Source: Sulfurovum sp. (GTDB taxonomy: Bacteria; Campylobacterota; Campylobacteria; Campylobacterales; Sulfurovaceae). Taken from it: a DNA stretch of 56,334 nt. The notes under the pieces were generated by a model. It had not been told where the DNA came from, searched no databases, and saw only the letters and a list, made by a program, of their open reading frames with translations. The translations under genes and the position numbers were made by a program. Below, piece after piece: positions 1-56,334 of the stretch. Within the stretch, counting starts at the first letter, position 1. Each line of letters starts with the position of its first letter. The stretch covers positions 1 to 56,334 of the forward strand of contig JAMOTK010000015.1 of NCBI GenBank assembly GCA_027062365.1. Direction: 5' to 3'.

Positions 1-102
1 TATAGAAACAGACGAAAAAGGTTTGGTTTGAGGATGAACCTTATTTGTGCTATCCTCAACCTTGATGCAAAGCCTATCTCACCGAAAGAAATGGATAATT
101 AG
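1..102 (+). pseudogene. IS5-family transposase, C-terminal remnant
   Basis: The frame is open from base 1 to a TAG at 100-102 and reads YRNRRKRFGLRMNLICA before diverging. A Y-R-N-R-x-K-R-F-x-L-R-x-N-L-I block is what I know as the C-terminal signature of IS5-group DDE transposases. Only about 33 residues lie in the window, so an intact element could continue to the left. The tail after ICAIL does not match the usual ending and the next ORF lacks its 5' end, which suggests the element's right end is close to position 118. Family assignment rests on this short motif alone. Confidence 0.55.
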
Positions 103-187
103 ATATTGGGGGTTTTAGGAGAGGTCTATTAAACCTTCTACACAGCAAAGAAAGGGAGCTATACGAGGTGTATCTATAGAACTTTTA

Positions 188-889
188 TTGGTTTCTACAG
201 AATGGAGTTATAGATATAAGCTCATCTCTCCTCCTAAGGGTATGAAAATCATCGAAAAATATATAGGTGATAGTTGTACAACACCTTATCTAGGAAAAAA
301 AGGTCAATCTGCTATTCTCATAAAATGGGATATACCTATGGATGCTATAGAGGGTAAGCTTTATGATATTACTGTACAAGGCATAGACGAATTTGGGCAG
401 ATTGAGGAAATAACCTTCCCTATCAAAGTACCCAAAACAAAACCCATACAAACTAAGATAAAAAACAACGAACTAATCGTCACAGACAAAAACTCAACCC
501 TTTATGGTATGAAGATGAAAGGGCATAGTGGGGAGGATATATCAGCTGTGAAGTTGAGGAGTGTAGAGTATCGAAATGTTTGGAGAAAAAGAGCAAGACC
601 TTTAGATTCAAGTAAAGAAATAGAAAGAATTGTCTATATTGTTGATAATGTACCAAATCAATTTGATATGAAATTTCCACCATATATGGATAATTTTGAG
701 GAAGAAAGAATGAAGAAGGGGATAAGTATATATCAATATCTTAGTTCAAATTGTATAGTAGATGATTGTTGGGGATGGAGATATGGAGATGATATTTTAT
801 ATGATAATACAGACGGGACTATTGTCCCTAAAACTTATTATACAGAAGAAAATTCAAAATTATTTATGATTAATATTAATACAAAATAA
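188..889 (+). CDS. Unknown protein, probably 5'-truncated
   Basis: I do not recognise this 233-residue ORF. The first usable start is a TTG at 188 with no Shine-Dalgarno sequence, and the frame stays open upstream to 119, just after the transposase remnant, so the real N-terminus has probably been lost to the insertion. Residues about 50-80 (GKLYDITVQGIDEFGQIEE) have the alternating hydrophobic pattern of a bacterial Ig-like beta-strand domain. The C-terminal 60 residues are rich in Asp, Tyr and Asn with two close cysteines (SNCIVDDCWGW). No signal peptide or membrane segment is visible. It could be the C-terminal half of an exported or toxin-like protein. Confidence 0.45.
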   Translation: MVSTEWSYRYKLISPPKGMKIIEKYIGDSCTTPYLGKKGQSAILIKWDIPMDAIEGKLYDITVQGIDEFGQIEEITFPIKVPKTKPIQTKIKNNELIVTDKNSTLYGMKMKGHSGEDISAVKLRSVEYRNVWRKRARPLDSSKEIERIVYIVDNVPNQFDMKFPPYMDNFEEERMKKGISIYQYLSSNCIVDDCWGWRYGDDILYDNTDGTIVPKTYYTEENSKLFMININTK

Positions 890-1081
890 AAGGAAACTAC
901 TCATACCACTACTCCTACTTTCTAGCATTCTCTGAGATGGGGATAATTAATAGTGGTACAATTTGTGGTAACTATTTTAGCATAAGTATCTATACGTAAC
1001 TCATCTTAGCTACCCAAAATGAAGTGGTTAATGGTTCCTTAATATTTTTTGGTCATAATATGCGAAAAAGAACTTATTGAT

Positions 1082-1864
1082 ATGCAAAGACACGGACCAC
1101 GTCATTTTACTGCTTATACTATTACGGCTTTTGTGTATGTAGTATTGGCAGGATTTATTTTTTATTCTCAAACCCATAAAGTGAGTGATGCTCCTGTCAA
1201 AACGCAAAGGGTGATCAAAATGTCTCTTTCTACTTTTGTACCTGAAGTCATTGTTCCCCCTAAAGAAGTAGTCAAAGAAGTAGTCGAAAAAAAAGTGATA
1301 GAAAAAGTAATAGAAAAAATCATAGAACCTATCCCTATACCTGTTGTAAAAAAGCGTATTGAAAAGCCTGTACTTGTCCCTAAACCTACACCCAAGCCTA
1401 TTAAAAAGAAAATCATCATCAAGAAGAAAAAAGTAACAAAGAAAAAAATTATTAAGAAGAAAGTAAAAACAAAAAAAGTTATCAAGACCAAAACTAAGAC
1501 TAAGACCAAAGCCAAGACTAAGACCAAAGCCAAAACCAAAACAAAGACCAAAGCATTTGCATCGAAGCCCTCTAAGGCTTCTGCTTCACAGCGTAGTAAA
1601 TTTTTTGGACAATTACGAAGTAAAATAGAGAGGTATAAATCCTATCCACGTATCGCCAAAAAAAGAGGTATGGAAGGGGCTATAAGAGTGACATTTATTA
1701 TCAAGAAAAATGGGCATATAGGTAAGATTACCGTAAGTGGCCCTAAGATATTTCATAATTCAGCACGAGAAGCTGTAAAAAAAGCATTTCCTATAAGTGT
1801 GAAACAATGCACTATACCCTTACCCGAGACAATAAAGCTTACTTTAGAGTATCAGATAAGATAA
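1082..1864 (+). CDS. tonB: TonB energy-transducing protein
   Basis: TonB links the inner-membrane proton motive force to outer-membrane receptors. The layout is classic: a short cytoplasmic N-terminus, one membrane anchor (about residues 9-29), a long extended periplasmic spacer with Pro-Lys and Val-Glu-Lys repeats turning into a very basic Lys-Thr repeat (KTKTKTKAKTKTKAK), and a C-terminal TonB domain over the last 80 residues with YPRIAKKRGMEGAIRVTF and an ending LEYQIR. The frame opens at a TTG at 1049, but the ATG at 1082 gives a normal anchor and is preferred; neither has a strong ribosome site. No exbB or exbD is adjacent. A TonB-dependent receptor lies 3.5 kb downstream on the same strand. 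Confidence 0.88.
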   Translation: MQRHGPRHFTAYTITAFVYVVLAGFIFYSQTHKVSDAPVKTQRVIKMSLSTFVPEVIVPPKEVVKEVVEKKVIEKVIEKIIEPIPIPVVKKRIEKPVLVPKPTPKPIKKKIIIKKKKVTKKKIIKKKVKTKKVIKTKTKTKTKAKTKTKAKTKTKTKAFASKPSKASASQRSKFFGQLRSKIERYKSYPRIAKKRGMEGAIRVTFIIKKNGHIGKITVSGPKIFHNSAREAVKKAFPISVKQCTIPLPETIKLTLEYQIR

Positions 1865-1981
1865 AGAGTGTAAAACTACTTTAACATAGTAGTGACAACG
1901 GATTCTATTATTTTAATAAAAAAAACTTATATAGGTCATATCTTTAAGTTATTTTAAATATAACTTTGAGTATTATTTCGG

Positions 1982-1987
1982 TATAAA
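1982..1987 (+). promoter_or_regulatory. Probable -10 box for the hendecad-repeat gene
   Basis: TATAAA sits 25 bases before the ATG at 2012 in an AT-rich leader, followed by the ribosome site AAGGA at about 2000-2004. No -35 hexamer is recognisable, as is usual for sigma-70 promoters in this class. Confidence 0.45.
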
Positions 1988-2011
1988 AATATAACATACA
2001 AGGATTACATT

Positions 2012-2848
2012 ATGAAAAAAATTATCACCACTTCTGTAGCTGTAGCTGCATTACTCTCAAGCGTTCACGCTGAAACACCTGCACCAGCAGCAACTGCTCC
2101 AGTAGCAGCTACAAAAACTGTAGCAAAATCAAATTCTGACTTTGATATGAACTCTATGATGAAAGATATGAAAGAGGGAATCATTAGTATGAGTAAAGAT
2201 GCTAAAGATACACTTACAGGACTTAAAGACGGTGCTGTTGAGACAACAAAATCTGCTGAAAGAACAGTAACTGCTGTAAGTACAGATGTGAAAGACACTT
2301 CTGTAAAAGTTTCTGATGACCTTAAAACAACAGAAGTAACAACATCTAAAAACTCAAAAGATACTTTGGTTGCTGTTTCTACAGATACTAAAGATGCAAT
2401 GACAAACACAACAAAAGACCTTAAAGACTCTTCAACTGTTGCTGCTAAAGAGATGAAAGATTCTACTGTTGCTGTATCTGCTGATGCAACATCTGCATTA
2501 AAAACAGTTTCTAACGACTCTGCAAGTTCTGTAAAAACAGTTTCTGCTGATGTAAACGATACAGTAAACACAGTTTCTAACGACACTGCAAGTACAGTAA
2601 AAACAGTTTCTACTGATACAACTACTTCTGTTAAATCAGTTTCTAATGACAGTGCTGACTCTGTAAAAACAGTTTCAACAAAAGTAAGTGACTCTGTTAA
2701 AACAGTTTCTAACGACACAACTGCATCTGTTAAATCAGTCAATGATAATGCATCTGATTCTCTCAAAAAAGCTTCAACAGACGCTTCAAATTCTGTAAAA
2801 ACAGTATCTGAAAATGTAAATGATTCTACAAAAACAATTACAAAATAG
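2012..2848 (+). CDS. Exported protein of 11-residue (hendecad) repeats
   Basis: The 278-residue product has a clear Sec signal peptide ending VHA-E at residues 20-21, then a short Ala/Pro linker. From residue 68 to 276 it divides without gaps into 19 units of 11 residues. The last eleven units (156-276) are nearly identical, of the type SNDSASSVKTV, with small or polar residues at most positions and Val, Lys, Thr, Val near the end. Eleven-residue periodicity is typical of long amphipathic helices, as in LEA-type and apolipoprotein-like proteins and right-handed coiled coils. There are no Cys or Trp residues and no enzyme motif. It has its own promoter and terminator and is monocistronic. A cell-envelope or stress role is inference. 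Confidence 0.8.
   Translation: MKKIITTSVAVAALLSSVHAETPAPAATAPVAATKTVAKSNSDFDMNSMMKDMKEGIISMSKDAKDTLTGLKDGAVETTKSAERTVTAVSTDVKDTSVKVSDDLKTTEVTTSKNSKDTLVAVSTDTKDAMTNTTKDLKDSSTVAAKEMKDSTVAVSADATSALKTVSNDSASSVKTVSADVNDTVNTVSNDTASTVKTVSTDTTTSVKSVSNDSADSVKTVSTKVSDSVKTVSNDTTASVKSVNDNASDSLKKASTDASNSVKTVSENVNDSTKTITK
2213..2839 (+). repeat. Tandem 33-bp coding repeats
   Basis: Nineteen consecutive 33-bp units encode the 11-residue repeats. Units in the 3' part share the codons GTAAAAACAGTTTCT at their junctions. The phase is never broken, so selection or gene conversion keeps the reading frame. It is not a CRISPR: there are no spacers and each unit is coding. Confidence 0.8.
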
Positions 2849-2862
2849 TCACTCTCTACCCT

Positions 2863-2886
2863 AAGCAACTCTTTTTAGGGTTGCTT
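2863..2886 (+). terminator. Terminator-like hairpin after the hendecad gene
   Basis: AAGCAAC (2863-2869) pairs with GTTGCTT (2880-2886) around a 10-base loop; CCCTAA and TTAGGG provide an alternative stem. A modest T-rich stretch follows. Confidence 0.5.
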
Positions 2887-2967
2887 CTCTTCATAATTTT
2901 ACACGCTTCTCTTTTTATTTCTTTACTTTTGGCTATAATCAAATTATTTATTATATGAGGATACCGT

Positions 2968-4407
2968 ATGTCATCTATCGCACAAGCCCAAATATTTTTT
3001 GGTTCCACTCAAGAAAATAAACCTTTACAACAAGAACGCAGAAGTCCTTTTGACTCTACAGTCGTAAGTACAGCACCTATCTGTGATGCTGAAGATACGA
3101 TACGTGCATTAAAGATAGCCAAAAGTGCCACAAAAAGAGCCTCTGCCTCCCCTCTTTCTCAACGTATCTTATGGCTAGAAGATGTTGCCATGCGTTTGCA
3201 TGAAGCCCAAGAAGATTTTGCATTGATGTTGGCAAAAGAGGTCGCAAAGCCTATTGCTTTTTCTCGTATAGAAGTAGCACGTTGTGTAGAGACTATCAAA
3301 GTCACAGCGATGGAACTAGCCCACCTACACGGAGAGACGATTCCTACAGATATTATGCCTAGTGGCAAAAAAACATTGGCGTTTTTTAGACGTGAGCCTG
3401 TGGGGGTGGTCGCATGTATCACACCGTTTAACTTCCCTCTAAATCTTATCGCCCATAAGATAGCCCCTGCTTTAGGTGCTGGAAATACCGTTGTACTCAA
3501 GCCTACACCAGAAGCACCCATGGTAGCCTATATGTTTGCCAAGCTTTTTGTAGAGTCTAAGTATGCGATTGAAGATGCCCTTAGTGTGGTTTATGGAGAT
3601 GCCGAAGTGGGTTCTACTTTGGTAAAAAGTGACATCCCAAGGGTCATAAGCTTCACAGGGTCTGTCCCCGTAGGAGACATCATTACCAAACAAGCAGGTA
3701 TCAAAAAAGTAAGCCTAGAGTTAGGAGGCAATGCCGCAACCTATATTGATGGCTCTGCTGATTTGGCTTTTTCTGCGAAACGTTGTGCGTTTGGTGCATT
3801 TTATAATTCAGGACAAGTGTGTATCTCACTTCAACGTATCTATGTCCATGCCGATGTGTATGATGAATTTGCCAAGCTCATCGCCCATGAAACAGAGCAA
3901 CTCAAAGTAGGCTCTCCTTATGAAGACGATACCTTTTTAGGGCCACTCATCGATGAAGAATCCCAAAAAAGAGCTAATGGGTGGATTGCATCAGCACTCT
4001 TGGAGGGAGCTACGGCACTCACAGGACAAGCCAATACAGAAGAACAAAATAAAAATATATTTTTGCCTACTGTCATGGCAGATGTCACCGATGACATGCA
4101 AATTATTTGTGAAGAAGTCTTTGCCCCTATCGTGAGTTTGGTCAAAGTTCCTAGCTATGAAATCGCTATAGAAAAAATGAATAATTCACCTTATGGATTA
4201 CAATTTTCTATTTTTACCAATGATTTGAAGATGACACGAGCCTTTATAGATGATGCCGAGTGTGGTGGGGTGGTTATCAATGATATTCCCACACTTCGTT
4301 TTGATGTACAGCCTTATGGAGGGTCAAAACTTTCAGGTGTAGGACGTGAAGGACCCAAGTGGGCATTAGAAGAGTTTACAGAAGTTAAGTCAATTGTGAT
4401 ATGCTAA
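2968..4407 (+). CDS. NAD(P)-dependent aldehyde dehydrogenase
   Basis: This 479-residue enzyme has the standard ALDH superfamily length and motifs. It oxidises an aldehyde to the acid with NAD(P)+. Visible catalytic residues: Asn155 in TPFNFPLN, Lys178 in VVLKPTPEAP, Glu251 in LELGGN, and the nucleophile Cys285 in FYNSGQVC. The FYNSGQVC form and the general shape resemble the lactaldehyde, succinate-semialdehyde or non-phosphorylating glyceraldehyde-3-phosphate group, but the substrate cannot be read from sequence. The ATG at 2968 follows a GAGG ribosome site. A DUF420 gene starts 24 bases downstream, so the two are likely cotranscribed. Confidence 0.85.
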   Translation: MSSIAQAQIFFGSTQENKPLQQERRSPFDSTVVSTAPICDAEDTIRALKIAKSATKRASASPLSQRILWLEDVAMRLHEAQEDFALMLAKEVAKPIAFSRIEVARCVETIKVTAMELAHLHGETIPTDIMPSGKKTLAFFRREPVGVVACITPFNFPLNLIAHKIAPALGAGNTVVLKPTPEAPMVAYMFAKLFVESKYAIEDALSVVYGDAEVGSTLVKSDIPRVISFTGSVPVGDIITKQAGIKKVSLELGGNAATYIDGSADLAFSAKRCAFGAFYNSGQVCISLQRIYVHADVYDEFAKLIAHETEQLKVGSPYEDDTFLGPLIDEESQKRANGWIASALLEGATALTGQANTEEQNKNIFLPTVMADVTDDMQIICEEVFAPIVSLVKVPSYEIAIEKMNNSPYGLQFSIFTNDLKMTRAFIDDAECGGVVINDIPTLRFDVQPYGGSKLSGVGREGPKWALEEFTEVKSIVIC

Positions 4408-4431
4408 CACAAATTATTTAAAGGACTAGGT

Positions 4432-4911
4432 ATGGATTATATGTTTCAAGCAGGATTTTTAGGGACACGCGCACCATTTTTTATGGATTTTGTGATGATT
4501 ATGGTGGCACTGTTACCAATGCTTGTGCTTATCGCTATCTCTTTTGCTAGCAAAAGAAATTATAAATTACATGGATTAACCCAAACTACTCTCTACATCG
4601 TAGCCGTTATTGTGGTTGGTTATTTTGAATATGGTGTACGTGCAGGTGGGGGGTATGAAGGCTTTGTAGAAGGCTCTTCTGTTTCTCATAATTATGCCTT
4701 TTATGTACTTCTTTTTCATATTGCCATCTCTGTGATTGGTTTTTCTATCTGGACACATACACTTATCATGGCACGAAAACATAGTAAAAACAATACCCTC
4801 GTAGGTAGCTACTCTAGCACTCATAAAAAAGCAGGAAAACGTACCTTTATATGGATTATCCTCACAGCCATCACAGGTGTGTGGGTATATGTACTGCTTT
4901 TTATGGTCTAA
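4432..4911 (+). CDS. DUF420 family membrane protein
   Basis: The 159 residues form four predicted membrane helices (about 17-37, 48-66, 88-108, 137-157). Histidines lie at or next to the helices (YKLHGLTQ, VSHNYAF, LLFHIAIS, IWTHTLIM), the arrangement that defines DUF420. Some DUF420 proteins (the CtaM group) are needed to mature heme-copper oxidases, so a role in cytochrome oxidase assembly is possible. It lies 8 bases before the DUF523 gene and near a putative copper receptor, which fits a copper or oxidase theme, but that link is inference. Confidence 0.75.
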   Translation: MDYMFQAGFLGTRAPFFMDFVMIMVALLPMLVLIAISFASKRNYKLHGLTQTTLYIVAVIVVGYFEYGVRAGGGYEGFVEGSSVSHNYAFYVLLFHIAISVIGFSIWTHTLIMARKHSKNNTLVGSYSSTHKKAGKRTFIWIILTAITGVWVYVLLFMV

Positions 4912-4919
4912 TAGTCTAA

Positions 4920-5372
4920 ATGAAAAAGACCATTGCCATATCAGCATGTCTTTTGGGTACACCGTGCCGTTATGATGCTAGTGACAATAAAAATGAAGCC
5001 CTTTTAGAGACACTCCAAGGGCATACACTTATTCCTTTTTGTCCAGAAGACCATGCCTTTGGTAGCCCTAGACCTACGATGGACTTGATAGCTACAATCC
5101 AAGGTCATCGTGCAATTTCAAATGAAAGTATGCTAGATATATCAGCCCCTATAGAAGCGTATGCCAAAACTTTTTTCGATACCCATCCCCAAATTGATAC
5201 CGTCATAGGCAAAGATAGAAGCCCCTCATGTGGTGTATGCTCTAGCAAACTCTATAATGAGCATAAACAATTACTCTCTTCTCACGAAGCAGGACTCATG
5301 ATAAAAGAAGCACAAAGAAGAAATATTACTTGTATAGATGCAGAACATATTCTAAATTTAACAAATAATTAA
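4920..5372 (+). CDS. DUF523 (TudS-like) iron-sulfur protein
   Basis: This 150-residue protein matches the DUF523/YbbK family: an N-terminal ISACLLGTPCRYDA motif with Cys10 and Cys16 and an RSPSCGVCSSK motif with Cys104 and Cys107. Family members with thiouracil desulfurase activity (TudS) bind a [4Fe-4S] cluster through three of these cysteines and remove sulfur from thiolated nucleobases. Length is normal for the stand-alone domain. It is the last gene of a likely ALDH-DUF420-DUF523 unit. The substrate here is unknown. Confidence 0.75.
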   Translation: MKKTIAISACLLGTPCRYDASDNKNEALLETLQGHTLIPFCPEDHAFGSPRPTMDLIATIQGHRAISNESMLDISAPIEAYAKTFFDTHPQIDTVIGKDRSPSCGVCSSKLYNEHKQLLSSHEAGLMIKEAQRRNITCIDAEHILNLTNN

Positions 5373-5414
5373 CACTAATCTTCTAAAATCACAAAAATAT
5401 TTTAGGAGAGTGAA

Positions 5415-7448
5415 ATGAAAAAAGTAATTGTACTTTCAATAACCTGTACATTAGCCTGTACATTAAGTATCTATGCCACACCTGTAGAACTAGAAAATAT
5501 CGTCGTTGAGACAAAAGCAGGAACAGAAATCATCAAAGATGTAAGTGGCGAGGATATCAAATCAGCAGACTTAGGTGAGGCACTTTTTAGGCAATCTCCT
5601 TCTGTCTCTTTGATAAGGCGTTCAGGTATTGCCAATGACATCCGTGTAAGAGGTCAAAAAAAAGACAATATCTCTGTGACCATCGATGGGGCTAAAGTAC
5701 ATGGAGCATGTCCCAATAGAATGGACCCTCCTATCTCTCATATACTTACCAACAATGTCGACTATATAGAAATCAATGAAGGGCCTTTTAATGTAGAAGA
5801 TTTTGGTGTTTTGAGTGCTGATATTAAAGTACATACCCTCAAACCATCCCAAGAATTTCAAGGTGAAGTAAACCTCGGTGTGGGCGAATTTGGCTATCAA
5901 AAAGGTGCTTTTTCTTTGACAGGGGGTACAAATGATGTACGATTTTTACTCTCAGGGTCTAGTGAAACAGGTGGACAATACAAAGATGGCAATGGCAATG
6001 ACTTTGTAGGTCAAATAGCCAAAAATATTTCTAAGGGTAAAGTTTCTCCTCTAGCACAATACCAAGATAAATATAAAAATTTAGATGCCTTTGAAAAGCA
6101 AACACTAATGGCAAAAGTATTTTGGGATATAAGCGATACACAAGAATTGAGACTAAGCTACACAGCCAATAGAAGTGACAATGTCTTGTATCCATCCTCT
6201 AAGATGGATGCCCTTTATGACGATTCTGATATTTTTAATGTAGAGTATAGTGCCAAAGATTTGGGTCGATACTCAAAAGAGTTGTATCTTCAAGCCTACC
6301 AATCTGAAGTAGAACATCCCATGTCTACAAAATACCGTAAACTAGGTGCAACTAACTTTATGACCCATGCACTTACAACCAAAACACAAGGTGCAAAAAT
6401 CAAAAATAGTTTTGATATTTCTTTGCATACGATTAAAACAGGTATTGATTATAGTATAAGAAATTGGGATGGTGGATATTATAAAAATGATAAACCTCTC
6501 CCTGCGATGAAGTTTCATAGTATTTGGGATGTAGATACGAGCAATGTAGCATTCTTTGTAGAAGATACCATTAAAATGAACCGATTTACCCTTGATATGG
6601 GGGTACGTTATGATATGACAGAGATAGATTCATCCAATCCTACACAACAATCTAATGATTATGATGAACTCAATGGGTATATTTTAGGTACGTATCAAGT
6701 CGATGCAAGTAGCCAGTATTTTGTAGGGGTTGGTAAGTCTTCTCGTGTGCCAGATGCCAAAGAGCTTTATTGGGTAGGGTCTATGGGAAATGTCATTGGT
6801 ACACCTAACCTTAAAAATACAGTTAACTATGAAGTTGATATAGGTGTAGAAAAACAGTTTGAAAATGCAACAATTAAAGCAAAAATATTTTACTCTCAAT
6901 TAGACGATTATATCGCATACAATAGTAACAATACCAATGCAAAAGGTGCTTCTGTAAACGCCTATGAAAATGTAGATGCTACACTTTATGGATTTGATTT
7001 AAGTGGTACGTATGTAGCTACATCTTCACTCTATTTTGATTATGGGTTAGCCTATCAAAAAGGGTCTAAGGATACGCCTCTTACAGGACAAACAGGTACA
7101 GATATGGCAGATATTGCACCATTTAAAATTAATGCTGCACTCAATTATGACTATGACAATACTTTAGCACTAAGAGCCGAGGTCATTGCTTCTGATGATT
7201 GGGATACTATTGATTATGAAAATGGAGAACAAATTTTAGATGCTTATACTGTGGTCAATCTAAGTGCTACCAAAACATTTGGCAAACACTTTGAAGTGAC
7301 TCTAGGGGTTGATAATGTACTCGATGAAACATACGCAGTGTCTAACACCTATAACGATTTAATTTTATTATCCACACCCAACAATACAGTGATGGTAATG
7401 AACGAACCAGGACGTTATTTTTATACAAATATTAAATATAAGTTTTAA
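5415..7448 (+). CDS. TonB-dependent receptor, OprC/NosA-like (putative copper)
   Basis: The 677-residue protein has a signal peptide (cleavage near residue 21, IYA-TP), a plug domain with RVRGQKKDNISVTIDGA, and a 22-strand-type barrel ending in Tyr-Lys-Phe. The plug carries HGACPNRMDPP, a motif I associate with the OprC/NosA copper receptors. In OprC, copper is bound by a CxxxM pair in the plug and an HxM pair in a later loop. Here Cys99-xxx-Met103 and His301-Pro-Met303 match both in type and approximate spacing. It is monocistronic, with an SD (TAGGAGAG) partly inside a small A/T-rich hairpin (about 5382-5407) and a strong terminator behind it. TonB is encoded upstream. Copper specificity is inferred from the ligands. 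Confidence 0.8.
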   Translation: MKKVIVLSITCTLACTLSIYATPVELENIVVETKAGTEIIKDVSGEDIKSADLGEALFRQSPSVSLIRRSGIANDIRVRGQKKDNISVTIDGAKVHGACPNRMDPPISHILTNNVDYIEINEGPFNVEDFGVLSADIKVHTLKPSQEFQGEVNLGVGEFGYQKGAFSLTGGTNDVRFLLSGSSETGGQYKDGNGNDFVGQIAKNISKGKVSPLAQYQDKYKNLDAFEKQTLMAKVFWDISDTQELRLSYTANRSDNVLYPSSKMDALYDDSDIFNVEYSAKDLGRYSKELYLQAYQSEVEHPMSTKYRKLGATNFMTHALTTKTQGAKIKNSFDISLHTIKTGIDYSIRNWDGGYYKNDKPLPAMKFHSIWDVDTSNVAFFVEDTIKMNRFTLDMGVRYDMTEIDSSNPTQQSNDYDELNGYILGTYQVDASSQYFVGVGKSSRVPDAKELYWVGSMGNVIGTPNLKNTVNYEVDIGVEKQFENATIKAKIFYSQLDDYIAYNSNNTNAKGASVNAYENVDATLYGFDLSGTYVATSSLYFDYGLAYQKGSKDTPLTGQTGTDMADIAPFKINAALNYDYDNTLALRAEVIASDDWDTIDYENGEQILDAYTVVNLSATKTFGKHFEVTLGVDNVLDETYAVSNTYNDLILLSTPNNTVMVMNEPGRYFYTNIKYKF

Positions 7449-7455
7449 TATTTTT

Positions 7456-7496
7456 ATCAAAGTAGGCTTCTTATCTATGAGAAGTGCTACTTTGAT
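7456..7496 (+). terminator. Terminator hairpin after the copper receptor gene
   Basis: ATCAAAGTAG (7456-7465) pairs perfectly with CTACTTTGAT (7487-7496), and CTTCT with AGAAG inside, giving a long interrupted stem 8 bases after the stop codon, followed by GCTTTTT. Confidence 0.75.
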
Positions 7497-7593
7497 ATGC
7501 TTTTTACACTGTCTTTTTACCCAAAATCTTCTTTTTTTCTTCTCTAAGTGACTATTTTTGCGATTAAATATACACTTCTTATCATTTTTTTGT

Positions 7594-7599
7594 TATAAT
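7594..7599 (+). promoter_or_regulatory. -10 box of the acpP operon
   Basis: A perfect TATAAT lies 35 bases before the acpP ATG, after a T-rich stretch (TTTTTTTG) typical of Campylobacterota promoters that lack a -35 box. The ribosome site AAAAGGAG follows at about 7621-7628. Confidence 0.65.
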
Positions 7600-7634
7600 T
7601 GTGCGTATTAATTCACAAATAAAAGGAGTAGTCA

Positions 7635-7868
7635 ATGGCATTATTTGACGACGTAAAAGAAGTAGTAGTAGAGCAATTAAACGTAAGCCCAGATGAGGTA
7701 AAAGAAGAATCTAAATTCGTAGAGGATTTAGGAGCAGATAGCCTTGATGTTGTTGAGCTGGTAATGGCACTAGAAGAAAAATTTGATATTGAAATCCCTG
7801 ATGATCAAGCAGAAGCAATCGCAACTGTAAATGATGCAATCAAATTTATCGAAAACGTAAACGCGTAA
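7635..7868 (+). CDS. acpP: Acyl carrier protein
   Basis: The 77-residue acidic protein carries growing fatty acyl chains on a phosphopantetheine arm. The [18 protein letters not shown] segment contains the DSL motif whose Ser accepts the prosthetic group. Length and the start [15 protein letters not shown] are normal for bacterial ACP. It leads an acpP-fabF-accA-dedA cluster; two hairpins in the 91-base gap to fabF could partly terminate transcription, which would explain higher ACP than FabF output. Confidence 0.95.
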
Positions 7869-7874
7869 GTATTG

Positions 7875-7933
7875 TCCCCTTCGGGGGATAGACTAACATA
7901 TATATGAGTACTCTTTTGAGTATTTATATATAT
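7875..7933 (+). promoter_or_regulatory. Two hairpins between acpP and fabF
   Basis: First stem TCCCC (7875-7879) with GGGGA (7884-7888) around TTCG. Second, a longer imperfect stem (7898-7933) made of ATATATAT, then TACTC-TTTT-GAGTA at the centre, then TATATATAT. No strong T-run follows the first. They could act as a leaky terminator or protect the 3' end of acpP mRNA. Confidence 0.5.
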
Positions 7934-7959
7934 CTTATTTAAGCATACAGGAGTCAGTA

Positions 7960-9177
7960 TTGAAAAGAGTTGTAGTAACAGGTTTAGGAATGATTAACGC
8001 TTTAGGATTGGACAAAGAGAGTTCATTTTCTGCCATTATAGAGGGGAAATGTGGTATCAGAACAATTGAAAGTTTTGATACCGAGGGGCAATCTGTTACT
8101 ATTGCTGGAGAGATACCTAACTTTGATGTATCAGAAGTCTTAGATAAAAAAGAAGCCAAAAAAGCAGATAGATTTATACAGCTAGGACTCAAAGCAGCTG
8201 ATGAAGCGATTAAAGATGCAAAGCTTCCTGAAGATGTAGATATGGAAAGATTTGGTATCGCATCTGCTTCAGGTATTGGTGGACTTCCTAATATAGAAAA
8301 AAACTCTGTCGTCTGTACCAATAGAGGTCCTAGAAGAATTTCTCCATTTTTTATCCCCTCTTCATTGGTCAATATGCTTGGTGGATTTATCTCTATTTAC
8401 CAAGGGATGAAAGGACCAAACCTCTCATCTGTCACAGCCTGTGCAGCAGGTACGCATGCCATCGGTGAGGCTGCGAAGTCTATCATGGTAGGCACTGCTG
8501 ATAAGATGCTCGTTGTGGGTGCAGAGTCAGCGATTTGTCCTGTAGGTATCGGTGGATTTGCTGCAATGAAAGCCCTCTCTACAAGAAATGATGACCCACA
8601 AACATCTTCTCGTCCTTTTGACAAAGACAGAGATGGTTTTGTAATGGGAGAAGGTGCAGGTGCTTTGGTACTAGAGTCTTATGATGATGCCATAGCACGT
8701 GGGGCTACAATCTATGGTGAACTCATTGGATTTGGTGAAAGTGGTGATGCAAATCATATCACTACCCCAACACAAGATGGTCCTCTTCGTGCCATGAAGG
8801 GTGCGTATAAAATGGCAGGTAATCCCAAAGTGGATTATGTCAATGCACATGGTACATCGACACCAGTGAATGACAAAAATGAAACTGCAGCACTCAAAGT
8901 ACTCTTTGGTGGTAAAGAAAACTGTCCTCCTGTAAGTTCTATCAAGGGGCAGCTAGGTCACTGTCTAGGTGCAGCTGGTGCAATAGAAGCAGTTGTTTGT
9001 CTCATGGCGATGAGAGATGGCGTACTTCCTCCTACCATTAATAGTGAAACAGCTGATGAGAATTGTGATTTAGACTATATCTCTACTGGGGCTAGAAAAG
9101 CTGACATTACAGTAGCGATGAGTAATTCCTTTGGTTTTGGTGGCACAAATGGTGTCGTTATTTTTAAAAAAATATAA
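7960..9177 (+). CDS. fabF: 3-oxoacyl-ACP synthase II
   Basis: The 405-residue condensing enzyme elongates acyl-ACP with malonyl-ACP. The catalytic triad is intact: Cys161 in SSVTACAAGTH, His297 in VNAHGTSTP and His334 in KGQLGHCLGAAG. The C-terminal NSFGFGGTNG loop is present. The start is a TTG at 7960, supported by an AGGAG site ending 5-6 bases before it and by the normal N-terminal KRVVVTGLGMI; no ATG is available. It lies 11 bases before accA. Confidence 0.95.
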   Translation: MKRVVVTGLGMINALGLDKESSFSAIIEGKCGIRTIESFDTEGQSVTIAGEIPNFDVSEVLDKKEAKKADRFIQLGLKAADEAIKDAKLPEDVDMERFGIASASGIGGLPNIEKNSVVCTNRGPRRISPFFIPSSLVNMLGGFISIYQGMKGPNLSSVTACAAGTHAIGEAAKSIMVGTADKMLVVGAESAICPVGIGGFAAMKALSTRNDDPQTSSRPFDKDRDGFVMGEGAGALVLESYDDAIARGATIYGELIGFGESGDANHITTPTQDGPLRAMKGAYKMAGNPKVDYVNAHGTSTPVNDKNETAALKVLFGGKENCPPVSSIKGQLGHCLGAAGAIEAVVCLMAMRDGVLPPTINSETADENCDLDYISTGARKADITVAMSNSFGFGGTNGVVIFKKI

Positions 9178-9188
9178 GGAATTAACCT

Positions 9189-10124
9189 ATGGCAACTTAT
9201 TTAGATTTTGAAAATAAAATTGAAAAGATACAAGAAGACATCGTATCAGCACATGCCATTGCAAATATGAATGAAGTAGAAAGACTTCAAAAAGATTTAG
9301 AAAAAGAAGTCAATAAAACTTTTGGTTCTTTGTCTGATTTCCAAAAACTTCAATTGGCACGTCATCCTGATAGACCGTATTCATTAGATTATATTAAATT
9401 TTTAATGGATGATGCCTATGAAATTCATGGAGACCGAGCCTTTCGTGATGACCCTGCTATCTTGTGTTATATTGGTTGGATAGAGGGTCAAAAAACGATG
9501 CTTATTGGCGAACAAAAAGGACGTGGAGTCAAAAATAAAATCAAAAGAAATTTTGGTATGCCTAACCCTGAGGGATATAGAAAAGCTTTACGTGCTGTAA
9601 AAATGGCAGAAAAGTTTGATATTCCTGTACTGATGCTCATCGACACTCCAGGTGCGTACCCTGGGCTTGGAGCAGAAGAGCGTGGACAAAGTGAAGCCAT
9701 AGCCAAAAATCTTTTTGAATTTGCATCGATTAAAGTCCCTCTTGTCTCTATCGTCATAGGAGAAGGTGGTTCAGGTGGAGCATTGGCAATAGGTGTGGCT
9801 GATAGATTGGCAATGATGCGTTACTCTGTCTTTGCAGTGATTTCTCCTGAGGGATGTTCTGCGATACTTTGGAATGACCCCTCCAAAGTAGAAGTCGCAA
9901 CCAAAGCACTCAAAATCACACCTGATGACCTTTTTGCACATAAACTCATCGATGATATACTAGATGAACCACTTATTGGCGCACATAGAGACAAACAAAC
10001 AGCAGCCAATGTACTCAAAGCCTATTTCTTGGATACAGTAAAATCATTAAGAACACTTTCTACCGATGAAATGCTAGAGCAACGCTACCAACGCCTCACC
10101 TCCGTTGGTGCATATTCTGAATAG
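9189..10124 (+). CDS. accA: Acetyl-CoA carboxylase carboxyltransferase subunit alpha
   Basis: The 311-residue protein has the AccA order: an N-terminal helical region starting [14 protein letters not shown], then the crotonase-fold core with [54 protein letters not shown] and [17 protein letters not shown]. With AccD it transfers carboxyl from biotin to acetyl-CoA to make malonyl-CoA. AccD, AccB and AccC are not in the window. It is placed between fabF and a DedA gene with gaps of 11 and 9 bases, so it is in one operon of fatty acid synthesis. Confidence 0.95.
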
Positions 10125-10133
10125 TATAGTTTT

Positions 10134-10748
10134 ATGATACATGATATAGCACAAACGATTGTCTCTTACATCGGAGATATGGGGTATTGGGGTATTTTTC
10201 TTCTTATGTTTATCGAGAGTACATTTTTCCCTTTTCCTAGTGAAATAGTCATGATACCTGCTGGGTATCTAGCATTTCAAGGTGAAATGAATCTCTATAT
10301 CGTTATTTTAGCAGGTATCTTAGGCTCAGTTTTGGGTGCATTACTCAATTACTATCTAGCCATGACTTTTGGTAGAGGTTTTATCCTTAAATATGGTAAA
10401 TACTTTTTTATCAAAGAAGAAACCCTAGATAAATTGGAAGATTTTTTTACAAAACATGGTGAAATATCTACTTTTACAGGTAGACTCATCCCTGGTATAC
10501 GCCAACTCATCTCTCTTCCTGCTGGACTAGCACGAATGAACATTGCCAAGTTTTCATTCTTTACAGCCATTGGTGCAGGACTATGGGTCATCGTCTTAGT
10601 TGCACTAGGCTACTTGGTAGGCTCAAATGAAGCCCTTATATCTCAGTACCTACAATCAGCCACACTCATCGCCCTTGTCTGTGTTGTATTTATCACGATA
10701 TTTTATATCATAAGGCACAAAAGACGCAAAAAGATACTAGAAGATTAA
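10134..10748 (+). CDS. DedA family membrane protein
   Basis: This 204-residue integral membrane protein has the DedA (SNARE-associated, VTT) features: [17 protein letters not shown] near the first re-entrant loop and [22 protein letters not shown] in the second. DedA proteins act as lipid-carrier flippases (undecaprenyl phosphate or phospholipid) driven by the proton motive force. Several hydrophobic segments and a basic tail (RHKRRKK) are visible. It is the last gene of the fatty acid operon and converges on the histidine kinase gene. Confidence 0.85.
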
Positions 10749-10761
10749 TCGCATAATAATG

Positions 10762-11598
10762 CTATTTTATCACAGAATTTAGATGTAAACGTACACCTGT
10801 CCCTACTTCTTTTTCTGATGTGATATAAATATCTATCTCTTCACTATCACAATACTTTTTAACGAGAGCCAAGCCTATACCCTCCCCTTCTTTTCGTTCA
10901 TCTCCTTGAAAGTAACGCTCGTGTACACGCAGAAGTTGACTCGTACTCATCCCTATACCTTTGTCTTCTATGCTAAGGACAGTCTCTTTTAGTGTGATGG
11001 AGATAGGAGAGGTTTTGGCAGAATATTTCATGGCATTACTTAGGATATTGTCTAACATTTGTTCAAAGCCTATTTTATCTACGTGTATCATACAAGGTTG
11101 TAGAGTAAGGATAAAAGGATTTCTATTTTGTTCTTCAAAAATGGCTACTCGTTCTTCTATGAGGTTTTTCATATCAAAAGACTCTTTTTCTATCGTATGC
11201 ATCTCTTTGTGTATAGCATAGACTAGCTCATCATAGAGTTTTTTGAGCCGATTTGAAGCATCTTCTATCCGTTGCAATCGTTTGAGTGATTTTTCATCGA
11301 CTAGGGTCTTTTTGAGCATAGCACTATTGGCATTGATGGTAGAAAGAGGGATATTTAATTCATGGATAATATCTCTAGTTAATACCACTAGCGTATCTTC
11401 CATCTGTTTTTGGGGTGCAAAGATAAGTGCCGTTAACACATAACCCCATCCTACAGCAACCATCAACACCAAAGCCCCTGCGACAAAAAAGTTAAATTCA
11501 CTCATGTGCCAGTTTTTTAAAAATTGATACACTGCCATCAAGAGCGTAAACATCGTAAAAAAATAGATAACCCCTGCAAGGATAAGTTCTTTTCTCAT
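10762..11598 (-). CDS. Sensor histidine kinase, small, two membrane helices
   Basis: The 278-residue protein has two membrane helices (about 5-27 and 37-60) with almost no periplasmic loop, so it probably senses a membrane or intramembrane signal. The phospho-accepting His79 lies in RDIIHELNIPLSTI (H-box), followed by an HATPase domain with N-box DNILSNAMKYSA, G1 DKGIGMS and G2 GEGIGLALVKKY. It follows the response regulator gene by 4 bases on the same strand, so the two form a pair, in an operon with fabG. The signal is unknown; linkage to fabG suggests, but does not show, membrane lipid homeostasis. Confidence 0.85.
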   Translation of the reverse strand: MRKELILAGVIYFFTMFTLLMAVYQFLKNWHMSEFNFFVAGALVLMVAVGWGYVLTALIFAPQKQMEDTLVVLTRDIIHELNIPLSTINANSAMLKKTLVDEKSLKRLQRIEDASNRLKKLYDELVYAIHKEMHTIEKESFDMKNLIEERVAIFEEQNRNPFILTLQPCMIHVDKIGFEQMLDNILSNAMKYSAKTSPISITLKETVLSIEDKGIGMSTSQLLRVHERYFQGDERKEGEGIGLALVKKYCDSEEIDIYITSEKEVGTGVRLHLNSVIK

Positions 11599-11602
11599 CT
11601 GT

Positions 11603-12256
11603 TTATATCTTTAATTGGTAGCCTACAGATCGAATATTCTGTATCTGTGTAGGAAAATATTTTTTGAGTTGTGTAATGTAGACACGCAATGCCCCGTCAC
11701 TCGTCCCTTCTGCACTGCTCCATAGACGCTCTTTTATCTGTTCTAATGGGACAACCGACCCTTGCCCTTCTAACAAAATCAAGAGTAAGTCTACAGCTTT
11801 TTGTCTTAGTTCCATGACATTTTTATCTTTATCATACAACTTTTTATGCAATATATCAAAGCTAAAATCACCCAAAGAGACACACTGTGTACGTGTTTGC
11901 CTACGCAAAAGAGCAAAGATACGTAACAAAAGTTCATCCAAATCTACAGGCTTGGTAATATAGTCATCTCCCCCTTGGGTAAAGCCCTCTTTGAGTGAGT
12001 CTTTATCATCACGAGAGGTAATAAATATCGTAGGGGTCAAATCTCCTGCTGTGCGTAATTTTTTAAGCAATTCAAAACCATTTTCATACGGAAGATTGAC
12101 ATCAAAGAGATAAAGGTCATATTTGTTTTCATAGCTCAAATCCAAAGCCGAATAAGGGTCAAGTACACAATCGAGTGTAAACCCCTCTTCTTCTAAAAAA
12201 TCTTCTAATGTTTCGTTGAAAAGCTTATCATCTTCAAGCAGAAGTATTTTCATCAT
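11603..12256 (-). CDS. OmpR-type response regulator
   Basis: The 217 residues form a receiver domain (acidic pair near residues 9-10, phospho-accepting Asp52 in YLFDVNLP, Thr80, Lys102 in ITKPVD) and a C-terminal winged-helix DNA-binding domain with LRQKAVDLLLILLE, ALRVYITQLKKYF and an ending RSVGYQL. The ATG at 12256 follows a good AAGGAGTGT site. It lies 7 bases after fabG and 4 bases before the kinase gene, so fabG, regulator and kinase appear cotranscribed. Confidence 0.9.
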   Translation of the reverse strand: MMKILLLEDDKLFNETLEDFLEEEGFTLDCVLDPYSALDLSYENKYDLYLFDVNLPYENGFELLKKLRTAGDLTPTIFITSRDDKDSLKEGFTQGGDDYITKPVDLDELLLRIFALLRRQTRTQCVSLGDFSFDILHKKLYDKDKNVMELRQKAVDLLLILLEGQGSVVPLEQIKERLWSSAEGTSDGALRVYITQLKKYFPTQIQNIRSVGYQLKI

Positions 12257-12263
12257 ACACTCC

Positions 12264-13007
12264 TTACATCAACATCCCACCATTGACTTTGAGTGTCTCT
12301 CCTGTAATGTAGCTAGAGTGGTCTGAGAGTAAAAATGCCACAGCGTCAGCCACTTCGCTAGGGTTTCCAAATCGTGCCATAGGGATTTTGGCAGTAAAGG
12401 CATCTTTGACCTCTTCTTTGAGTACCGAAGTCATCTCCGTAGCGATAAACCCAGGGGTAATGGTATTATAGCGAATACCAGATGTCCCTGCTTCCATAGC
12501 AAATGATTTGGTCATCGCAATCGTACCACCTTTAGAGGCTGCATAATTGGTCTGTCCAGCATTCCCTGTCTCCCCCACGATAGAGGCGATGTTTACCACC
12601 GAACCAAAACGCTTTTTACGCATCACTTTAAGGGCTTCTCTACAACCAATAAAAGTAGAAGTAAGGTTGGCATTAATCACATCCATAAAGGCTTCTGTTT
12701 TCATACGCATTGCCAATCCATCTTTGGTAATCCCTGCGTTATTGACCAGATATGCCAAAGAGCCATCTGTAGCTACAATATGTTTCATCGCTTCGACAAA
12801 CGCTTTGTCATCACTCACATCAAAACCAATCACTTCTGCCTTGCCACCTGCTTCTTCTATCAACGCTTTAATCGCATTCGCCTCAACTTCTCCAGAACGA
12901 AAATTGACCCATACTTTGAGTCCCATTTTGGCTAAACCTTTGGCTATCTCTGCCCCTATACCTCTACTTGCACCAGTAACCAGTACATTTGTTCCTGTAA
13001 ATTTCAT
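12264..13007 (-). CDS. fabG: 3-oxoacyl-ACP reductase
   Basis: The 247-residue short-chain dehydrogenase reduces 3-oxoacyl-ACP with NADPH. It shows the TGASRGIG nucleotide-binding motif (residues 11-18), NNAG, Asn114, and the catalytic Ser142, Tyr155 and Lys159 in NYAASKGG. The ending SSYITGETLKVNGGMLM is typical of FabG. The ATG follows an AAAGG site. The gene heads the minus-strand unit with the two-component pair and lies 2 kb from, and opposite to, the acpP-fabF-accA operon. Confidence 0.9.
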   Translation of the reverse strand: MKFTGTNVLVTGASRGIGAEIAKGLAKMGLKVWVNFRSGEVEANAIKALIEEAGGKAEVIGFDVSDDKAFVEAMKHIVATDGSLAYLVNNAGITKDGLAMRMKTEAFMDVINANLTSTFIGCREALKVMRKKRFGSVVNIASIVGETGNAGQTNYAASKGGTIAMTKSFAMEAGTSGIRYNTITPGFIATEMTSVLKEEVKDAFTAKIPMARFGNPSEVADAVAFLLSDHSSYITGETLKVNGGMLM

Positions 13008-13077
13008 TGTTTGCCTTTAATTTATAATACTACTATTGTACACAAAAAGCATTAAGAGATAAGAATAATATTCTAGC

Positions 13078-13083
13078 TATAAT
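13078..13083 (+). promoter_or_regulatory. -10 box for the Ibs-like transcript
   Basis: TATAAT on the plus strand, followed after 5 bases by the left arm of an 11-bp inverted repeat. Transcription would start near 13090. Its mirror, a minus-strand TATAAT, lies at 13276-13281. Confidence 0.6.
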
Positions 13084-13167
13084 GACTTGCTTAGTTGGGC
13101 GATTGTTAAGTGAATTCATTGTGAGGAGTTAGGTGGGATAGGGTCAGCCTCTAAAAAGGATGTAACA

Positions 13168-13227
13168 ATGAAACTTCTCATAGTAATTGTTATTCTTCTG
13201 TTGCTTATCGCAACAAAAGCATATTAA
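13168..13227 (+). CDS. Ibs-like 19-residue hydrophobic peptide (putative type I toxin)
   Basis: The ORF encodes MKLLIVIVILLLLIATKAY. As I recall it, E. coli IbsC is MMRLVIILIVLLLISFSAY, the same length, with the same basic start, Ile/Val/Leu core and Ala-Tyr end. Ibs peptides insert in the inner membrane and depolarise it. The ATG has a good AAAAGGA site at 13154-13160, 7 bases away. The message is bounded by an inverted repeat with promoters on both strands, and a stable hairpin follows the stop codon. The peptide is short enough that convergent composition is possible; the cassette architecture is what raises confidence. Confidence 0.65.
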   Translation: MKLLIVIVILLLLIATKAY

Positions 13228-13233
13228 AAAGCT

Positions 13234-13259
13234 GGTGAAAGAGTTGACGCTCTTTTACC
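13234..13259 (+). terminator. Stable hairpin downstream of the Ibs-like ORF
   Basis: GGTGAAAGAG (13234-13243) pairs with CTCTTTTACC (13250-13259), ten pairs including one G-U, loop TTGACG. No T-run follows directly, so it may serve RNA stability or antisense kissing as much as termination. Confidence 0.5.
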
Positions 13260-13313
13260 TGTCCCAACTAGGCATATTATAACATAAAAATTTAAAATTA
13301 ATTCTACATTTCC

Positions 13314-13391
13314 GTAGGTCGGAGTGTCCTCACTCCGACACAAGCTTCATCACATCATAAATATCTGTCGAAGTGAGACACTCCGACCTAC
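13314..13391. repeat. Paired REP-like palindromes (BIME-type)
   Basis: REP1 (13314-13340, plus) is GTAG followed by the palindrome GTCGGAGTG-TCC-TCACTCCGAC. REP2 (13366-13391, minus orientation) is the inverted copy ending GACCTAC. A GTAG head plus an imperfect palindrome is the form of REP sequences moved by RAYT (TnpA-REP) transposases; no RAYT gene is in the window. The intervening block TTCATCACATCATAAA recurs before REP3. Confidence 0.7.
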
Positions 13392-13489
13392 AAAATATCT
13401 GCTATTTTCCACTCTTTTTTAACAGCAATGTATCCTATAATAATAGCTCCTATAAAGCCTACTACATAAAGCCATTCTAAATCATTCAT
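13388..13489 (-). CDS. 33-residue membrane peptide of unknown function
   Basis: The frame encodes a short peptide starting MNDLEWLYVVGFIGAIIIGY with one membrane helix (about 6-22) and a basic-charged tail. Its ATG overlaps the TGA of the preceding ORF in ATGA, as in coupled genes. Its TAG stop lies inside the conserved GTAG of REP2, so the repeat insertion probably supplied the stop and the natural C-terminus may be lost. I do not recognise a family. Confidence 0.4.
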   Translation of the reverse strand: MNDLEWLYVVGFIGAIIIGYIAVKKEWKIADIL

Positions 13490-13725
13490 CTCTTTAACTC
13501 CTCTAATTCTTTATAAAGTCTTCCCTGCTTTGCAAGATTTACAATAACTGCTAGAACAGAAAAAACAAAAACTATCCATAAAGCAATGCCTAAATATCCA
13601 TTAATTTTAACACCATATATCCAAGAAGCACCTACAACTGCTGAAAATACAAATATTTTATTCTAAACGATGTCTGCTTGTTTTGAAATAATATCAATAA
13701 GTACTTTTTTATTTTCTATATCCAT
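13486..13725 (-). pseudogene. Small two-helix membrane protein broken by an in-frame TAG
   Basis: The 79-codon frame starts MDIENKKVLIDIISKQADIV, then has a TAG at 13663-13665, then continues in the same frame with two hydrophobic stretches (NKIFVFSAVVGASWIYG and GIALWIVFVFSVLAVIV) and a charged end KELEELKR. The composition is continuous across the stop, so this is a single base nonsense change or an internal restart rather than two genes. A TATAAT box (minus strand, 13732-13737) lies exactly 6 bases before the ATG and no ribosome site is present, suggesting a leaderless message. Confidence 0.5.
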
Positions 13726-13787
13726 AAAATGATTATAACCAATTTATTTTAAAATTCAAAATCAAATTTTATCACATCATAAACATT

Positions 13788-13813
13788 CGTCGGGGTGAGA
13801 CACCCCGACCTAC
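13788..13813 (-). repeat. REP-like palindrome 3
   Basis: Minus-strand reading is GTAGGTCGGGGTGTCTCACC and onwards, the same GTAG-plus-palindrome design as REP1 and REP2. It is preceded on the plus strand by ATCACATCATAAA, shared with the REP1-REP2 spacer, so the two loci share about 45 bp. Confidence 0.7.
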
Positions 13814-13900
13814 GGAAGCCAAATAAAAATCTTACCCAACTTAAAGTAAATACAAACTCTTTATGTTAAAATCTAGCTATATTATATCCAAGGAATTTTT

Positions 13901-14380
13901 ATGTCTAATTTCAAATCATTTACGCTACTCTCCTTGCTTACCTTTACTTGTTTGGCTGTGTATGCTAGTACTCCTTCTGAGAGCCTTATCATAGAAACAG
14001 AAAACAAAACCATAGAAGCCATACTCAAAGCAGAAGATACTATAGGCACAAGAAGTACCAAAAGCCTAGACAAAGAAACACTCTCAGCCGTGCTTTGTAT
14101 TATCACAAATATTTTGAGTGAAAAGAAAGAAGTGCTTGACCAAGCAACAATCTTCAACATCACAACCTTCGACGGACCTCGAGGATCAAAAGGATTAGAA
14201 GGAACAATTACAGATAATGACGGAATAAAAAGTGTAAAAATTGAGTATAGTGACGGAGGATTAACTTCTTATTCAGACGGAGATATAGACCAAGAATCTG
14301 CTCATTCTTCAGGAGTTACTTATACGATAACTGTTACTGATTATAATAATGTGGTGAAGACGAAAACGGGGACTTTGTAG
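13901..14380 (+). CDS. Small secreted protein with an Ig-like C-terminal region
   Basis: The 159-residue product has a signal peptide (cleavage near AVYA-ST, residue 22) and a mature part in two halves: a helical region to about residue 75 and a Gly/Asp/Thr-rich beta region (TITDNDGIKSVKIEYSDGG, GVTYTITVTDYNN) resembling a bacterial Ig-like or cadherin-like repeat. One Cys remains after cleavage. The ATG follows CCAAGGAATTTTT. It is monocistronic, enclosed by REP3 and REP4 in opposite orientations. I do not recognise a specific family. Confidence 0.6.
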   Translation: MSNFKSFTLLSLLTFTCLAVYASTPSESLIIETENKTIEAILKAEDTIGTRSTKSLDKETLSAVLCIITNILSEKKEVLDQATIFNITTFDGPRGSKGLEGTITDNDGIKSVKIEYSDGGLTSYSDGDIDQESAHSSGVTYTITVTDYNNVVKTKTGTL

Positions 14381-14384
14381 AAGC

Positions 14385-14413
14385 GTAGGTCGGGGGTGTC
14401 CTCTTCCCCGACA
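14385..14413 (+). repeat. REP-like palindrome 4
   Basis: GTAGGTCGGGGGTGTCCTCT leading to TCCCCGACA, 4 bases after the stop of the secreted protein gene. It has the GTAG head and a seven-base stem GTCGGGG/CCCCGAC, and may double as a transcript-end hairpin. Confidence 0.65.
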
Positions 14414-14439
14414 TTTTAACCATTTACCCACAAAAAACC

Positions 14440-15921
14440 TTAAACCAACCCCCCATCCATCTCATCAGGCACATCCAACCCCATAAGCATTAACACAGTA
14501 GAAGCAATATTATTAAGTCCACATCCCTCTTTGAGTTCTCTCACTCCCTCTGCCAATACAAAACACCATACTTCACCTACAGTATGATTGGTTAAGGTAT
14601 TGCCGTCTTTGTCTTTCATCTCTTCGCAGTTTCCGTGGTCGGAGGTTAGGATGATATTATAATTCTCTTCTTTTGCCTTGGCTATAATCTTGCCTAACTG
14701 CGTATCTACAGTATTTACAGCAATACACGCTGCATCATAATTTCCCGTGTGACCTACCATATCACCATTGGCGAAATTGACTACAATAAAATCATAGGCT
14801 TCTTCCATCGCAGTATGTACGGCATTGCCTACCTCTTTGGCTGACATCTCTGGTTGTAAATCATAGGTTTTTACATCAGGGCTAGGAATGAGTACACGGC
14901 TTTCACCGATATAAGGCTCTTCTATTCCCCCATTCATAAAAAAGGTAACATGGGCATATTTTTCTGTTTCTGCTGTGTGTAGTTGTCTGCATCCTGCATT
15001 GCTTATGACTTCTGCTAGTGTATTTTTGGGTGCAACTTTAGGGAATAAAATAGGAAAAGAAAAACTGGCATCATATTTCGTCATCGTGGCAATATGAAGT
15101 GGGATAAATTTTCGTTCAAATTCGCAAAAGTCTTCTTTACCCAAAGCTGTTGTGATCTCACGCACTCTATCTGAACGGAAATTTGTTACAAGTACAACAT
15201 CGTTTTCCTCTAAGCCTTTATAGCCATTGAGTGCTATAGGTGCTACAAATTCATCTAACTCTTTTTTGGCATAGCTTTCTTTGATATATGCTTCTGCTGA
15301 TATGCTTGTATGAGGTTTGGCATTTGCAATGGCTTCATAGCCTTTTTGTACTCTCTCCCAACGGTTGTCTCTATCCATAGTATAAAATCTACCTCCGATA
15401 GTAGCAATAGAAATATCTTCATCGCAAATCTCTTCTATTTGCTTGATATAAGTAGAAGCAGAAGTAGGACTGACATCGCGTCCATCGGTGATAAGGTGTA
15501 GAAATACTTTTTTGCCTCTATTTTTGATACGCTTTGCTAGTCCAATTGTATGAGAAATATGAGAATGAACCCCTCCATCACTTAATAAGCCTATTAAGTG
15601 TATGCGTTGGCTTTTTTCTAGTGTTTGGTTTAGAGCAGAATTATCTTCTATAGAGTTATTTTCTAAAGCCAAAGAGACTTTGACTAAATCTTGGTACAAA
15701 ATACGCCCAGCTCCTAAAGTCATGTGTCCTACTTCTGAATTACCCATTTGTCCCTCAGGAAGTCCTACACTTAATCCATGTGTAGAGATAAGTGTGCGTG
15801 GAGCAGATTCAAATAATCTATCATAAGTGGGTTTTTTGGCATCTTTAAATGCGTTACAAGTGCTATCAGGTTTACATCCTATACCATCTGTAATGATTAA
15901 AATTGTTTTATTTATAGACAT
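14440..15921 (-). CDS. gpmI: 2,3-bisphosphoglycerate-independent phosphoglycerate mutase
   Basis: The 493-residue alkaline-phosphatase-superfamily enzyme interconverts 3- and 2-phosphoglycerate through a phosphoserine, with two manganese ions. Metal and catalytic motifs: ITDGIGCKPDS near the N-terminus, the nucleophile Ser62 in EGQMGNSEVGH, DGRDVSPTSA, NFRSDRVRE, and near the C-terminus NFANGDMVGHTGN and LTSDHGNCEEM. Length and order are normal. The gene is alone on its strand and diverges from mraY. Confidence 0.93.
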   Translation of the reverse strand: MSINKTILIITDGIGCKPDSTCNAFKDAKKPTYDRLFESAPRTLISTHGLSVGLPEGQMGNSEVGHMTLGAGRILYQDLVKVSLALENNSIEDNSALNQTLEKSQRIHLIGLLSDGGVHSHISHTIGLAKRIKNRGKKVFLHLITDGRDVSPTSASTYIKQIEEICDEDISIATIGGRFYTMDRDNRWERVQKGYEAIANAKPHTSISAEAYIKESYAKKELDEFVAPIALNGYKGLEENDVVLVTNFRSDRVREITTALGKEDFCEFERKFIPLHIATMTKYDASFSFPILFPKVAPKNTLAEVISNAGCRQLHTAETEKYAHVTFFMNGGIEEPYIGESRVLIPSPDVKTYDLQPEMSAKEVGNAVHTAMEEAYDFIVVNFANGDMVGHTGNYDAACIAVNTVDTQLGKIIAKAKEENYNIILTSDHGNCEEMKDKDGNTLTNHTVGEVWCFVLAEGVRELKEGCGLNNIASTVLMLMGLDVPDEMDGGLV

Positions 15922-15997
15922 TGGGTATCTCTTTCTTAATAATTTAATTGAAATGATAGTAAAATAAACTTTCTAAAATCTTTAATGAAAGAACTTT

Positions 15998-17056
15998 ATG
16001 CTATTTGAACTCTCTGAAATCTTTAATATTAACCTTTTTGGCTACATTTCCGTTCGTGCTGGTCTTGCCTTTATGTTAGCTTTTATCCTTACTTTATTTA
16101 TGATGCCCAAATACCTCTCTTGGGCAATTTCTAAAAATGCGAATCAACCGATTTCCAAATATGTCCCTGCACATGCATATAAACAAAAAACCCCTACTAT
16201 GGGTGGTGTGATTTTTCTTAGTGCTACACTTATTGCTTCACTCATTGCTGTGGATTTATCTAACCCTTATATATGGGGTGGCATTATTACCCTTGTTGGA
16301 TTTGGGCTTGTTGGATTTAAAGATGACTTGGGTAAAGTCTTAGCAGGAGACAACCTAGAAGGACTTACTCCTAGAGGAAAAATGCTTTTACAAGCCTTGG
16401 TTGCGACTATCACTACTGGTCTTTTACTCTATTCAGGATTTCCTACAGACTTTTATCTTCCTTTTCTAAAAACACCTCTTTTTGATTTGGGCTATCTTGC
16501 TATTCCTTTTTGGGTATTTGTCTTTTTGGCTACTACCAATGCTGTTAATCTTACAGATGGGCTAGATGGATTGGCTACTGTGCCTTCTGTAATTGCCTTA
16601 TTTACTTTGGGTGCGATTGTTTATGTCACTGGTCATGCTATCTTTTCTCAATACTTACTTGTTCCTAATATCAATGGTGTAGGTGAAGTCATGATACTAG
16701 CTTCTGCACTCTCTGGTTCATTATTGGGCTTTTTATGGTACAACTGTTATCCTGCTGAAGTTTTTATGGGCGATACGGGGAGTCTTGCCATTGGTGGATT
16801 TATCGCTTATTTAGCCATACTTGGGAAAAGTGAAGTGTTACTCATACTCATCGGTATCATCTTTGTGATAGAAACCATATCGGTCATACTACAAGTAGGA
16901 AGCTACAAACTAAGAGGCGAACGTATTTTTCTTATGGCACCTATTCATCACCACTTTGAACTCAAAAAATGGGCAGAAAATAAAATCATCGTACGCTTTT
17001 GGATGATAGCATTCATCGCAAATATCTTAGCACTTATCTCATTTAAGTTTCGTTAA
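15998..17056 (+). CDS. mraY: Phospho-N-acetylmuramoyl-pentapeptide transferase
   Basis: The 352-residue, roughly ten-helix inner-membrane enzyme makes lipid I from UDP-MurNAc-pentapeptide and undecaprenyl phosphate. Motifs: [29 protein letters not shown] (Asp-rich catalytic loop), [12 protein letters not shown] and the histidine motif MAPIHHHFE. Length is standard. In many relatives murD follows; here a minus-strand ribA does, so the usual cluster is split at this point. Confidence 0.95.
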
Positions 17057-17068
17057 AATCTTTACACG

Positions 17069-17635
17069 TTATAACAAATGTCCCATTTGATTTTTTTTGA
17101 CGTTGAGGTAGCCTTCGTTATGAGGATTTGGGACGATTTGTATAGGGAGTCTTTTGATAATCTCTATCTCTCCTAGACTCTCTATCTTTCGTGGGTTATT
17201 GGTGAGTAGTTTGAGCTTTGTGATACCAAAATACTTTAAGATAAATTCCACCACTTCATAGGTACGTTCATCTGCTTTAAACCCTAGTTGATGGTTCGCT
17301 TCAACGGTGTCAAATCCTTTGTCTTGTAGGGCATAGGCGTTGACTTTATTGAGTAGTCCAATATTGCGTCCTTCTTGACGGTGGTAGATTATCATGCCGC
17401 CCTCTTTGCCTATGAGTTCTTGTGCGAACGTTAGTTGCTCTCCACAGTCACACTTGACCGATGCTAGTGCATCACCTGTAAGACACTCTGAATGTACCCG
17501 AACGATAGGGGTATCAGATAAATTATCGCTAAAGATAGCCAAATGTTCTTTGTCTTTTTCTTTAAATGCTTGGATGTTAAATTTGCCATACTTTGTTGGT
17601 AAGATAGCAATTTGTGATATTTCAATAGTATTCAT
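17069..17635 (-). CDS. ribA: GTP cyclohydrolase II
   Basis: RibA opens GTP to start riboflavin synthesis. The zinc site C-x10-C-x-C is present in ECLTGDALASVKCDCGEQL, followed by IYHRQEGRNIGLLNK and the C-terminal TNNPRKIESL signature. A GTG at 17650 would add five residues, but it overlaps a TATAAT box; the ATG at 17635 is a better start. The -10 box lies exactly 6 bases before this ATG and there is no ribosome site, so the message is probably leaderless. It diverges from hemB. Confidence 0.92.
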   Translation of the reverse strand: MNTIEISQIAILPTKYGKFNIQAFKEKDKEHLAIFSDNLSDTPIVRVHSECLTGDALASVKCDCGEQLTFAQELIGKEGGMIIYHRQEGRNIGLLNKVNAYALQDKGFDTVEANHQLGFKADERTYEVVEFILKYFGITKLKLLTNNPRKIESLGEIEIIKRLPIQIVPNPHNEGYLNVKKNQMGHLL

Positions 17636-17641
17636 AAGCAG

Positions 17642-17647
17642 ATTATA
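17642..17647 (-). promoter_or_regulatory. -10 box of ribA (leaderless spacing)
   Basis: Minus-strand TATAAT followed by CTGCTT and the ATG. A start 6-7 bases after the box would fall on the A of the start codon. Confidence 0.55.
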
Positions 17648-17726
17648 CACTAAGAATCAAATATTAAGAATAAGATATTAGGATTTTTTAGCTAAAATAG
17701 TGAAAATTATCTATTTAAGGCTTTTT

Positions 17727-18701
17727 ATGTTCACACGTTTTAGAAGAAAAAGAATAAATCCTGTCCTTCGTGACCTCCTCCAAGAGACACATTTGAGTGT
17801 CAATGACTTCATGTATCCACTTTTTGCAAAAAGTGGTCAAGGGATAAAAGTAGAAGTCAAATCTATGCCTGGTGTCTTTCAGATGAGTATTGATGAGATT
17901 ATCAAAGAGTGTGATGTATTAAAAACACTAGGGATTAAGTCTATTATTCTTTTTGGTATCCCTGACACCAAAGACTCTGTAGGAAGTGATGCCATGTGTG
18001 ACCACGGTATCATCGCACAAACCATCAAAGAAGTCAAATCTGCCCACCCTGATATGTTTGTTACTACAGACTTGTGCTTTTGTGAATATACAGACCATGG
18101 ACACTGTGGTGTACTTGACCCCGTATTAGAAACCGTAGACAACGATATTACCTTAGACAACCTTGCTCGTCAAGCCGTAGTCCATGCCAAAGCAGGGGTA
18201 GATATGATTGCGCCTAGTGGGATGATGGATGGGATGATATACGCCCTTAGAAAAGGGCTTGATGAGGCAGGATTTAGCAATCTTCCTATCATGTCGTACT
18301 CTACTAAATTTTCTTCAGCGTACTATGGACCATTTCGTGATGTAGCAGAATCTAGCCCAAGTTTTGGCGATAGAAGAAGCTATCAGATGAATCCAGCCAA
18401 CCGTAACGAAGCCATAGCAGAGAGTGTAGCAGACGAAAAAGAGGGAGCAGATATACTTATGGTCAAACCAGCTCTAGCCTATATGGACATCATCCGTGAT
18501 GTCAAAAACAACACCACCCTACCCCTAGCAGTCTATAATGTATCTGGAGAGTATTCTATGCTAAAGATGGCAGCTATCGCAGGAGTGATAGACTATGACA
18601 AGGTAATGATGGAGACACTCTTAGGATTCAAACGTGCTGGGGCAGATATTATCATTACCTATCATGCCAAAGAAGCAGCGATATTGTTAAATAAGGGCTA
18701 A
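17727..18701 (+). CDS. hemB: Delta-aminolevulinic acid dehydratase
   Basis: The enzyme joins two 5-aminolevulinates into porphobilinogen for heme synthesis. From the preferred ATG the product is 324 residues. Zinc cysteines 117, 119 and 127 lie in DLCFCEYTDHGHCG, so it is a zinc-type enzyme. Schiff-base lysines are Lys194 in YSTKFSSAYYG and Lys247 in ILMVKPALAYMD. The frame extends to a GTG at 17700, but AAGG six bases before the ATG at 17727 and the normal MFTRFRRKR start support the shorter form. Confidence 0.95.
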   Translation: MFTRFRRKRINPVLRDLLQETHLSVNDFMYPLFAKSGQGIKVEVKSMPGVFQMSIDEIIKECDVLKTLGIKSIILFGIPDTKDSVGSDAMCDHGIIAQTIKEVKSAHPDMFVTTDLCFCEYTDHGHCGVLDPVLETVDNDITLDNLARQAVVHAKAGVDMIAPSGMMDGMIYALRKGLDEAGFSNLPIMSYSTKFSSAYYGPFRDVAESSPSFGDRRSYQMNPANRNEAIAESVADEKEGADILMVKPALAYMDIIRDVKNNTTLPLAVYNVSGEYSMLKMAAIAGVIDYDKVMMETLLGFKRAGADIIITYHAKEAAILLNKG

Positions 18702-18751
18702 ACAAAGGATAAAAAGTATTATTAAATCTTTTTGATACTATAATAATACCT

Positions 18752-19378
18752 ATGAATATACAAAATAAACCTGCATCCTTTTTTGCGATACTGATATTAA
18801 TCCTTATTACCTACATCCTCTACTGGGGACGTACCCCCTCAGTGTCTGTCATTATCCAAGCAGGAAAGGAAGCCTCCATTTCTAGTAAAAAAGGGATTTC
18901 TTCTAATCTCTCTCGTGAAAAAGAGTGGACAGTCCGTGTCGCCGATATGGTAGCCAAACAGTTAAGAGTATGGCAGATAGAAGTCAAACGTGTCCCTGCA
19001 AAAGTACCTTTGATGCGTGCGAATATAGCTGTAGCCATACACTTTGATGGGGCAAAAGTCTCTTGTACCTCAGGGGCTAGTATCGGCTACCCAAACCAAA
19101 ACTCTCACGACTTTGCCCAAAGATGGCGAAAACTTTATGCACAATACTTTCCATTTAAGTGGAAAGATGATAACTTTACCAAAAACCTAAGCCAATACTA
19201 CGGATACAAATGGATAAGAGCCAATAAATTCCTCGTACTAGAGCTAGGAGAAATCACCTGTAAAAAACAAAGCCTCTGGCTCAAACCTAAACTTAAAAAC
19301 GTATCCTACCTCATCGCATACTCTATCGCCATAGAATTAGGTGTAGATGCCCCAAAACCTTCTTTTTTGGAAGAGTAA
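18752..19378 (+). CDS. N-acetylmuramoyl-alanine amidase-like protein with altered zinc site
   Basis: The 208-residue protein has an N-terminal membrane anchor (about 9-27) and a periplasmic domain whose motif order matches Amidase_3: VSVIIQAGKEAS where family members have DAGHGG, a helix with Glu56/Glu58 before VRVADMVAKQL, RANIAVAIHFDGA where SIHAN is usual (His98), and FLVLELGEITCKKQSLWL where LVELGFISN is usual (Glu164). The first zinc ligand His is Lys39. Such a change should impair zinc binding, so the protein may bind peptidoglycan rather than cleave it. Homology is judged by eye. Confidence 0.55.
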   Translation: MNIQNKPASFFAILILILITYILYWGRTPSVSVIIQAGKEASISSKKGISSNLSREKEWTVRVADMVAKQLRVWQIEVKRVPAKVPLMRANIAVAIHFDGAKVSCTSGASIGYPNQNSHDFAQRWRKLYAQYFPFKWKDDNFTKNLSQYYGYKWIRANKFLVLELGEITCKKQSLWLKPKLKNVSYLIAYSIAIELGVDAPKPSFLEE

Positions 19379-19406
19379 GAGTCTCCACTGTTCACGACAA
19401 AGTAGA

Positions 19407-21548
19407 TTATTTACTTACAAGTTGTTGATGATAAAAGCGAACAATGCCTTCGCTACTCAAAGGTTTTGAAAAGTAGTATCCTTGCCCCATATCACAATGA
19501 TAACTGCGTAAAATTTCTTCTTGTTCGAAGGTTTCAATCCCCTCTGCTATCACTTCATAACCCAAACTTTGAGACAATAAGATAATCGCTTTAGAGACTT
19601 CTATATCATGCTTATTATGAGGTAACCCAATAATAAAAGATTTATCAATTTTAATCGTATCAATAGACAGACGTTTTAAGTAACTCATAGAGGAATACCC
19701 TGTTCCAAAGTCATCAATAGAAATCCTACATCCTATCTGTCGTAAATCATCTAATACTGTGAATTTTTCTGTACTATATTCCATAATATAGCGTTCGGTG
19801 AGTTCTATCTCAATATTATTAGGATTCATTCCTGTCTCTTTAATAATCTTTTGTAACTGTATAAAAGCATCCACTTGCCTAAACTGTATACTAGAGATAT
19901 TGATAGAGATTAAAGGGATAGTAACACCTTGTCTTTTCCAATCCATATAGGCTAAACAAGATTCTTTAAAGATATAATAGCCCAATTCAATAATCAAGCC
20001 AATATCTTCTGCTACAGCGATAAATTCTTCAGGAGATACAGACCCTAAAAGTTTACTGTTCCATCGTACCAATGTCTCTACACCTGTAATTTGTCCTGTT
20101 TGTAGTGAATATTGTGGCTGAAAATTGAGACTAAACTCTTGATTGGAGAGTGCTTTTAAGAGTTCTTGTTCTAGCTCTAAGCGTCTTTCTATATCTATAG
20201 AAAGTTGTGTATTATAAAAAGCATAGGTATCTTTGCCTAATTCTTTGGCATGGTACATTGCTGAATCAGCATATTTTAAAAGCGTCTGTTTACTCTTACC
20301 ATCTTCAGGATACCTTACGACTCCAATACTCGCTGTACTGTTGAGCCTATAGTCTCTAATGAGCATAGGGGTTCGGATAGATACAATGAGTTTTTCTAAA
20401 AGTATTTCAATCTGCTCTATATCTCTTTTTTGTTCAATAATTGCGATAAATTCATCACCACCTAGCCGTGCAATAAAATTTGATTTTCCCAACACAAGTT
20501 CTAATCTTTGTGCTAAAATAAGCAAAATTTCATCCCCTACATCATGACCTAAGGTATCATTTATCACTTTAAATCTATCCAAATCAATAAATAGTAGTAC
20601 AAAAGGATTAGGAATAAAAGATTTCTTCTTGAGTAATATTTCCATATAAGTTTCAAAGTGTAGCCTATTAGGAAGTTTTGTCAAAGTATCATGATAAGCA
20701 AGGCTATACATCTCTTTTCGTTGTCTTAATATTTGAAGATAACTATAAATAAGTATGAGTAAGACGACAAAAGCAAAGATAAAAAAGATAAGTCCTATCA
20801 AATCTTCTTTAGCATTGTTTTCTATATGTTCTTTTTCTAAGAGTAAATACACATCATCAATACTCTCATCAAGTTTGAGTAACATATTTTGAGCCACGAT
20901 ATGCTCCAACGCCTTAATATCTATTACTAAAGTTTGAATATGCATATAAAAGTATTGTAAGTCTTTATCTAAGTCCTTGTACTGTCTTAGACGTTTGATA
21001 TCTTTATCTAGCCTCAAATCTTTTATCTCATGTCCTATAAATATTTGTCCTACTTTAAATAAAATATCACGTAATACACCCTCCACCTCTTTATGTTTTT
21101 GTGCATTGTAGTCTAAGTTCTTTTGTAAGATATAAAGATAATAAATAGAGTTAATAATCCGTGCATTAATACTTTTGAAGCGTTCTATCCACTCTGCTTT
21201 AATACGATACTTATTTTCTATGATTTCTAATTTACTTTCTACTACTTTGCCTAAAGATTTTATAAAACTATTTTTTTTTAACTGCTTCAACTCATCGTCA
21301 AATGCATCAACAATATGAGAAACCCTATCATGATTCACATACCGATAAGAGCGTATAAGTACATTGTCAAAATCTTGATTATAGCCATCAATATGTATTA
21401 AGGTTTTCTTATAGTTGTAGTGATTTTTCATCCGTGTATCAATCTTTTGTAAATAGACAAATAGTATCAGAAGAAACATCACAAAAGATACCAATAACAG
21501 TAAGATAAAGTTACTACCTTGCTTTTTAAATTTATTTTGAGAGAGCAT
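19407..21548 (-). CDS. Membrane GGDEF-EAL cyclic-di-GMP protein
   Basis: The 713 residues contain a membrane helix at about 13-33, a mostly helical periplasmic region of about 215 residues, a second helix at about 250-270, a GGDEF domain and an EAL domain. The cyclase motif RLGGDEF (363-367) is intact, but the product-inhibition RxxD site reads GKSN, so feedback inhibition is unlikely. The phosphodiesterase domain has DDFGTGYSSMSYLKRL and AEGIETFEQ, while the EAL signature reads ETL in GVETLVRW. The periplasmic part has no recognised domain. The ATG overlaps the 3' end of a 46-residue secreted ORF, which implies translational coupling. Confidence 0.88.
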   Translation of the reverse strand: MLSQNKFKKQGSNFILLLLVSFVMFLLILFVYLQKIDTRMKNHYNYKKTLIHIDGYNQDFDNVLIRSYRYVNHDRVSHIVDAFDDELKQLKKNSFIKSLGKVVESKLEIIENKYRIKAEWIERFKSINARIINSIYYLYILQKNLDYNAQKHKEVEGVLRDILFKVGQIFIGHEIKDLRLDKDIKRLRQYKDLDKDLQYFYMHIQTLVIDIKALEHIVAQNMLLKLDESIDDVYLLLEKEHIENNAKEDLIGLIFFIFAFVVLLILIYSYLQILRQRKEMYSLAYHDTLTKLPNRLHFETYMEILLKKKSFIPNPFVLLFIDLDRFKVINDTLGHDVGDEILLILAQRLELVLGKSNFIARLGGDEFIAIIEQKRDIEQIEILLEKLIVSIRTPMLIRDYRLNSTASIGVVRYPEDGKSKQTLLKYADSAMYHAKELGKDTYAFYNTQLSIDIERRLELEQELLKALSNQEFSLNFQPQYSLQTGQITGVETLVRWNSKLLGSVSPEEFIAVAEDIGLIIELGYYIFKESCLAYMDWKRQGVTIPLISINISSIQFRQVDAFIQLQKIIKETGMNPNNIEIELTERYIMEYSTEKFTVLDDLRQIGCRISIDDFGTGYSSMSYLKRLSIDTIKIDKSFIIGLPHNKHDIEVSKAIILLSQSLGYEVIAEGIETFEQEEILRSYHCDMGQGYYFSKPLSSEGIVRFYHQQLVSK

Positions 21549-21672
21549 GCATATCTTTTACTATTTGAGGGAGTTGTCCTATGCTGTCCCTAAGGATAGG
21601 CACAAGCTCAAAACCCTCTACTGTAGAGAAAAAAAGAAAAGCTATACTTATGATACTATATATGTATTTCAT
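21532..21672 (-). CDS. 46-residue secreted peptide upstream of the GGDEF-EAL gene
   Basis: The ORF begins MKYIYSIISIAFLFFSTVEG, a convincing signal peptide, followed by about 26 mature residues (FELVPILRDSIGQLPQIVKD). A strong AGGAGAAAGA site precedes its ATG. Its stop lies 17 bases inside the GGDEF-EAL gene in another frame. It could be a periplasmic partner of the sensor region, or what is left of a longer binding-protein gene. No family is recognised. Confidence 0.55.
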   Translation of the reverse strand: MKYIYSIISIAFLFFSTVEGFELVPILRDSIGQLPQIVKDMHALSK

Positions 21673-21693
21673 TCTTTCTCCTATTTTATCATT

Positions 21694-21711
21694 CTAATGT
21701 ATTTACATTAG
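21694..21711. promoter_or_regulatory. Perfect palindrome upstream of the 46-residue ORF
   Basis: CTAATGTA-TT-TACATTAG, 22 bases before the minus-strand ATG and embedded in longer partial symmetry. The position suits an operator controlling the secreted peptide and the GGDEF-EAL gene; a hairpin role is also possible. Confidence 0.4.
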
Positions 21712-21819
21712 AGAGAATACTATCTCGTATCTTAGCATTTTTTTTTAAATTTACTCTTCTTTAATACTCAAAAGTAATATATTTTTTATTTGGTGGTGGT
21801 AGGGTAGGTATAAATCATC

Positions 21820-21849
21820 TCTCAACTTAAACTATATTCTAAGTTGAGA
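21820..21849 (-). terminator. Hairpin after the lysine-rich gene
   Basis: TCTCAACTT (21820-21828) pairs perfectly with AAGTTGAGA (21841-21849), 8 bases beyond the minus-strand stop at 21858. There is no long T-run behind it in the direction of transcription. Confidence 0.5.
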
Positions 21850-21857
21850 ATAAAAAC

Positions 21858-22058
21858 TTAAGAGAGTTTTTTAACTGCTTTTTTAACTGCTTTTTTTGCT
21901 GCTTTTTTTGCTTCTTTTTTTGTGCTAGGTTTTGCTTTCATAACTATTTTTGTTACTTTTTTTGTTACAGATTTTCTGTTTTTCTTAGCGATTTCTTTTT
22001 TTGCTACTGCTTTTGTTGATACTTTTACTACTGCTTTTTTCTTTAAAACTTTTGCCAT
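21858..22058 (-). CDS. Histone H1-like lysine-rich protein
   Basis: The 66-residue protein is about one third Lys with Ala and Val, in AKK and AVKK repeats (KKEAKKAAKKAVKKAVKKLS), like bacterial H1-type nucleoid proteins and the AlgP tail. It probably binds DNA or RNA through charge. An AAGGAG site precedes the ATG. It is monocistronic with a hairpin behind it. The low complexity makes family assignment loose. Confidence 0.7.
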   Translation of the reverse strand: MAKVLKKKAVVKVSTKAVAKKEIAKKNRKSVTKKVTKIVMKAKPSTKKEAKKAAKKAVKKAVKKLS

Positions 22059-22254
22059 AGGTGGCTCCTTATTTAATTTAATTTTTATTACTATATTGAG
22101 TAATAATTATAACTATGATATAGTATTTATTCTTAAAACCATATAAGATAAAGGATATTTATCTCTATTTTAAAATTAAAACAAGACGATAGATAATTTA
22201 GCTTAAATATTATATTGGTTATAATATTATAAAATACATATATGAGGAAAATAA

Positions 22255-22809
22255 ATGTCAAAAAAGTTAATACTTCTTATTGGAGCACCAGGTTCGGGTA
22301 AAACAACAGATGGTAAGACAATTGCCAAAAATCATGCAGAGATTACCTACTATTGTACCAGTGAGCTTCTTATGTTAGAGATAGAAAAAGAGACAAAGAT
22401 AGGTACAATATGCAAAAGCTTTATCGACCAAGGTGCACTTGTACCTACTGATATTGTGATAGATACCATTGTATCAGCTATCAAATCATCTCCTACAGAA
22501 AAAGTACTTTTAGGGGGATTCCCACGTAAAGAAAAGCAGATGAAAATGTTTGCTGATGCCTTGTTCAATATCCAAGGTATTGAGCTTGATTCTGTTATCG
22601 AGATTAGAGTCAGTGAAGCCGTAGCCAAAACACGTGTCTTTGGAGAAAAAGCTTCAGATGAAGCCTTTGATACTGAAATGAAAATCTACCAATCTACTAT
22701 CGCTGAAATAGAAGCATTTTACACACAAGACAATCTTCTTCAAGTCATTGATGGAGAACAAAGTGTTGAAGTGGTACTCCAAGCATTGGATACCCTACTT
22801 CAAGCCTAA
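22255..22809 (+). CDS. adk: Adenylate kinase
   Basis: The 184-residue P-loop kinase balances AMP, ADP and ATP. It has GAPGSGKTT (10-18), an AMP-site segment GALVPTDIVIDTI, and GGFPRKEKQ. The LID is short and has no zinc cysteines. The P-loop lacks the usual Gly after the lysine-threonine (KTTDG rather than KGTQ), as in the divergent Campylobacterota enzyme. A TATAAT at 22220-22225 and an AGGA site precede it. Another nucleoside monophosphate kinase cannot be fully excluded. Confidence 0.8.
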   Translation: MSKKLILLIGAPGSGKTTDGKTIAKNHAEITYYCTSELLMLEIEKETKIGTICKSFIDQGALVPTDIVIDTIVSAIKSSPTEKVLLGGFPRKEKQMKMFADALFNIQGIELDSVIEIRVSEAVAKTRVFGEKASDEAFDTEMKIYQSTIAEIEAFYTQDNLLQVIDGEQSVEVVLQALDTLLQA

Positions 22810-22894
22810 ACAAACCCTTTTAAATACCTAGGAAGTAACGTGCTACTTCCTCGATATATTTTTATACTACTACACGATTATCAAAGGATTTTAT

Positions 22895-23665
22895 ATGTCT
22901 CAAAATGATATTATAGAAAGTATTACAGGTAAAACTGTCCAAAAGAAAAAGAGTAAAATACCTGCGAGACTCGACCTTCTTCAAAGTATTTCAGGTCTAT
23001 TTCTTGCTCTATTTATAGTGTTTCATCTTATTTTTGAATCTTCTATACTTTTGGGTAAAGAGAGTATGTATTCTCTTACGAAGATGTTTGAAGCAGATTT
23101 TATTATAGAAGGTGGTTCACCTCTTATCATCTCTATGTTAGCCATTATTATCTCTATACTTTTTGTCTTTCATGCTTTTCTAGCGATGAGAAAATTCCCT
23201 CGTTCTTATAGAGAACATTTACGTCTCAAAACCCATGCAAAGATGCTAAAGCATACCGATACGAATCTATGGATTTTACAAATTACTACAGGTTTTATGC
23301 TCTTCTTTTTAGGGGCTATACACCTCTATACAATGATGTCACAGCCACAAAACATAGGGCCTTATGCCTCTTCTGATAGGATTTATACTGATTTGATGTG
23401 GGCTATGTATCTATTGCTTTTAGTCAGTGTAGTACTCCATACAGGAGCAGGAGTCTATCGCTTGATTATCAAGTGGGGTATCTTCGATGGCAAGAACCCT
23501 AGAAGAAACAGAATCCTAAGTAAAAATATTATCAAAGCTGTGGTTGTCTTTTATCTTTTTATCGGTCTTTACTCACTGGCTACCTATATGAAAATAGGCT
23601 ACGAACATAAAGACAATTATGGAGAACGCTATCACTCTACCTCGGAGGTAAACCATGCAAGTTAG
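22895..23665 (+). CDS. frdC: Fumarate reductase cytochrome b subunit
   Basis: The 256-residue di-heme membrane anchor transfers electrons between menaquinol and FrdAB. It has five membrane helices with candidate heme histidines in [30 protein letters not shown] and [11 protein letters not shown]. The start [27 protein letters not shown] resembles the Wolinella and Helicobacter subunit. It overlaps frdA by 11 bases. In autotrophs of this class the enzyme also serves the reductive TCA cycle. Confidence 0.92.
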
Positions 23666-25634
23666 ATATACAGATGCACTCATCATTGGCGGAGGTCTAG
23701 CAGGACTTCGTTCGGCTATTGCTTCAAGTAAAAAAGGATTAGACACGATTGTATTGAGCCTAGTCCCTGTCAAAAGGTCTCACTCAGCAGCTGCCCAAGG
23801 AGGTATGCAAGCGAGTCTAGGCAATACGATTATGGGAGAGGGAGACAATGAAGATATTCACTTTGAAGACACCGTCAAAGGAAGTGATTGGGGATGTGAC
23901 CAAGATGTTGCACGGATGTTTGTCAACACAGCACCCAAAGCCATACGAGAACTAGCCTCATGGGGTGTCCCATGGAATCGTATACGCAAAGGCGATAGAG
24001 ATGTTGTCATCAACGCAGAACCTACAACTATCACAGAAAAAGAAGAAGCCCACGGTCTTATCAACGCAAGAGACTTTGGTGGTACTAAAAAATGGCGAAC
24101 CTGCTACACGGCCGATGCAACAGGGCATACCATGCTCTATGCTGTGACCAATGAAGCGATGAAAAACAATGTACAAATAGAAGATAAAAAAGAAGCTATC
24201 TCACTCATTAGCAAAGATGGTCAGTGTTTTGGGGCGATAGTCAGAGACCTCAAAAACGGTGACCTCATTGCCTATGTAGCCAAAGGGACACTCATTGCCA
24301 CAGGGGGATACGGTCGGATTTATAAACAATCAACCAATGCAACTATCTGCAAAGGCACAGGTCATGCCATCGCACTAGAAGCAGGGGCATCTATGGGTAA
24401 TATGGAAGCCATACAGTTCCACCCTACCCCTATCGTACCCTCTGGTATCCTCCTTACAGAGGGCTGTCGTGGAGATGGTGGTATCCTTAGAGACAAAGAT
24501 GGCTATCGTTTTATGCCAGACTATGAACCAGAGAAAAAAGACTTAGCCAGTAGAGATGTGGTCAGCCGTAGAATGCTAGAACATATCAAAAAAGGCAAAG
24601 GTGTACCCTCTCCCTATGGGGATCACTTATGGCTAGATATTTCTATCTTAGGGCGTGAACATATAGAAAAAAACCTCAGAGATGTAAGAGATATTAGTAT
24701 GACATTCAACGGCATAGACCCAGCTGATGAAGGCAAGAAGGGTTGGATGCCCGTACTACCCATGCAACACTACTCTATGGGAGGTATCAGAACCACCCCA
24801 AAAGGTGAGAGTATCGACCTCAAAGGGCTTTTCTCTTGTGGAGAGTCTGCCTGTTGGGATTTGCATGGATTCAATAGACTAGGAGGCAATTCGGTGAGTG
24901 AAACCGTTGTCGCTGGTATGATAGTAGGAAACTACTTTTCAGACTATTGTACACAAACCGATATTAGCATCAATACCAAAGTTATCCATGATGCCTTAGA
25001 AAAGCAACAAAACTATCTATTGGCACTGCTTCAAAAAGAGGGAACAGAAAGCATTTATGACATCAAAGACGAAATGCGTATCATCATGCAAAATAAAGTC
25101 GGTATCTTTAGAAATGGTAAAGACTTAGCCCAAGCCGTAGAAGAGCTAAAGGTCTTACTCCAAAAAAGTAGAAATATCAGCATCAAAAACAAAAACACCC
25201 ATCTCAACCCAGAACTAGAAGAAGCATACAAAGTCCCTATGATGCTTAAAGTTGCACTCTGTGTAGCCAAAGGTGCTAGAGATAGGACAGAGAGTAGAGG
25301 GGCACACTATAGAGAAGACTATCTCAAAAGAGATGATGAAAACTGGCTCAAAAGAACTCTCTCTTCGTGGCTACATGAAGATGATTTAGAGCCTACACTT
25401 AGGTATGAGCCATTGGATATTATGAAGATGGAGATGCCTCCTGCTTTTAGAGGCTATGGACGAAAAGGCTTCATCATCGAAAACCCATTGAGCCAAAAGA
25501 GACAAGAAGAAGTGGATGCTATCATCAAAGCACATACAGGCGATAGATATGCACTCCAAGAAAAGCTCATGCCCTATACACTACAAGCGTGTTACAAAAG
25601 CAAAAACCAAAGACTAGGAGATGAAGATGAGTAG
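23655..25634 (+). CDS. frdA: Fumarate reductase flavoprotein subunit
   Basis: The 659-residue catalytic subunit has the FAD motif [13 protein letters not shown] and the covalent FAD attachment at His43 in [12 protein letters not shown], the same number as in Wolinella. Active-site segments include [23 protein letters not shown] and HYSMGGIRT, with Arg in SRRMLEHI. The length is that of the epsilonproteobacterial enzyme. It overlaps frdC upstream and frdB downstream, so expression is coupled. Confidence 0.95.
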
Positions 25635-26343
25635 AGAGATAACCATAACAGCATTAAAGTACAATCCTTCAGATGCAGATTCTCAACCCACGTTTGAGAC
25701 CTATACACTAGAAGAAACCCCAGGAATGACACTCTATATCGCCTTGACCAAAATCAAAGCCACGATAGACCATGACCTTAGTTCAGATTTTGTCTGTAGA
25801 GCAGGTATCTGTGGGGCTTGTGGGATGGTGGTCAATGGCAAACCTAGTCTAGCATGTAAAACCCTCACCTCTAGCTTCCCCGAAGGAAAGATAGACCTTC
25901 TTCCCCTCCCTACCTTCCCTCTCATCAAAGACCTCTCTGTAGATACAGGCTCATGGATGCAAAAGATGAATATCAGGGTCAATAGCTGGATAGTCGCCAA
26001 TGAACCTACCGATATTTCAAAGATAGAAAAAAGAATATCCCCAGATGTAGCCGATGAAGTTTTCGAGCTAGATAGATGTATCGAGTGTGGCTTATGTGTC
26101 GCCTCATGTTCCACATCACTCATGAAAGAAGATTTTGTAGGAGCAGTAGGACTTAGTAGAATCGCCAGATTTTCCATAGACCCCTACGACTCACGCACAG
26201 ACGAAGACTTCTACGAACTCATCGGTGATGACGATGGAATCTTTGGGTGCATGAGCCTCCTAGCCTGTGAAGACCACTGCCCAAAAGAGCTACCACTACA
26301 AACCAAGATAGCCTATATGAGGCGTAAGATGGTGATGGTGTAA
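25627..26343 (+). CDS. frdB: Fumarate reductase iron-sulfur subunit
   Basis: The 238-residue protein carries electrons from FrdC to FrdA. The [2Fe-2S] cysteines are 57, 62, 65 and 77 ([10 protein letters not shown]), and the [4Fe-4S]/[3Fe-4S] cysteines start at 151, 154, 157 and 161 ([11 protein letters not shown]) with a later [11 protein letters not shown]. An ATG at 25621 is in frame, but the AGGAG at about 25616-25620 abuts it, so the ATG at 25627 is the better start. It overlaps frdA by 8 bases. Confidence 0.95.
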
Positions 26344-26397
26344 AGAGTTTTTAGGATTGTCTTGACTTTTTACTTTTGACTTTGGGGTACGATACTC

Positions 26398-27291
26398 TTA
26401 GCCCCTTACCCTCAAATTCCTCTCCTCTTCCTGCCCCTTATACAACTTCGCACAACCAATAGAAAGTTCTCTAATTTGGAGCATAAAATTTTGCCTTTGG
26501 GCTTGTGAGATAGCTTTTCTAGCATCTAGTACATTAAAGGCGTGTGAAGCTTTCATACATTCATCATACGCAGGTAAAGGTAGTCCTGCGTCCAAACAGA
26601 CTCTACATTCGCTACTTGCATCTTCAAAATGAGCAAAGAGTTTTTCCACATTAGCGACTTCAAAATGATATTTAGAAAACTCATATTCACTCTCTTTATG
26701 CACATCTGCGTAAGTAGTCACTTGTCCATTATGCTCATTCCACACGATGTCAAAGACGCTTTCCACCCCTTGAAGATACATCGCTAATCGTTCCGTACCA
26801 TAAGTAATCTCCACAGCCACAGGGTCACAAGCGATACCACCGACTTGTTGAAAATATGTAAATTGAGTTACTTCCATACCATCCAACCAAACTTCCCAAC
26901 CAAGCCCCCACGCTCCAAGGGTAGGACTTTCCCAGTTATCTTCTACAAATCGTATATCATGTTCTTGAAGATTAAGTCCCAAATATTCCAAAGATTTCAA
27001 ATAAAGCTCTTGAATATTGTCTGGACTCGGTTTGATAAGGGCTTGAAATTGATAATATGCCCCCAATCTATTAGGGTTCTCACCATAACGCCCATCAGTA
27101 GGACGACGAGAAGGTGCAACATAAGCTGTACTCCACGGCTTTGAGTCAAGACTCCTCAAAAGTGTAGCAGGATGAAAAGTCCCTGCACCTGATGATATGT
27201 CATAGGGTTGGACGATATTACAGCCCTCATTTGCCCAGTATTCTTGTAGTTTTAGTAGTATTTGGCTGAATGTTAGTGTGTTGTTGTTCAT
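26398..27291 (-). CDS. glyQ: Glycyl-tRNA synthetase alpha subunit
   Basis: GlyQ is the catalytic subunit of the tetrameric bacterial glycyl-tRNA synthetase. Signatures include [49 protein letters not shown] and YFQQVGG. An in-frame ATG at 27297 is only a base from the GAGGA site; the second ATG at 27291 has 7-base spacing and is preferred, giving 297 residues. It overlaps the upstream nuclease gene by 4 bases (ATGA), so its translation is coupled to that gene. glyS is not in the window. Confidence 0.95.
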
Positions 27292-27818
27292 GTGCATTCC
27301 TCATCTTTAAATTTTTTCTTAAACTCATTTTTAAAAAAGTGTATATCATTGGTTACAATATTATCAAAGTAACTCCCTTTATAACTTTTAAGTTCAAATT
27401 TTGTTTCTCTATCTGTAATTGGATTATTATATCTAGTTTTTGTAGGTTTATGTACTACACAATAGATAAATTGATAATCCTTTTTTTGTACATTTGTATG
27501 CCTACAAATAGCCTCTAAAACTTCTTTACCATGTATTAGTTTCTTTTTAATATTTGCGTTATTTATTTGTGAAGGTATTTGATTTTTAAACTCTATACAA
27601 TACACTATTTTTTTACCTTCATCAACCATCAAGGCATCATACGAAGATGGTTGTTTTTGAGGATAAAGTTTTTTGACAATACAATCAAAATCATACACTG
27701 TCATAGAACTTTGGCAAAGATATTGATTATTCTCGTTATCAAAACTTGTTTGTTTTAAACTCTCTTGACAATCACTGTATGTCGATTCTTTTTTAAGTAT
27801 ATAACTTAATTCAGCCAT
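27288..27818 (-). CDS. PD-(D/E)XK-like nuclease, partner of the AAA ATPase
   Basis: The product is 176 residues from the ATG at 27818, which overlaps the ATPase stop by 8 bases; a longer frame to 27857 exists but overlaps more. I do not recognise a named family. A nuclease core is suggested by [23 protein letters not shown]: Asp61, then 14 residues on Glu76-Phe-Lys78, followed by Gln80, with predicted beta strands at both. The C-terminal third is basic and aromatic (KKKFK). Coupling to an ATPase in a two-gene unit is the plan of several anti-phage systems, so an effector role is inferred. Catalytic assignment is by motif only. Confidence 0.55.
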
Positions 27819-28806
27819 CGTGTAAAATCTCACTATCCATTTGATTAAATGTTTCATAAGGAGCAGAAAGTTTATTAAATATCTTAGCCAAGGTTAAAGA
27901 ATTATTATTTTCTACTTTATCTATATACCCATCTTCTGCCAAATAAAAATCCATAGTTATTTTTGATTTTTCACCATATCTTTCTAAAGCTTCTATCATA
28001 TAAGGACTATGAGAATTTACAACTATTTTAACCCCATTTTGTACAAGTTCAACAATAATTTTTGCCATTTCTAATTGCCATTTTGGGTGAAGATGTACTT
28101 CGGGTTCGTCTAAGATTAAAACTGTCTTTTCATTTAAATAGTTGTTTTGAGATAAAATTTGGAAAAGACCAAAATATTTAATACCACTTGCCGTATTTAC
28201 AAGTTCTATTCTTTGACCTTTTTTATCAAAATAATAACGCCCCATCTCATCTTTTTTGAACTCTCCACCCATTAAGTTAGTAACTTCTTTTTTTATATCC
28301 AAACCTTTAGAAGCACTTTTGATATGTAGTTTAAAGTTTAAATCCTTCATCAAATAAGGATAATCTAACTCTATTCTCATTTGAGATTCTACTTGTGCTA
28401 TATCCCTAAAAAAATCTGTAAAATTCCATACTAAAGGTGTTTCAATAAAAACTATATCGTGTTCTTTTTTATTAATAGATTTACCCGTAGAGATATATTG
28501 ACCATTTTTTTTTGAAAATGAATGCTCAACCTTTTGAGATTTTAAAGTAAGCAACATTCCATCAACAAAATCTACTTGAAATATTCGTTTCCGTTGCTGA
28601 TGAAAAGCAACAATTAAAACACCTTTTTTATATTTTTCATTAGGAGTGAAATTTTCACCATTATAATGACAAGCATTAACAATAAGATATAATGCTTTTC
28701 CCAAGGTACTCTTCCCCGTATCATTCTCCCCAGCAATAACGGTTAGACCATCTATCTTGACATTTGCCTCTTTAATCATTCCGATATTTTTTAGCTGGAG
28801 TTCCAT
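27811..28806 (-). CDS. AAA/OLD-like ATPase of a two-gene defence candidate
   Basis: The 331-residue protein has an ABC/SMC-type ATPase fold: Walker A GENDTGKST (26-34) near the N-terminus, a signature-like NTASGIKYFG (204-213), Walker B VLILDEPEVHLHP (229-241) and an H-loop VVNSHSPYMIEAL. The inserted middle has no coiled coil of SMC length. The DEPEVHLHP form is typical of AAA_15/AAA_21 ATPases in OLD, Gabija, PARIS, Septu and retron systems. The ATG follows AAAGG. It lies 14 bases after purE, overlaps the nuclease gene and interrupts purE-glyQ. Membership in a known system could not be decided. Confidence 0.75.
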   Translation of the reverse strand: MELQLKNIGMIKEANVKIDGLTVIAGENDTGKSTLGKALYLIVNACHYNGENFTPNEKYKKGVLIVAFHQQRKRIFQVDFVDGMLLTLKSQKVEHSFSKKNGQYISTGKSINKKEHDIVFIETPLVWNFTDFFRDIAQVESQMRIELDYPYLMKDLNFKLHIKSASKGLDIKKEVTNLMGGEFKKDEMGRYYFDKKGQRIELVNTASGIKYFGLFQILSQNNYLNEKTVLILDEPEVHLHPKWQLEMAKIIVELVQNGVKIVVNSHSPYMIEALERYGEKSKITMDFYLAEDGYIDKVENNNSLTLAKIFNKLSAPYETFNQMDSEILHDG

Positions 28807-28820
28807 GATTTACCTTTAAC

Positions 28821-29315
28821 TTAGAGTATGGTTTCTATTTCGCTAGAGTCAAGCTCTACTTTTTTGGCTTTGCTTATTCTGTCTTCTTGGAGTTTGATTT
28901 TGAGTTCGTCATCTTGAAGTGCCATAATCTGAATGGCTAGATATGCTGCGTTTACTGCTCCTGCTTTGCCGATAGCCAAAGTACCTACTGGCATACCTGC
29001 TGGCATCATAACGGTAGAAAAGAGTGCATCTTCTCCTCTAAGTGGTCCTGATTCCATGGGTACACCCAAGATAGGTTTGGTCGTACTCGCTGCCAATGCT
29101 CCTGCTAAATGGGCTGCCATGCCTGCTGCTGCGATAAAGACTTGTGCCCCTTTGGCTTCTGCTTCTTTGATATAGTTTTTGGTACGTTCTGGACTTCTGT
29201 GTGCTGATGAGATAATAAGCTCATACGGTACGCCAAATTTTTCTAGTGTTGCTCCACATTCTTTCATTATTCCATAATCACTTTTGCTACCCATTACAAT
29301 TGATACAAATTTCAT
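28821..29315 (-). CDS. purE: N5-carboxyaminoimidazole ribonucleotide mutase
   Basis: The 164-residue class I PurE converts N5-CAIR to CAIR in purine synthesis. It shows VSIVMGSKSDYGIMKE, SAHRSPERTKNY (catalytic His in the SAHR loop), AAAGMAAHLAGALAA and PILGVPMESGPLRGEDAL. Length is normal. It follows the trhP-like gene by 26 bases in the same minus-strand operon. Confidence 0.95.
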   Translation of the reverse strand: MKFVSIVMGSKSDYGIMKECGATLEKFGVPYELIISSAHRSPERTKNYIKEAEAKGAQVFIAAAGMAAHLAGALAASTTKPILGVPMESGPLRGEDALFSTVMMPAGMPVGTLAIGKAGAVNAAYLAIQIMALQDDELKIKLQEDRISKAKKVELDSSEIETIL

Positions 29316-29341
29316 TGTGTTTCCTTTTATTATTTATCTTG

Positions 29342-30676
29342 TTATTTTTTATCTTGTTCTTGTTTCATAGGGGTTGATGTCTCCGTCAATCCCTTCTTTT
29401 CCAATGCCTCATCTATTTTACGTCTGAGTATGGTGTAGCCTGGTAGTTTGGTGGGGAGTTGAATATCGTTCAAGTCTCCAGAGTGAATACACGCAAACTC
29501 TTTGCCCGTCTGAGAGACTATCTTTTTGAAAGTGAGCCAATATTGACCATTGACCTCATCAATCTTACCTACTTCATTGTCTACCAAATCGACTGTAGCC
29601 CCCATAGGCAAGACAATTTCTACACTATCCCCTACACAAGTCTTGTCTTTACACTTCCATGTGAGTCCATCTTCTAGGACGAGTCCTGCTACTTGATGTG
29701 TACCATATTGTATAGAAAAGGCGTTCGATTCTGTGTCATTTCTATCAAAAGGACGAGAGAGCAGATAGGCATCGGTAAAGCCTCTGTTTTGTGTTGTACC
29801 CAGCTCTTTTTGGTAGCGTTTCTCATCAAAATCTCCTAGATAATAATCATCTATAGCATGACGATACGCTTTGGTCACGACTCCTGCGTAATACGGCGAT
29901 TTGGTGCGTCCTTCAATTTTGAGCGAATCAATCACGCCTGATTTGAGGATTTCATCTACATGAGAAGCCATGTTCATATCTTTGGCATTCATGATGTAAG
30001 TTCCTATACCCTCTTCTTCGTCTAGCCTAAAGCTCGTACCACTCTCAGGATTATGGGCATAGATTTCATAAGGAAAACGGCAATCATTGGCACAGCTTCC
30101 ACGATTGGGAACGCGTCCTGTTTGGAGTGAGGAAATCAAACAACGCCCCGAATAAGCAAAACACATAGACCCATGCACAAAAATCTCTAATTCTAAATCT
30201 GGAATATGGTTTTTAATCGCTTCACAGTCTTTGAGGCTAATTTCCCGTGCTACGATAATGCGTTTGACTCCCAAATCATAATATACTTCAGCGTCCATAG
30301 CATTCATCACATTGGCTTGAGTGGAGAGATGAATAGGAATATCAGGGGCAATTTTATGAGCAATCTTCACGACACCAGGGCTTGACACAATCAAGGCATC
30401 AGGCTTTAGCTCGGCAATCTTGGCAATATGGTTTTCATAAAGCTTTAATTGAGAATTAAAAGGAAAAGAATTGACTGTAGAATAGACTTTTTTACCTCGT
30501 GCATGGGCATATTCTATTCCCTGTGCATAGGCTTCCATATCAAACTCTTTGCCAGAGCGAATACGCAAAGAAAAAGTACTTGTTCCACCATAGACGGCAT
30601 CAGCACCATAGTTCAGTGCAATCTTCATCTTTTCTAGGTTACCTGCTGGTGCTAAAAGTTCTACTTTTGGTTGCAT
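29342..30676 (-). CDS. trhP: U32 family protein, TrhP-like tRNA hydroxylation factor
   Basis: The 444-residue protein aligns by eye with E. coli YegQ/TrhP: LLAPAGNLEKMKIALNYGADAVYGG at the start, the U32 signature EIFVHGSMCFAYSGRCLISS, the cysteine pair in NRGSCANDCRFPYE, GTYIMNAKDM and SLKIEGRTKSPYYAG. TrhP proteins hold an iron-sulfur cluster and use prephenate to hydroxylate U34 of tRNAs. Older annotations call these collagenases. It heads the operon with purE and glyQ. Confidence 0.78.
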   Translation of the reverse strand: MQPKVELLAPAGNLEKMKIALNYGADAVYGGTSTFSLRIRSGKEFDMEAYAQGIEYAHARGKKVYSTVNSFPFNSQLKLYENHIAKIAELKPDALIVSSPGVVKIAHKIAPDIPIHLSTQANVMNAMDAEVYYDLGVKRIIVAREISLKDCEAIKNHIPDLELEIFVHGSMCFAYSGRCLISSLQTGRVPNRGSCANDCRFPYEIYAHNPESGTSFRLDEEEGIGTYIMNAKDMNMASHVDEILKSGVIDSLKIEGRTKSPYYAGVVTKAYRHAIDDYYLGDFDEKRYQKELGTTQNRGFTDAYLLSRPFDRNDTESNAFSIQYGTHQVAGLVLEDGLTWKCKDKTCVGDSVEIVLPMGATVDLVDNEVGKIDEVNGQYWLTFKKIVSQTGKEFACIHSGDLNDIQLPTKLPGYTILRRKIDEALEKKGLTETSTPMKQEQDKK

Positions 30677-30913
30677 AATTATCCTCTGTCAAATAGTAAA
30701 GACATTCTAGCGTATTAGTGGTAAAGGGGAGTTTTGTTAATTGGATATTATTAATTCTGATTTCAATTATTTTTCTTAATATTTAATCTTTTTTCAGTTT
30801 TTTAACCAAGACATTATTTCACAATATAAGCATTCTTTAAAACATAAGTTCTTTTATTAAATACTCATGCTATGCTTCTCTCACAAATAACTCAACAAGG
30901 TTTCCTTCCTATG

Positions 30914-31819
30914 CATATCCGAAATATACTTTTCTTCATGATAATGACTCTCTTACTTCAAGGCTGTTTTGACAATAACAATCAACTTACATGGGTAGCT
31001 GTAAATGTATCTAACCCAAAACCACAAGGGGATGCACATGTCATTACCAAAAATGACAAAACTGTTATTATTGATGGTGGAGAGTATCGTCAAGGTAAAA
31101 AAAATCTTTTACCCTATTTGAAGAAAAATCATTTGTTAGAAATTGATAAAGTCATGATTACCCATCCTCATTTTGACCATTATGGTGGGATTATCGCATT
31201 ACTTGAAGATAGAAATTTTACCATTCATAATCTCTCTATGAACATGCCTACCGAAGAGCAGATGAAAAGAGAATGGTGGGGAGGAAAGTATAAAGACCTT
31301 GTGTATCTAAGAAAACTTGCAAAAGAGAGAGATATTCCAATATCCAAGATAGCACAAGGAGACACTTTTACATTTGACAAAGATTCATATATTAAAGTAC
31401 TGTATGCCTTTGATGGCATTAACACACCAGTGGGAGTAACAGATATTAATGATATGTCAGCACTTACCATGATTTACGATGGAGAAAACAGATTTTTACT
31501 TACGGGAGACCTGAATAAAAAACTAGGAACATGGTTGGCAAAAAATGCAAAAGACATTCGAGCCGATATTTTAAAAGTACCTCATCACTCAGCTGAAGGG
31601 TTAGCACCAAACAGTTTTTTTGACGCAGTCTCAGCCAAACAATTCATCGTCCCTGCCCCTGCTTACTTTTGGACTGCCCAATGGGATAGGTCAAAAAGAG
31701 TCAGAACGTATGTAAATGAGCATAATATCACAGCCTACGTCACTGGAATACATGGAAATATCACCGTAATTTCAGAGGATAATAAGTATAGTATTAGTAT
31801 AGAGAAGAATCAGAAATAG
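30914..31819 (+). CDS. Exported metallo-beta-lactamase-fold lipoprotein (ComEC C-domain-like)
   Basis: From the ATG at 30914 the product is 301 residues with a lipoprotein signal (LLQGC, Cys19). The MBL metal site is THPHFDHYGG (His85, His87, Asp89, His90), with LLTGDLN and KVPHHSAEG downstream, the order seen in the detached beta-lactamase domain of ComEC-type DNA-uptake proteins. There are no ComEC membrane helices. An upstream ATG at 30872 would spoil the signal peptide. It may be a periplasmic nuclease or phosphodiesterase; the substrate is unknown. Confidence 0.72.
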   Translation, partial: HIRNILFFMIMTLLLQGCFDNNNQLTWVAVNVSNPKPQGDAHVITKNDKTVIIDGGEYRQGKKNLLPYLKKNHLLEIDKVMITHPHFDHYGGIIALLEDRNFTIHNLSMNMPTEEQMKREWWGGKYKDLVYLRKLAKERDIPISKIAQGDTFTFDKDSYIKVLYAFDGINTPVGVTDINDMSALTMIYDGENRFLLTGDLNKKLGTWLAKNAKDIRADILKVPHHSAEGLAPNSFFDAVSAKQFIVPAPAYFWTAQWDRSKRVRTYVNEHNITAYVTGIHGNITVISEDNKYSISIEKNQK

Positions 31820-31823
31820 TATT

Positions 31824-32483
31824 TTAAAAAGGTAAATGAATATACCAAACCACCACCATCTCATCAAGAAAAAATCTCTTCTCAATATCAAAGCCCTCTA
31901 ATCCATCAAAAATCTTAGGGTCTATGGCTTTGTTTTCTCGGGCTCTTGCCCATACCCATAAGCCTTTGTATTGCCAAAATGATTTAAAATTAGTGATTTT
32001 TTTCTTTACATTTTTGCGTGTAAATTTCTCTGTCGGTTCTATGATGATGAGGGTGCTATTCTCTGATTTTTGTAAAGAGATGAGCTTTTTTAGGGCTTGT
32101 TCTTTGTCTTCTATGACGCTGAGTAGTGAGGTAGCTGTAATGATGTCAAAGGTTTTGCTAAGGGTATAAAAGTCTTGGCAGAGATAGTCCACATCAGAAC
32201 GCCCAAAAGAGAGGGCTTTTGCTATCCATAAGGAAAGAGGATTGATGTCGTAGCCTGTGACTTGGTAGCCTTTTTTTTGGGCTAGTCTGGAGAGTAGTCC
32301 TGTGCTACAGCCTATGTCTGCCCATGTTTTGGGTGTGTCTGTGTGGGCTATGGGGCTGATGGCTTCTTTTTGGAGTTGCTTGTAGAAGCCTTGGGAGTGA
32401 AGCCATAAGAATATTAATGCTCTGATGAGAGTGCCTTTTGTTTTTGTATTTAGGGTTAGTATAGTATAGATAGGTAATAAAAT
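31824..32483 (-). pseudogene. SAM-dependent methyltransferase lacking a start codon
   Basis: The minus-strand frame is open for 219 codons, from just after a TAG at 32484-32486 to the stop at 31824, and encodes a class I methyltransferase with motif I WADIGCSTGLLSRLA, then VTGYDINPLS and DIITATSLLSVIEDKE. No ATG, GTG or TTG lies in the first 100 codons before LIRALIFLWLHSQGF, and the first ATG (32192) is after the SAM-binding motif. Either the 5' end was lost or an unusual codon such as ATT or ATA is used. The substrate is unknown. Confidence 0.6.
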
Positions 32484-32630
32484 CTAGTACTTTTAGGGGT
32501 TAGCTTGAAACTCTTGATAAACCATGAGAGGGTATTCAATAGATACAGTCAGTTTATCACTACCAAACCTACTTTAGATATGCTATAATCTTTTTATGAT
32601 TAATTTATACTTTTTAAAAAGGTGTCAAAT

Positions 32631-34598
32631 ATGAACGCCTTAGCCATACAACTTAGCAACGGATGTCTCGTCTCTGATATAGAAGAAGAAAACCAAAATA
32701 GTTTTCAATATTTACAAAATATACAAGCACTAGAAGAGAGAGATGGATTGTGGAAACTTCAGTCACTTTACAGAGCAGGACGACTCTATATTGCCAAAGA
32801 TGGCAAGGGGTATGTGGAGGCTACGTATAAAGAACAGCGTGATTTACTGGTAGAGCCTGACCATTTAGGAGATGCCAAACATGGGGATGAAGTGGTCATC
32901 AAGCGTATTATCGCTAGGCGAGGACGTGCTAGTGCCAAGGTGATTGCCGTGATAGGGAAATCCCATCTTTTTACTATTGCGTATACACATCGTGACGAAC
33001 AGGGTCATTTTGCTATCCTCAATATACGTACAGGAGAGCCTACCCATGCCGTGATGGAGGGGATGGATTTAAAGGCATTTAAACTCGGTACGGTACTCAA
33101 AGTCGATGTAGATGATGATAAAGTATTGGAAGTTTTTGGACATTTAGCTGACCCTAAAGTCGATGAAAAGATTTCTTTGGCGTTATACCATAGAGAAGAT
33201 GCCTTTCCTAGCCAATGTATAGAAGATGCCCTTGATGTAGAAAAACATGTCAATAAAGAAGAGCATCCCGACCGTGTAGACCTTACAGCACTTGATTTTT
33301 GTACCATTGACCCCGTGACAGCAAAAGACTTTGATGATGCGATTTATTTTGATACACAGACGCATACCCTTTATGTGGCTATCGCTGATGTGAGTCACTA
33401 TGTCCCCTACTTCACACCGATAGACAAAGAAGCCAAAAAACGAGGGTTTACCACCTACTTACCTCATAAGTCTTTTCCTATGCTTCCTCGTGAACTAAGT
33501 GAAAATATATGTTCTCTCAAACCCAAAGTCGATAGACTGGCATTTGTAGCCAAGATAGCCTTAGACAAAACCACACTAAAGCCTATCAAAGAAGAATTTT
33601 TTGAAGCTATTATCCACTCAAAACATCGTTTTAATTATGAGAATATAGATACGATTATACAAACCAATGGACTCCATGCCACAGGCAAAGTCAAGGAGAT
33701 ATTAGGCTATCTTTTCCCTCTATATGAGATAACAAAGAGACTAAGAAAAGCACGTCTCATGCATGGATTTGACTTTCGTTCGGAGGAGACTAGGCTTCGT
33801 ATTGATGCGGCACATTTACTCACAGAGACCAGTATAGAGACAGGCACACCTTCTCATTCACTTATAGAAGAGTGTATGCTCTTAGCCAATCAAGCATCGG
33901 CAAAACGTTTTGAGGGAGAGGGAGACAGTATCTTTCGTCTTCATGAGCCACCACAGCTTTCTCGTATAGAACAACTTTTAACAGAACTAGCCTCGATAGG
34001 ACTTTATGTACAAGAGTATGAAGACAGCCCCTCGCTCATACGTGCCATACAAAAAGAAGCAGATAAGATGAATCTCGCTTCAGAGGTCGATGCGATGGTT
34101 ATCAAGTCTTTACGCCAAGCTTCTTATGGGGCGTACAATGTAGGGCATTTTGGTTTGGGCTTTAGCCATTATAGCCATTTTACCTCGCCTATACGCCGTT
34201 ATGCTGACCTTATTTTGCACCGTCTTATCAAGACACAGCTACGAGATGACAAAGAAGAAGCCTCTTATCTTTTGCGAAATATAGAGCCACTTTGTGCTAG
34301 AGTATCTGAACTAGAACGTGAAGCCACCAAAGCAGAATGGGACTTTAGAGACCGTAAATTTGCACGTTGGGCAAAGCAACATTTAGATGAAGTTTTTGAC
34401 GCAGAAATCATCGAAGCAGGAGAGTCAGCCAAAGCCATACTCCATGGAGAAGTCAAAGGCATCACCGTACACCTAAGAGGAGACAATGTCATGCTTTTTG
34501 ATAGAGTAAAAGTCAAGATAAACGAAGTAAACATAGCCCAAGCAGTCATTATGACAGAGATGGTAGAAAAACTTAGTAAAGAAGAGATTGAGTTGTAA
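32631..34598 (+). CDS. rnr: Ribonuclease R family exoribonuclease
   Basis: The 655-residue 3'-5' exoribonuclease degrades structured RNA. The RNB catalytic core has FCTIDPVTAKDFDDAIYFD with the metal-binding aspartates and ADVSHYVPYFTPIDKEAKKRG, then FTSPIRRYADLILHR. A C-terminal S1-type domain follows. A GTG at 32622 is in frame, but AAGG eight bases before the ATG at 32631 supports the latter. In relatives holA follows directly; here a restriction-modification cassette separates them. Confidence 0.93.
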   Translation: MNALAIQLSNGCLVSDIEEENQNSFQYLQNIQALEERDGLWKLQSLYRAGRLYIAKDGKGYVEATYKEQRDLLVEPDHLGDAKHGDEVVIKRIIARRGRASAKVIAVIGKSHLFTIAYTHRDEQGHFAILNIRTGEPTHAVMEGMDLKAFKLGTVLKVDVDDDKVLEVFGHLADPKVDEKISLALYHREDAFPSQCIEDALDVEKHVNKEEHPDRVDLTALDFCTIDPVTAKDFDDAIYFDTQTHTLYVAIADVSHYVPYFTPIDKEAKKRGFTTYLPHKSFPMLPRELSENICSLKPKVDRLAFVAKIALDKTTLKPIKEEFFEAIIHSKHRFNYENIDTIIQTNGLHATGKVKEILGYLFPLYEITKRLRKARLMHGFDFRSEETRLRIDAAHLLTETSIETGTPSHSLIEECMLLANQASAKRFEGEGDSIFRLHEPPQLSRIEQLLTELASIGLYVQEYEDSPSLIRAIQKEADKMNLASEVDAMVIKSLRQASYGAYNVGHFGLGFSHYSHFTSPIRRYADLILHRLIKTQLRDDKEEASYLLRNIEPLCARVSELEREATKAEWDFRDRKFARWAKQHLDEVFDAEIIEAGESAKAILHGEVKGITVHLRGDNVMLFDRVKVKINEVNIAQAVIMTEMVEKLSKEEIEL

Positions 34599-34679
34599 AA
34601 ATATGCTGAGTTGAAAGGTTTTTATATCATTTTGATAAAGTAACCTATAATTCAAATATCTAAAATAAAAGGTATAATT

Positions 34680-35684
34680 ATGCTTATAACAAATCCAAAC
34701 TTTAGGAAACTAACTATGACACGTCATTTTACTAATAATCATATACAAGAAATTGACTCTGCTTTTAAATTTATTGATTTATTTGCAGGAGTGGGTGGCA
34801 TACGCTTAGGGTTTCAACAAGCATTTAAATCAAAATCTTCTTTTGTATTCTCATCTGAAATTGATAAATTTGCAAAAGTTACTTATGAAGCCAATTATGG
34901 AGAAACTCCACATGGAGATATTACACGCATTGCCCCCAAAGATATACCCTCTTTTGATATTTTATTAGGAGGTTTTCCTTGTCAGCCATTTTCTAATGCA
35001 GGACTCAAAAAAGGCTTTGATGACACAAGAGGTACACTCTTTTTTGATATTGCTAGAATTGTAGAATTTCATAAACCCAAAGTGGTTTTTTTGGAAAATG
35101 TCAAAGGGTTTAGAAATCATGATAAGGGAAATACTTTTAAAGTAGTCAAAAAAACGTTAGAAGATTTGGGATATAAAGTGTTTGCAGAGGTTTTAAATGC
35201 CAAGCATTTTGGCGTACCTCAAAATAGAGAGAGAATTTATATTATTGGATTTTTAGACCATGATGTTAATTTTGAATTTCCTAATCCTCTTAATAAAGAG
35301 GTAAAACTAGGTGATATTTTAGAAGACAAAGTAGATGATAAATATACTATTTCAGATAAATTATGGGCAGGACATCAAAGACGAAAGATAGAACATAAAG
35401 CCAAAGGAAATGGCTTTGGATACTGTATTTTCAATGAAGAATCTCCCTATACAAGTACCATAAGTGCGAGATATTACAAAGATGGTTCAGAGATACTTAT
35501 AGAACAAAAAGACAAAAATCCTAGAAAGCTATCGCCAAAAGAAGCAGGAAGATTACAAGGGTTTCCCGAAGATTTTAAAATAGTTGTGAGCGATACACAA
35601 GCCTATAGGCAATTTGGAAACTCTGTAGCCGTACCAGTGATTGATGCTTTGGCTAAGAATATATTTAAAGAGATAAATAAATGA
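34680..35684 (+). CDS. DNA (cytosine-5) methyltransferase, type II system 1
   Basis: The 334-residue enzyme methylates cytosine C5 to protect from the coupled nuclease. Motif I DLFAGVGGIRLGF (35-40 core), motif IV GGFPCQPFSNAG with catalytic Cys101, motif VI FLENVKG, motif VIII QNRERIYIIGF, and IX/X KLSPKEAGRLQGFPEDF and QFGNSVAVPV. The target-recognition region (about 215-275, with GHQRRKIEHKAKGNGFGY) is shared by several GG-containing specificities, but I cannot name the site. An AAAAGG precedes the ATG. It overlaps the nuclease gene by 4 bases. Confidence 0.92.
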   Translation: MLITNPNFRKLTMTRHFTNNHIQEIDSAFKFIDLFAGVGGIRLGFQQAFKSKSSFVFSSEIDKFAKVTYEANYGETPHGDITRIAPKDIPSFDILLGGFPCQPFSNAGLKKGFDDTRGTLFFDIARIVEFHKPKVVFLENVKGFRNHDKGNTFKVVKKTLEDLGYKVFAEVLNAKHFGVPQNRERIYIIGFLDHDVNFEFPNPLNKEVKLGDILEDKVDDKYTISDKLWAGHQRRKIEHKAKGNGFGYCIFNEESPYTSTISARYYKDGSEILIEQKDKNPRKLSPKEAGRLQGFPEDFKIVVSDTQAYRQFGNSVAVPVIDALAKNIFKEINK

Positions 35685-36706
35685 AAATAGAAAAAATAAA
35701 AATAACTCAAGAAAAATTTAATATAAATTTAAAGTTTTATTTCTTCTTGAAGTATTTAGTGAAAACAAAATTAACAGATAATCAGTCAAATGAAATTTTA
35801 AAGGCTTGTCTATTAAGTCCAAATATAAATTTTAGAATCACTATTAAAAAAATGACACAATATATTGAAGATAAAATAAAACAAAATTCACCTAAGCAAA
35901 AATTTATACTTGACGTGCTTACTGAAATTCATTCTGATATTGATTTGAAACTTTTTATCTTTAGTCTAAAGCTTTATATAATTAAAGATTTACTTTTACA
36001 AGAAGCTAAGTTAAAAGATTTATTAGATATTTCAAAATTAGAAAACTTAGACCCTTTGTCTTTGGAATATGACAAAATAACAATGTATAGTCCTTATTCA
36101 ACCAGAGTAAATGGAGCTTTATTATCACTTATATTTTTCGATAAATTAAAGAGACAAGAAACAAATTTTATGACAAGTGATACTGATGACTTTATAAAAG
36201 GTTTATCAAAATTAGCAATTGAGTTAAAAGATAAAGGGGTTGAGCCCAATCAAATATTTCTATTAATGTTTAATGAGAGTATGAACCAATCAATTATTAG
36301 TGATAGTGGTTCAAACTATGAAGAGAGGATTTTATCGGTGCTAACTTCTATAGGAATTGATGAGAATAAAATAGAAAAAACACATGATAAAGATGATAGT
36401 TCTACAGAGTTTGATTTTTTCTTTGAATTAAAAACTAAAACGTATGGAATAGGTGCAAAAAGAACTTTAAGAGAAAGATATAAGCAATTTATCAAGACAG
36501 CACAAATGAGTAAAATTGATGTAATGATTGAAATTACTTTAGGTATTGATTTGACAGAAGAAAAAGTAAAAGCGATTAGAAATCATAATGTATTTTTGTT
36601 TGTTGCTGATGAAGTCTATACTTCCAATAAATATTTACAAGATATTGATGGTATTTATTCCTCACAAGACTTGACAATTGAGACGCTAAAAAGTCTCAGT
36701 GTATAA
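35681..36706 (+). CDS. Type II restriction endonuclease, system 1
   Basis: The 341-residue protein begins in ATGA overlap with the methyltransferase stop. Its codon use is visibly more AT-rich than its neighbours. The catalytic region is EFDFFFELKTKTYGIGAKRTLRERYKQF with Asp245 and Lys260; an AKRTLRERYKQF stretch after the core is common in PD-(D/E)XK restriction enzymes such as the EcoRII-like and SinI/AvaII-like groups. The first half is helical with no recognised domain. Recognition site unknown. Confidence 0.8.
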   Translation: MKIEKIKITQEKFNINLKFYFFLKYLVKTKLTDNQSNEILKACLLSPNINFRITIKKMTQYIEDKIKQNSPKQKFILDVLTEIHSDIDLKLFIFSLKLYIIKDLLLQEAKLKDLLDISKLENLDPLSLEYDKITMYSPYSTRVNGALLSLIFFDKLKRQETNFMTSDTDDFIKGLSKLAIELKDKGVEPNQIFLLMFNESMNQSIISDSGSNYEERILSVLTSIGIDENKIEKTHDKDDSSTEFDFFFELKTKTYGIGAKRTLRERYKQFIKTAQMSKIDVMIEITLGIDLTEEKVKAIRNHNVFLFVADEVYTSNKYLQDIDGIYSSQDLTIETLKSLSV

Positions 36707-36727
36707 AAGCATAAAGGAAATACTCTA

Positions 36728-37705
36728 ATGTACCAAAGAGAATTTGACCAGAGACTAAAATACGCTTTGCCTAAGGCAGTGTTATTGTATGGAGAAAATG
36801 ACTATCTTATCGATGATTATATAGATACCTATATCAAACAAACCGATGCCAAAGAGAGTATGTTGAGTCTTTATCATGATGAATGGAATTTTGAACAAGC
36901 CAAGGGCTTTTTATCGCAGACTTCTTTGTTTGGGGGAACCAATCTAATGGTAGTCAAGAGTGATAAGAAGATACCTAAAAAAGAGCTAGATAGCCTTATC
37001 GCTCTAGCCAATAAAAGTACAGATAACTATTTTATCTTTGGCTACGCTGGATTGGCGAAAGATGCAAAAAGTATGCAATCGGCATTTACAGATAAAAAAG
37101 GGGGCATTTGGGTGAGATTTTTTGAGCCTAATATCCGTGATGGTATCGCTATCTTACAACAAAAAGCCCAAGCGATACGCCTAGATATAGACCACTATGC
37201 CCTACAACATCTCATGCTCGTACTCAATAATAATCTAGCCCTTTGTGTCAATGAACTAGATAAACTAGCGATATTAGGCACAAAGATTACAGGCAAAGAT
37301 ATAGATAGGCTTGTCTACTCTACAGCACCTCTAGCTACAGAACAGTTGCTCATAGACCTCTTCAATAAAAAGCCTATCACTGCTACAATTACTAAGCTTT
37401 TAGAGATAGGCGAAGATGAAGCATCACTCTTGCGTTCGACACAATACTTTGTCAATCAAATATTTTTGTTTCATGCTTATATCAAAATCAATGGGCATGT
37501 AGACTCAGCTGCGATATTGGGATACAAACTTCCCAAACAGATAGAAGAACAAAAGGCACAACTGGCTTTACGTGTAAAATCTGCTTCATTGCTTAAAATA
37601 TATGAACATTTATTAGAGAGTGAACTACGTATCAAAAAAGCACCTACGACACAAAAAGAAGTATTGGTATATAGTATGTTGATAAAGTTACAAGGGTATT
37701 TGTAG
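36728..37705 (+). CDS. holA: DNA polymerase III subunit delta
   Basis: The 325-residue clamp-loader subunit opens the sliding clamp. It begins YALPKAVLLYGENDYLIDDYID, the usual HolA start, then SLFGGTNLMVVKSDKKIP, and a helical collar with LNNNLALCVNELDKLAIL. Length is normal. AAGGA precedes the ATG. It normally follows rnr in this class; here it is separated by the restriction-modification pair, with a 22-base gap to the nuclease gene. Confidence 0.88.
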   Translation: MYQREFDQRLKYALPKAVLLYGENDYLIDDYIDTYIKQTDAKESMLSLYHDEWNFEQAKGFLSQTSLFGGTNLMVVKSDKKIPKKELDSLIALANKSTDNYFIFGYAGLAKDAKSMQSAFTDKKGGIWVRFFEPNIRDGIAILQQKAQAIRLDIDHYALQHLMLVLNNNLALCVNELDKLAILGTKITGKDIDRLVYSTAPLATEQLLIDLFNKKPITATITKLLEIGEDEASLLRSTQYFVNQIFLFHAYIKINGHVDSAAILGYKLPKQIEEQKAQLALRVKSASLLKIYEHLLESELRIKKAPTTQKEVLVYSMLIKLQGYL

Positions 37706-37716
37706 TAAATTATATG

Positions 37717-37868
37717 GTAACCATTCAGCATCACTCCAAAAAACCTCTAATTAGAGTATATTTATGTACTTTTTAGCTTAAACAATAAGCTTTTTCTATA
37801 TTAATAGTGACTTTTTATTTAAAATAGATATTAGTTTAAGAAAAAATTGTTGTATGCTGAATGGTTAC
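37717..37868. mobile_element. MITE-like element with 15-bp terminal inverted repeats
   Basis: GTAACCATTCAGCAT (37717-37731) is the exact reverse complement of ATGCTGAATGGTTAC (37854-37868). The 122-base interior is non-coding and AT-rich. TTATATG occurs on both sides (37710-37716 and 37870-37876), a plausible target duplication with one base of slack on the right. It lies 11 bases after the holA stop. No transposase with these ends is in the window. Confidence 0.65.
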
Positions 37869-37884
37869 GTTATATGTAGGGTCA

Positions 37885-37916
37885 AAATATATAGGATAAA
37901 AATATATAGGATAAAA
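37885..37916 (+). repeat. Short tandem direct repeat
   Basis: The 14-15 base unit AAAATATATAGGATA occurs twice in direct succession between the MITE-like element and the terminator. No function is evident. Confidence 0.5.
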
Positions 37917-37939
37917 AAGCGTTTATATCTGTAAATGAC

Positions 37940-37966
37940 TGCACCCACCCTAAAAGGATGGGTGCA
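37940..37966 (-). terminator. Terminator of the sulfide dehydrogenase-like gene
   Basis: TGCACCCA (37940-37947) pairs with TGGGTGCA (37959-37966), with CC/GG pairing inside, 28 bases past the minus-strand stop. Confidence 0.75.
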
Positions 37967-37993
37967 AATAATCATAAAGATTATTGATTGTTA

Positions 37994-39367
37994 CTATGCG
38001 AACATTTCTCTCATTACGCCACCAAACCACTCTCTAGTAGCTTTCGCTGTACCTTCAGAACGGAATTTTCCTTTTCCATCTTTTGGCTTAGGAACACTTC
38101 CTTTACCTTTGAGTACACCAGACTTGTCTGCTGAGAATGTATGTGTTACCATAATAGCTTCTTCAGGTTTACCACCTACCATTGAGAAACATACATTTGC
38201 TGCTTTAGCAGGAAGACCTTTAATCGGATCATTCACTGTACCATTAAGCTGTGCAATGATTTGACCTGTTGCTCTTTGTGCGCCCCAGATAGCAGTTTGA
38301 CCTGATGGTGGGATTTTGTGCGTTACAGCATCACCAATAACATACACACTTGAATCTGTTTTAGATTTAAACGAGTAACCGTCCATTTTAGCATAACCAC
38401 CACCATTATGTTCAATACCTGCCATTGCAATGACTGGTGAACATTTGTTAAGAGGGATAAGGTTACATACTTCATACTTTTCAGTTTTGCTTACACCTTT
38501 TTCATCATCAACATTTGCATATTCAGTATATGTAATTGTTTTTGCTACTGGGTCTACATCAGTGACTTCTGTAAGACCTTTATATTCGATAAGTCCTTCA
38601 TATAAATCAGCCCATGATTCTTTAAATGCTTTTGCTTTTGCAAATTTGCCACCTCTTGTATCAAGAACAACTACTTTGCCTTTGATACCTTCGTTTTTAA
38701 GGTAGTTAGCAATCATCGCTGTTCTCTCATAAGGTGCAGGAGGACATCTAAATTTACCTTTTGCTGGTGGTACAATAAATACTGTTCCATCATCCATATT
38801 TTCGAGTTGTCTTTTAAGTGCGATATGCTCATTACCTGGCATAAGACCTGCTGGACAAGCTGCTGCTACATGAGCAATTTTTTCTTTTGACCATTTTGGG
38901 AATTGTTTTTCGTAATCATACGCAATACCTGGAGAAAGTACAAGAATATCATACGCTACATCACCAGCTGTTGAAGTACTTACAGTTTTAGCTTTTCTAT
39001 CAATAGAAGTTACTTCTGAGTTTACAAAAGTATAACCATATTTTGTAGCTGGTTCATAATAATCACCTACGAACATACTCAAAGACATATCTTTTAGTCC
39101 ACCAAGTAATCCATTTGACAATGGACAAGCCATGTGCATAGATCTTTTTTCAATAACAGTTACTTCAATACTTTTGTCTGATTTTCTAAGTGCCTTAGCC
39201 ATTGTAAGACCACCGAAACCTGCTCCAACGATTACTACTGATTTACCACCAGCTTTTTTTGCTACTTCTTTTGCTTTTGCCTCACTTGCTACTGCGATGC
39301 TTGGCATTGCTGCTGCTGCCGCTGCTACACCAGCAAGTTTAAATGTATCTCTTCTATTCATTGCCAT
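37994..39367 (-). CDS. Flavocytochrome c sulfide dehydrogenase-like flavoprotein
   Basis: The 457-residue FAD enzyme has a Tat signal (NRRDTFKLAG followed by an Ala-rich stretch) and is periplasmic. It shows the Rossmann motif VVIVGAGFGGLTMAKAL, Cys81 in MACPLSNG, Cys171 in AACPAG, a conserved FRCPPAPYERT (Cys208) and YVIGDA near the C-terminus. This is the FccB/SoxF group, which oxidises sulfide and passes electrons to a c-type cytochrome; no cytochrome gene is adjacent. AGGAG precedes the ATG at 39367. A Rieske gene lies upstream with a hairpin between, so they are probably separate transcripts. Confidence 0.8.
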   Translation of the reverse strand: MAMNRRDTFKLAGVAAAAAAMPSIAVASEAKAKEVAKKAGGKSVVIVGAGFGGLTMAKALRKSDKSIEVTVIEKRSMHMACPLSNGLLGGLKDMSLSMFVGDYYEPATKYGYTFVNSEVTSIDRKAKTVSTSTAGDVAYDILVLSPGIAYDYEKQFPKWSKEKIAHVAAACPAGLMPGNEHIALKRQLENMDDGTVFIVPPAKGKFRCPPAPYERTAMIANYLKNEGIKGKVVVLDTRGGKFAKAKAFKESWADLYEGLIEYKGLTEVTDVDPVAKTITYTEYANVDDEKGVSKTEKYEVCNLIPLNKCSPVIAMAGIEHNGGGYAKMDGYSFKSKTDSSVYVIGDAVTHKIPPSGQTAIWGAQRATGQIIAQLNGTVNDPIKGLPAKAANVCFSMVGGKPEEAIMVTHTFSADKSGVLKGKGSVPKPKDGKGKFRSEGTAKATREWFGGVMREMFA

Positions 39368-39541
39368 AATATCTCCTGTTTAAGATTATTTAATTTCTTT
39401 ACATCATATAAAGTAATCATAGTATGACTAATTTTTAAGTATTTTTAACTATTTAGTTGACTATTTGAAGAGGTTTTTAATAAGTGTAGCGAAAAGACAC
39501 AAAGAAGTTTTATGAAGTTTTGGATAGGTTATAATTAGTAT

Positions 39542-39566
39542 AATGAGTGATAAAGTATCACCCATT
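39542..39566 (-). terminator. Terminator of the Rieske gene
   Basis: AATGAGTGAT (39542-39551) pairs with ATCACCCATT (39557-39566) around AAAGT, with one mismatch, 9 bases past the minus-strand stop. Confidence 0.65.
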
Positions 39567-39575
39567 ATGCCTTGT

Positions 39576-40301
39576 TTATGCCTGAATAAGTTGGGCTGTA
39601 AAGTTTTTGAGTTCTTGTACTTTTGCTTCTGTTTTCATTAGTTTCTTAGCACCTTTTCTTCCAAATTCTTTTTTAAGGTCTTTTTTGAATGCCGAAAAGA
39701 AGTCTTCAAATTTATCTGGACCTAGTACTGCTACAGCCCAGATAGTATCATCTGCATCTACTTCAAGGATAATTTGTGCTAGTCCTTGATTGGCTGGACC
39801 ACCTAGTACTTTGCCTCCTTGCTTTGCATCATACGCGGCAAGGTGTGAAGAACATACAAAAATACCTGCATGTTCATACGCGAGTGTCTTACCTGTAGAA
39901 GGTACATATTGGAACATTGCCATATCTTTTTTAGGATAAGTCATTTGATGCGCACAAATCGCAGAATATGCCACGATAGTACCTTTAGAACCTACACCAC
40001 CTTTACAAAGATATTTTGTACCATCTTCTGCTACTAATTCTACATCGGAAGTTGCTGCTTCTTTTAGATTAACCATAATAGCAGGTGTACCTGCATAAGG
40101 GTACGAAAATATATAATTTTCTTCTTCTACCAATGCTGAAGCTTTGAGAGGATTTCCTTCGGCATCTTTAAGTTGTACTTTTTCATATGTTTTAAAAAGT
40201 GTACCATCTTCTGCATGAAGTTTTTGTGTAATGAGAGAGGGAGCAATAGCCACTGCCATAGCTGATGTCGCTGATAATTGTAAGAAGTTTCTTCTTTCCA
40301 T
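39576..40301 (-). CDS. Tat-exported Rieske [2Fe-2S] protein
   Basis: The 241-residue protein has a Tat signal (MERRNFLQLSATSAMAVAIA). The cluster motifs are ICAHQMTYPKK (Cys-x-His) and FVCSSHLAAYDAKQGG (Cys-x-x-His), with a proline-free loop GGPANQGLAQ after the second. It has an unusual basic C-terminal helix of about 40 residues. It may hand electrons to a periplasmic oxidoreductase, perhaps the sulfide dehydrogenase-like protein downstream; it is not in a petABC cluster. Confidence 0.8.
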   Translation of the reverse strand: MERRNFLQLSATSAMAVAIAPSLITQKLHAEDGTLFKTYEKVQLKDAEGNPLKASALVEEENYIFSYPYAGTPAIMVNLKEAATSDVELVAEDGTKYLCKGGVGSKGTIVAYSAICAHQMTYPKKDMAMFQYVPSTGKTLAYEHAGIFVCSSHLAAYDAKQGGKVLGGPANQGLAQIILEVDADDTIWAVAVLGPDKFEDFFSAFKKDLKKEFGRKGAKKLMKTEAKVQELKNFTAQLIQA

Positions 40302-40473
40302 AAATTAAATCCTTATTTAGTAAATTAAGTTATTTGAATACTACAAAATAATTGATTAATGTCAAGAGTTTTATACAAAAAAATATGAAATTACTTTTAT
40401 AATGTGCGATTAAGAGTCATTATAGTAATATAACGCTTCCAAAATTCTTGCTCATTTTTGGACGATTGTATTT

Positions 40474-40479
40474 TATAAT
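40474..40479 (+). promoter_or_regulatory. -10 box of rpsF-ssb
   Basis: TATAAT, 35 bases before the rpsF ATG, behind a T-rich tract. A second TATAAT at 40398-40403 could be an additional start. AAAAGGA precedes the ATG. Confidence 0.55.
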
Positions 40480-40514
40480 TGCAGTAATGGGCTATTAAAC
40501 CAAAAGGAAACAAT

Positions 40515-40958
40515 ATGACATGTTATGAAACATTATTTGTAGTAAAACCTACATTGACAGACGAAGAGACGGTAGCACAGATTGAAAAAGTAAAAGCTAT
40601 TCTTGCTAAAGAAGGTGCTGAACTACTAGCAACTGATGATATGGGTATGAGAAAACTAGCGTATCCAGTAGAAAAAAATGCAAGAGGTTACTATACTGTT
40701 CTTTTCTATAAAGGTGAAGGTACAGTGATTACTGAGCTTGAAAGAAATCTTAAAATAAATGAAGATGTAATTAAATTCTTAACAGTTAAATATGTTAAAA
40801 ATAAAGAACTTATACAATTTAATAAACTTGTAGAATCTGCAATCAAAAAATCTACTCCTGTAGTAGAAGAAGCTCCTGTAGTAGAAGAAACACCTGTAGA
40901 AGTAGCTGTAGAAACAGAAGCACCTGTCGTAGCAGAAGCTGAAACAACAGAAGCATAA
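40515..40958 (+). CDS. rpsF: 30S ribosomal protein S6 with acidic tail
   Basis: The first 100 residues are a normal S6 (CYETLFVVKPTLTDEETVAQIEK, GMRKLAYPVEKNARGYY, LERNLKINEDVIKFLTVKY). A further 35-40 residues form a Val-Glu-Ala-Pro repeat tail (VVEEAPVVEETPVEVAVETE). E. coli S6 also has an acidic tail, extended there by added glutamates. It is followed by ssb after 27 bases. Confidence 0.93.
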   Translation: MTCYETLFVVKPTLTDEETVAQIEKVKAILAKEGAELLATDDMGMRKLAYPVEKNARGYYTVLFYKGEGTVITELERNLKINEDVIKFLTVKYVKNKELIQFNKLVESAIKKSTPVVEEAPVVEETPVEVAVETEAPVVAEAETTEA

Positions 40959-40985
40959 TTAAAAATATTTGATAAGGAGTCACCT

Positions 40986-41537
40986 TTGTACAATAAGATA
41001 ATTTTAGCAGGAAACCTAACTAGAGATATAGAGATTAGATATGCACAAAGTGGTACAGCTATTGGTAATACTGCCATTGCAACATCACGTAAATTTAAAT
41101 CTCAAACAGGTGAACAAAAAGAAGAAGTTCTTTTTGTTGATATTACCTTCTTTGGTAGAACGGCTGAAATTGCCAATCAATATTTACGCAAAGGGTCTAA
41201 AGTACTGGTCGATGGTAGGCTAAAGCTTGACCAATGGACAGCACAAGATGGTAGCAAAAGAAGCAAGCACAGTGTCACAGTAGAAAGCCTTCAAATGCTA
41301 GGAAGCAAAGACGAATCATCACCAATGGGTGGCAATGGCTATGCTCAACAAGGTGGGAATACGTATGATACCCCTCCACAAAATAACCAAAACCAACATG
41401 CACAAAATAGTTACGCAGCACCTCAACAAAATAACTATCAGCAAAACCAAGCTCCGTCGCAATCTGCTCCATCAGCACCAACACCTCCAGCAAATATCCC
41501 AGAGATTGATATAGATGAGGAAGAAATACCTTTTTAA
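40986..41537 (+). CDS. ssb: Single-stranded DNA-binding protein
   Basis: The 183-residue protein has an OB-fold N-domain (NKIILAGNLTRDIEIRY, FVDITFFGRTAEIANQYLRKGS, VDGRLKLDQW), a Gln/Asn/Pro-rich linker and the partner-binding tip DEEEIPF. The start is a TTG at 40986 with AAGGAG 6 bases before it; no ATG is available. In many bacteria rpsR follows ssb; here a terminator and DUF502 gene follow. Confidence 0.94.
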   Translation: MYNKIILAGNLTRDIEIRYAQSGTAIGNTAIATSRKFKSQTGEQKEEVLFVDITFFGRTAEIANQYLRKGSKVLVDGRLKLDQWTAQDGSKRSKHSVTVESLQMLGSKDESSPMGGNGYAQQGGNTYDTPPQNNQNQHAQNSYAAPQQNNYQQNQAPSQSAPSAPTPPANIPEIDIDEEEIPF

Positions 41538-41551
41538 CCCTCTTTCTTTCC

Positions 41552-41580
41552 AACCCTCTGTATCAATATATACAGAGGTT
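41552..41580 (+). terminator. Terminator of rpsF-ssb
   Basis: AACCCTCTGTAT pairs with ATATACAGAGGTT with one bulged base, followed by GCTTTAT, 15 bases after the ssb stop. Confidence 0.75.
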
Positions 41581-41635
41581 GCTTTATAAAACAAAGCTTC
41601 TTTCTCTCTATCCCATAATTTATTAAGGCATTCAA

Positions 41636-42286
41636 ATGAAAACACATATCCTAAAACATTTTACATACACCATCTTTCAAGGTCTTTTTTGGCTTTTGCC
41701 TATTATGGGGATACTTATTGTGTTGTCATGGCTCTATAGTAAAATTACCAAAATGGTAGATTGGGTCTTTGACATTACGGGATTTTCGCCTGAAAGTCAT
41801 CTTTTTTTATGGGGGATAGGGGTTATTTTTATTTTTGTGATTATCCTCTATCTAGTGGGATGGATAGTCAAAACACGATTCGCTGATATGTTTGAGTATC
41901 TTTTTTGTAAAATACCAGGATACAGTACCCTCAAAGGACTTGTAGGTATTTTTAATTCTTCTAAAGATGGGGAAAACACCGTCTTAGTCGTAGCCATCAA
42001 AGGCTTTGCAAATGAGGGCTACAATATAGGACTTATGTATTCACAAAAAGAGAGTATCATCAAAGACCATTACACTGTAACTCTTTCGATGTCCCCTATC
42101 CCCAATGGTGGATTTATGTTTGAAGTGCATAAACAAAATATATCCATCATTAAAGACGCAACCTTTGACAATAATTTACAATATTTACTCTCTATGGGTG
42201 TACGAAGCTTTACAGAAATTTTAAAAAAAGACCCTATTGCTTTTGATGCCTTACCTACCTTTGAAGAGTGGTTGAGTGAGTCATAA
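41636..42286 (+). CDS. DUF502 family membrane protein
   Basis: The 216-residue protein has two N-terminal membrane helices (about 10-32 and 55-80) and a soluble domain containing IPGYSTLKGLVGIFNSSKD and FMFEVHKQNISIIKDATFDNNLQYLLSMG, the layout of DUF502. The function of the family is not established. AAGG lies before the ATG. It converges on addA. Confidence 0.75.
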   Translation: MKTHILKHFTYTIFQGLFWLLPIMGILIVLSWLYSKITKMVDWVFDITGFSPESHLFLWGIGVIFIFVIILYLVGWIVKTRFADMFEYLFCKIPGYSTLKGLVGIFNSSKDGENTVLVVAIKGFANEGYNIGLMYSQKESIIKDHYTVTLSMSPIPNGGFMFEVHKQNISIIKDATFDNNLQYLLSMGVRSFTEILKKDPIAFDALPTFEEWLSES

Positions 42287-42312
42287 GTCGCTATGAGTCA
42301 AAGGGATATGTA

Positions 42313-45054
42313 TCAAACCCCCACTATCTTCACCTCACCTTCTAATAAATAGACAATAAAGCCCTCCGTGCGTTTGCCTGTGATATTGGCTATGGCTTTC
42401 TTGTAGTAGCCTACTTGGTATTGGTGTTTTATGGCGTATTTTTGGGAACTTTTGTAGTCTATAACGATACAGTGGTCTTTGTATTCTAAAAGAAGGTCTA
42501 TTTGTTTGAGTTCCCCTTCATAAGATAAAGATTGTTCTTTACGTATAGTACTATCCAACAATAAAGTATGAAAAGTAGGATTTTCTAAGAGTATTTTAAT
42601 ACGATTTTCTATCTGCTGTAGTTGGCTAGGGCTTAGCTGTTGTCCATATCTATTGCCAAGGGCTGTCATCGATAAGTCTAGGCTCTCTAAATCAAAAGCA
42701 CCCAACATTTCTAAGCCATAGTGCAAGGCTGTACCAAAGAGTATCGCTTCATAGTCTTTCTCTTCTTCCTCTATTGTTTTATTGCTCTCTTGTACACCAT
42801 AGTTAGAAAGTATGATTTTGGGTTCTTCTTTTGGGACTAAAGGAGCTTCTTGTGTGAAGCTTTTGTCTTCTATCTTGCCTAGGCTCATCACTTCCATCCC
42901 AAGTGTATCAAAGATAGAAGCTTTAGGCTTACGGATGACTATCATCCCTTCTATCGCTCGTGTCAGTGCCACATAGAGTACATTCATGGCATCTTTATCT
43001 AAGGAGACTTTACGTTTTAACATTATCTCAGCATAAAGGGGGTCAAAGTTTTCTCGTCCACCCGTACGGTAGAGGATTTTTTCTATACGAAGTTGCTCAT
43101 TATAATGGTATACCAATGCTGTTTTATCAGGGTTTTTGCCTGTGAGCTTGTCCAATAGGATGACATAGGCAAACTCCAAACCTTTAGAGCCATGAATGGT
43201 CATGATTTTAGCACCGTGTATGCTGTTGGAAGCTACAGAGATACTAGAGGTATCAAACTCTTCTATAAAAGTCGGTATATCTGTAAACTGTGAGGCAAAT
43301 TCTAAGAGTTTGAGGATATTTAAATCTTCATCAAAATAGCCAAACTCTCGTACGAGTCTATCAACCACCTGCAAAGGAGACATAAACACAGAAAACCACG
43401 TCAAATCTACATCACTCAAGCCTTTAGCAACTTTAAGAAGCAAGGCTTGTGCATCTATCTTCTCTCCATAAAAAAGATACGATACCATCCTCATCAAAGA
43501 GGCTATACGTGGCATATTTTTGAGAGAAGATGATGTTTTGAGTAAGGTATCTATGCCCTCATGTTGACAGGCTTCTTGTAGGGTCTGTCCATCTTTGTTG
43601 GTGCTAACTAAAAAGGCTATGTCATCGACATGGACACCCAAATCTAAAAGTCTTTTAGCTTGGTTTACGGCTTCATCTATGAGTTCTTCTGACTCTACAA
43701 CTGCTACATAGCCTTCTATCTCATTGCCCTTATCATCTTTTAAGCCATGTGCTTTTTGAGGTACATAGCCTTGCATAGCAGGTTCAAACCATCTGTTGAC
43801 CTGCTCTACCACAGACTTCGAGCTTCGGTAATTGGTATCCATCTGTTCTATCTTGACACCATAGTTTTGGGCTACTTTATCAAAAAGCTCTTCCACCCCA
43901 CCACGGAAACGGTACAACGACTGCTTGGTATCGCCTACATAAAAAAAAGATTTAAACTCACTCTGCCCTACCCCTGCAACTATCTCATCAATAAGAGGCT
44001 GTAGAAGTAAAAACTGTAAGGTAGAAGTATCTTGAAACTCATCCAAAAGTATGTGTTTAAATTTTGCATCTATCTTAAAATACAAAAACTCTTTACTCAC
44101 ACTCTCATGAAGTAAACGATAGCTAAAATACGTCAAATCATCAAAAGAGAGTACCCCTGATGTTTTGGCATTGCTAATGTTGGCATTACGATAATAGTCA
44201 TAGATTTTAAAAAGACTCTCCAACACGATGGATTCTCTTATATTCGCCCATAGAGATAACGCCTCTTTAAGAGCCATATATATCGCTTCACTCTCTTCAT
44301 TGGCTACTTTTTTATACCAGCTATGTTCTCCTAATGTCTCTTTTGCAAATAAGTTTTTACCAAAGAGTTCTTTGGTATTTTTGGTTTCAAACTGTTTGAT
44401 ACATCGTGGGGTTGCTGCAGCATTTTTGAGTGCTGTTATCATCGCTACACGTAACTCTTCACATCTATCTACTTGTTGACTCAAAGAGACAGTAGGAGGG
44501 TCTAGTTTGGGTAACAAAGGGTCAACTTTATAAAAATTTTGCATCAGGTCAAAGATTTTGTTAAATCGTTTGTCTTCTATATCCATCGCTAACTTCACGA
44601 GCCTAGAGAGTAACCCTTGGGATTGTACCTCTTCTAAAAAGTGCATTTCTAAGTCTTCATGTCCTTGTTCTTTGGTCACAAAATCAGGCTCTAAGCCCAA
44701 CGCCAAAGAAGTAGAACGCAAGATAGTAGAAAAGAAGCTATCAAGTGTCACGATATACGCAGAAGAAGCCAAAAATCGCCCCAATACCTCTGGCTGTTTA
44801 GCAAAAAGTTCTTCATGACTAAAGCCTGTTTGTATCACAATAGCATCTAAAAAAGCTTCATTGTCTCCCAAGTTTTTTAAAGAAGATAACACTCTTTGTC
44901 TCATCTCAGCAGCGGCCTTGTTGGTAAAAGTAGCAGCCAATATACTAGAAGGTGCTTCTCCCATAAAAAGAAGCGATATATATCGCACCGACAAAGCAAA
45001 GGTCTTCCCTGACCCAGCTGATGCTGAGTAGGCTAAAAAAGGTTTAAATTGCAT
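42313..45054 (-). CDS. addA: RecB/AddA-like helicase-nuclease
   Basis: The 913-residue UvrD-family helicase has Walker A SASAGSGKTFAL (residues 10-18), LLDEFQDTS (Walker B), GDTKQSLYRFRGG, TIHGSKGLEFAYVI and LYVALTRA, then a C-terminal RecB-type nuclease with CIVIDYKSS and QVGYYKKAI. It processes double-strand breaks for recombination with an AddB partner not in the window. It overlaps the upstream dioxygenase-like gene by 11 bases. Confidence 0.82.
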   Translation of the reverse strand: MQFKPFLAYSASAGSGKTFALSVRYISLLFMGEAPSSILAATFTNKAAAEMRQRVLSSLKNLGDNEAFLDAIVIQTGFSHEELFAKQPEVLGRFLASSAYIVTLDSFFSTILRSTSLALGLEPDFVTKEQGHEDLEMHFLEEVQSQGLLSRLVKLAMDIEDKRFNKIFDLMQNFYKVDPLLPKLDPPTVSLSQQVDRCEELRVAMITALKNAAATPRCIKQFETKNTKELFGKNLFAKETLGEHSWYKKVANEESEAIYMALKEALSLWANIRESIVLESLFKIYDYYRNANISNAKTSGVLSFDDLTYFSYRLLHESVSKEFLYFKIDAKFKHILLDEFQDTSTLQFLLLQPLIDEIVAGVGQSEFKSFFYVGDTKQSLYRFRGGVEELFDKVAQNYGVKIEQMDTNYRSSKSVVEQVNRWFEPAMQGYVPQKAHGLKDDKGNEIEGYVAVVESEELIDEAVNQAKRLLDLGVHVDDIAFLVSTNKDGQTLQEACQHEGIDTLLKTSSSLKNMPRIASLMRMVSYLFYGEKIDAQALLLKVAKGLSDVDLTWFSVFMSPLQVVDRLVREFGYFDEDLNILKLLEFASQFTDIPTFIEEFDTSSISVASNSIHGAKIMTIHGSKGLEFAYVILLDKLTGKNPDKTALVYHYNEQLRIEKILYRTGGRENFDPLYAEIMLKRKVSLDKDAMNVLYVALTRAIEGMIVIRKPKASIFDTLGMEVMSLGKIEDKSFTQEAPLVPKEEPKIILSNYGVQESNKTIEEEEKDYEAILFGTALHYGLEMLGAFDLESLDLSMTALGNRYGQQLSPSQLQQIENRIKILLENPTFHTLLLDSTIRKEQSLSYEGELKQIDLLLEYKDHCIVIDYKSSQKYAIKHQYQVGYYKKAIANITGKRTEGFIVYLLEGEVKIVGV

Positions 45055-45856
45055 CTTCGTCCTTTTGAATTTTATCCAATTTTATCTCTGGAAACATCGC
45101 AGAACGTGTACCCTCAATAGCCTTGGTTTTAGAACCTTTTACCGTATAGACAAAAGATATTTTGGCTTTGTCTGTACTGTTTTTATTGGCTCTATGAAGA
45201 AGCAAAGAGTGAAAGAGTACCACATCTCCTTGCTCTAGCGTTGTCGATGTCTTCGTAGCAATTATCTTTTGATTGGCTTTATACGTCTGTGAGAAATACT
45301 CTTTTTCATCAAATTGTGCTAAGCTAAACGTCATAGTATGGCTACGAGGGATAAACTCCAACACCCCATTGGCAGAAGACTCACCACCTAGTGCTAACCA
45401 AATACTTACTAAATTATCATCAGAATATCGCCAATAGCGTCTGTCTTGATGCCACGCCGTGGGGCTACTACTATGAGGCATCTTTGTCATGATAGAGTTG
45501 TGATGTCCTGTCGTAATGACCACATCATCTTCTAAGATTTGTTGTAAGATAGGACGTATCTTTTTATCTTCCATCCATGCTTTAAACAATACATCCCGTT
45601 GATATACTTGACGCAAACGGCGTACCGTAGGCTCTTGTGAATGCCTACTCTGACTTGTATAGTCACTCACCTGTGTACGATACTCTTTACTGCGTGTATC
45701 ATAGCCTATTTCTGTCTCTATAGGCTCTATCTTCTTATCCAAATGCTCTTGTGCGATTTTCAAGAGTGCCTCACATCGAGAGGTATCGACAAAATGACGC
45801 AAAATGATAAAGCCCTCTTTGTGAAATTGTGCCAATTCTTGCTCTGTGAGTGTCAT
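45044..45856 (-). CDS. Phytanoyl-CoA dioxygenase family protein
   Basis: The 270-residue Fe(II)/2-oxoglutarate-type oxygenase has the iron facial triad His136 and Asp138 (TAWHQDRRYWRY) and probably His221 in LFHSLLLHRANKNST. The middle VSIWLALGGESSANGVLEFIPRSH is a PhyH signature. The substrate is unknown; PhyH proteins hydroxylate many small molecules. Overlap with addA suggests cotranscription rather than shared function. Confidence 0.75.
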   Translation of the reverse strand: MTLTEQELAQFHKEGFIILRHFVDTSRCEALLKIAQEHLDKKIEPIETEIGYDTRSKEYRTQVSDYTSQSRHSQEPTVRRLRQVYQRDVLFKAWMEDKKIRPILQQILEDDVVITTGHHNSIMTKMPHSSSPTAWHQDRRYWRYSDDNLVSIWLALGGESSANGVLEFIPRSHTMTFSLAQFDEKEYFSQTYKANQKIIATKTSTTLEQGDVVLFHSLLLHRANKNSTDKAKISFVYTVKGSKTKAIEGTRSAMFPEIKLDKIQKDEDAI

Positions 45857-45885
45857 AAAGGTATCTTTATATTAAGTTGTGAAAA

Positions 45886-46227
45886 TTATAGCGTAACATT
45901 CTCTATAAAATCCACTTCATCATGACGAATAATCAAAGCATCAATACAAAATGCCATATCTATATTCTTCATTTTGATATAATACTGTGCTGAATTAATC
46001 ACTTTTCGTAATTTGGAAGGACTTAGATTATAAATAGGGTCAAAGTCAGCTCTACCTGATTTGACTTCCACAAAATGCAAAACATCATCACGCGTAGCAA
46101 TAATATCCAACTCCCCCATCTTCCTAGCAAAATAATTACGTTCCAAAATCACAAACCCCTCTTGCTCCAAAAACAAAGTAGCCAAAGCTTCACTCTCATC
46201 ACCAAAGATTTTGGGTAATTCTCTCAT
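45886..46227 (-). CDS. UPF0102 (YraN) family putative endonuclease
   Basis: The 113-residue protein has the YraN order: GDESEALATLFLEQEGFVIL, then a nuclease-like MGELDIIATRDDVLHFVEVKSG with Glu39, Asp41, Glu54 and Lys56. YraN proteins resemble Holliday-junction resolvases but activity is little shown. No ribosome site is visible at the ATG. Confidence 0.82.
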   Translation of the reverse strand: MRELPKIFGDESEALATLFLEQEGFVILERNYFARKMGELDIIATRDDVLHFVEVKSGRADFDPIYNLSPSKLRKVINSAQYYIKMKNIDMAFCIDALIIRHDEVDFIENVTL

Positions 46228-46388
46228 AATTGTAAAAATTCTGATTTCATAGGTACTCCTAGTAGTAAAAGTATAACATTTAGTAATTAAAAATAGAATA
46301 GATAACTACTATCTCAAACTTGCTTTGCTATACTTGGGGTTAAATAAATAGTCATGTTCCCAAATATATTAATTTCAAGGACAGTAAA

Positions 46389-47147
46389 ATGAATACGTTA
46401 AGTCAAGAAAGTAGTGGATATTTTATAAATAGTAAGAAAATATTTCAAAATGGGCATACATTCAAAGATAAGACTATTGATAAAGTTTTTGAGTTTGCAT
46501 ACGCAATGACTTTTGGAGAGGGAGAACATAGAGACCATAGAACGGGTGGTACTATGAACAGAAAGAAAGGTCAGATATTTATTAATACATTCCAAGGTAA
46601 GTTGTCAGAATTAGGTGTATATAACACTTTCTTTCAAAGTAATCAAGAAGCGTATGCTAAGTTGTCTAAACCTGATTTTGAGGTGTATGGATTAGGCGAA
46701 TGGGATGATAGCGATATAGCACTTGATGAGATAAAGTTTTCTGTTAAATCAACTAAATTTTATGGTAATTTATTGTTACTAGAGACAAAAGATTGGAGTA
46801 AAAAAGGAGAATATCTTCCTAATCTAAATACAGATAAAAATTGTATTTATCATTATTTTGTATTGGTTAGAATAAAACCTGATGGTGAAAAGATGATGAG
46901 TCGCAATAGATTGTTATATTCAAATGATATAAACAAAGAACAGTTATACTCTCTTATAAAATCAGAAAAATGGGAATATGATGTTCCTGGGTATATTACC
47001 AATGATGATTTAAAATCTTTAATAGGCAATAATTTTATACTTCCACAGAAGTCTTTATTAAATGGTAAAATCCCAATGGATGCTGAAAATTATTATATTC
47101 AAAGTGGGGATATGAGAGATTTTTCTGAATTAATTAAAACCTTTTAA
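46389..47147 (+). CDS. Type II restriction endonuclease, system 2
   Basis: The 252-residue protein contains a PD-(D/E)XK core: KPDFEVYGLG (Pro95-Asp96) and 20 residues later IKFSVKSTKFYG with Lys120. Downstream segments are basic and aromatic. AAGGA precedes the ATG and a TATACT box lies at about 46330. It ends inside the 3' end of the convergent methyltransferase gene (18-base overlap). Type II assignment rests on the motif plus the adjacent methyltransferase; the site is unknown. Confidence 0.72.
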   Translation: MNTLSQESSGYFINSKKIFQNGHTFKDKTIDKVFEFAYAMTFGEGEHRDHRTGGTMNRKKGQIFINTFQGKLSELGVYNTFFQSNQEAYAKLSKPDFEVYGLGEWDDSDIALDEIKFSVKSTKFYGNLLLLETKDWSKKGEYLPNLNTDKNCIYHYFVLVRIKPDGEKMMSRNRLLYSNDINKEQLYSLIKSEKWEYDVPGYITNDDLKSLIGNNFILPQKSLLNGKIPMDAENYYIQSGDMRDFSELIKTF

Positions 47148-48149
47148 AACCCTCTCCATCTCCCTAGCAAAATAATAAACCCCCACAGCAGGGACGGCAT
47201 TACCAATTTGTCGTCTAACCTCTGTATTGCTTCCCTTAAAAATTAAATCATCGGGAAAGGCTTGTAGTCTTGCTCTTTCTCTGTTGCTTAATGCTCGTGG
47301 TTCTTCGTAGTGATATGTCCATGTGCCTCCTCCTCCACTTGCTAAGACTGTGTAGGCAGGTTTGTTTCTATCTAGTTTTCTGTAGATGTTTGACATTCTT
47401 CCTTTTACTGCTAATTCTGGGGGTAGGTCTTTGAAGTTTCCACCCTCTGGAATGGCTCTGAGTTTTGCTGTGGTCGTGGGTAATTGTTTGATAAAATTGT
47501 GATTGATACATTTGGTATTGAGGTTTTCAAAGGCTTCTTGGCTTGTGATGTGTTTGTCTTTGTGTGTGGGTTTTGGTAGTTGGAATTCTTCTTTTATATC
47601 ATCTCTTACACCGATGAACAGTACCCTTTGGCGAAGTTGTGGCACTCCATAATTTGCGAAATTGACTAAATGTACTTGTAAAGTATAGCCAGTATCTTCA
47701 AATCTTTTGGTAATGATTTTAATCGCTTCGCCTTTGTTAGCTGATAAAATGCCTTTGACATTTTCGGCTAAAAAGACTTTGGGTCGCAAGACTTCTACAA
47801 AGTTTACAAAATTTTCATAAAGTTTTCCATTGATGTCATCTTGTAAACCAATTTGTTTCCCTACGATTGAGAAAGTGACGCAAGGGAAACCTCCCAAAAG
47901 TACATCATAATTTTCGTCTTTAAAGTCATTGGGGTTTACTTTTGTGATGTCTTCATTAAGTATTTGGGTATCTTTAAAATATTTATTATCATGTTTGAGT
48001 GTTTCACAAGCGTGAGGGTTTATCTCTAGGGCTTTGCTTGTTGTAAAGTTGAGTTTGGGATAGTGAGTGCCTAAGAAATTGAAATCGCCATGAAAGCCAA
48101 TATCTAAGCCTCCTGCTCCTGTGAATGTTGAAAAAATTTTGAAACTCAT
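47130..48149 (-). CDS. DNA (cytosine-5) methyltransferase, type II system 2
   Basis: The 339-residue enzyme shows motif I TFTGAGGLDIGF, motif IV GGFPCVTFSIVG with catalytic Cys90, motif VI LAENVKG, motif VIII QLRQRVLFIGV, and IX/X ALSNRERARLQAFPDD and RRQIGNAVPAVG. The residue after PC is Val rather than Gln. AAAGG precedes the ATG. It is tail-to-tail with the nuclease gene and divergent from the DUF6471 gene. Confidence 0.92.
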   Translation of the reverse strand: MSFKIFSTFTGAGGLDIGFHGDFNFLGTHYPKLNFTTSKALEINPHACETLKHDNKYFKDTQILNEDITKVNPNDFKDENYDVLLGGFPCVTFSIVGKQIGLQDDINGKLYENFVNFVEVLRPKVFLAENVKGILSANKGEAIKIITKRFEDTGYTLQVHLVNFANYGVPQLRQRVLFIGVRDDIKEEFQLPKPTHKDKHITSQEAFENLNTKCINHNFIKQLPTTTAKLRAIPEGGNFKDLPPELAVKGRMSNIYRKLDRNKPAYTVLASGGGGTWTYHYEEPRALSNRERARLQAFPDDLIFKGSNTEVRRQIGNAVPAVGVYYFAREMERVLKGFN

Positions 48150-48205
48150 GTAAAGACCTTTAATATAGTAAAAAATAAGTTTAATTGTATCATATTAGCA
48201 GCGTT

Positions 48206-48235
48206 TTGTCAAGATAAAATTTTATGTGCTATAAT
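48206..48235 (+). promoter_or_regulatory. Promoter of the DUF6471-miaA unit
   Basis: TTGTCA (48206-48211) and TATAAT (48230-48235) are 18 bases apart, one of the few promoters here with a recognisable -35 box. It lies in the divergent gap to the methyltransferase gene. Confidence 0.6.
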
Positions 48236-48262
48236 TTTACAATTTTGAAGAAAAGAGAAGCA

Positions 48263-48481
48263 ATGAAAGAAAAAGCAAAAGAGATAATCAATAGAGAACT
48301 CAAAAAAAGAAATATTAATTATCCTAAATTATCTGCATTGATGGCAGAAAAAGGGTATGAGTATACAGCCAATACGATTAGGACAAAAATTCATCGTGGT
48401 TCTTTTTCTTTTGTTTTTTTATTAGAAGTTTGTGATAGTTTAAATATAGATATAGTTTGTTTAGAAAAAAGTAAAAGATGA
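48263..48481 (+). CDS. DUF6471 small putative regulator
   Basis: From the ATG at 48263 the product is 72 residues: INRELKKRNINYPKLSALMAEKGYEYTANTIRTKIHRGSF in sections is the DUF6471 pattern, a compact helical domain that resembles a helix-turn-helix (LSALMAEKG, TIRTKIHRG). The frame extends to 48224, but that start would precede the likely transcription start. It sits where a controller gene of a restriction system would be, yet its stop overlaps the miaA start (ATGA). Confidence 0.65.
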   Translation: MKEKAKEIINRELKKRNINYPKLSALMAEKGYEYTANTIRTKIHRGSFSFVFLLEVCDSLNIDIVCLEKSKR

Positions 48482-49377
48482 AAACCATTAAACAACTAGC
48501 CATCATCGGCTCTACAGCTTCGGGGAAGACTTCGCTTTCTATCAAATTAGCACACAAGATAAATGCCCATATCCTCTCTCTTGACTCTTTGGCTATTTAT
48601 AAAGAGATAGATATAGTCTCTGCCAAACCTAGTATGAAAGAGCGTGATACTATCCGACACTTTGGGCTAGATATGATACTTCCTAATGAAAATTTTGATG
48701 TAAGTACGTTTATCAAGCTCTATCATGAAGTCTATGCACACTGCCAAAAAGAAGGAAAAAACCTCATCATCGTAGGGGGGACAAGCTTCTATCTAAAGAT
48801 GCTCATAGAAGGCATAAGCCAAATCCCCACGATAAGCCAATCTACCCAAGACCTCTGTAGTAGTCACTTGCAAAACCTAGAAAAAACCTATCAATGGCTC
48901 TCATCTTTAGACCCACACTATATGTCAAGTATCGCCTCAAAAGACCGATACCGTATAGAAAAAGCCCTACAACTCTACCTACAAACCTCTCTTATCCCCA
49001 CAGAGTACTTTAGACAAAACCCTCCTAAGCCTACTATCACAGCCCCTCTTCCCATCTATCAGATAGTATGGGAGAGAGAGCAGTTACGCCAACGTATTAG
49101 CCAACGTAGCCATATCATGCTAAAGCAAGGACTCATAGACGAGATATGTATGCTAGAAAAAAAATACACACGTACCCCAAACTGTATGAAATCCATAGGT
49201 ATCAAAGAAACCTTAGCCTATCTCGATGGAAAATACGATAAAAAGACCCTCATAGAAAAGATAAGTACCAACACAGCCCGTCTAGCCAAAAGACAAACCA
49301 CCTTTAATAACAGTCAATTTAAGATACTTAATAAAGGGAGTTTAGAAGAGTTTGAGAGGGTGTTACTCATGAGATAA
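48478..49377 (+). CDS. miaA: tRNA dimethylallyltransferase
   Basis: The 299-residue enzyme adds dimethylallyl to A37 of tRNAs reading U-starting codons. It has the P-loop GSTASGKTSLSIKLA (11-18), SLDSLAIYKEIDIVSAKPS, VGGTSFYLKMLIEG and a C-terminal TNTARLAKRQTTFN. Slightly short but complete. Its ATG overlaps the DUF6471 stop. Confidence 0.93.
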   Translation: MKTIKQLAIIGSTASGKTSLSIKLAHKINAHILSLDSLAIYKEIDIVSAKPSMKERDTIRHFGLDMILPNENFDVSTFIKLYHEVYAHCQKEGKNLIIVGGTSFYLKMLIEGISQIPTISQSTQDLCSSHLQNLEKTYQWLSSLDPHYMSSIASKDRYRIEKALQLYLQTSLIPTEYFRQNPPKPTITAPLPIYQIVWEREQLRQRISQRSHIMLKQGLIDEICMLEKKYTRTPNCMKSIGIKETLAYLDGKYDKKTLIEKISTNTARLAKRQTTFNNSQFKILNKGSLEEFERVLLMR

Positions 49378-49383
49378 AGGGTA

Positions 49384-51117
49384 TTAGACCCTAAATCCCA
49401 TACTCTTCGCACCATCAAAGCTAGAGCCTAATTCTTTTTCTATTTCTTCTAAAAAATCTTTGTTTTCAAAGACAGATTCTTCTCTTACGGCTACTTTGTA
49501 GGCTGTATTTTTGATGATGAGATTGATTTGTCCTCCTGTGAGTTCGTGTTTGGATAATTCGCTCATGTCAAAACCTTCTTCATAGTCTGCATTTTCTGGT
49601 AGCATGAACTTCCAAAGGTGTAGGCGTTGTTTTTTGCGAGGTTTTTTGAACTCTATTTTGTAATTAAAACGGCGTGAAAATGCCTTGTCTATATTGCCCA
49701 ACAAATTGGTCGTAGCAATGAGAATGCCTTCAAATTTTTCTATCTGCTCTAAGAATATATTTTGCATTTGATTGTGCATTTTATCGGCTGAACTTCCTGC
49801 CCCTTCGCTTCTGCTTGACAAAAATTGGTCGGCTTCATTGAGAAGTAAAACAGGGTCAACTTTGGCTTTGGTACTTAGCTCTTTAAAATCATCAAATATC
49901 TTGCGTACATTCTTTTCACTCTCTCCTACATACATCGACAATATCTTAGAACAATCAAAAGACAAGATAGGACGGTTAAGCGTTTTGGCTAGGCTCATCG
50001 CTGTCATAGTCTTGCCTGTCCCTGCGGCACCATAAAAGATAATACGAGCATCAATGCCTTTGCGTTTGTCTTTGATACCCCATGCTTTGAGCTTTTTGAA
50101 AACTTCTTTATCTACTTGTTTGATGACATTGTTGAGTGTTTCTCGTGTTTTGGGGTGCAATACCACATCATCCAAATTGGTAGTAGGTTTGAGATATTCA
50201 AAGATGTCTTGGTCTTCTATGAGTTCGCCTAACTTTAGTTTGGCTACTTTCTTTTTTTTCTTTGGGTGGATGATACGTTGCATCACATCATCTTCTAAGT
50301 AAAACGAACGGCTAATACCTCCAAACATATTGAGTACCTCTTCATACTCTATGATATTATCGGTAATAAGCTTCGCCCCATCTTCTAATAAGGCACGGTT
50401 TTTTATCTTTTCGTACTCATCAAAACTAATCAGTTCTATGAGGGTATTCATATCTCTAAACTGCCCTTCTCCTCCTGAGTATTCTTCTTTGAGAAGTGCC
50501 AAAAAGATACGCTTTTCTTTCTCATCCAAGCCTTTTTCTTTAAAAAACTCTTCTACCACGATAGGGGTAGTAGTTATCTTGATACGCTCTTCTATACGTG
50601 TGCTAAGGAGTGTGAGTTTGTTTTTGAGTCGTCCTATACTCAACGAATTATCTGCGAGTCCTTGCTTAAAAGTGGCTATCTTATGCAACAAAGCCACCAT
50701 ATCAAACTGATCTTGCAAATATTCCAAATGGTCAGTATAGGGCTTCACTTCTGGCAAAAATATCTCCAAAGACCCCTCTTCTAACAAACGAAGCAAAGAG
50801 ACACTCGGAGTCACAGAAGTAGATAAAATCTCTAGATTAGAAGACTCATGGGCTTTGATTTGTCCAAAGCTCACTTGTATCAGCCACCCTAAATCCAGTA
50901 GGTTTTTAAGAACTCCTAGCTTTTGTAGATAGAGATAATCATCCGAAGGAAAGTTATCTTTAAGTATCTCCAAAACAGAGAGTTCTTCTATCCCTGATAC
51001 ATAGCGTTTACAGATATATTGTATCAATTTGGCTTCTTCTTTGGTACATTTGAGATGTTCAAAGATACCTGCTTTACGCACATCTTTTGTTTCGATAAAT
51101 TCAATAAGGTGTTTCAA
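49384..51117 (-). CDS. AAA ATPase with N-terminal helical region
   Basis: From a TTG at 51117 with AGGA 6 bases before it, the product is 577 residues. The N-terminal 300 residues are helical, without a recognised domain. The AAA module has Walker A FYGAAGTGKT (about 361-370), a Walker B with Asn in place of the first Asp (LLLNEADQF, about 424-432), sensor ATTN and arginine-finger region FSRRFNYKIEF. The NEAD form occurs in a family of Cdc48-like bacterial ATPases. The frame opens earlier at 51159 but that would lie before or at the transcription start. Client unknown. Confidence 0.75.
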   Translation of the reverse strand: MKHLIEFIETKDVRKAGIFEHLKCTKEEAKLIQYICKRYVSGIEELSVLEILKDNFPSDDYLYLQKLGVLKNLLDLGWLIQVSFGQIKAHESSNLEILSTSVTPSVSLLRLLEEGSLEIFLPEVKPYTDHLEYLQDQFDMVALLHKIATFKQGLADNSLSIGRLKNKLTLLSTRIEERIKITTTPIVVEEFFKEKGLDEKEKRIFLALLKEEYSGGEGQFRDMNTLIELISFDEYEKIKNRALLEDGAKLITDNIIEYEEVLNMFGGISRSFYLEDDVMQRIIHPKKKKKVAKLKLGELIEDQDIFEYLKPTTNLDDVVLHPKTRETLNNVIKQVDKEVFKKLKAWGIKDKRKGIDARIIFYGAAGTGKTMTAMSLAKTLNRPILSFDCSKILSMYVGESEKNVRKIFDDFKELSTKAKVDPVLLLNEADQFLSSRSEGAGSSADKMHNQMQNIFLEQIEKFEGILIATTNLLGNIDKAFSRRFNYKIEFKKPRKKQRLHLWKFMLPENADYEEGFDMSELSKHELTGGQINLIIKNTAYKVAVREESVFENKDFLEEIEKELGSSFDGAKSMGFRV

Positions 51118-51206
51118 TGTTGTTCCTAATAGTGGTGAATGGGTAAAATAATAACACAAGTATATCGCATAGTTTGATAGAAATAAAGAGATAACCTAAA
51201 TTTAGC

Positions 51207-51212
51207 TATACT
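51207..51212 (+). promoter_or_regulatory. -10 box of ptsI (leaderless spacing)
   Basis: TATACT lies exactly 6 bases before the ATG at 51219 with no ribosome site between, so the transcript probably starts at the start codon. Confidence 0.5.
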
Positions 51213-51218
51213 TTGTCT

Positions 51219-53057
51219 ATGAAATTTTTTATAAACCTATTTTCCAAACCTATAGAAATACCCTTAACCATTACCTCTTCCAATGGGTTTCATTTGCGTC
51301 CTGTAGCACAGTTTTGTCATAGAGCAAAGAGTTTTCCTGCTAAGATAACAGCCTCCTTTCAAGGGCGTAGTGTCGATGCTAAAAATATCACTAGCCTACT
51401 CTCCCTTTCTTTAGATAAACAAGATACTGTCATCCTCAAAGCACAAGGCAAAGAGGCTCAACAAGCCATAGATAGTTTACAAGAACTCTTTTCTAATCTC
51501 ATGCAAAAAGAGACAGAGATACAAGTAGTCCAAAAAAGAGCATCCCTCTACCAACGCCCTAGCATAGAGGGGGACATTATCTACCAAGGTATCGCCATCG
51601 CTCCTCTGTATGCCTTTGAGACCACGCATACACAAGAAGAGACTACCCTCTCTTATCGTGAAGCACTCGCTCATAGTATAGATGCCCTTGAAGCGATGTA
51701 TCTCTCTAAAAATGACCAGTCCGATGCCACGATTTATCTAGCCCAAAAAGAGCTACTTATCGCACTAGGTGAACGCTGTCATACACTAGAAGCACTAGAA
51801 AACACCATAGCCATAGAGTGCCAACAGCTCAAAGGAAGTACCCTAGCATCCAAAATATCTGACTATCAAGACATCCTCCATCAAGTACAATCAGCCCTTG
51901 GGTACACAACCACGCTACTACTACCCCAAACACCCTCCATCTTGATAGCCGATGATTTACTCCCTAGCCACATAGCCTTACTCACAAAAAGCCACATACA
52001 AGGTGTTATACTTCGGCATACTTCTATCAATTCACATACCTCTATCCTACTAAGAGCGTCTGCGATACCCTCTCTCATCTTAGACGATGCACAGCTCATC
52101 CCCTCAGAAGAAGTGATACTAGACAGCTACACAGGAGAGGTTATCTTGCACCCTAGCCAAGAGGACAAACAAAAAGCCAAAGCATCTCAAAAAATCCAAC
52201 AAAGCAAAGATGCCCTCTCTTATGAAAAACGCTTTGAAAGCACTGCTACAAAAGCAGGAAAGACAATACAAGTATTTGCCAATGTGAGTGATGTAGCATC
52301 TGCGAAACATGCCAAACAAGAAGGTGCTGAGGGGATAGGACTTTTACGTTCAGAATTTCTTTTTCAGGCTATCAAACCCACACTTGAAGCACAAACCAAA
52401 GCCTATCAAGAGATTTTTGCACTTTTTGAAGATATTACTGTGCGTACCATCGATGTAGGAGGAGATAAAGCCTTACCCTATATCGATATACCCGTAGAAA
52501 AAAATCCTTTTTTAGGGGTGCGTGGCATACGCTTATGTACCACCCATCCAGAGATTATCCAAGAGCAGTTTCATGCTATATTTCTAGCCTCACAAAATAG
52601 AAAATCTACACACAACCTCAAAATCATGTTCCCTATGGTATCTACCGTTGAAGAGTTCAATAAAGCCAAAACCCTAGCCCAACACACAGCCCAAAAACAC
52701 CATATAGACATCTCTCATATAGACTTTGGTATCATGATAGAAGTCCCCTCGGTTCTCTTTCTCATTCGAGATTTTGACAAAGTAGTAGATTTTTACTCCA
52801 TCGGTACAAACGACCTCACACAATATCTTTTTGCCACAGAAAGAACCCACCCCTTACTCAAAACCGATGCCCTCTCTCCCGTCATATTCTCAGCCATCCA
52901 AAGCATCCTCACCCAAACCACCAAACCCATAAGCATCTGTGGAGAACTAGCTTCCAACCCACAAGCCATCCCCCCACTCATCACCCTAGGCATCAAAACC
53001 CTATCCGTCTCATCAAAAATGATAGCAAGAACAAAAGAGAGGGTACGAAGTGTTTAG
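51219..53057 (+). CDS. ptsI: HPr-enzyme I fusion of the phosphotransferase system
   Basis: The 612-residue protein joins HPr (about 12-95; His25 in NGFHLRPVAQF, and a Ser46-type region NITSLLSLS) to enzyme I. Enzyme I has its phospho-accepting His273 in TSINSHTSILL, then GIGLLRSEFLF, TIDVGGDKALPY, GVRGIRLC, IMIEVPSVL, IGTNDLTQY and active-site SICGELASN. All catalytic residues seem intact, so it should take phosphate from PEP. No enzyme II gene is in the window, so the target could be regulatory. The ATG is preferred over a TTG at 51213. Confidence 0.85.
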   Translation: MKFFINLFSKPIEIPLTITSSNGFHLRPVAQFCHRAKSFPAKITASFQGRSVDAKNITSLLSLSLDKQDTVILKAQGKEAQQAIDSLQELFSNLMQKETEIQVVQKRASLYQRPSIEGDIIYQGIAIAPLYAFETTHTQEETTLSYREALAHSIDALEAMYLSKNDQSDATIYLAQKELLIALGERCHTLEALENTIAIECQQLKGSTLASKISDYQDILHQVQSALGYTTTLLLPQTPSILIADDLLPSHIALLTKSHIQGVILRHTSINSHTSILLRASAIPSLILDDAQLIPSEEVILDSYTGEVILHPSQEDKQKAKASQKIQQSKDALSYEKRFESTATKAGKTIQVFANVSDVASAKHAKQEGAEGIGLLRSEFLFQAIKPTLEAQTKAYQEIFALFEDITVRTIDVGGDKALPYIDIPVEKNPFLGVRGIRLCTTHPEIIQEQFHAIFLASQNRKSTHNLKIMFPMVSTVEEFNKAKTLAQHTAQKHHIDISHIDFGIMIEVPSVLFLIRDFDKVVDFYSIGTNDLTQYLFATERTHPLLKTDALSPVIFSAIQSILTQTTKPISICGELASNPQAIPPLITLGIKTLSVSSKMIARTKERVRSV

Positions 53058-53110
53058 GTTGGTGCTTTGTAGGGGTAGATAGTATTACTTTTTTACGATT
53101 AAAAACTAAG

Positions 53111-53941
53111 CTATTTCAAATGTTTCTTTAACTCATCAAGTGAGATATTTAACTCTTTGGCTACATCTTCCACAGATAATTTAAATTTATGTATCATGGT
53201 GATAGCTGTTTTGATGATGCCTTGTGAAAGTCCTTCTGAAAGTCCTTGTGTAACACCTTCTGAAACCCACTTTTCTTTACCTCTTTCCATAGCAATTTGA
53301 TAGCTTGGTAACTCTTCTAGTTTAATATCTCTTAGCATCTCTTCTGCCTCCTTTAGGCTTTTTTGTAAGTTTCTGTTACTTGATAGGGTTTCAAGTATCA
53401 GCATATATTTTCCATGACGATGTGTATCATCTTTGGTGAGTTCTTCTAACCTTTTAAGAATATAGCTTAACACATCTAATTCACTTCTTTGTTTGAAGTC
53501 ACACAAGATACTCAATACCAAAGCATCAGGGTTATCCATCTCTAAGAACTTTTGACAGTCTATCGTATGCATATCTACTATATTATAGCTAAAATTGAGT
53601 CTTTTTTCAATAATTTCATTTTTCATAGAAAGTTTTGCTTTGCCTATATAGACTACATATTGATATACTTCTAAATTGTCAAATTTTTGTTTGATGTCTG
53701 TGTAGTATCTTAGCATTCGGTGGTGCATGGTTTTATCGTTATCATTTTGGATTTCTAGGTGAAGAATAGCTTTCTTCCCATTTACTTTACAAAGTGCTAC
53801 GATGTCAGCTTCACGCTTCTCTATCCGTTGCAACTCTTTATCCACAAATTCAATATCAGTCACTTCAAGTTCTAAAATATATTTGGCTATATCTTGGGTG
53901 ATGGTTTTGATGGTGTCTTTGGTTGTAATATCTTTTTTCAT
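53111..53941 (-). CDS. Rpn family PD-(D/E)XK nuclease
   Basis: The 276-residue protein has the Rpn/transposase_31-type core: KREADIVALCKVNGKKAILHLEIQND in parts, with Asp46 and Glu63-Ile-Gln65, then HHRMLRYYTDI. The C-terminal part has short repeats (VTQGLSEGLSQG) and a helix-turn-helix-like end SVEDVAKELNISLDELKKHL. Rpn proteins are DNA nucleases linked to recombination and phage defence. It diverges from the RHS gene. Confidence 0.8.
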   Translation of the reverse strand: MKKDITTKDTIKTITQDIAKYILELEVTDIEFVDKELQRIEKREADIVALCKVNGKKAILHLEIQNDNDKTMHHRMLRYYTDIKQKFDNLEVYQYVVYIGKAKLSMKNEIIEKRLNFSYNIVDMHTIDCQKFLEMDNPDALVLSILCDFKQRSELDVLSYILKRLEELTKDDTHRHGKYMLILETLSSNRNLQKSLKEAEEMLRDIKLEELPSYQIAMERGKEKWVSEGVTQGLSEGLSQGIIKTAITMIHKFKLSVEDVAKELNISLDELKKHLK

Positions 53942-54006
53942 AGAGTGATTATAGCGTAAGTTTTGTTGGCTTTATGTTACAATAATTTTAAAAAGGAGAA
54001 AGTGAA

Positions 54007-54378
54007 ATGAGATTTTTTAAAGCTATTTTTTTTCTCTTTATTTTGACCTTGAATCTTATTGCGAATATCCCAAGTACAAAAACAGACTTTAACAAACAAA
54101 CCACCCAATACGACACCCTCAAGCGTCTCAAAACCGTTATCTTCACAAGCTACAGTTATGATGCCCTCTCACGCGTGACAAATGAAGAGATAACAGATGA
54201 TAAAAATGGTGATTACTCTTCTAGCTACACTTACGATGAAGTGAGCAACAGAATAGAAAGTACCATAGACGGAGTGACGACACAATATGATTATGATGAT
54301 AACGATAGACTCACACAACAAGGTGGAACAATCTACAGCTATGACGACCAAGGACCCCCCCCTAAGCCAAACCCTTGA
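54007..54378 (+). pseudogene. RHS/YD-repeat protein, N-terminal fragment
   Basis: The fragment starts with a signal peptide (MRFFKAIFFLFILTLNLIA) after a strong AAAAAGGAGA site, then has YD repeats (YDALSRVTNEEI, SYTYDEVSNRIESTIDGVTTQ, YDYDDNDRLTQQG). RHS similarity stops at YSYDDQG, right before a C8 tract, and the frame closes at 54378. The rest of the gene continues from 55157 after an inserted element. The original protein would have been short for an RHS. Confidence 0.75.
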
Positions 54379-55126
54379 TTATAATGTGACAGAATCAAAA
54401 ATCATTATTGCACATAGAGAGTTAGGGGCTAAGAAGTCCGAGATACCCGAGTTTAAAGAGGTATTAGAGATGGAATTCTCAGATGTACCATTTCTCTATA
54501 CCTTTGATGCACTAAATACCCAAGTAGAGAGCCTCAATGGGATTGAATCTAAAGGAAAGAGGTACTTAGCCAAAGTCAAAGGAAACCAAAAAACATTACT
54601 GAAACAAGTAAGTGAAGCCTTTGAAGAGGAGTATGCAAAAGAGGTGCATACTATAGTAGAAGAGAAAGATAAAAGAGAGTCTATTGAGGGGAACAAATGG
54701 GTAAAAAGAGAGACTTATGTTTTAAGTGTAAAAAGTGATAAATTACTGATAAGCAATAGCTCTTTTAGTCATATAAAATCAATCATCAAGCAGGTAAAAC
54801 ATATAAATGATATGAAGGGCAAAACAAAAGTAAAAGAGCAATATTTAATTGCAAATTTTATAGAAAGCCCCAGCTACTTTAAAGAGGGAATCAAAGACCA
54901 TTGGTGTTGTGAAACCTACCATTACTATAAAGACAGATTAACAAAAGAGGATGATTGTAAAATATCAGTTAATCCTTTTGGTTTGGCTATTCTTAGGAGT
55001 TTTGTCATTAATTGCATACAACTTCACCTAAACAAGCATAAGCCTAAGAACAAAAGCCTCAATATGTCGGGTATTTTTAAAAGTTGTGGGAATAACCCTC
55101 ACTTTTTGGGTAGATTGGTTACATAA
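54350..55126 (+). mobile_element. Partial ISAs1-family insertion inside the RHS gene
   Basis: An open frame from about 54350 (continuous with one opening at 54287) to 55126 encodes the C-terminal two thirds of an ISAs1-type transposase: ELGAKKSEIPEFKEVLEME, FLYTFDALNTQ (second catalytic Asp), YLAKVKGNQKTL, and a late DHWCCETYHYYKDRLTKEDDC corresponding to the catalytic Glu region. The N-terminal 130-150 residues with the first Asp are absent, so it cannot transpose by itself. I found no convincing inverted ends; the C8 tract at 54355-54362 marks the left junction. Confidence 0.7.
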
Positions 55127-55156
55127 AGGGATTTATATTGTATGAAAATGACCTAG

Positions 55157-56233
55157 ACAGACTATAGCTATAATGCCAAAAATCAACTCATAGAGGTAGT
55201 CACAGAGAGTGATACCATCACTTACAGCTACAACCTCAAAGGCATAAGAACAAGCAAAAACAAAACAAAGCAAAACACCCAATACATCATAGATTCAAAC
55301 CAAGCCTACGCTCAAGTCGTCCAAGAGATAGAAGACGATAGCCTAAGCGTAAGTTACACCTACGGACATGATTTACTAAGCCAAACAAGACAAAACAAAA
55401 CCTACGACTATCACTACGACGGCTTAGGCTCGGCAAGATATTTATCAGACCAAAACGGAACATTTACCGATAACTACAACTACGAAGCCTTTGGAAAACT
55501 CCTAAACACCGAAGGAAACACCACAAACAACTACAAGTTCACAGGAGAACAACTAGACGAGGAGACACAAAACTATTACCTCCGTTCAAGATATTTCAGC
55601 CCACTAAGAGGAGGATTTACCCAACAAGACAGCTACATGGGTAACTCACAAGACCCTATTACGCTTCATAAGTATCTGTATGCGAATGGGAATCCTGTGA
55701 TGAATATTGACCCTAGTGGGTATTATAGTATGGCAGAAGTGAGTTCTGCGATGGGGGTACGAAACTCTTTACAAAACATGCAAATGGATACTTATTTTAA
55801 TATTGGGGATATTATTACGAGTGGTGATGCTGATTTGAGTGGGATACCTCTACTTGCTCTTAGCAGTGTAGGTCTTAATCTTATGCTCCGTTTTTCTCCT
55901 AAGATGAGGAAAGCTGTTGAGCTATGTGAGAATAGTTTTAGCAATGAAACTTTAGTAGCTACAAAAGATGGACTTATACCAATAGAAGAGATAAAAATAG
56001 GTGATGAAGTTTGGACTTATAATGAGGTTAATCAAACTAAATCACTTCAAGAAGTTACGCATCTTATCAAAGGTAAAAACTTTAAGCACCTCGTAGATAT
56101 AAAGTTAAATAATGGTGAAGTTATTACGGCAACTGATAATCATCCATTTTGGGAACTTGATACAAGAAGTTGGTTAAAAGCCGAAGAGCTAAATATGAAT
56201 TCTTTATTATTCATACCTTTCTACACAACTTAA
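55157..56233 (+). pseudogene. RHS core and HINT domain, C-terminal fragment
   Basis: After a TAG at 55154-55156 the frame is open for 358 codons. It has further YD repeats (DYSYNAKNQLIEV, YDYHYDGLGSARYLS), the RHS core (YEAFGKLLNTEG, YYLRSRYFSPLRGGFTQQD, YLYANGNPVMNIDPSG) and a variable C-terminus with a HINT-type protease domain: NETLVATKDGLIPIEEIKIGDEVWTYNE and ATDNHPFWELDTRSW. A Ser occupies the place where HINT domains usually have the first Cys. The frame ends soon after HINT without a toxin domain. The first internal ATG is at 55637. Confidence 0.75.
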
Positions 56234-56334
56234 ATCAGGAATAAAACAGTAAAATACTGAAAAAGACTATGCATGAATAAAAGACTAAAAAAAGATATGA
56301 GAAATTAGTAAGAGGTGAGATGAATACTAAACAT
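56234..56334. other. No feature seen at right edge
   Basis: The last 101 bases are AT-rich with stops in the frames I read. A toxin tail or immunity gene of the RHS locus could begin beyond the edge; the AAGAGGTGAG before an ATG at 56320 is a plausible ribosome site and start. Confidence 0.3.

Follow-up and report, generated by a model that had tools for sequence, protein, structure and literature searches.

It has long been asked how a restriction system can establish itself in a new cell without killing it. Among the systems whose control has been described, LlaDII recognises GCNGC and AhdI has a classical C protein. In these two, promoter methylation acts on the methyltransferase gene (M) alone, and DUF6471, the protein family considered here, is not reported for either of them in the relevant excerpt of the source (PMC12707154). 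According to the same text, methylation of CfrBI's own site, located where the M promoter overlaps that of the endonuclease gene (R), blocks M by drawing RNA polymerase away from it, and frees R (PMC12707154). In Csp231I, R and M are described as convergent and accompanied by a C gene (PMC4824078), which lies upstream of R. Finally, RptR is described as repressing type I systems in E. coli; it is a small regulator that heads restriction-modification loci and also occurs with other defence genes (PMC12255303).

We analysed a type II-like cassette in a 56,334-nt stretch of DNA from Sulfurovum sp. (contig JAMOTK010000015.1; hereafter, the window). It consists of a putative restriction endonuclease gene, R (46389..47147, plus strand, 252 aa), a C5-cytosine DNA methyltransferase gene, M (47130..48149, minus strand, 339 aa), and the gene of a DUF6471 protein that we predict to be a regulator (48263..48481, plus strand, 72 aa). 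R and M converge and their coding tails overlap by exactly 18 nt (47130..47147), as originally predicted, while M and the DUF6471 gene diverge from a 113-bp gap (48150-48262). The cassette thus has the convergent R and M genes and the small regulator gene of Csp231I. Unlike the C gene of that system, DUF6471 is divergent from M with R beyond it, is neither upstream of nor co-transcribed with R, and belongs to a different Pfam family. The divergent and overlapping promoters recall CfrBI instead, with GCWGC, the inferred target, standing in the shared region as CfrBI's own site does. On the other hand, the second promoter drives R in CfrBI and DUF6471 here, where R runs towards M from its other end. 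As in LlaDII and AhdI, methylation of the M promoter is predicted to regulate M.

The DUF6471 gene most likely starts at the ATG at 48263, since the start of the longer open reading frame, 48224, already precedes the -10 box of this gene. Its stop overlaps the start of miaA (ATGA, 48478-48481). An AAA gene past miaA, and YraN and PhyH genes on the opposite side, lie outside the cassette. The AAA ATPase (49384-51159, minus strand) gave PADLOC matches to IetA (best 3.1e-33), and scored 105.3 bits against the NCBIfam model of IteA, an anti-phage ATPase, far below its cut-off of 510 bits.

The reading of R and M as a tail-to-tail, type II-like pair is supported by our data. M matched the Pfam family DNA_methylase (PF00145, 2.2e-63) and TIGR00675 (6.3e-59), as expected of a separate methyltransferase gene. 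R had no match in Pfam, NCBIfam, PADLOC or PHROGs, and a scan of 49 relatives gave no family match either. The AlphaFold2 model of R (pLDDT 92.9, pTM 0.90) has mostly PD-(D/E)XK nucleases as nearest solved folds, with Z up to 6.2, a range where a common arrangement alone may show, and Foldseek returned no PDB match at E <= 0.001 (best E 0.98). We found 88 relatives of R in named genomes, 80 of which were kept, and three in viral contigs, making 83 loci. A C5-methyltransferase match lay in the fetched stretch at 67 of these and was lacking at 16; it was convergent downstream of R in 53, and within 600 nt in 36. The model and these methyltransferase-linked relatives point to R as a putative PD-(D/E)XK-like restriction endonuclease.

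Twenty-two of the 83 R loci (e.g. L133:1865-3016 and L177:7202-8368) carried a protein with the NgoFVII_C B3 DNA-binding domain, and 23 a Vsr-like gene. Genome G013 (L183) has R with neither an M nor a DUF6471 match in the fetched stretch, and G014 (L031-L034) holds decayed pieces of R with stops. NgoFVII is reported to recognise GCSGC (PMC4081073). In the manner of NgoFVII-type systems, the R gene of G208 and G251 comes after an NgoFVII_C B3 domain protein, and the M of G212, with 41% identity to ours, has an NgoFVII enzyme gene convergent with it; the window R, however, is of another nuclease family and has no such partner in the window.

R is not the only gene found facing M. In most other loci of the family a gene of about 276 aa, cl2, takes this position (e.g. 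L035:73-822 and L184:7123-7953). It belongs to no Pfam family and, like R, had no Foldseek match in the PDB at E <= 0.001, its list being led by unrelated folds. The nearest structure to its model, which is of modest confidence (pLDDT 73), is the restriction endonuclease 3ndh (Z 8.1), and cl2 is likely to be a second PD-(D/E)XK nuclease. R and cl2 are both present in G015 and L184, and our Sulfurovum genome has no cl2 match.

The tail overlap offers one explanation, raised in the original prediction, of how R and M could be balanced, namely convergent antisense transcription through the 18 nt; DUF6471 would then carry little weight. All four loci in which R directly abuts an M of the same clade (the window, L035, L184 and L177) have the same 18-nt overlap, kept down to 54% identity in R and 62-63% in M, and antisense control has been described for EcoRI and Eco29kI (PMC3874152). 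However, those cases use reverse promoters inside R, 18 coding bases are short, and in 12 further M loci, where another gene converges on M, the overlap varies from -8 to +38 nt. We therefore regard this explanation as quite unlikely. Between R and M we found a single weak terminator match, on the minus strand within the coding end of M (three in the region in total, against 1.0 in shuffled sequences), and gave it no weight.

A search of 175 genomes of the same family at E <= 1e-60 retrieved M in 13 genomes (79-100% identical), and in all 13 DUF6471 adjoins M divergently, with an 89-aa gene in between in G172 and G173. This supports the regulator position originally assigned to it. Beyond the family, M has orthologues in G178 (82%), G194 (77%), G208 (64%) and G251 (63%), besides the 41% relative in G212, and a further M locus, L184, was found through the R search. 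G194, G208 and L184 have DUF6471 next to M and divergent from it. The contig of G178 breaks between the two genes, and their adjacency is inferred from the same promoter block on the DUF6471 side. No DUF6471 was found in G251, which has both M and R, and in G212 DUF6471 lies about 720 nt from its M. Altogether, of the 18 loci whose M reaches at least 62% identity, 17 have DUF6471 as its neighbour (16 seen, one inferred). Because the M loci keep DUF6471 while the R or cl2 partners change, we take the M-DUF6471 pair to be the steady part of the cassette and the nucleases its variable part.

The original prediction had coupled DUF6471 to miaA, and had reasoned that the two would stay together in strains without the restriction system if DUF6471 were no part of it. 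We found the opposite. The stop/start overlap is real, but the contact is incidental. miaA is present in 73 of the 78 genomes of the genus; besides our own, we read 29 of the loci from the 72 further genomes, with up to 1.5 kb per side and some cut by contig ends. DUF6471 was absent from all 29. Up to L073, the only DUF6471 or M loci to contain miaA are those of our own genome, and in L035 the neighbour is panB instead. We thus rejected DUF6471 as a miaA partner and conclude, from gene order, that their contact is an accident of insertion in this genome. No empty insertion site was found, neither the YraN nor the AAA gene adjoining miaA in any of the 29 other miaA loci.

The M-DUF6471 gap contains two divergent promoter matches. 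The M promoter (48184..48212, minus strand) reads TTGACA-17-TACAAT, with TG before the -10 and 11 of 12 consensus bases. That of DUF6471 (48206..48235, plus strand) reads TTGTCA-18-TATAAT, again with 11 of 12 and a TG before the -10, so that its originally predicted strength is real as a match to consensus. The two -35 hexamers overlap by five of their six bases. These are the two best of 11 sigma-70-type matches in 46200-48600; since shuffled sequences average 10.9, the count itself carries no meaning, and it is quality, position and conservation that matter. Within the spacer of the M promoter stands GCAGC (48198..48202), an instance of GCWGC and the predicted recognition site of M itself. 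It is the only GCNGC in 46200-48500, although the absence of others is not significant because about 2 would be expected at the window density of 0.83 per kb. Three features had been missed by the original prediction: the overlap of the -35 boxes, the conservation of GCWGC in the promoter of M, and the broader tie between DUF6471 and restriction-modification genes.

To follow the site we compared 19 M upstream regions, from the 13 family loci and from G178, G194, G208, G251, G212 and L184, in an alignment anchored on the pentamer. GCNGC is present in all 19 (twice in G212), with A at the centre in 14 and T in five, whereas first-order Markov sequences predict 1.21. Among the 16 NNNNN palindrome classes, ATNAT was also found in 19, against 17.4 expected, and TGNCA, which belongs to the -35, in 15 against 4.4. 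For six spread representatives, the product of the chance probabilities for GCNGC is 2e-7. A -10 block, ATTGTA.CATAT, stands at a constant distance from the site in most aligned gaps. In G251 the site is present with no clear -10 block beside it, L053 has lost the -35, and in L044, L045 and L184 the site precedes the 89-aa gene upstream of M rather than M itself.

If GCWGC is the target of M, one might expect its depletion from genomes that hold M. In 399 kb of our own genome, GCWGC occurs 275 times against 436.9 expected (0.63), and GCSGC 37 times against 15.8. The wider comparison was confined to M genomes for which the sample exceeded 14 kb; of the 13 sampled, G130 was dropped as too short, and G142, G157, G174, G178 and the genome of L184 were outside the sample. 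With phylogeny ignored, the median observed/expected ratio of GCWGC was 0.52 in the 12 M genomes and 1.01 in 24 genomes without M. This was the strongest M-linked contrast among the 32 palindromic pentamers (one-sided p 0.00018, ignoring phylogeny), and a GC-matched comparison with 12 genomes lacking M, of GC below 0.40, gave p 0.0007, again ignoring phylogeny. An earlier, smaller test had given two-sided p values of 0.0056 (9 vs 24 genomes) and 0.017 when GC-matched. The pattern has exceptions: GCWGC is undepleted in three M genomes (G172, 0.92; G208, 1.09; G251, 0.92) and depleted in two without M (G121, 0.31; G013, 0.57 in 20 kb). Furthermore, ATWAT and CTSAG also differ between M and non-M genomes, and GGWCC has the same M median of 0.52 (vs 0.77). 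Our genome has 11 PF00145 matches in all, one more of them in the window (34764-35669, plus strand), and the window is also poor in GGWCC and CCWGG.

A probable orthologue of M has been characterised. M.Nph3II (C0176, 41.9 kDa) of Nitratiruptor YY08-14 is described as a 5mC enzyme of GCNGC, with REBASE relatives that recognise GCSGC, GCWGC and others (PMC10734518). The M of G208 is 64% identical to ours, has a mass of 41.93 kDa and lies at 158 kb, where the 176th gene would be expected; on mass and position, our strong guess is that this C5-methyltransferase is M.Nph3II. G208 is one of the three M genomes without GCWGC depletion. Moreover, the measured target of M.Nph3II is GCNGC, whereas Sulfurovum-like genomes deplete GCWGC and not GCSGC. 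Such enzymes can prefer GCWGC, as described for M.BatI (PMC8936443). Considering the conserved promoter site, the depletion and the probable orthologue together, GCWGC is most likely the target of M.

The conserved pentamer might also be explained as part of a DUF6471 operator, with DUF6471 controlling M and itself as an ordinary controller and methylation playing no part. The constancy of DUF6471 beside M would fit, and so would a locus from a Kangiella metagenome-assembled genome (L257), where a DUF6471-like open reading frame neighbours an unlike M (24-25%) and the gap nevertheless resembles ours. In that gap, however, GTGGC stands where GCAGC is found here, so that the pentamer has been lost in the locus with a different M, as would be expected of a methylation site. 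G251 retains GCWGC with no DUF6471, and the M promoter of G212 has two sites with DUF6471 some 720 nt off. Likewise, of 10 DUF6471 loci without this M, nine lack GCNGC over the whole 220 nt upstream and one has it about 125 nt away. Finally, the depletion of GCWGC tracks M. We consider the operator explanation unlikely, though not negligible, and continue to favour methylation of the site by M. The DUF6471-like frame of L257 (7810-8004) is shortened; it diverges from M and its end overlaps the R start codon (ATGA). This is the classical C-R / M layout, seen for a DUF6471-like frame only there, and PF20075 matches nothing in that genome, this frame included.

What the DUF6471 protein may do can be judged from its relatives. 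It matches PF20075 at 1.3e-16, with 60.7 bits against a curated cut-off of 26.8. The helix-turn-helix family HTH_26 gave 16.1 bits (0.014) against a cut-off of 22, and HTH_3 gave no match. HTH_26 was matched in six of 34 DUF6471 members at E <= 0.1 (best 6e-4), which weakly places the family near Cro/C1-type proteins by sequence. Searches with PF20075 were positive in 24 of the 175 genomes of the family and in 30 of the 398 of the order, two sets that overlap. Plasmids contained three distant relatives and phages none, and we found no mention of DUF6471 or PF20075 in the literature searched. RptR is likewise a small regulator at restriction-modification loci, but is described as a 79-aa, Gammaproteobacterial, bZIP-like protein (PMC12255303); no sequence kinship was seen, RptR not being among the matches for the DUF6471 protein or profile in a PDB copy that may lack its structure.

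We surveyed the neighbours of DUF6471 at 45 usable places (24 + 21), which scored above the cut-off and covered at least 50 profile positions, three like-scoring copies in G295 being counted once. A methyltransferase or restriction gene was next to DUF6471 or one gene away in 29 of the 45, a raw count without a background rate. C5 enzymes stand beside it at 16 places (13 in the family, and G194, G208 and G212). An N6_Mtase gene lies directly downstream in six (G003, G149, G097, G436, G500 and G400), with one more in G282. D12 enzymes are found in G295 and G332, EcoRI-type enzymes in G257 and G485, and an N6_N4 enzyme in G421, and in G442 an R.Pab1-type endonuclease gene lies two places down. 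Since 29 of the 45 places adjoin such genes, DUF6471 looks like a restriction-modification-associated regulator family.

It might also be proposed that DUF6471 is a neutral passenger regulator of many defence and mobile operons, fixed beside M by chance. Indeed, 16 of the 45 places were not shown to lie beside such genes, several with only part of their neighbours scanned; among these 16, G178 is probably a positive, G130:C24 sits at the end of a contig and G460 was left out of scanning. Known loci among the 16 include HipBA (G081, G068), AbiE (G058) and Fic (G068). In addition, 13 fetched DUF6471 loci (L037, L039, L040, L042, L050, L128, L130, L131, L132, L135, L136, L137 and L141) have an IS1595-type transposase match, which frequently adjoins DUF6471 in divergent orientation, with a small gene of unassigned family, cl4, after it. 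Against this, 17 of the 18 M loci keep DUF6471 over 62-100% M identity while their nuclease partner changes, and we find chance fixation improbable.

We therefore return to methylation of the M promoter, with DUF6471 as a second input. The stable core would be M and the divergent DUF6471 gene, with the nuclease converging on M. When the system has just entered a cell, the GCWGC site would be unmethylated and M transcribed. M would then methylate the site in its own promoter, M transcription would fall and the DUF6471 promoter would be favoured, as RNA polymerase should not hold both promoters when their -35 boxes overlap. DUF6471, binding in the same gap, would most likely repress M and tune itself. 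The region of the R start contains no GCNGC, and control of R, the predicted cleaving enzyme, would therefore be indirect. Conjecturally, it may come from reduced transcription of M: since M reads towards the tail of R with no clear terminator in between, less of it would relieve interference with R. We give this model as a whole, in which M tilts transcription from itself to DUF6471, somewhat better than an even chance.

Altogether, it is plausible that this locus represents known restriction-modification control in a new form, with two known control modes joined and DUF6471 as a new regulator family. A wider proposal, which we put forward tentatively and at slightly less than even chances, is that DUF6471 constitutes a new family of restriction-modification controllers that differ in sequence from classical C proteins and act for methyltransferases of the C5, D12, N6/N4, EcoRI-type and type I-like kinds. 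Here it would be wired to a methylation-sensing shared promoter as a two-input timer, M switching itself off and DUF6471 on, and M-DUF6471 would form a stable unit into which varied nucleases plug. The locus would then predict two timing devices, usually described separately, within one 113-bp gap. It may also offer a function for DUF6471, a family left unnamed by Pfam, and bring to light a nuclease family that has no Pfam entry and whose target can be guessed.
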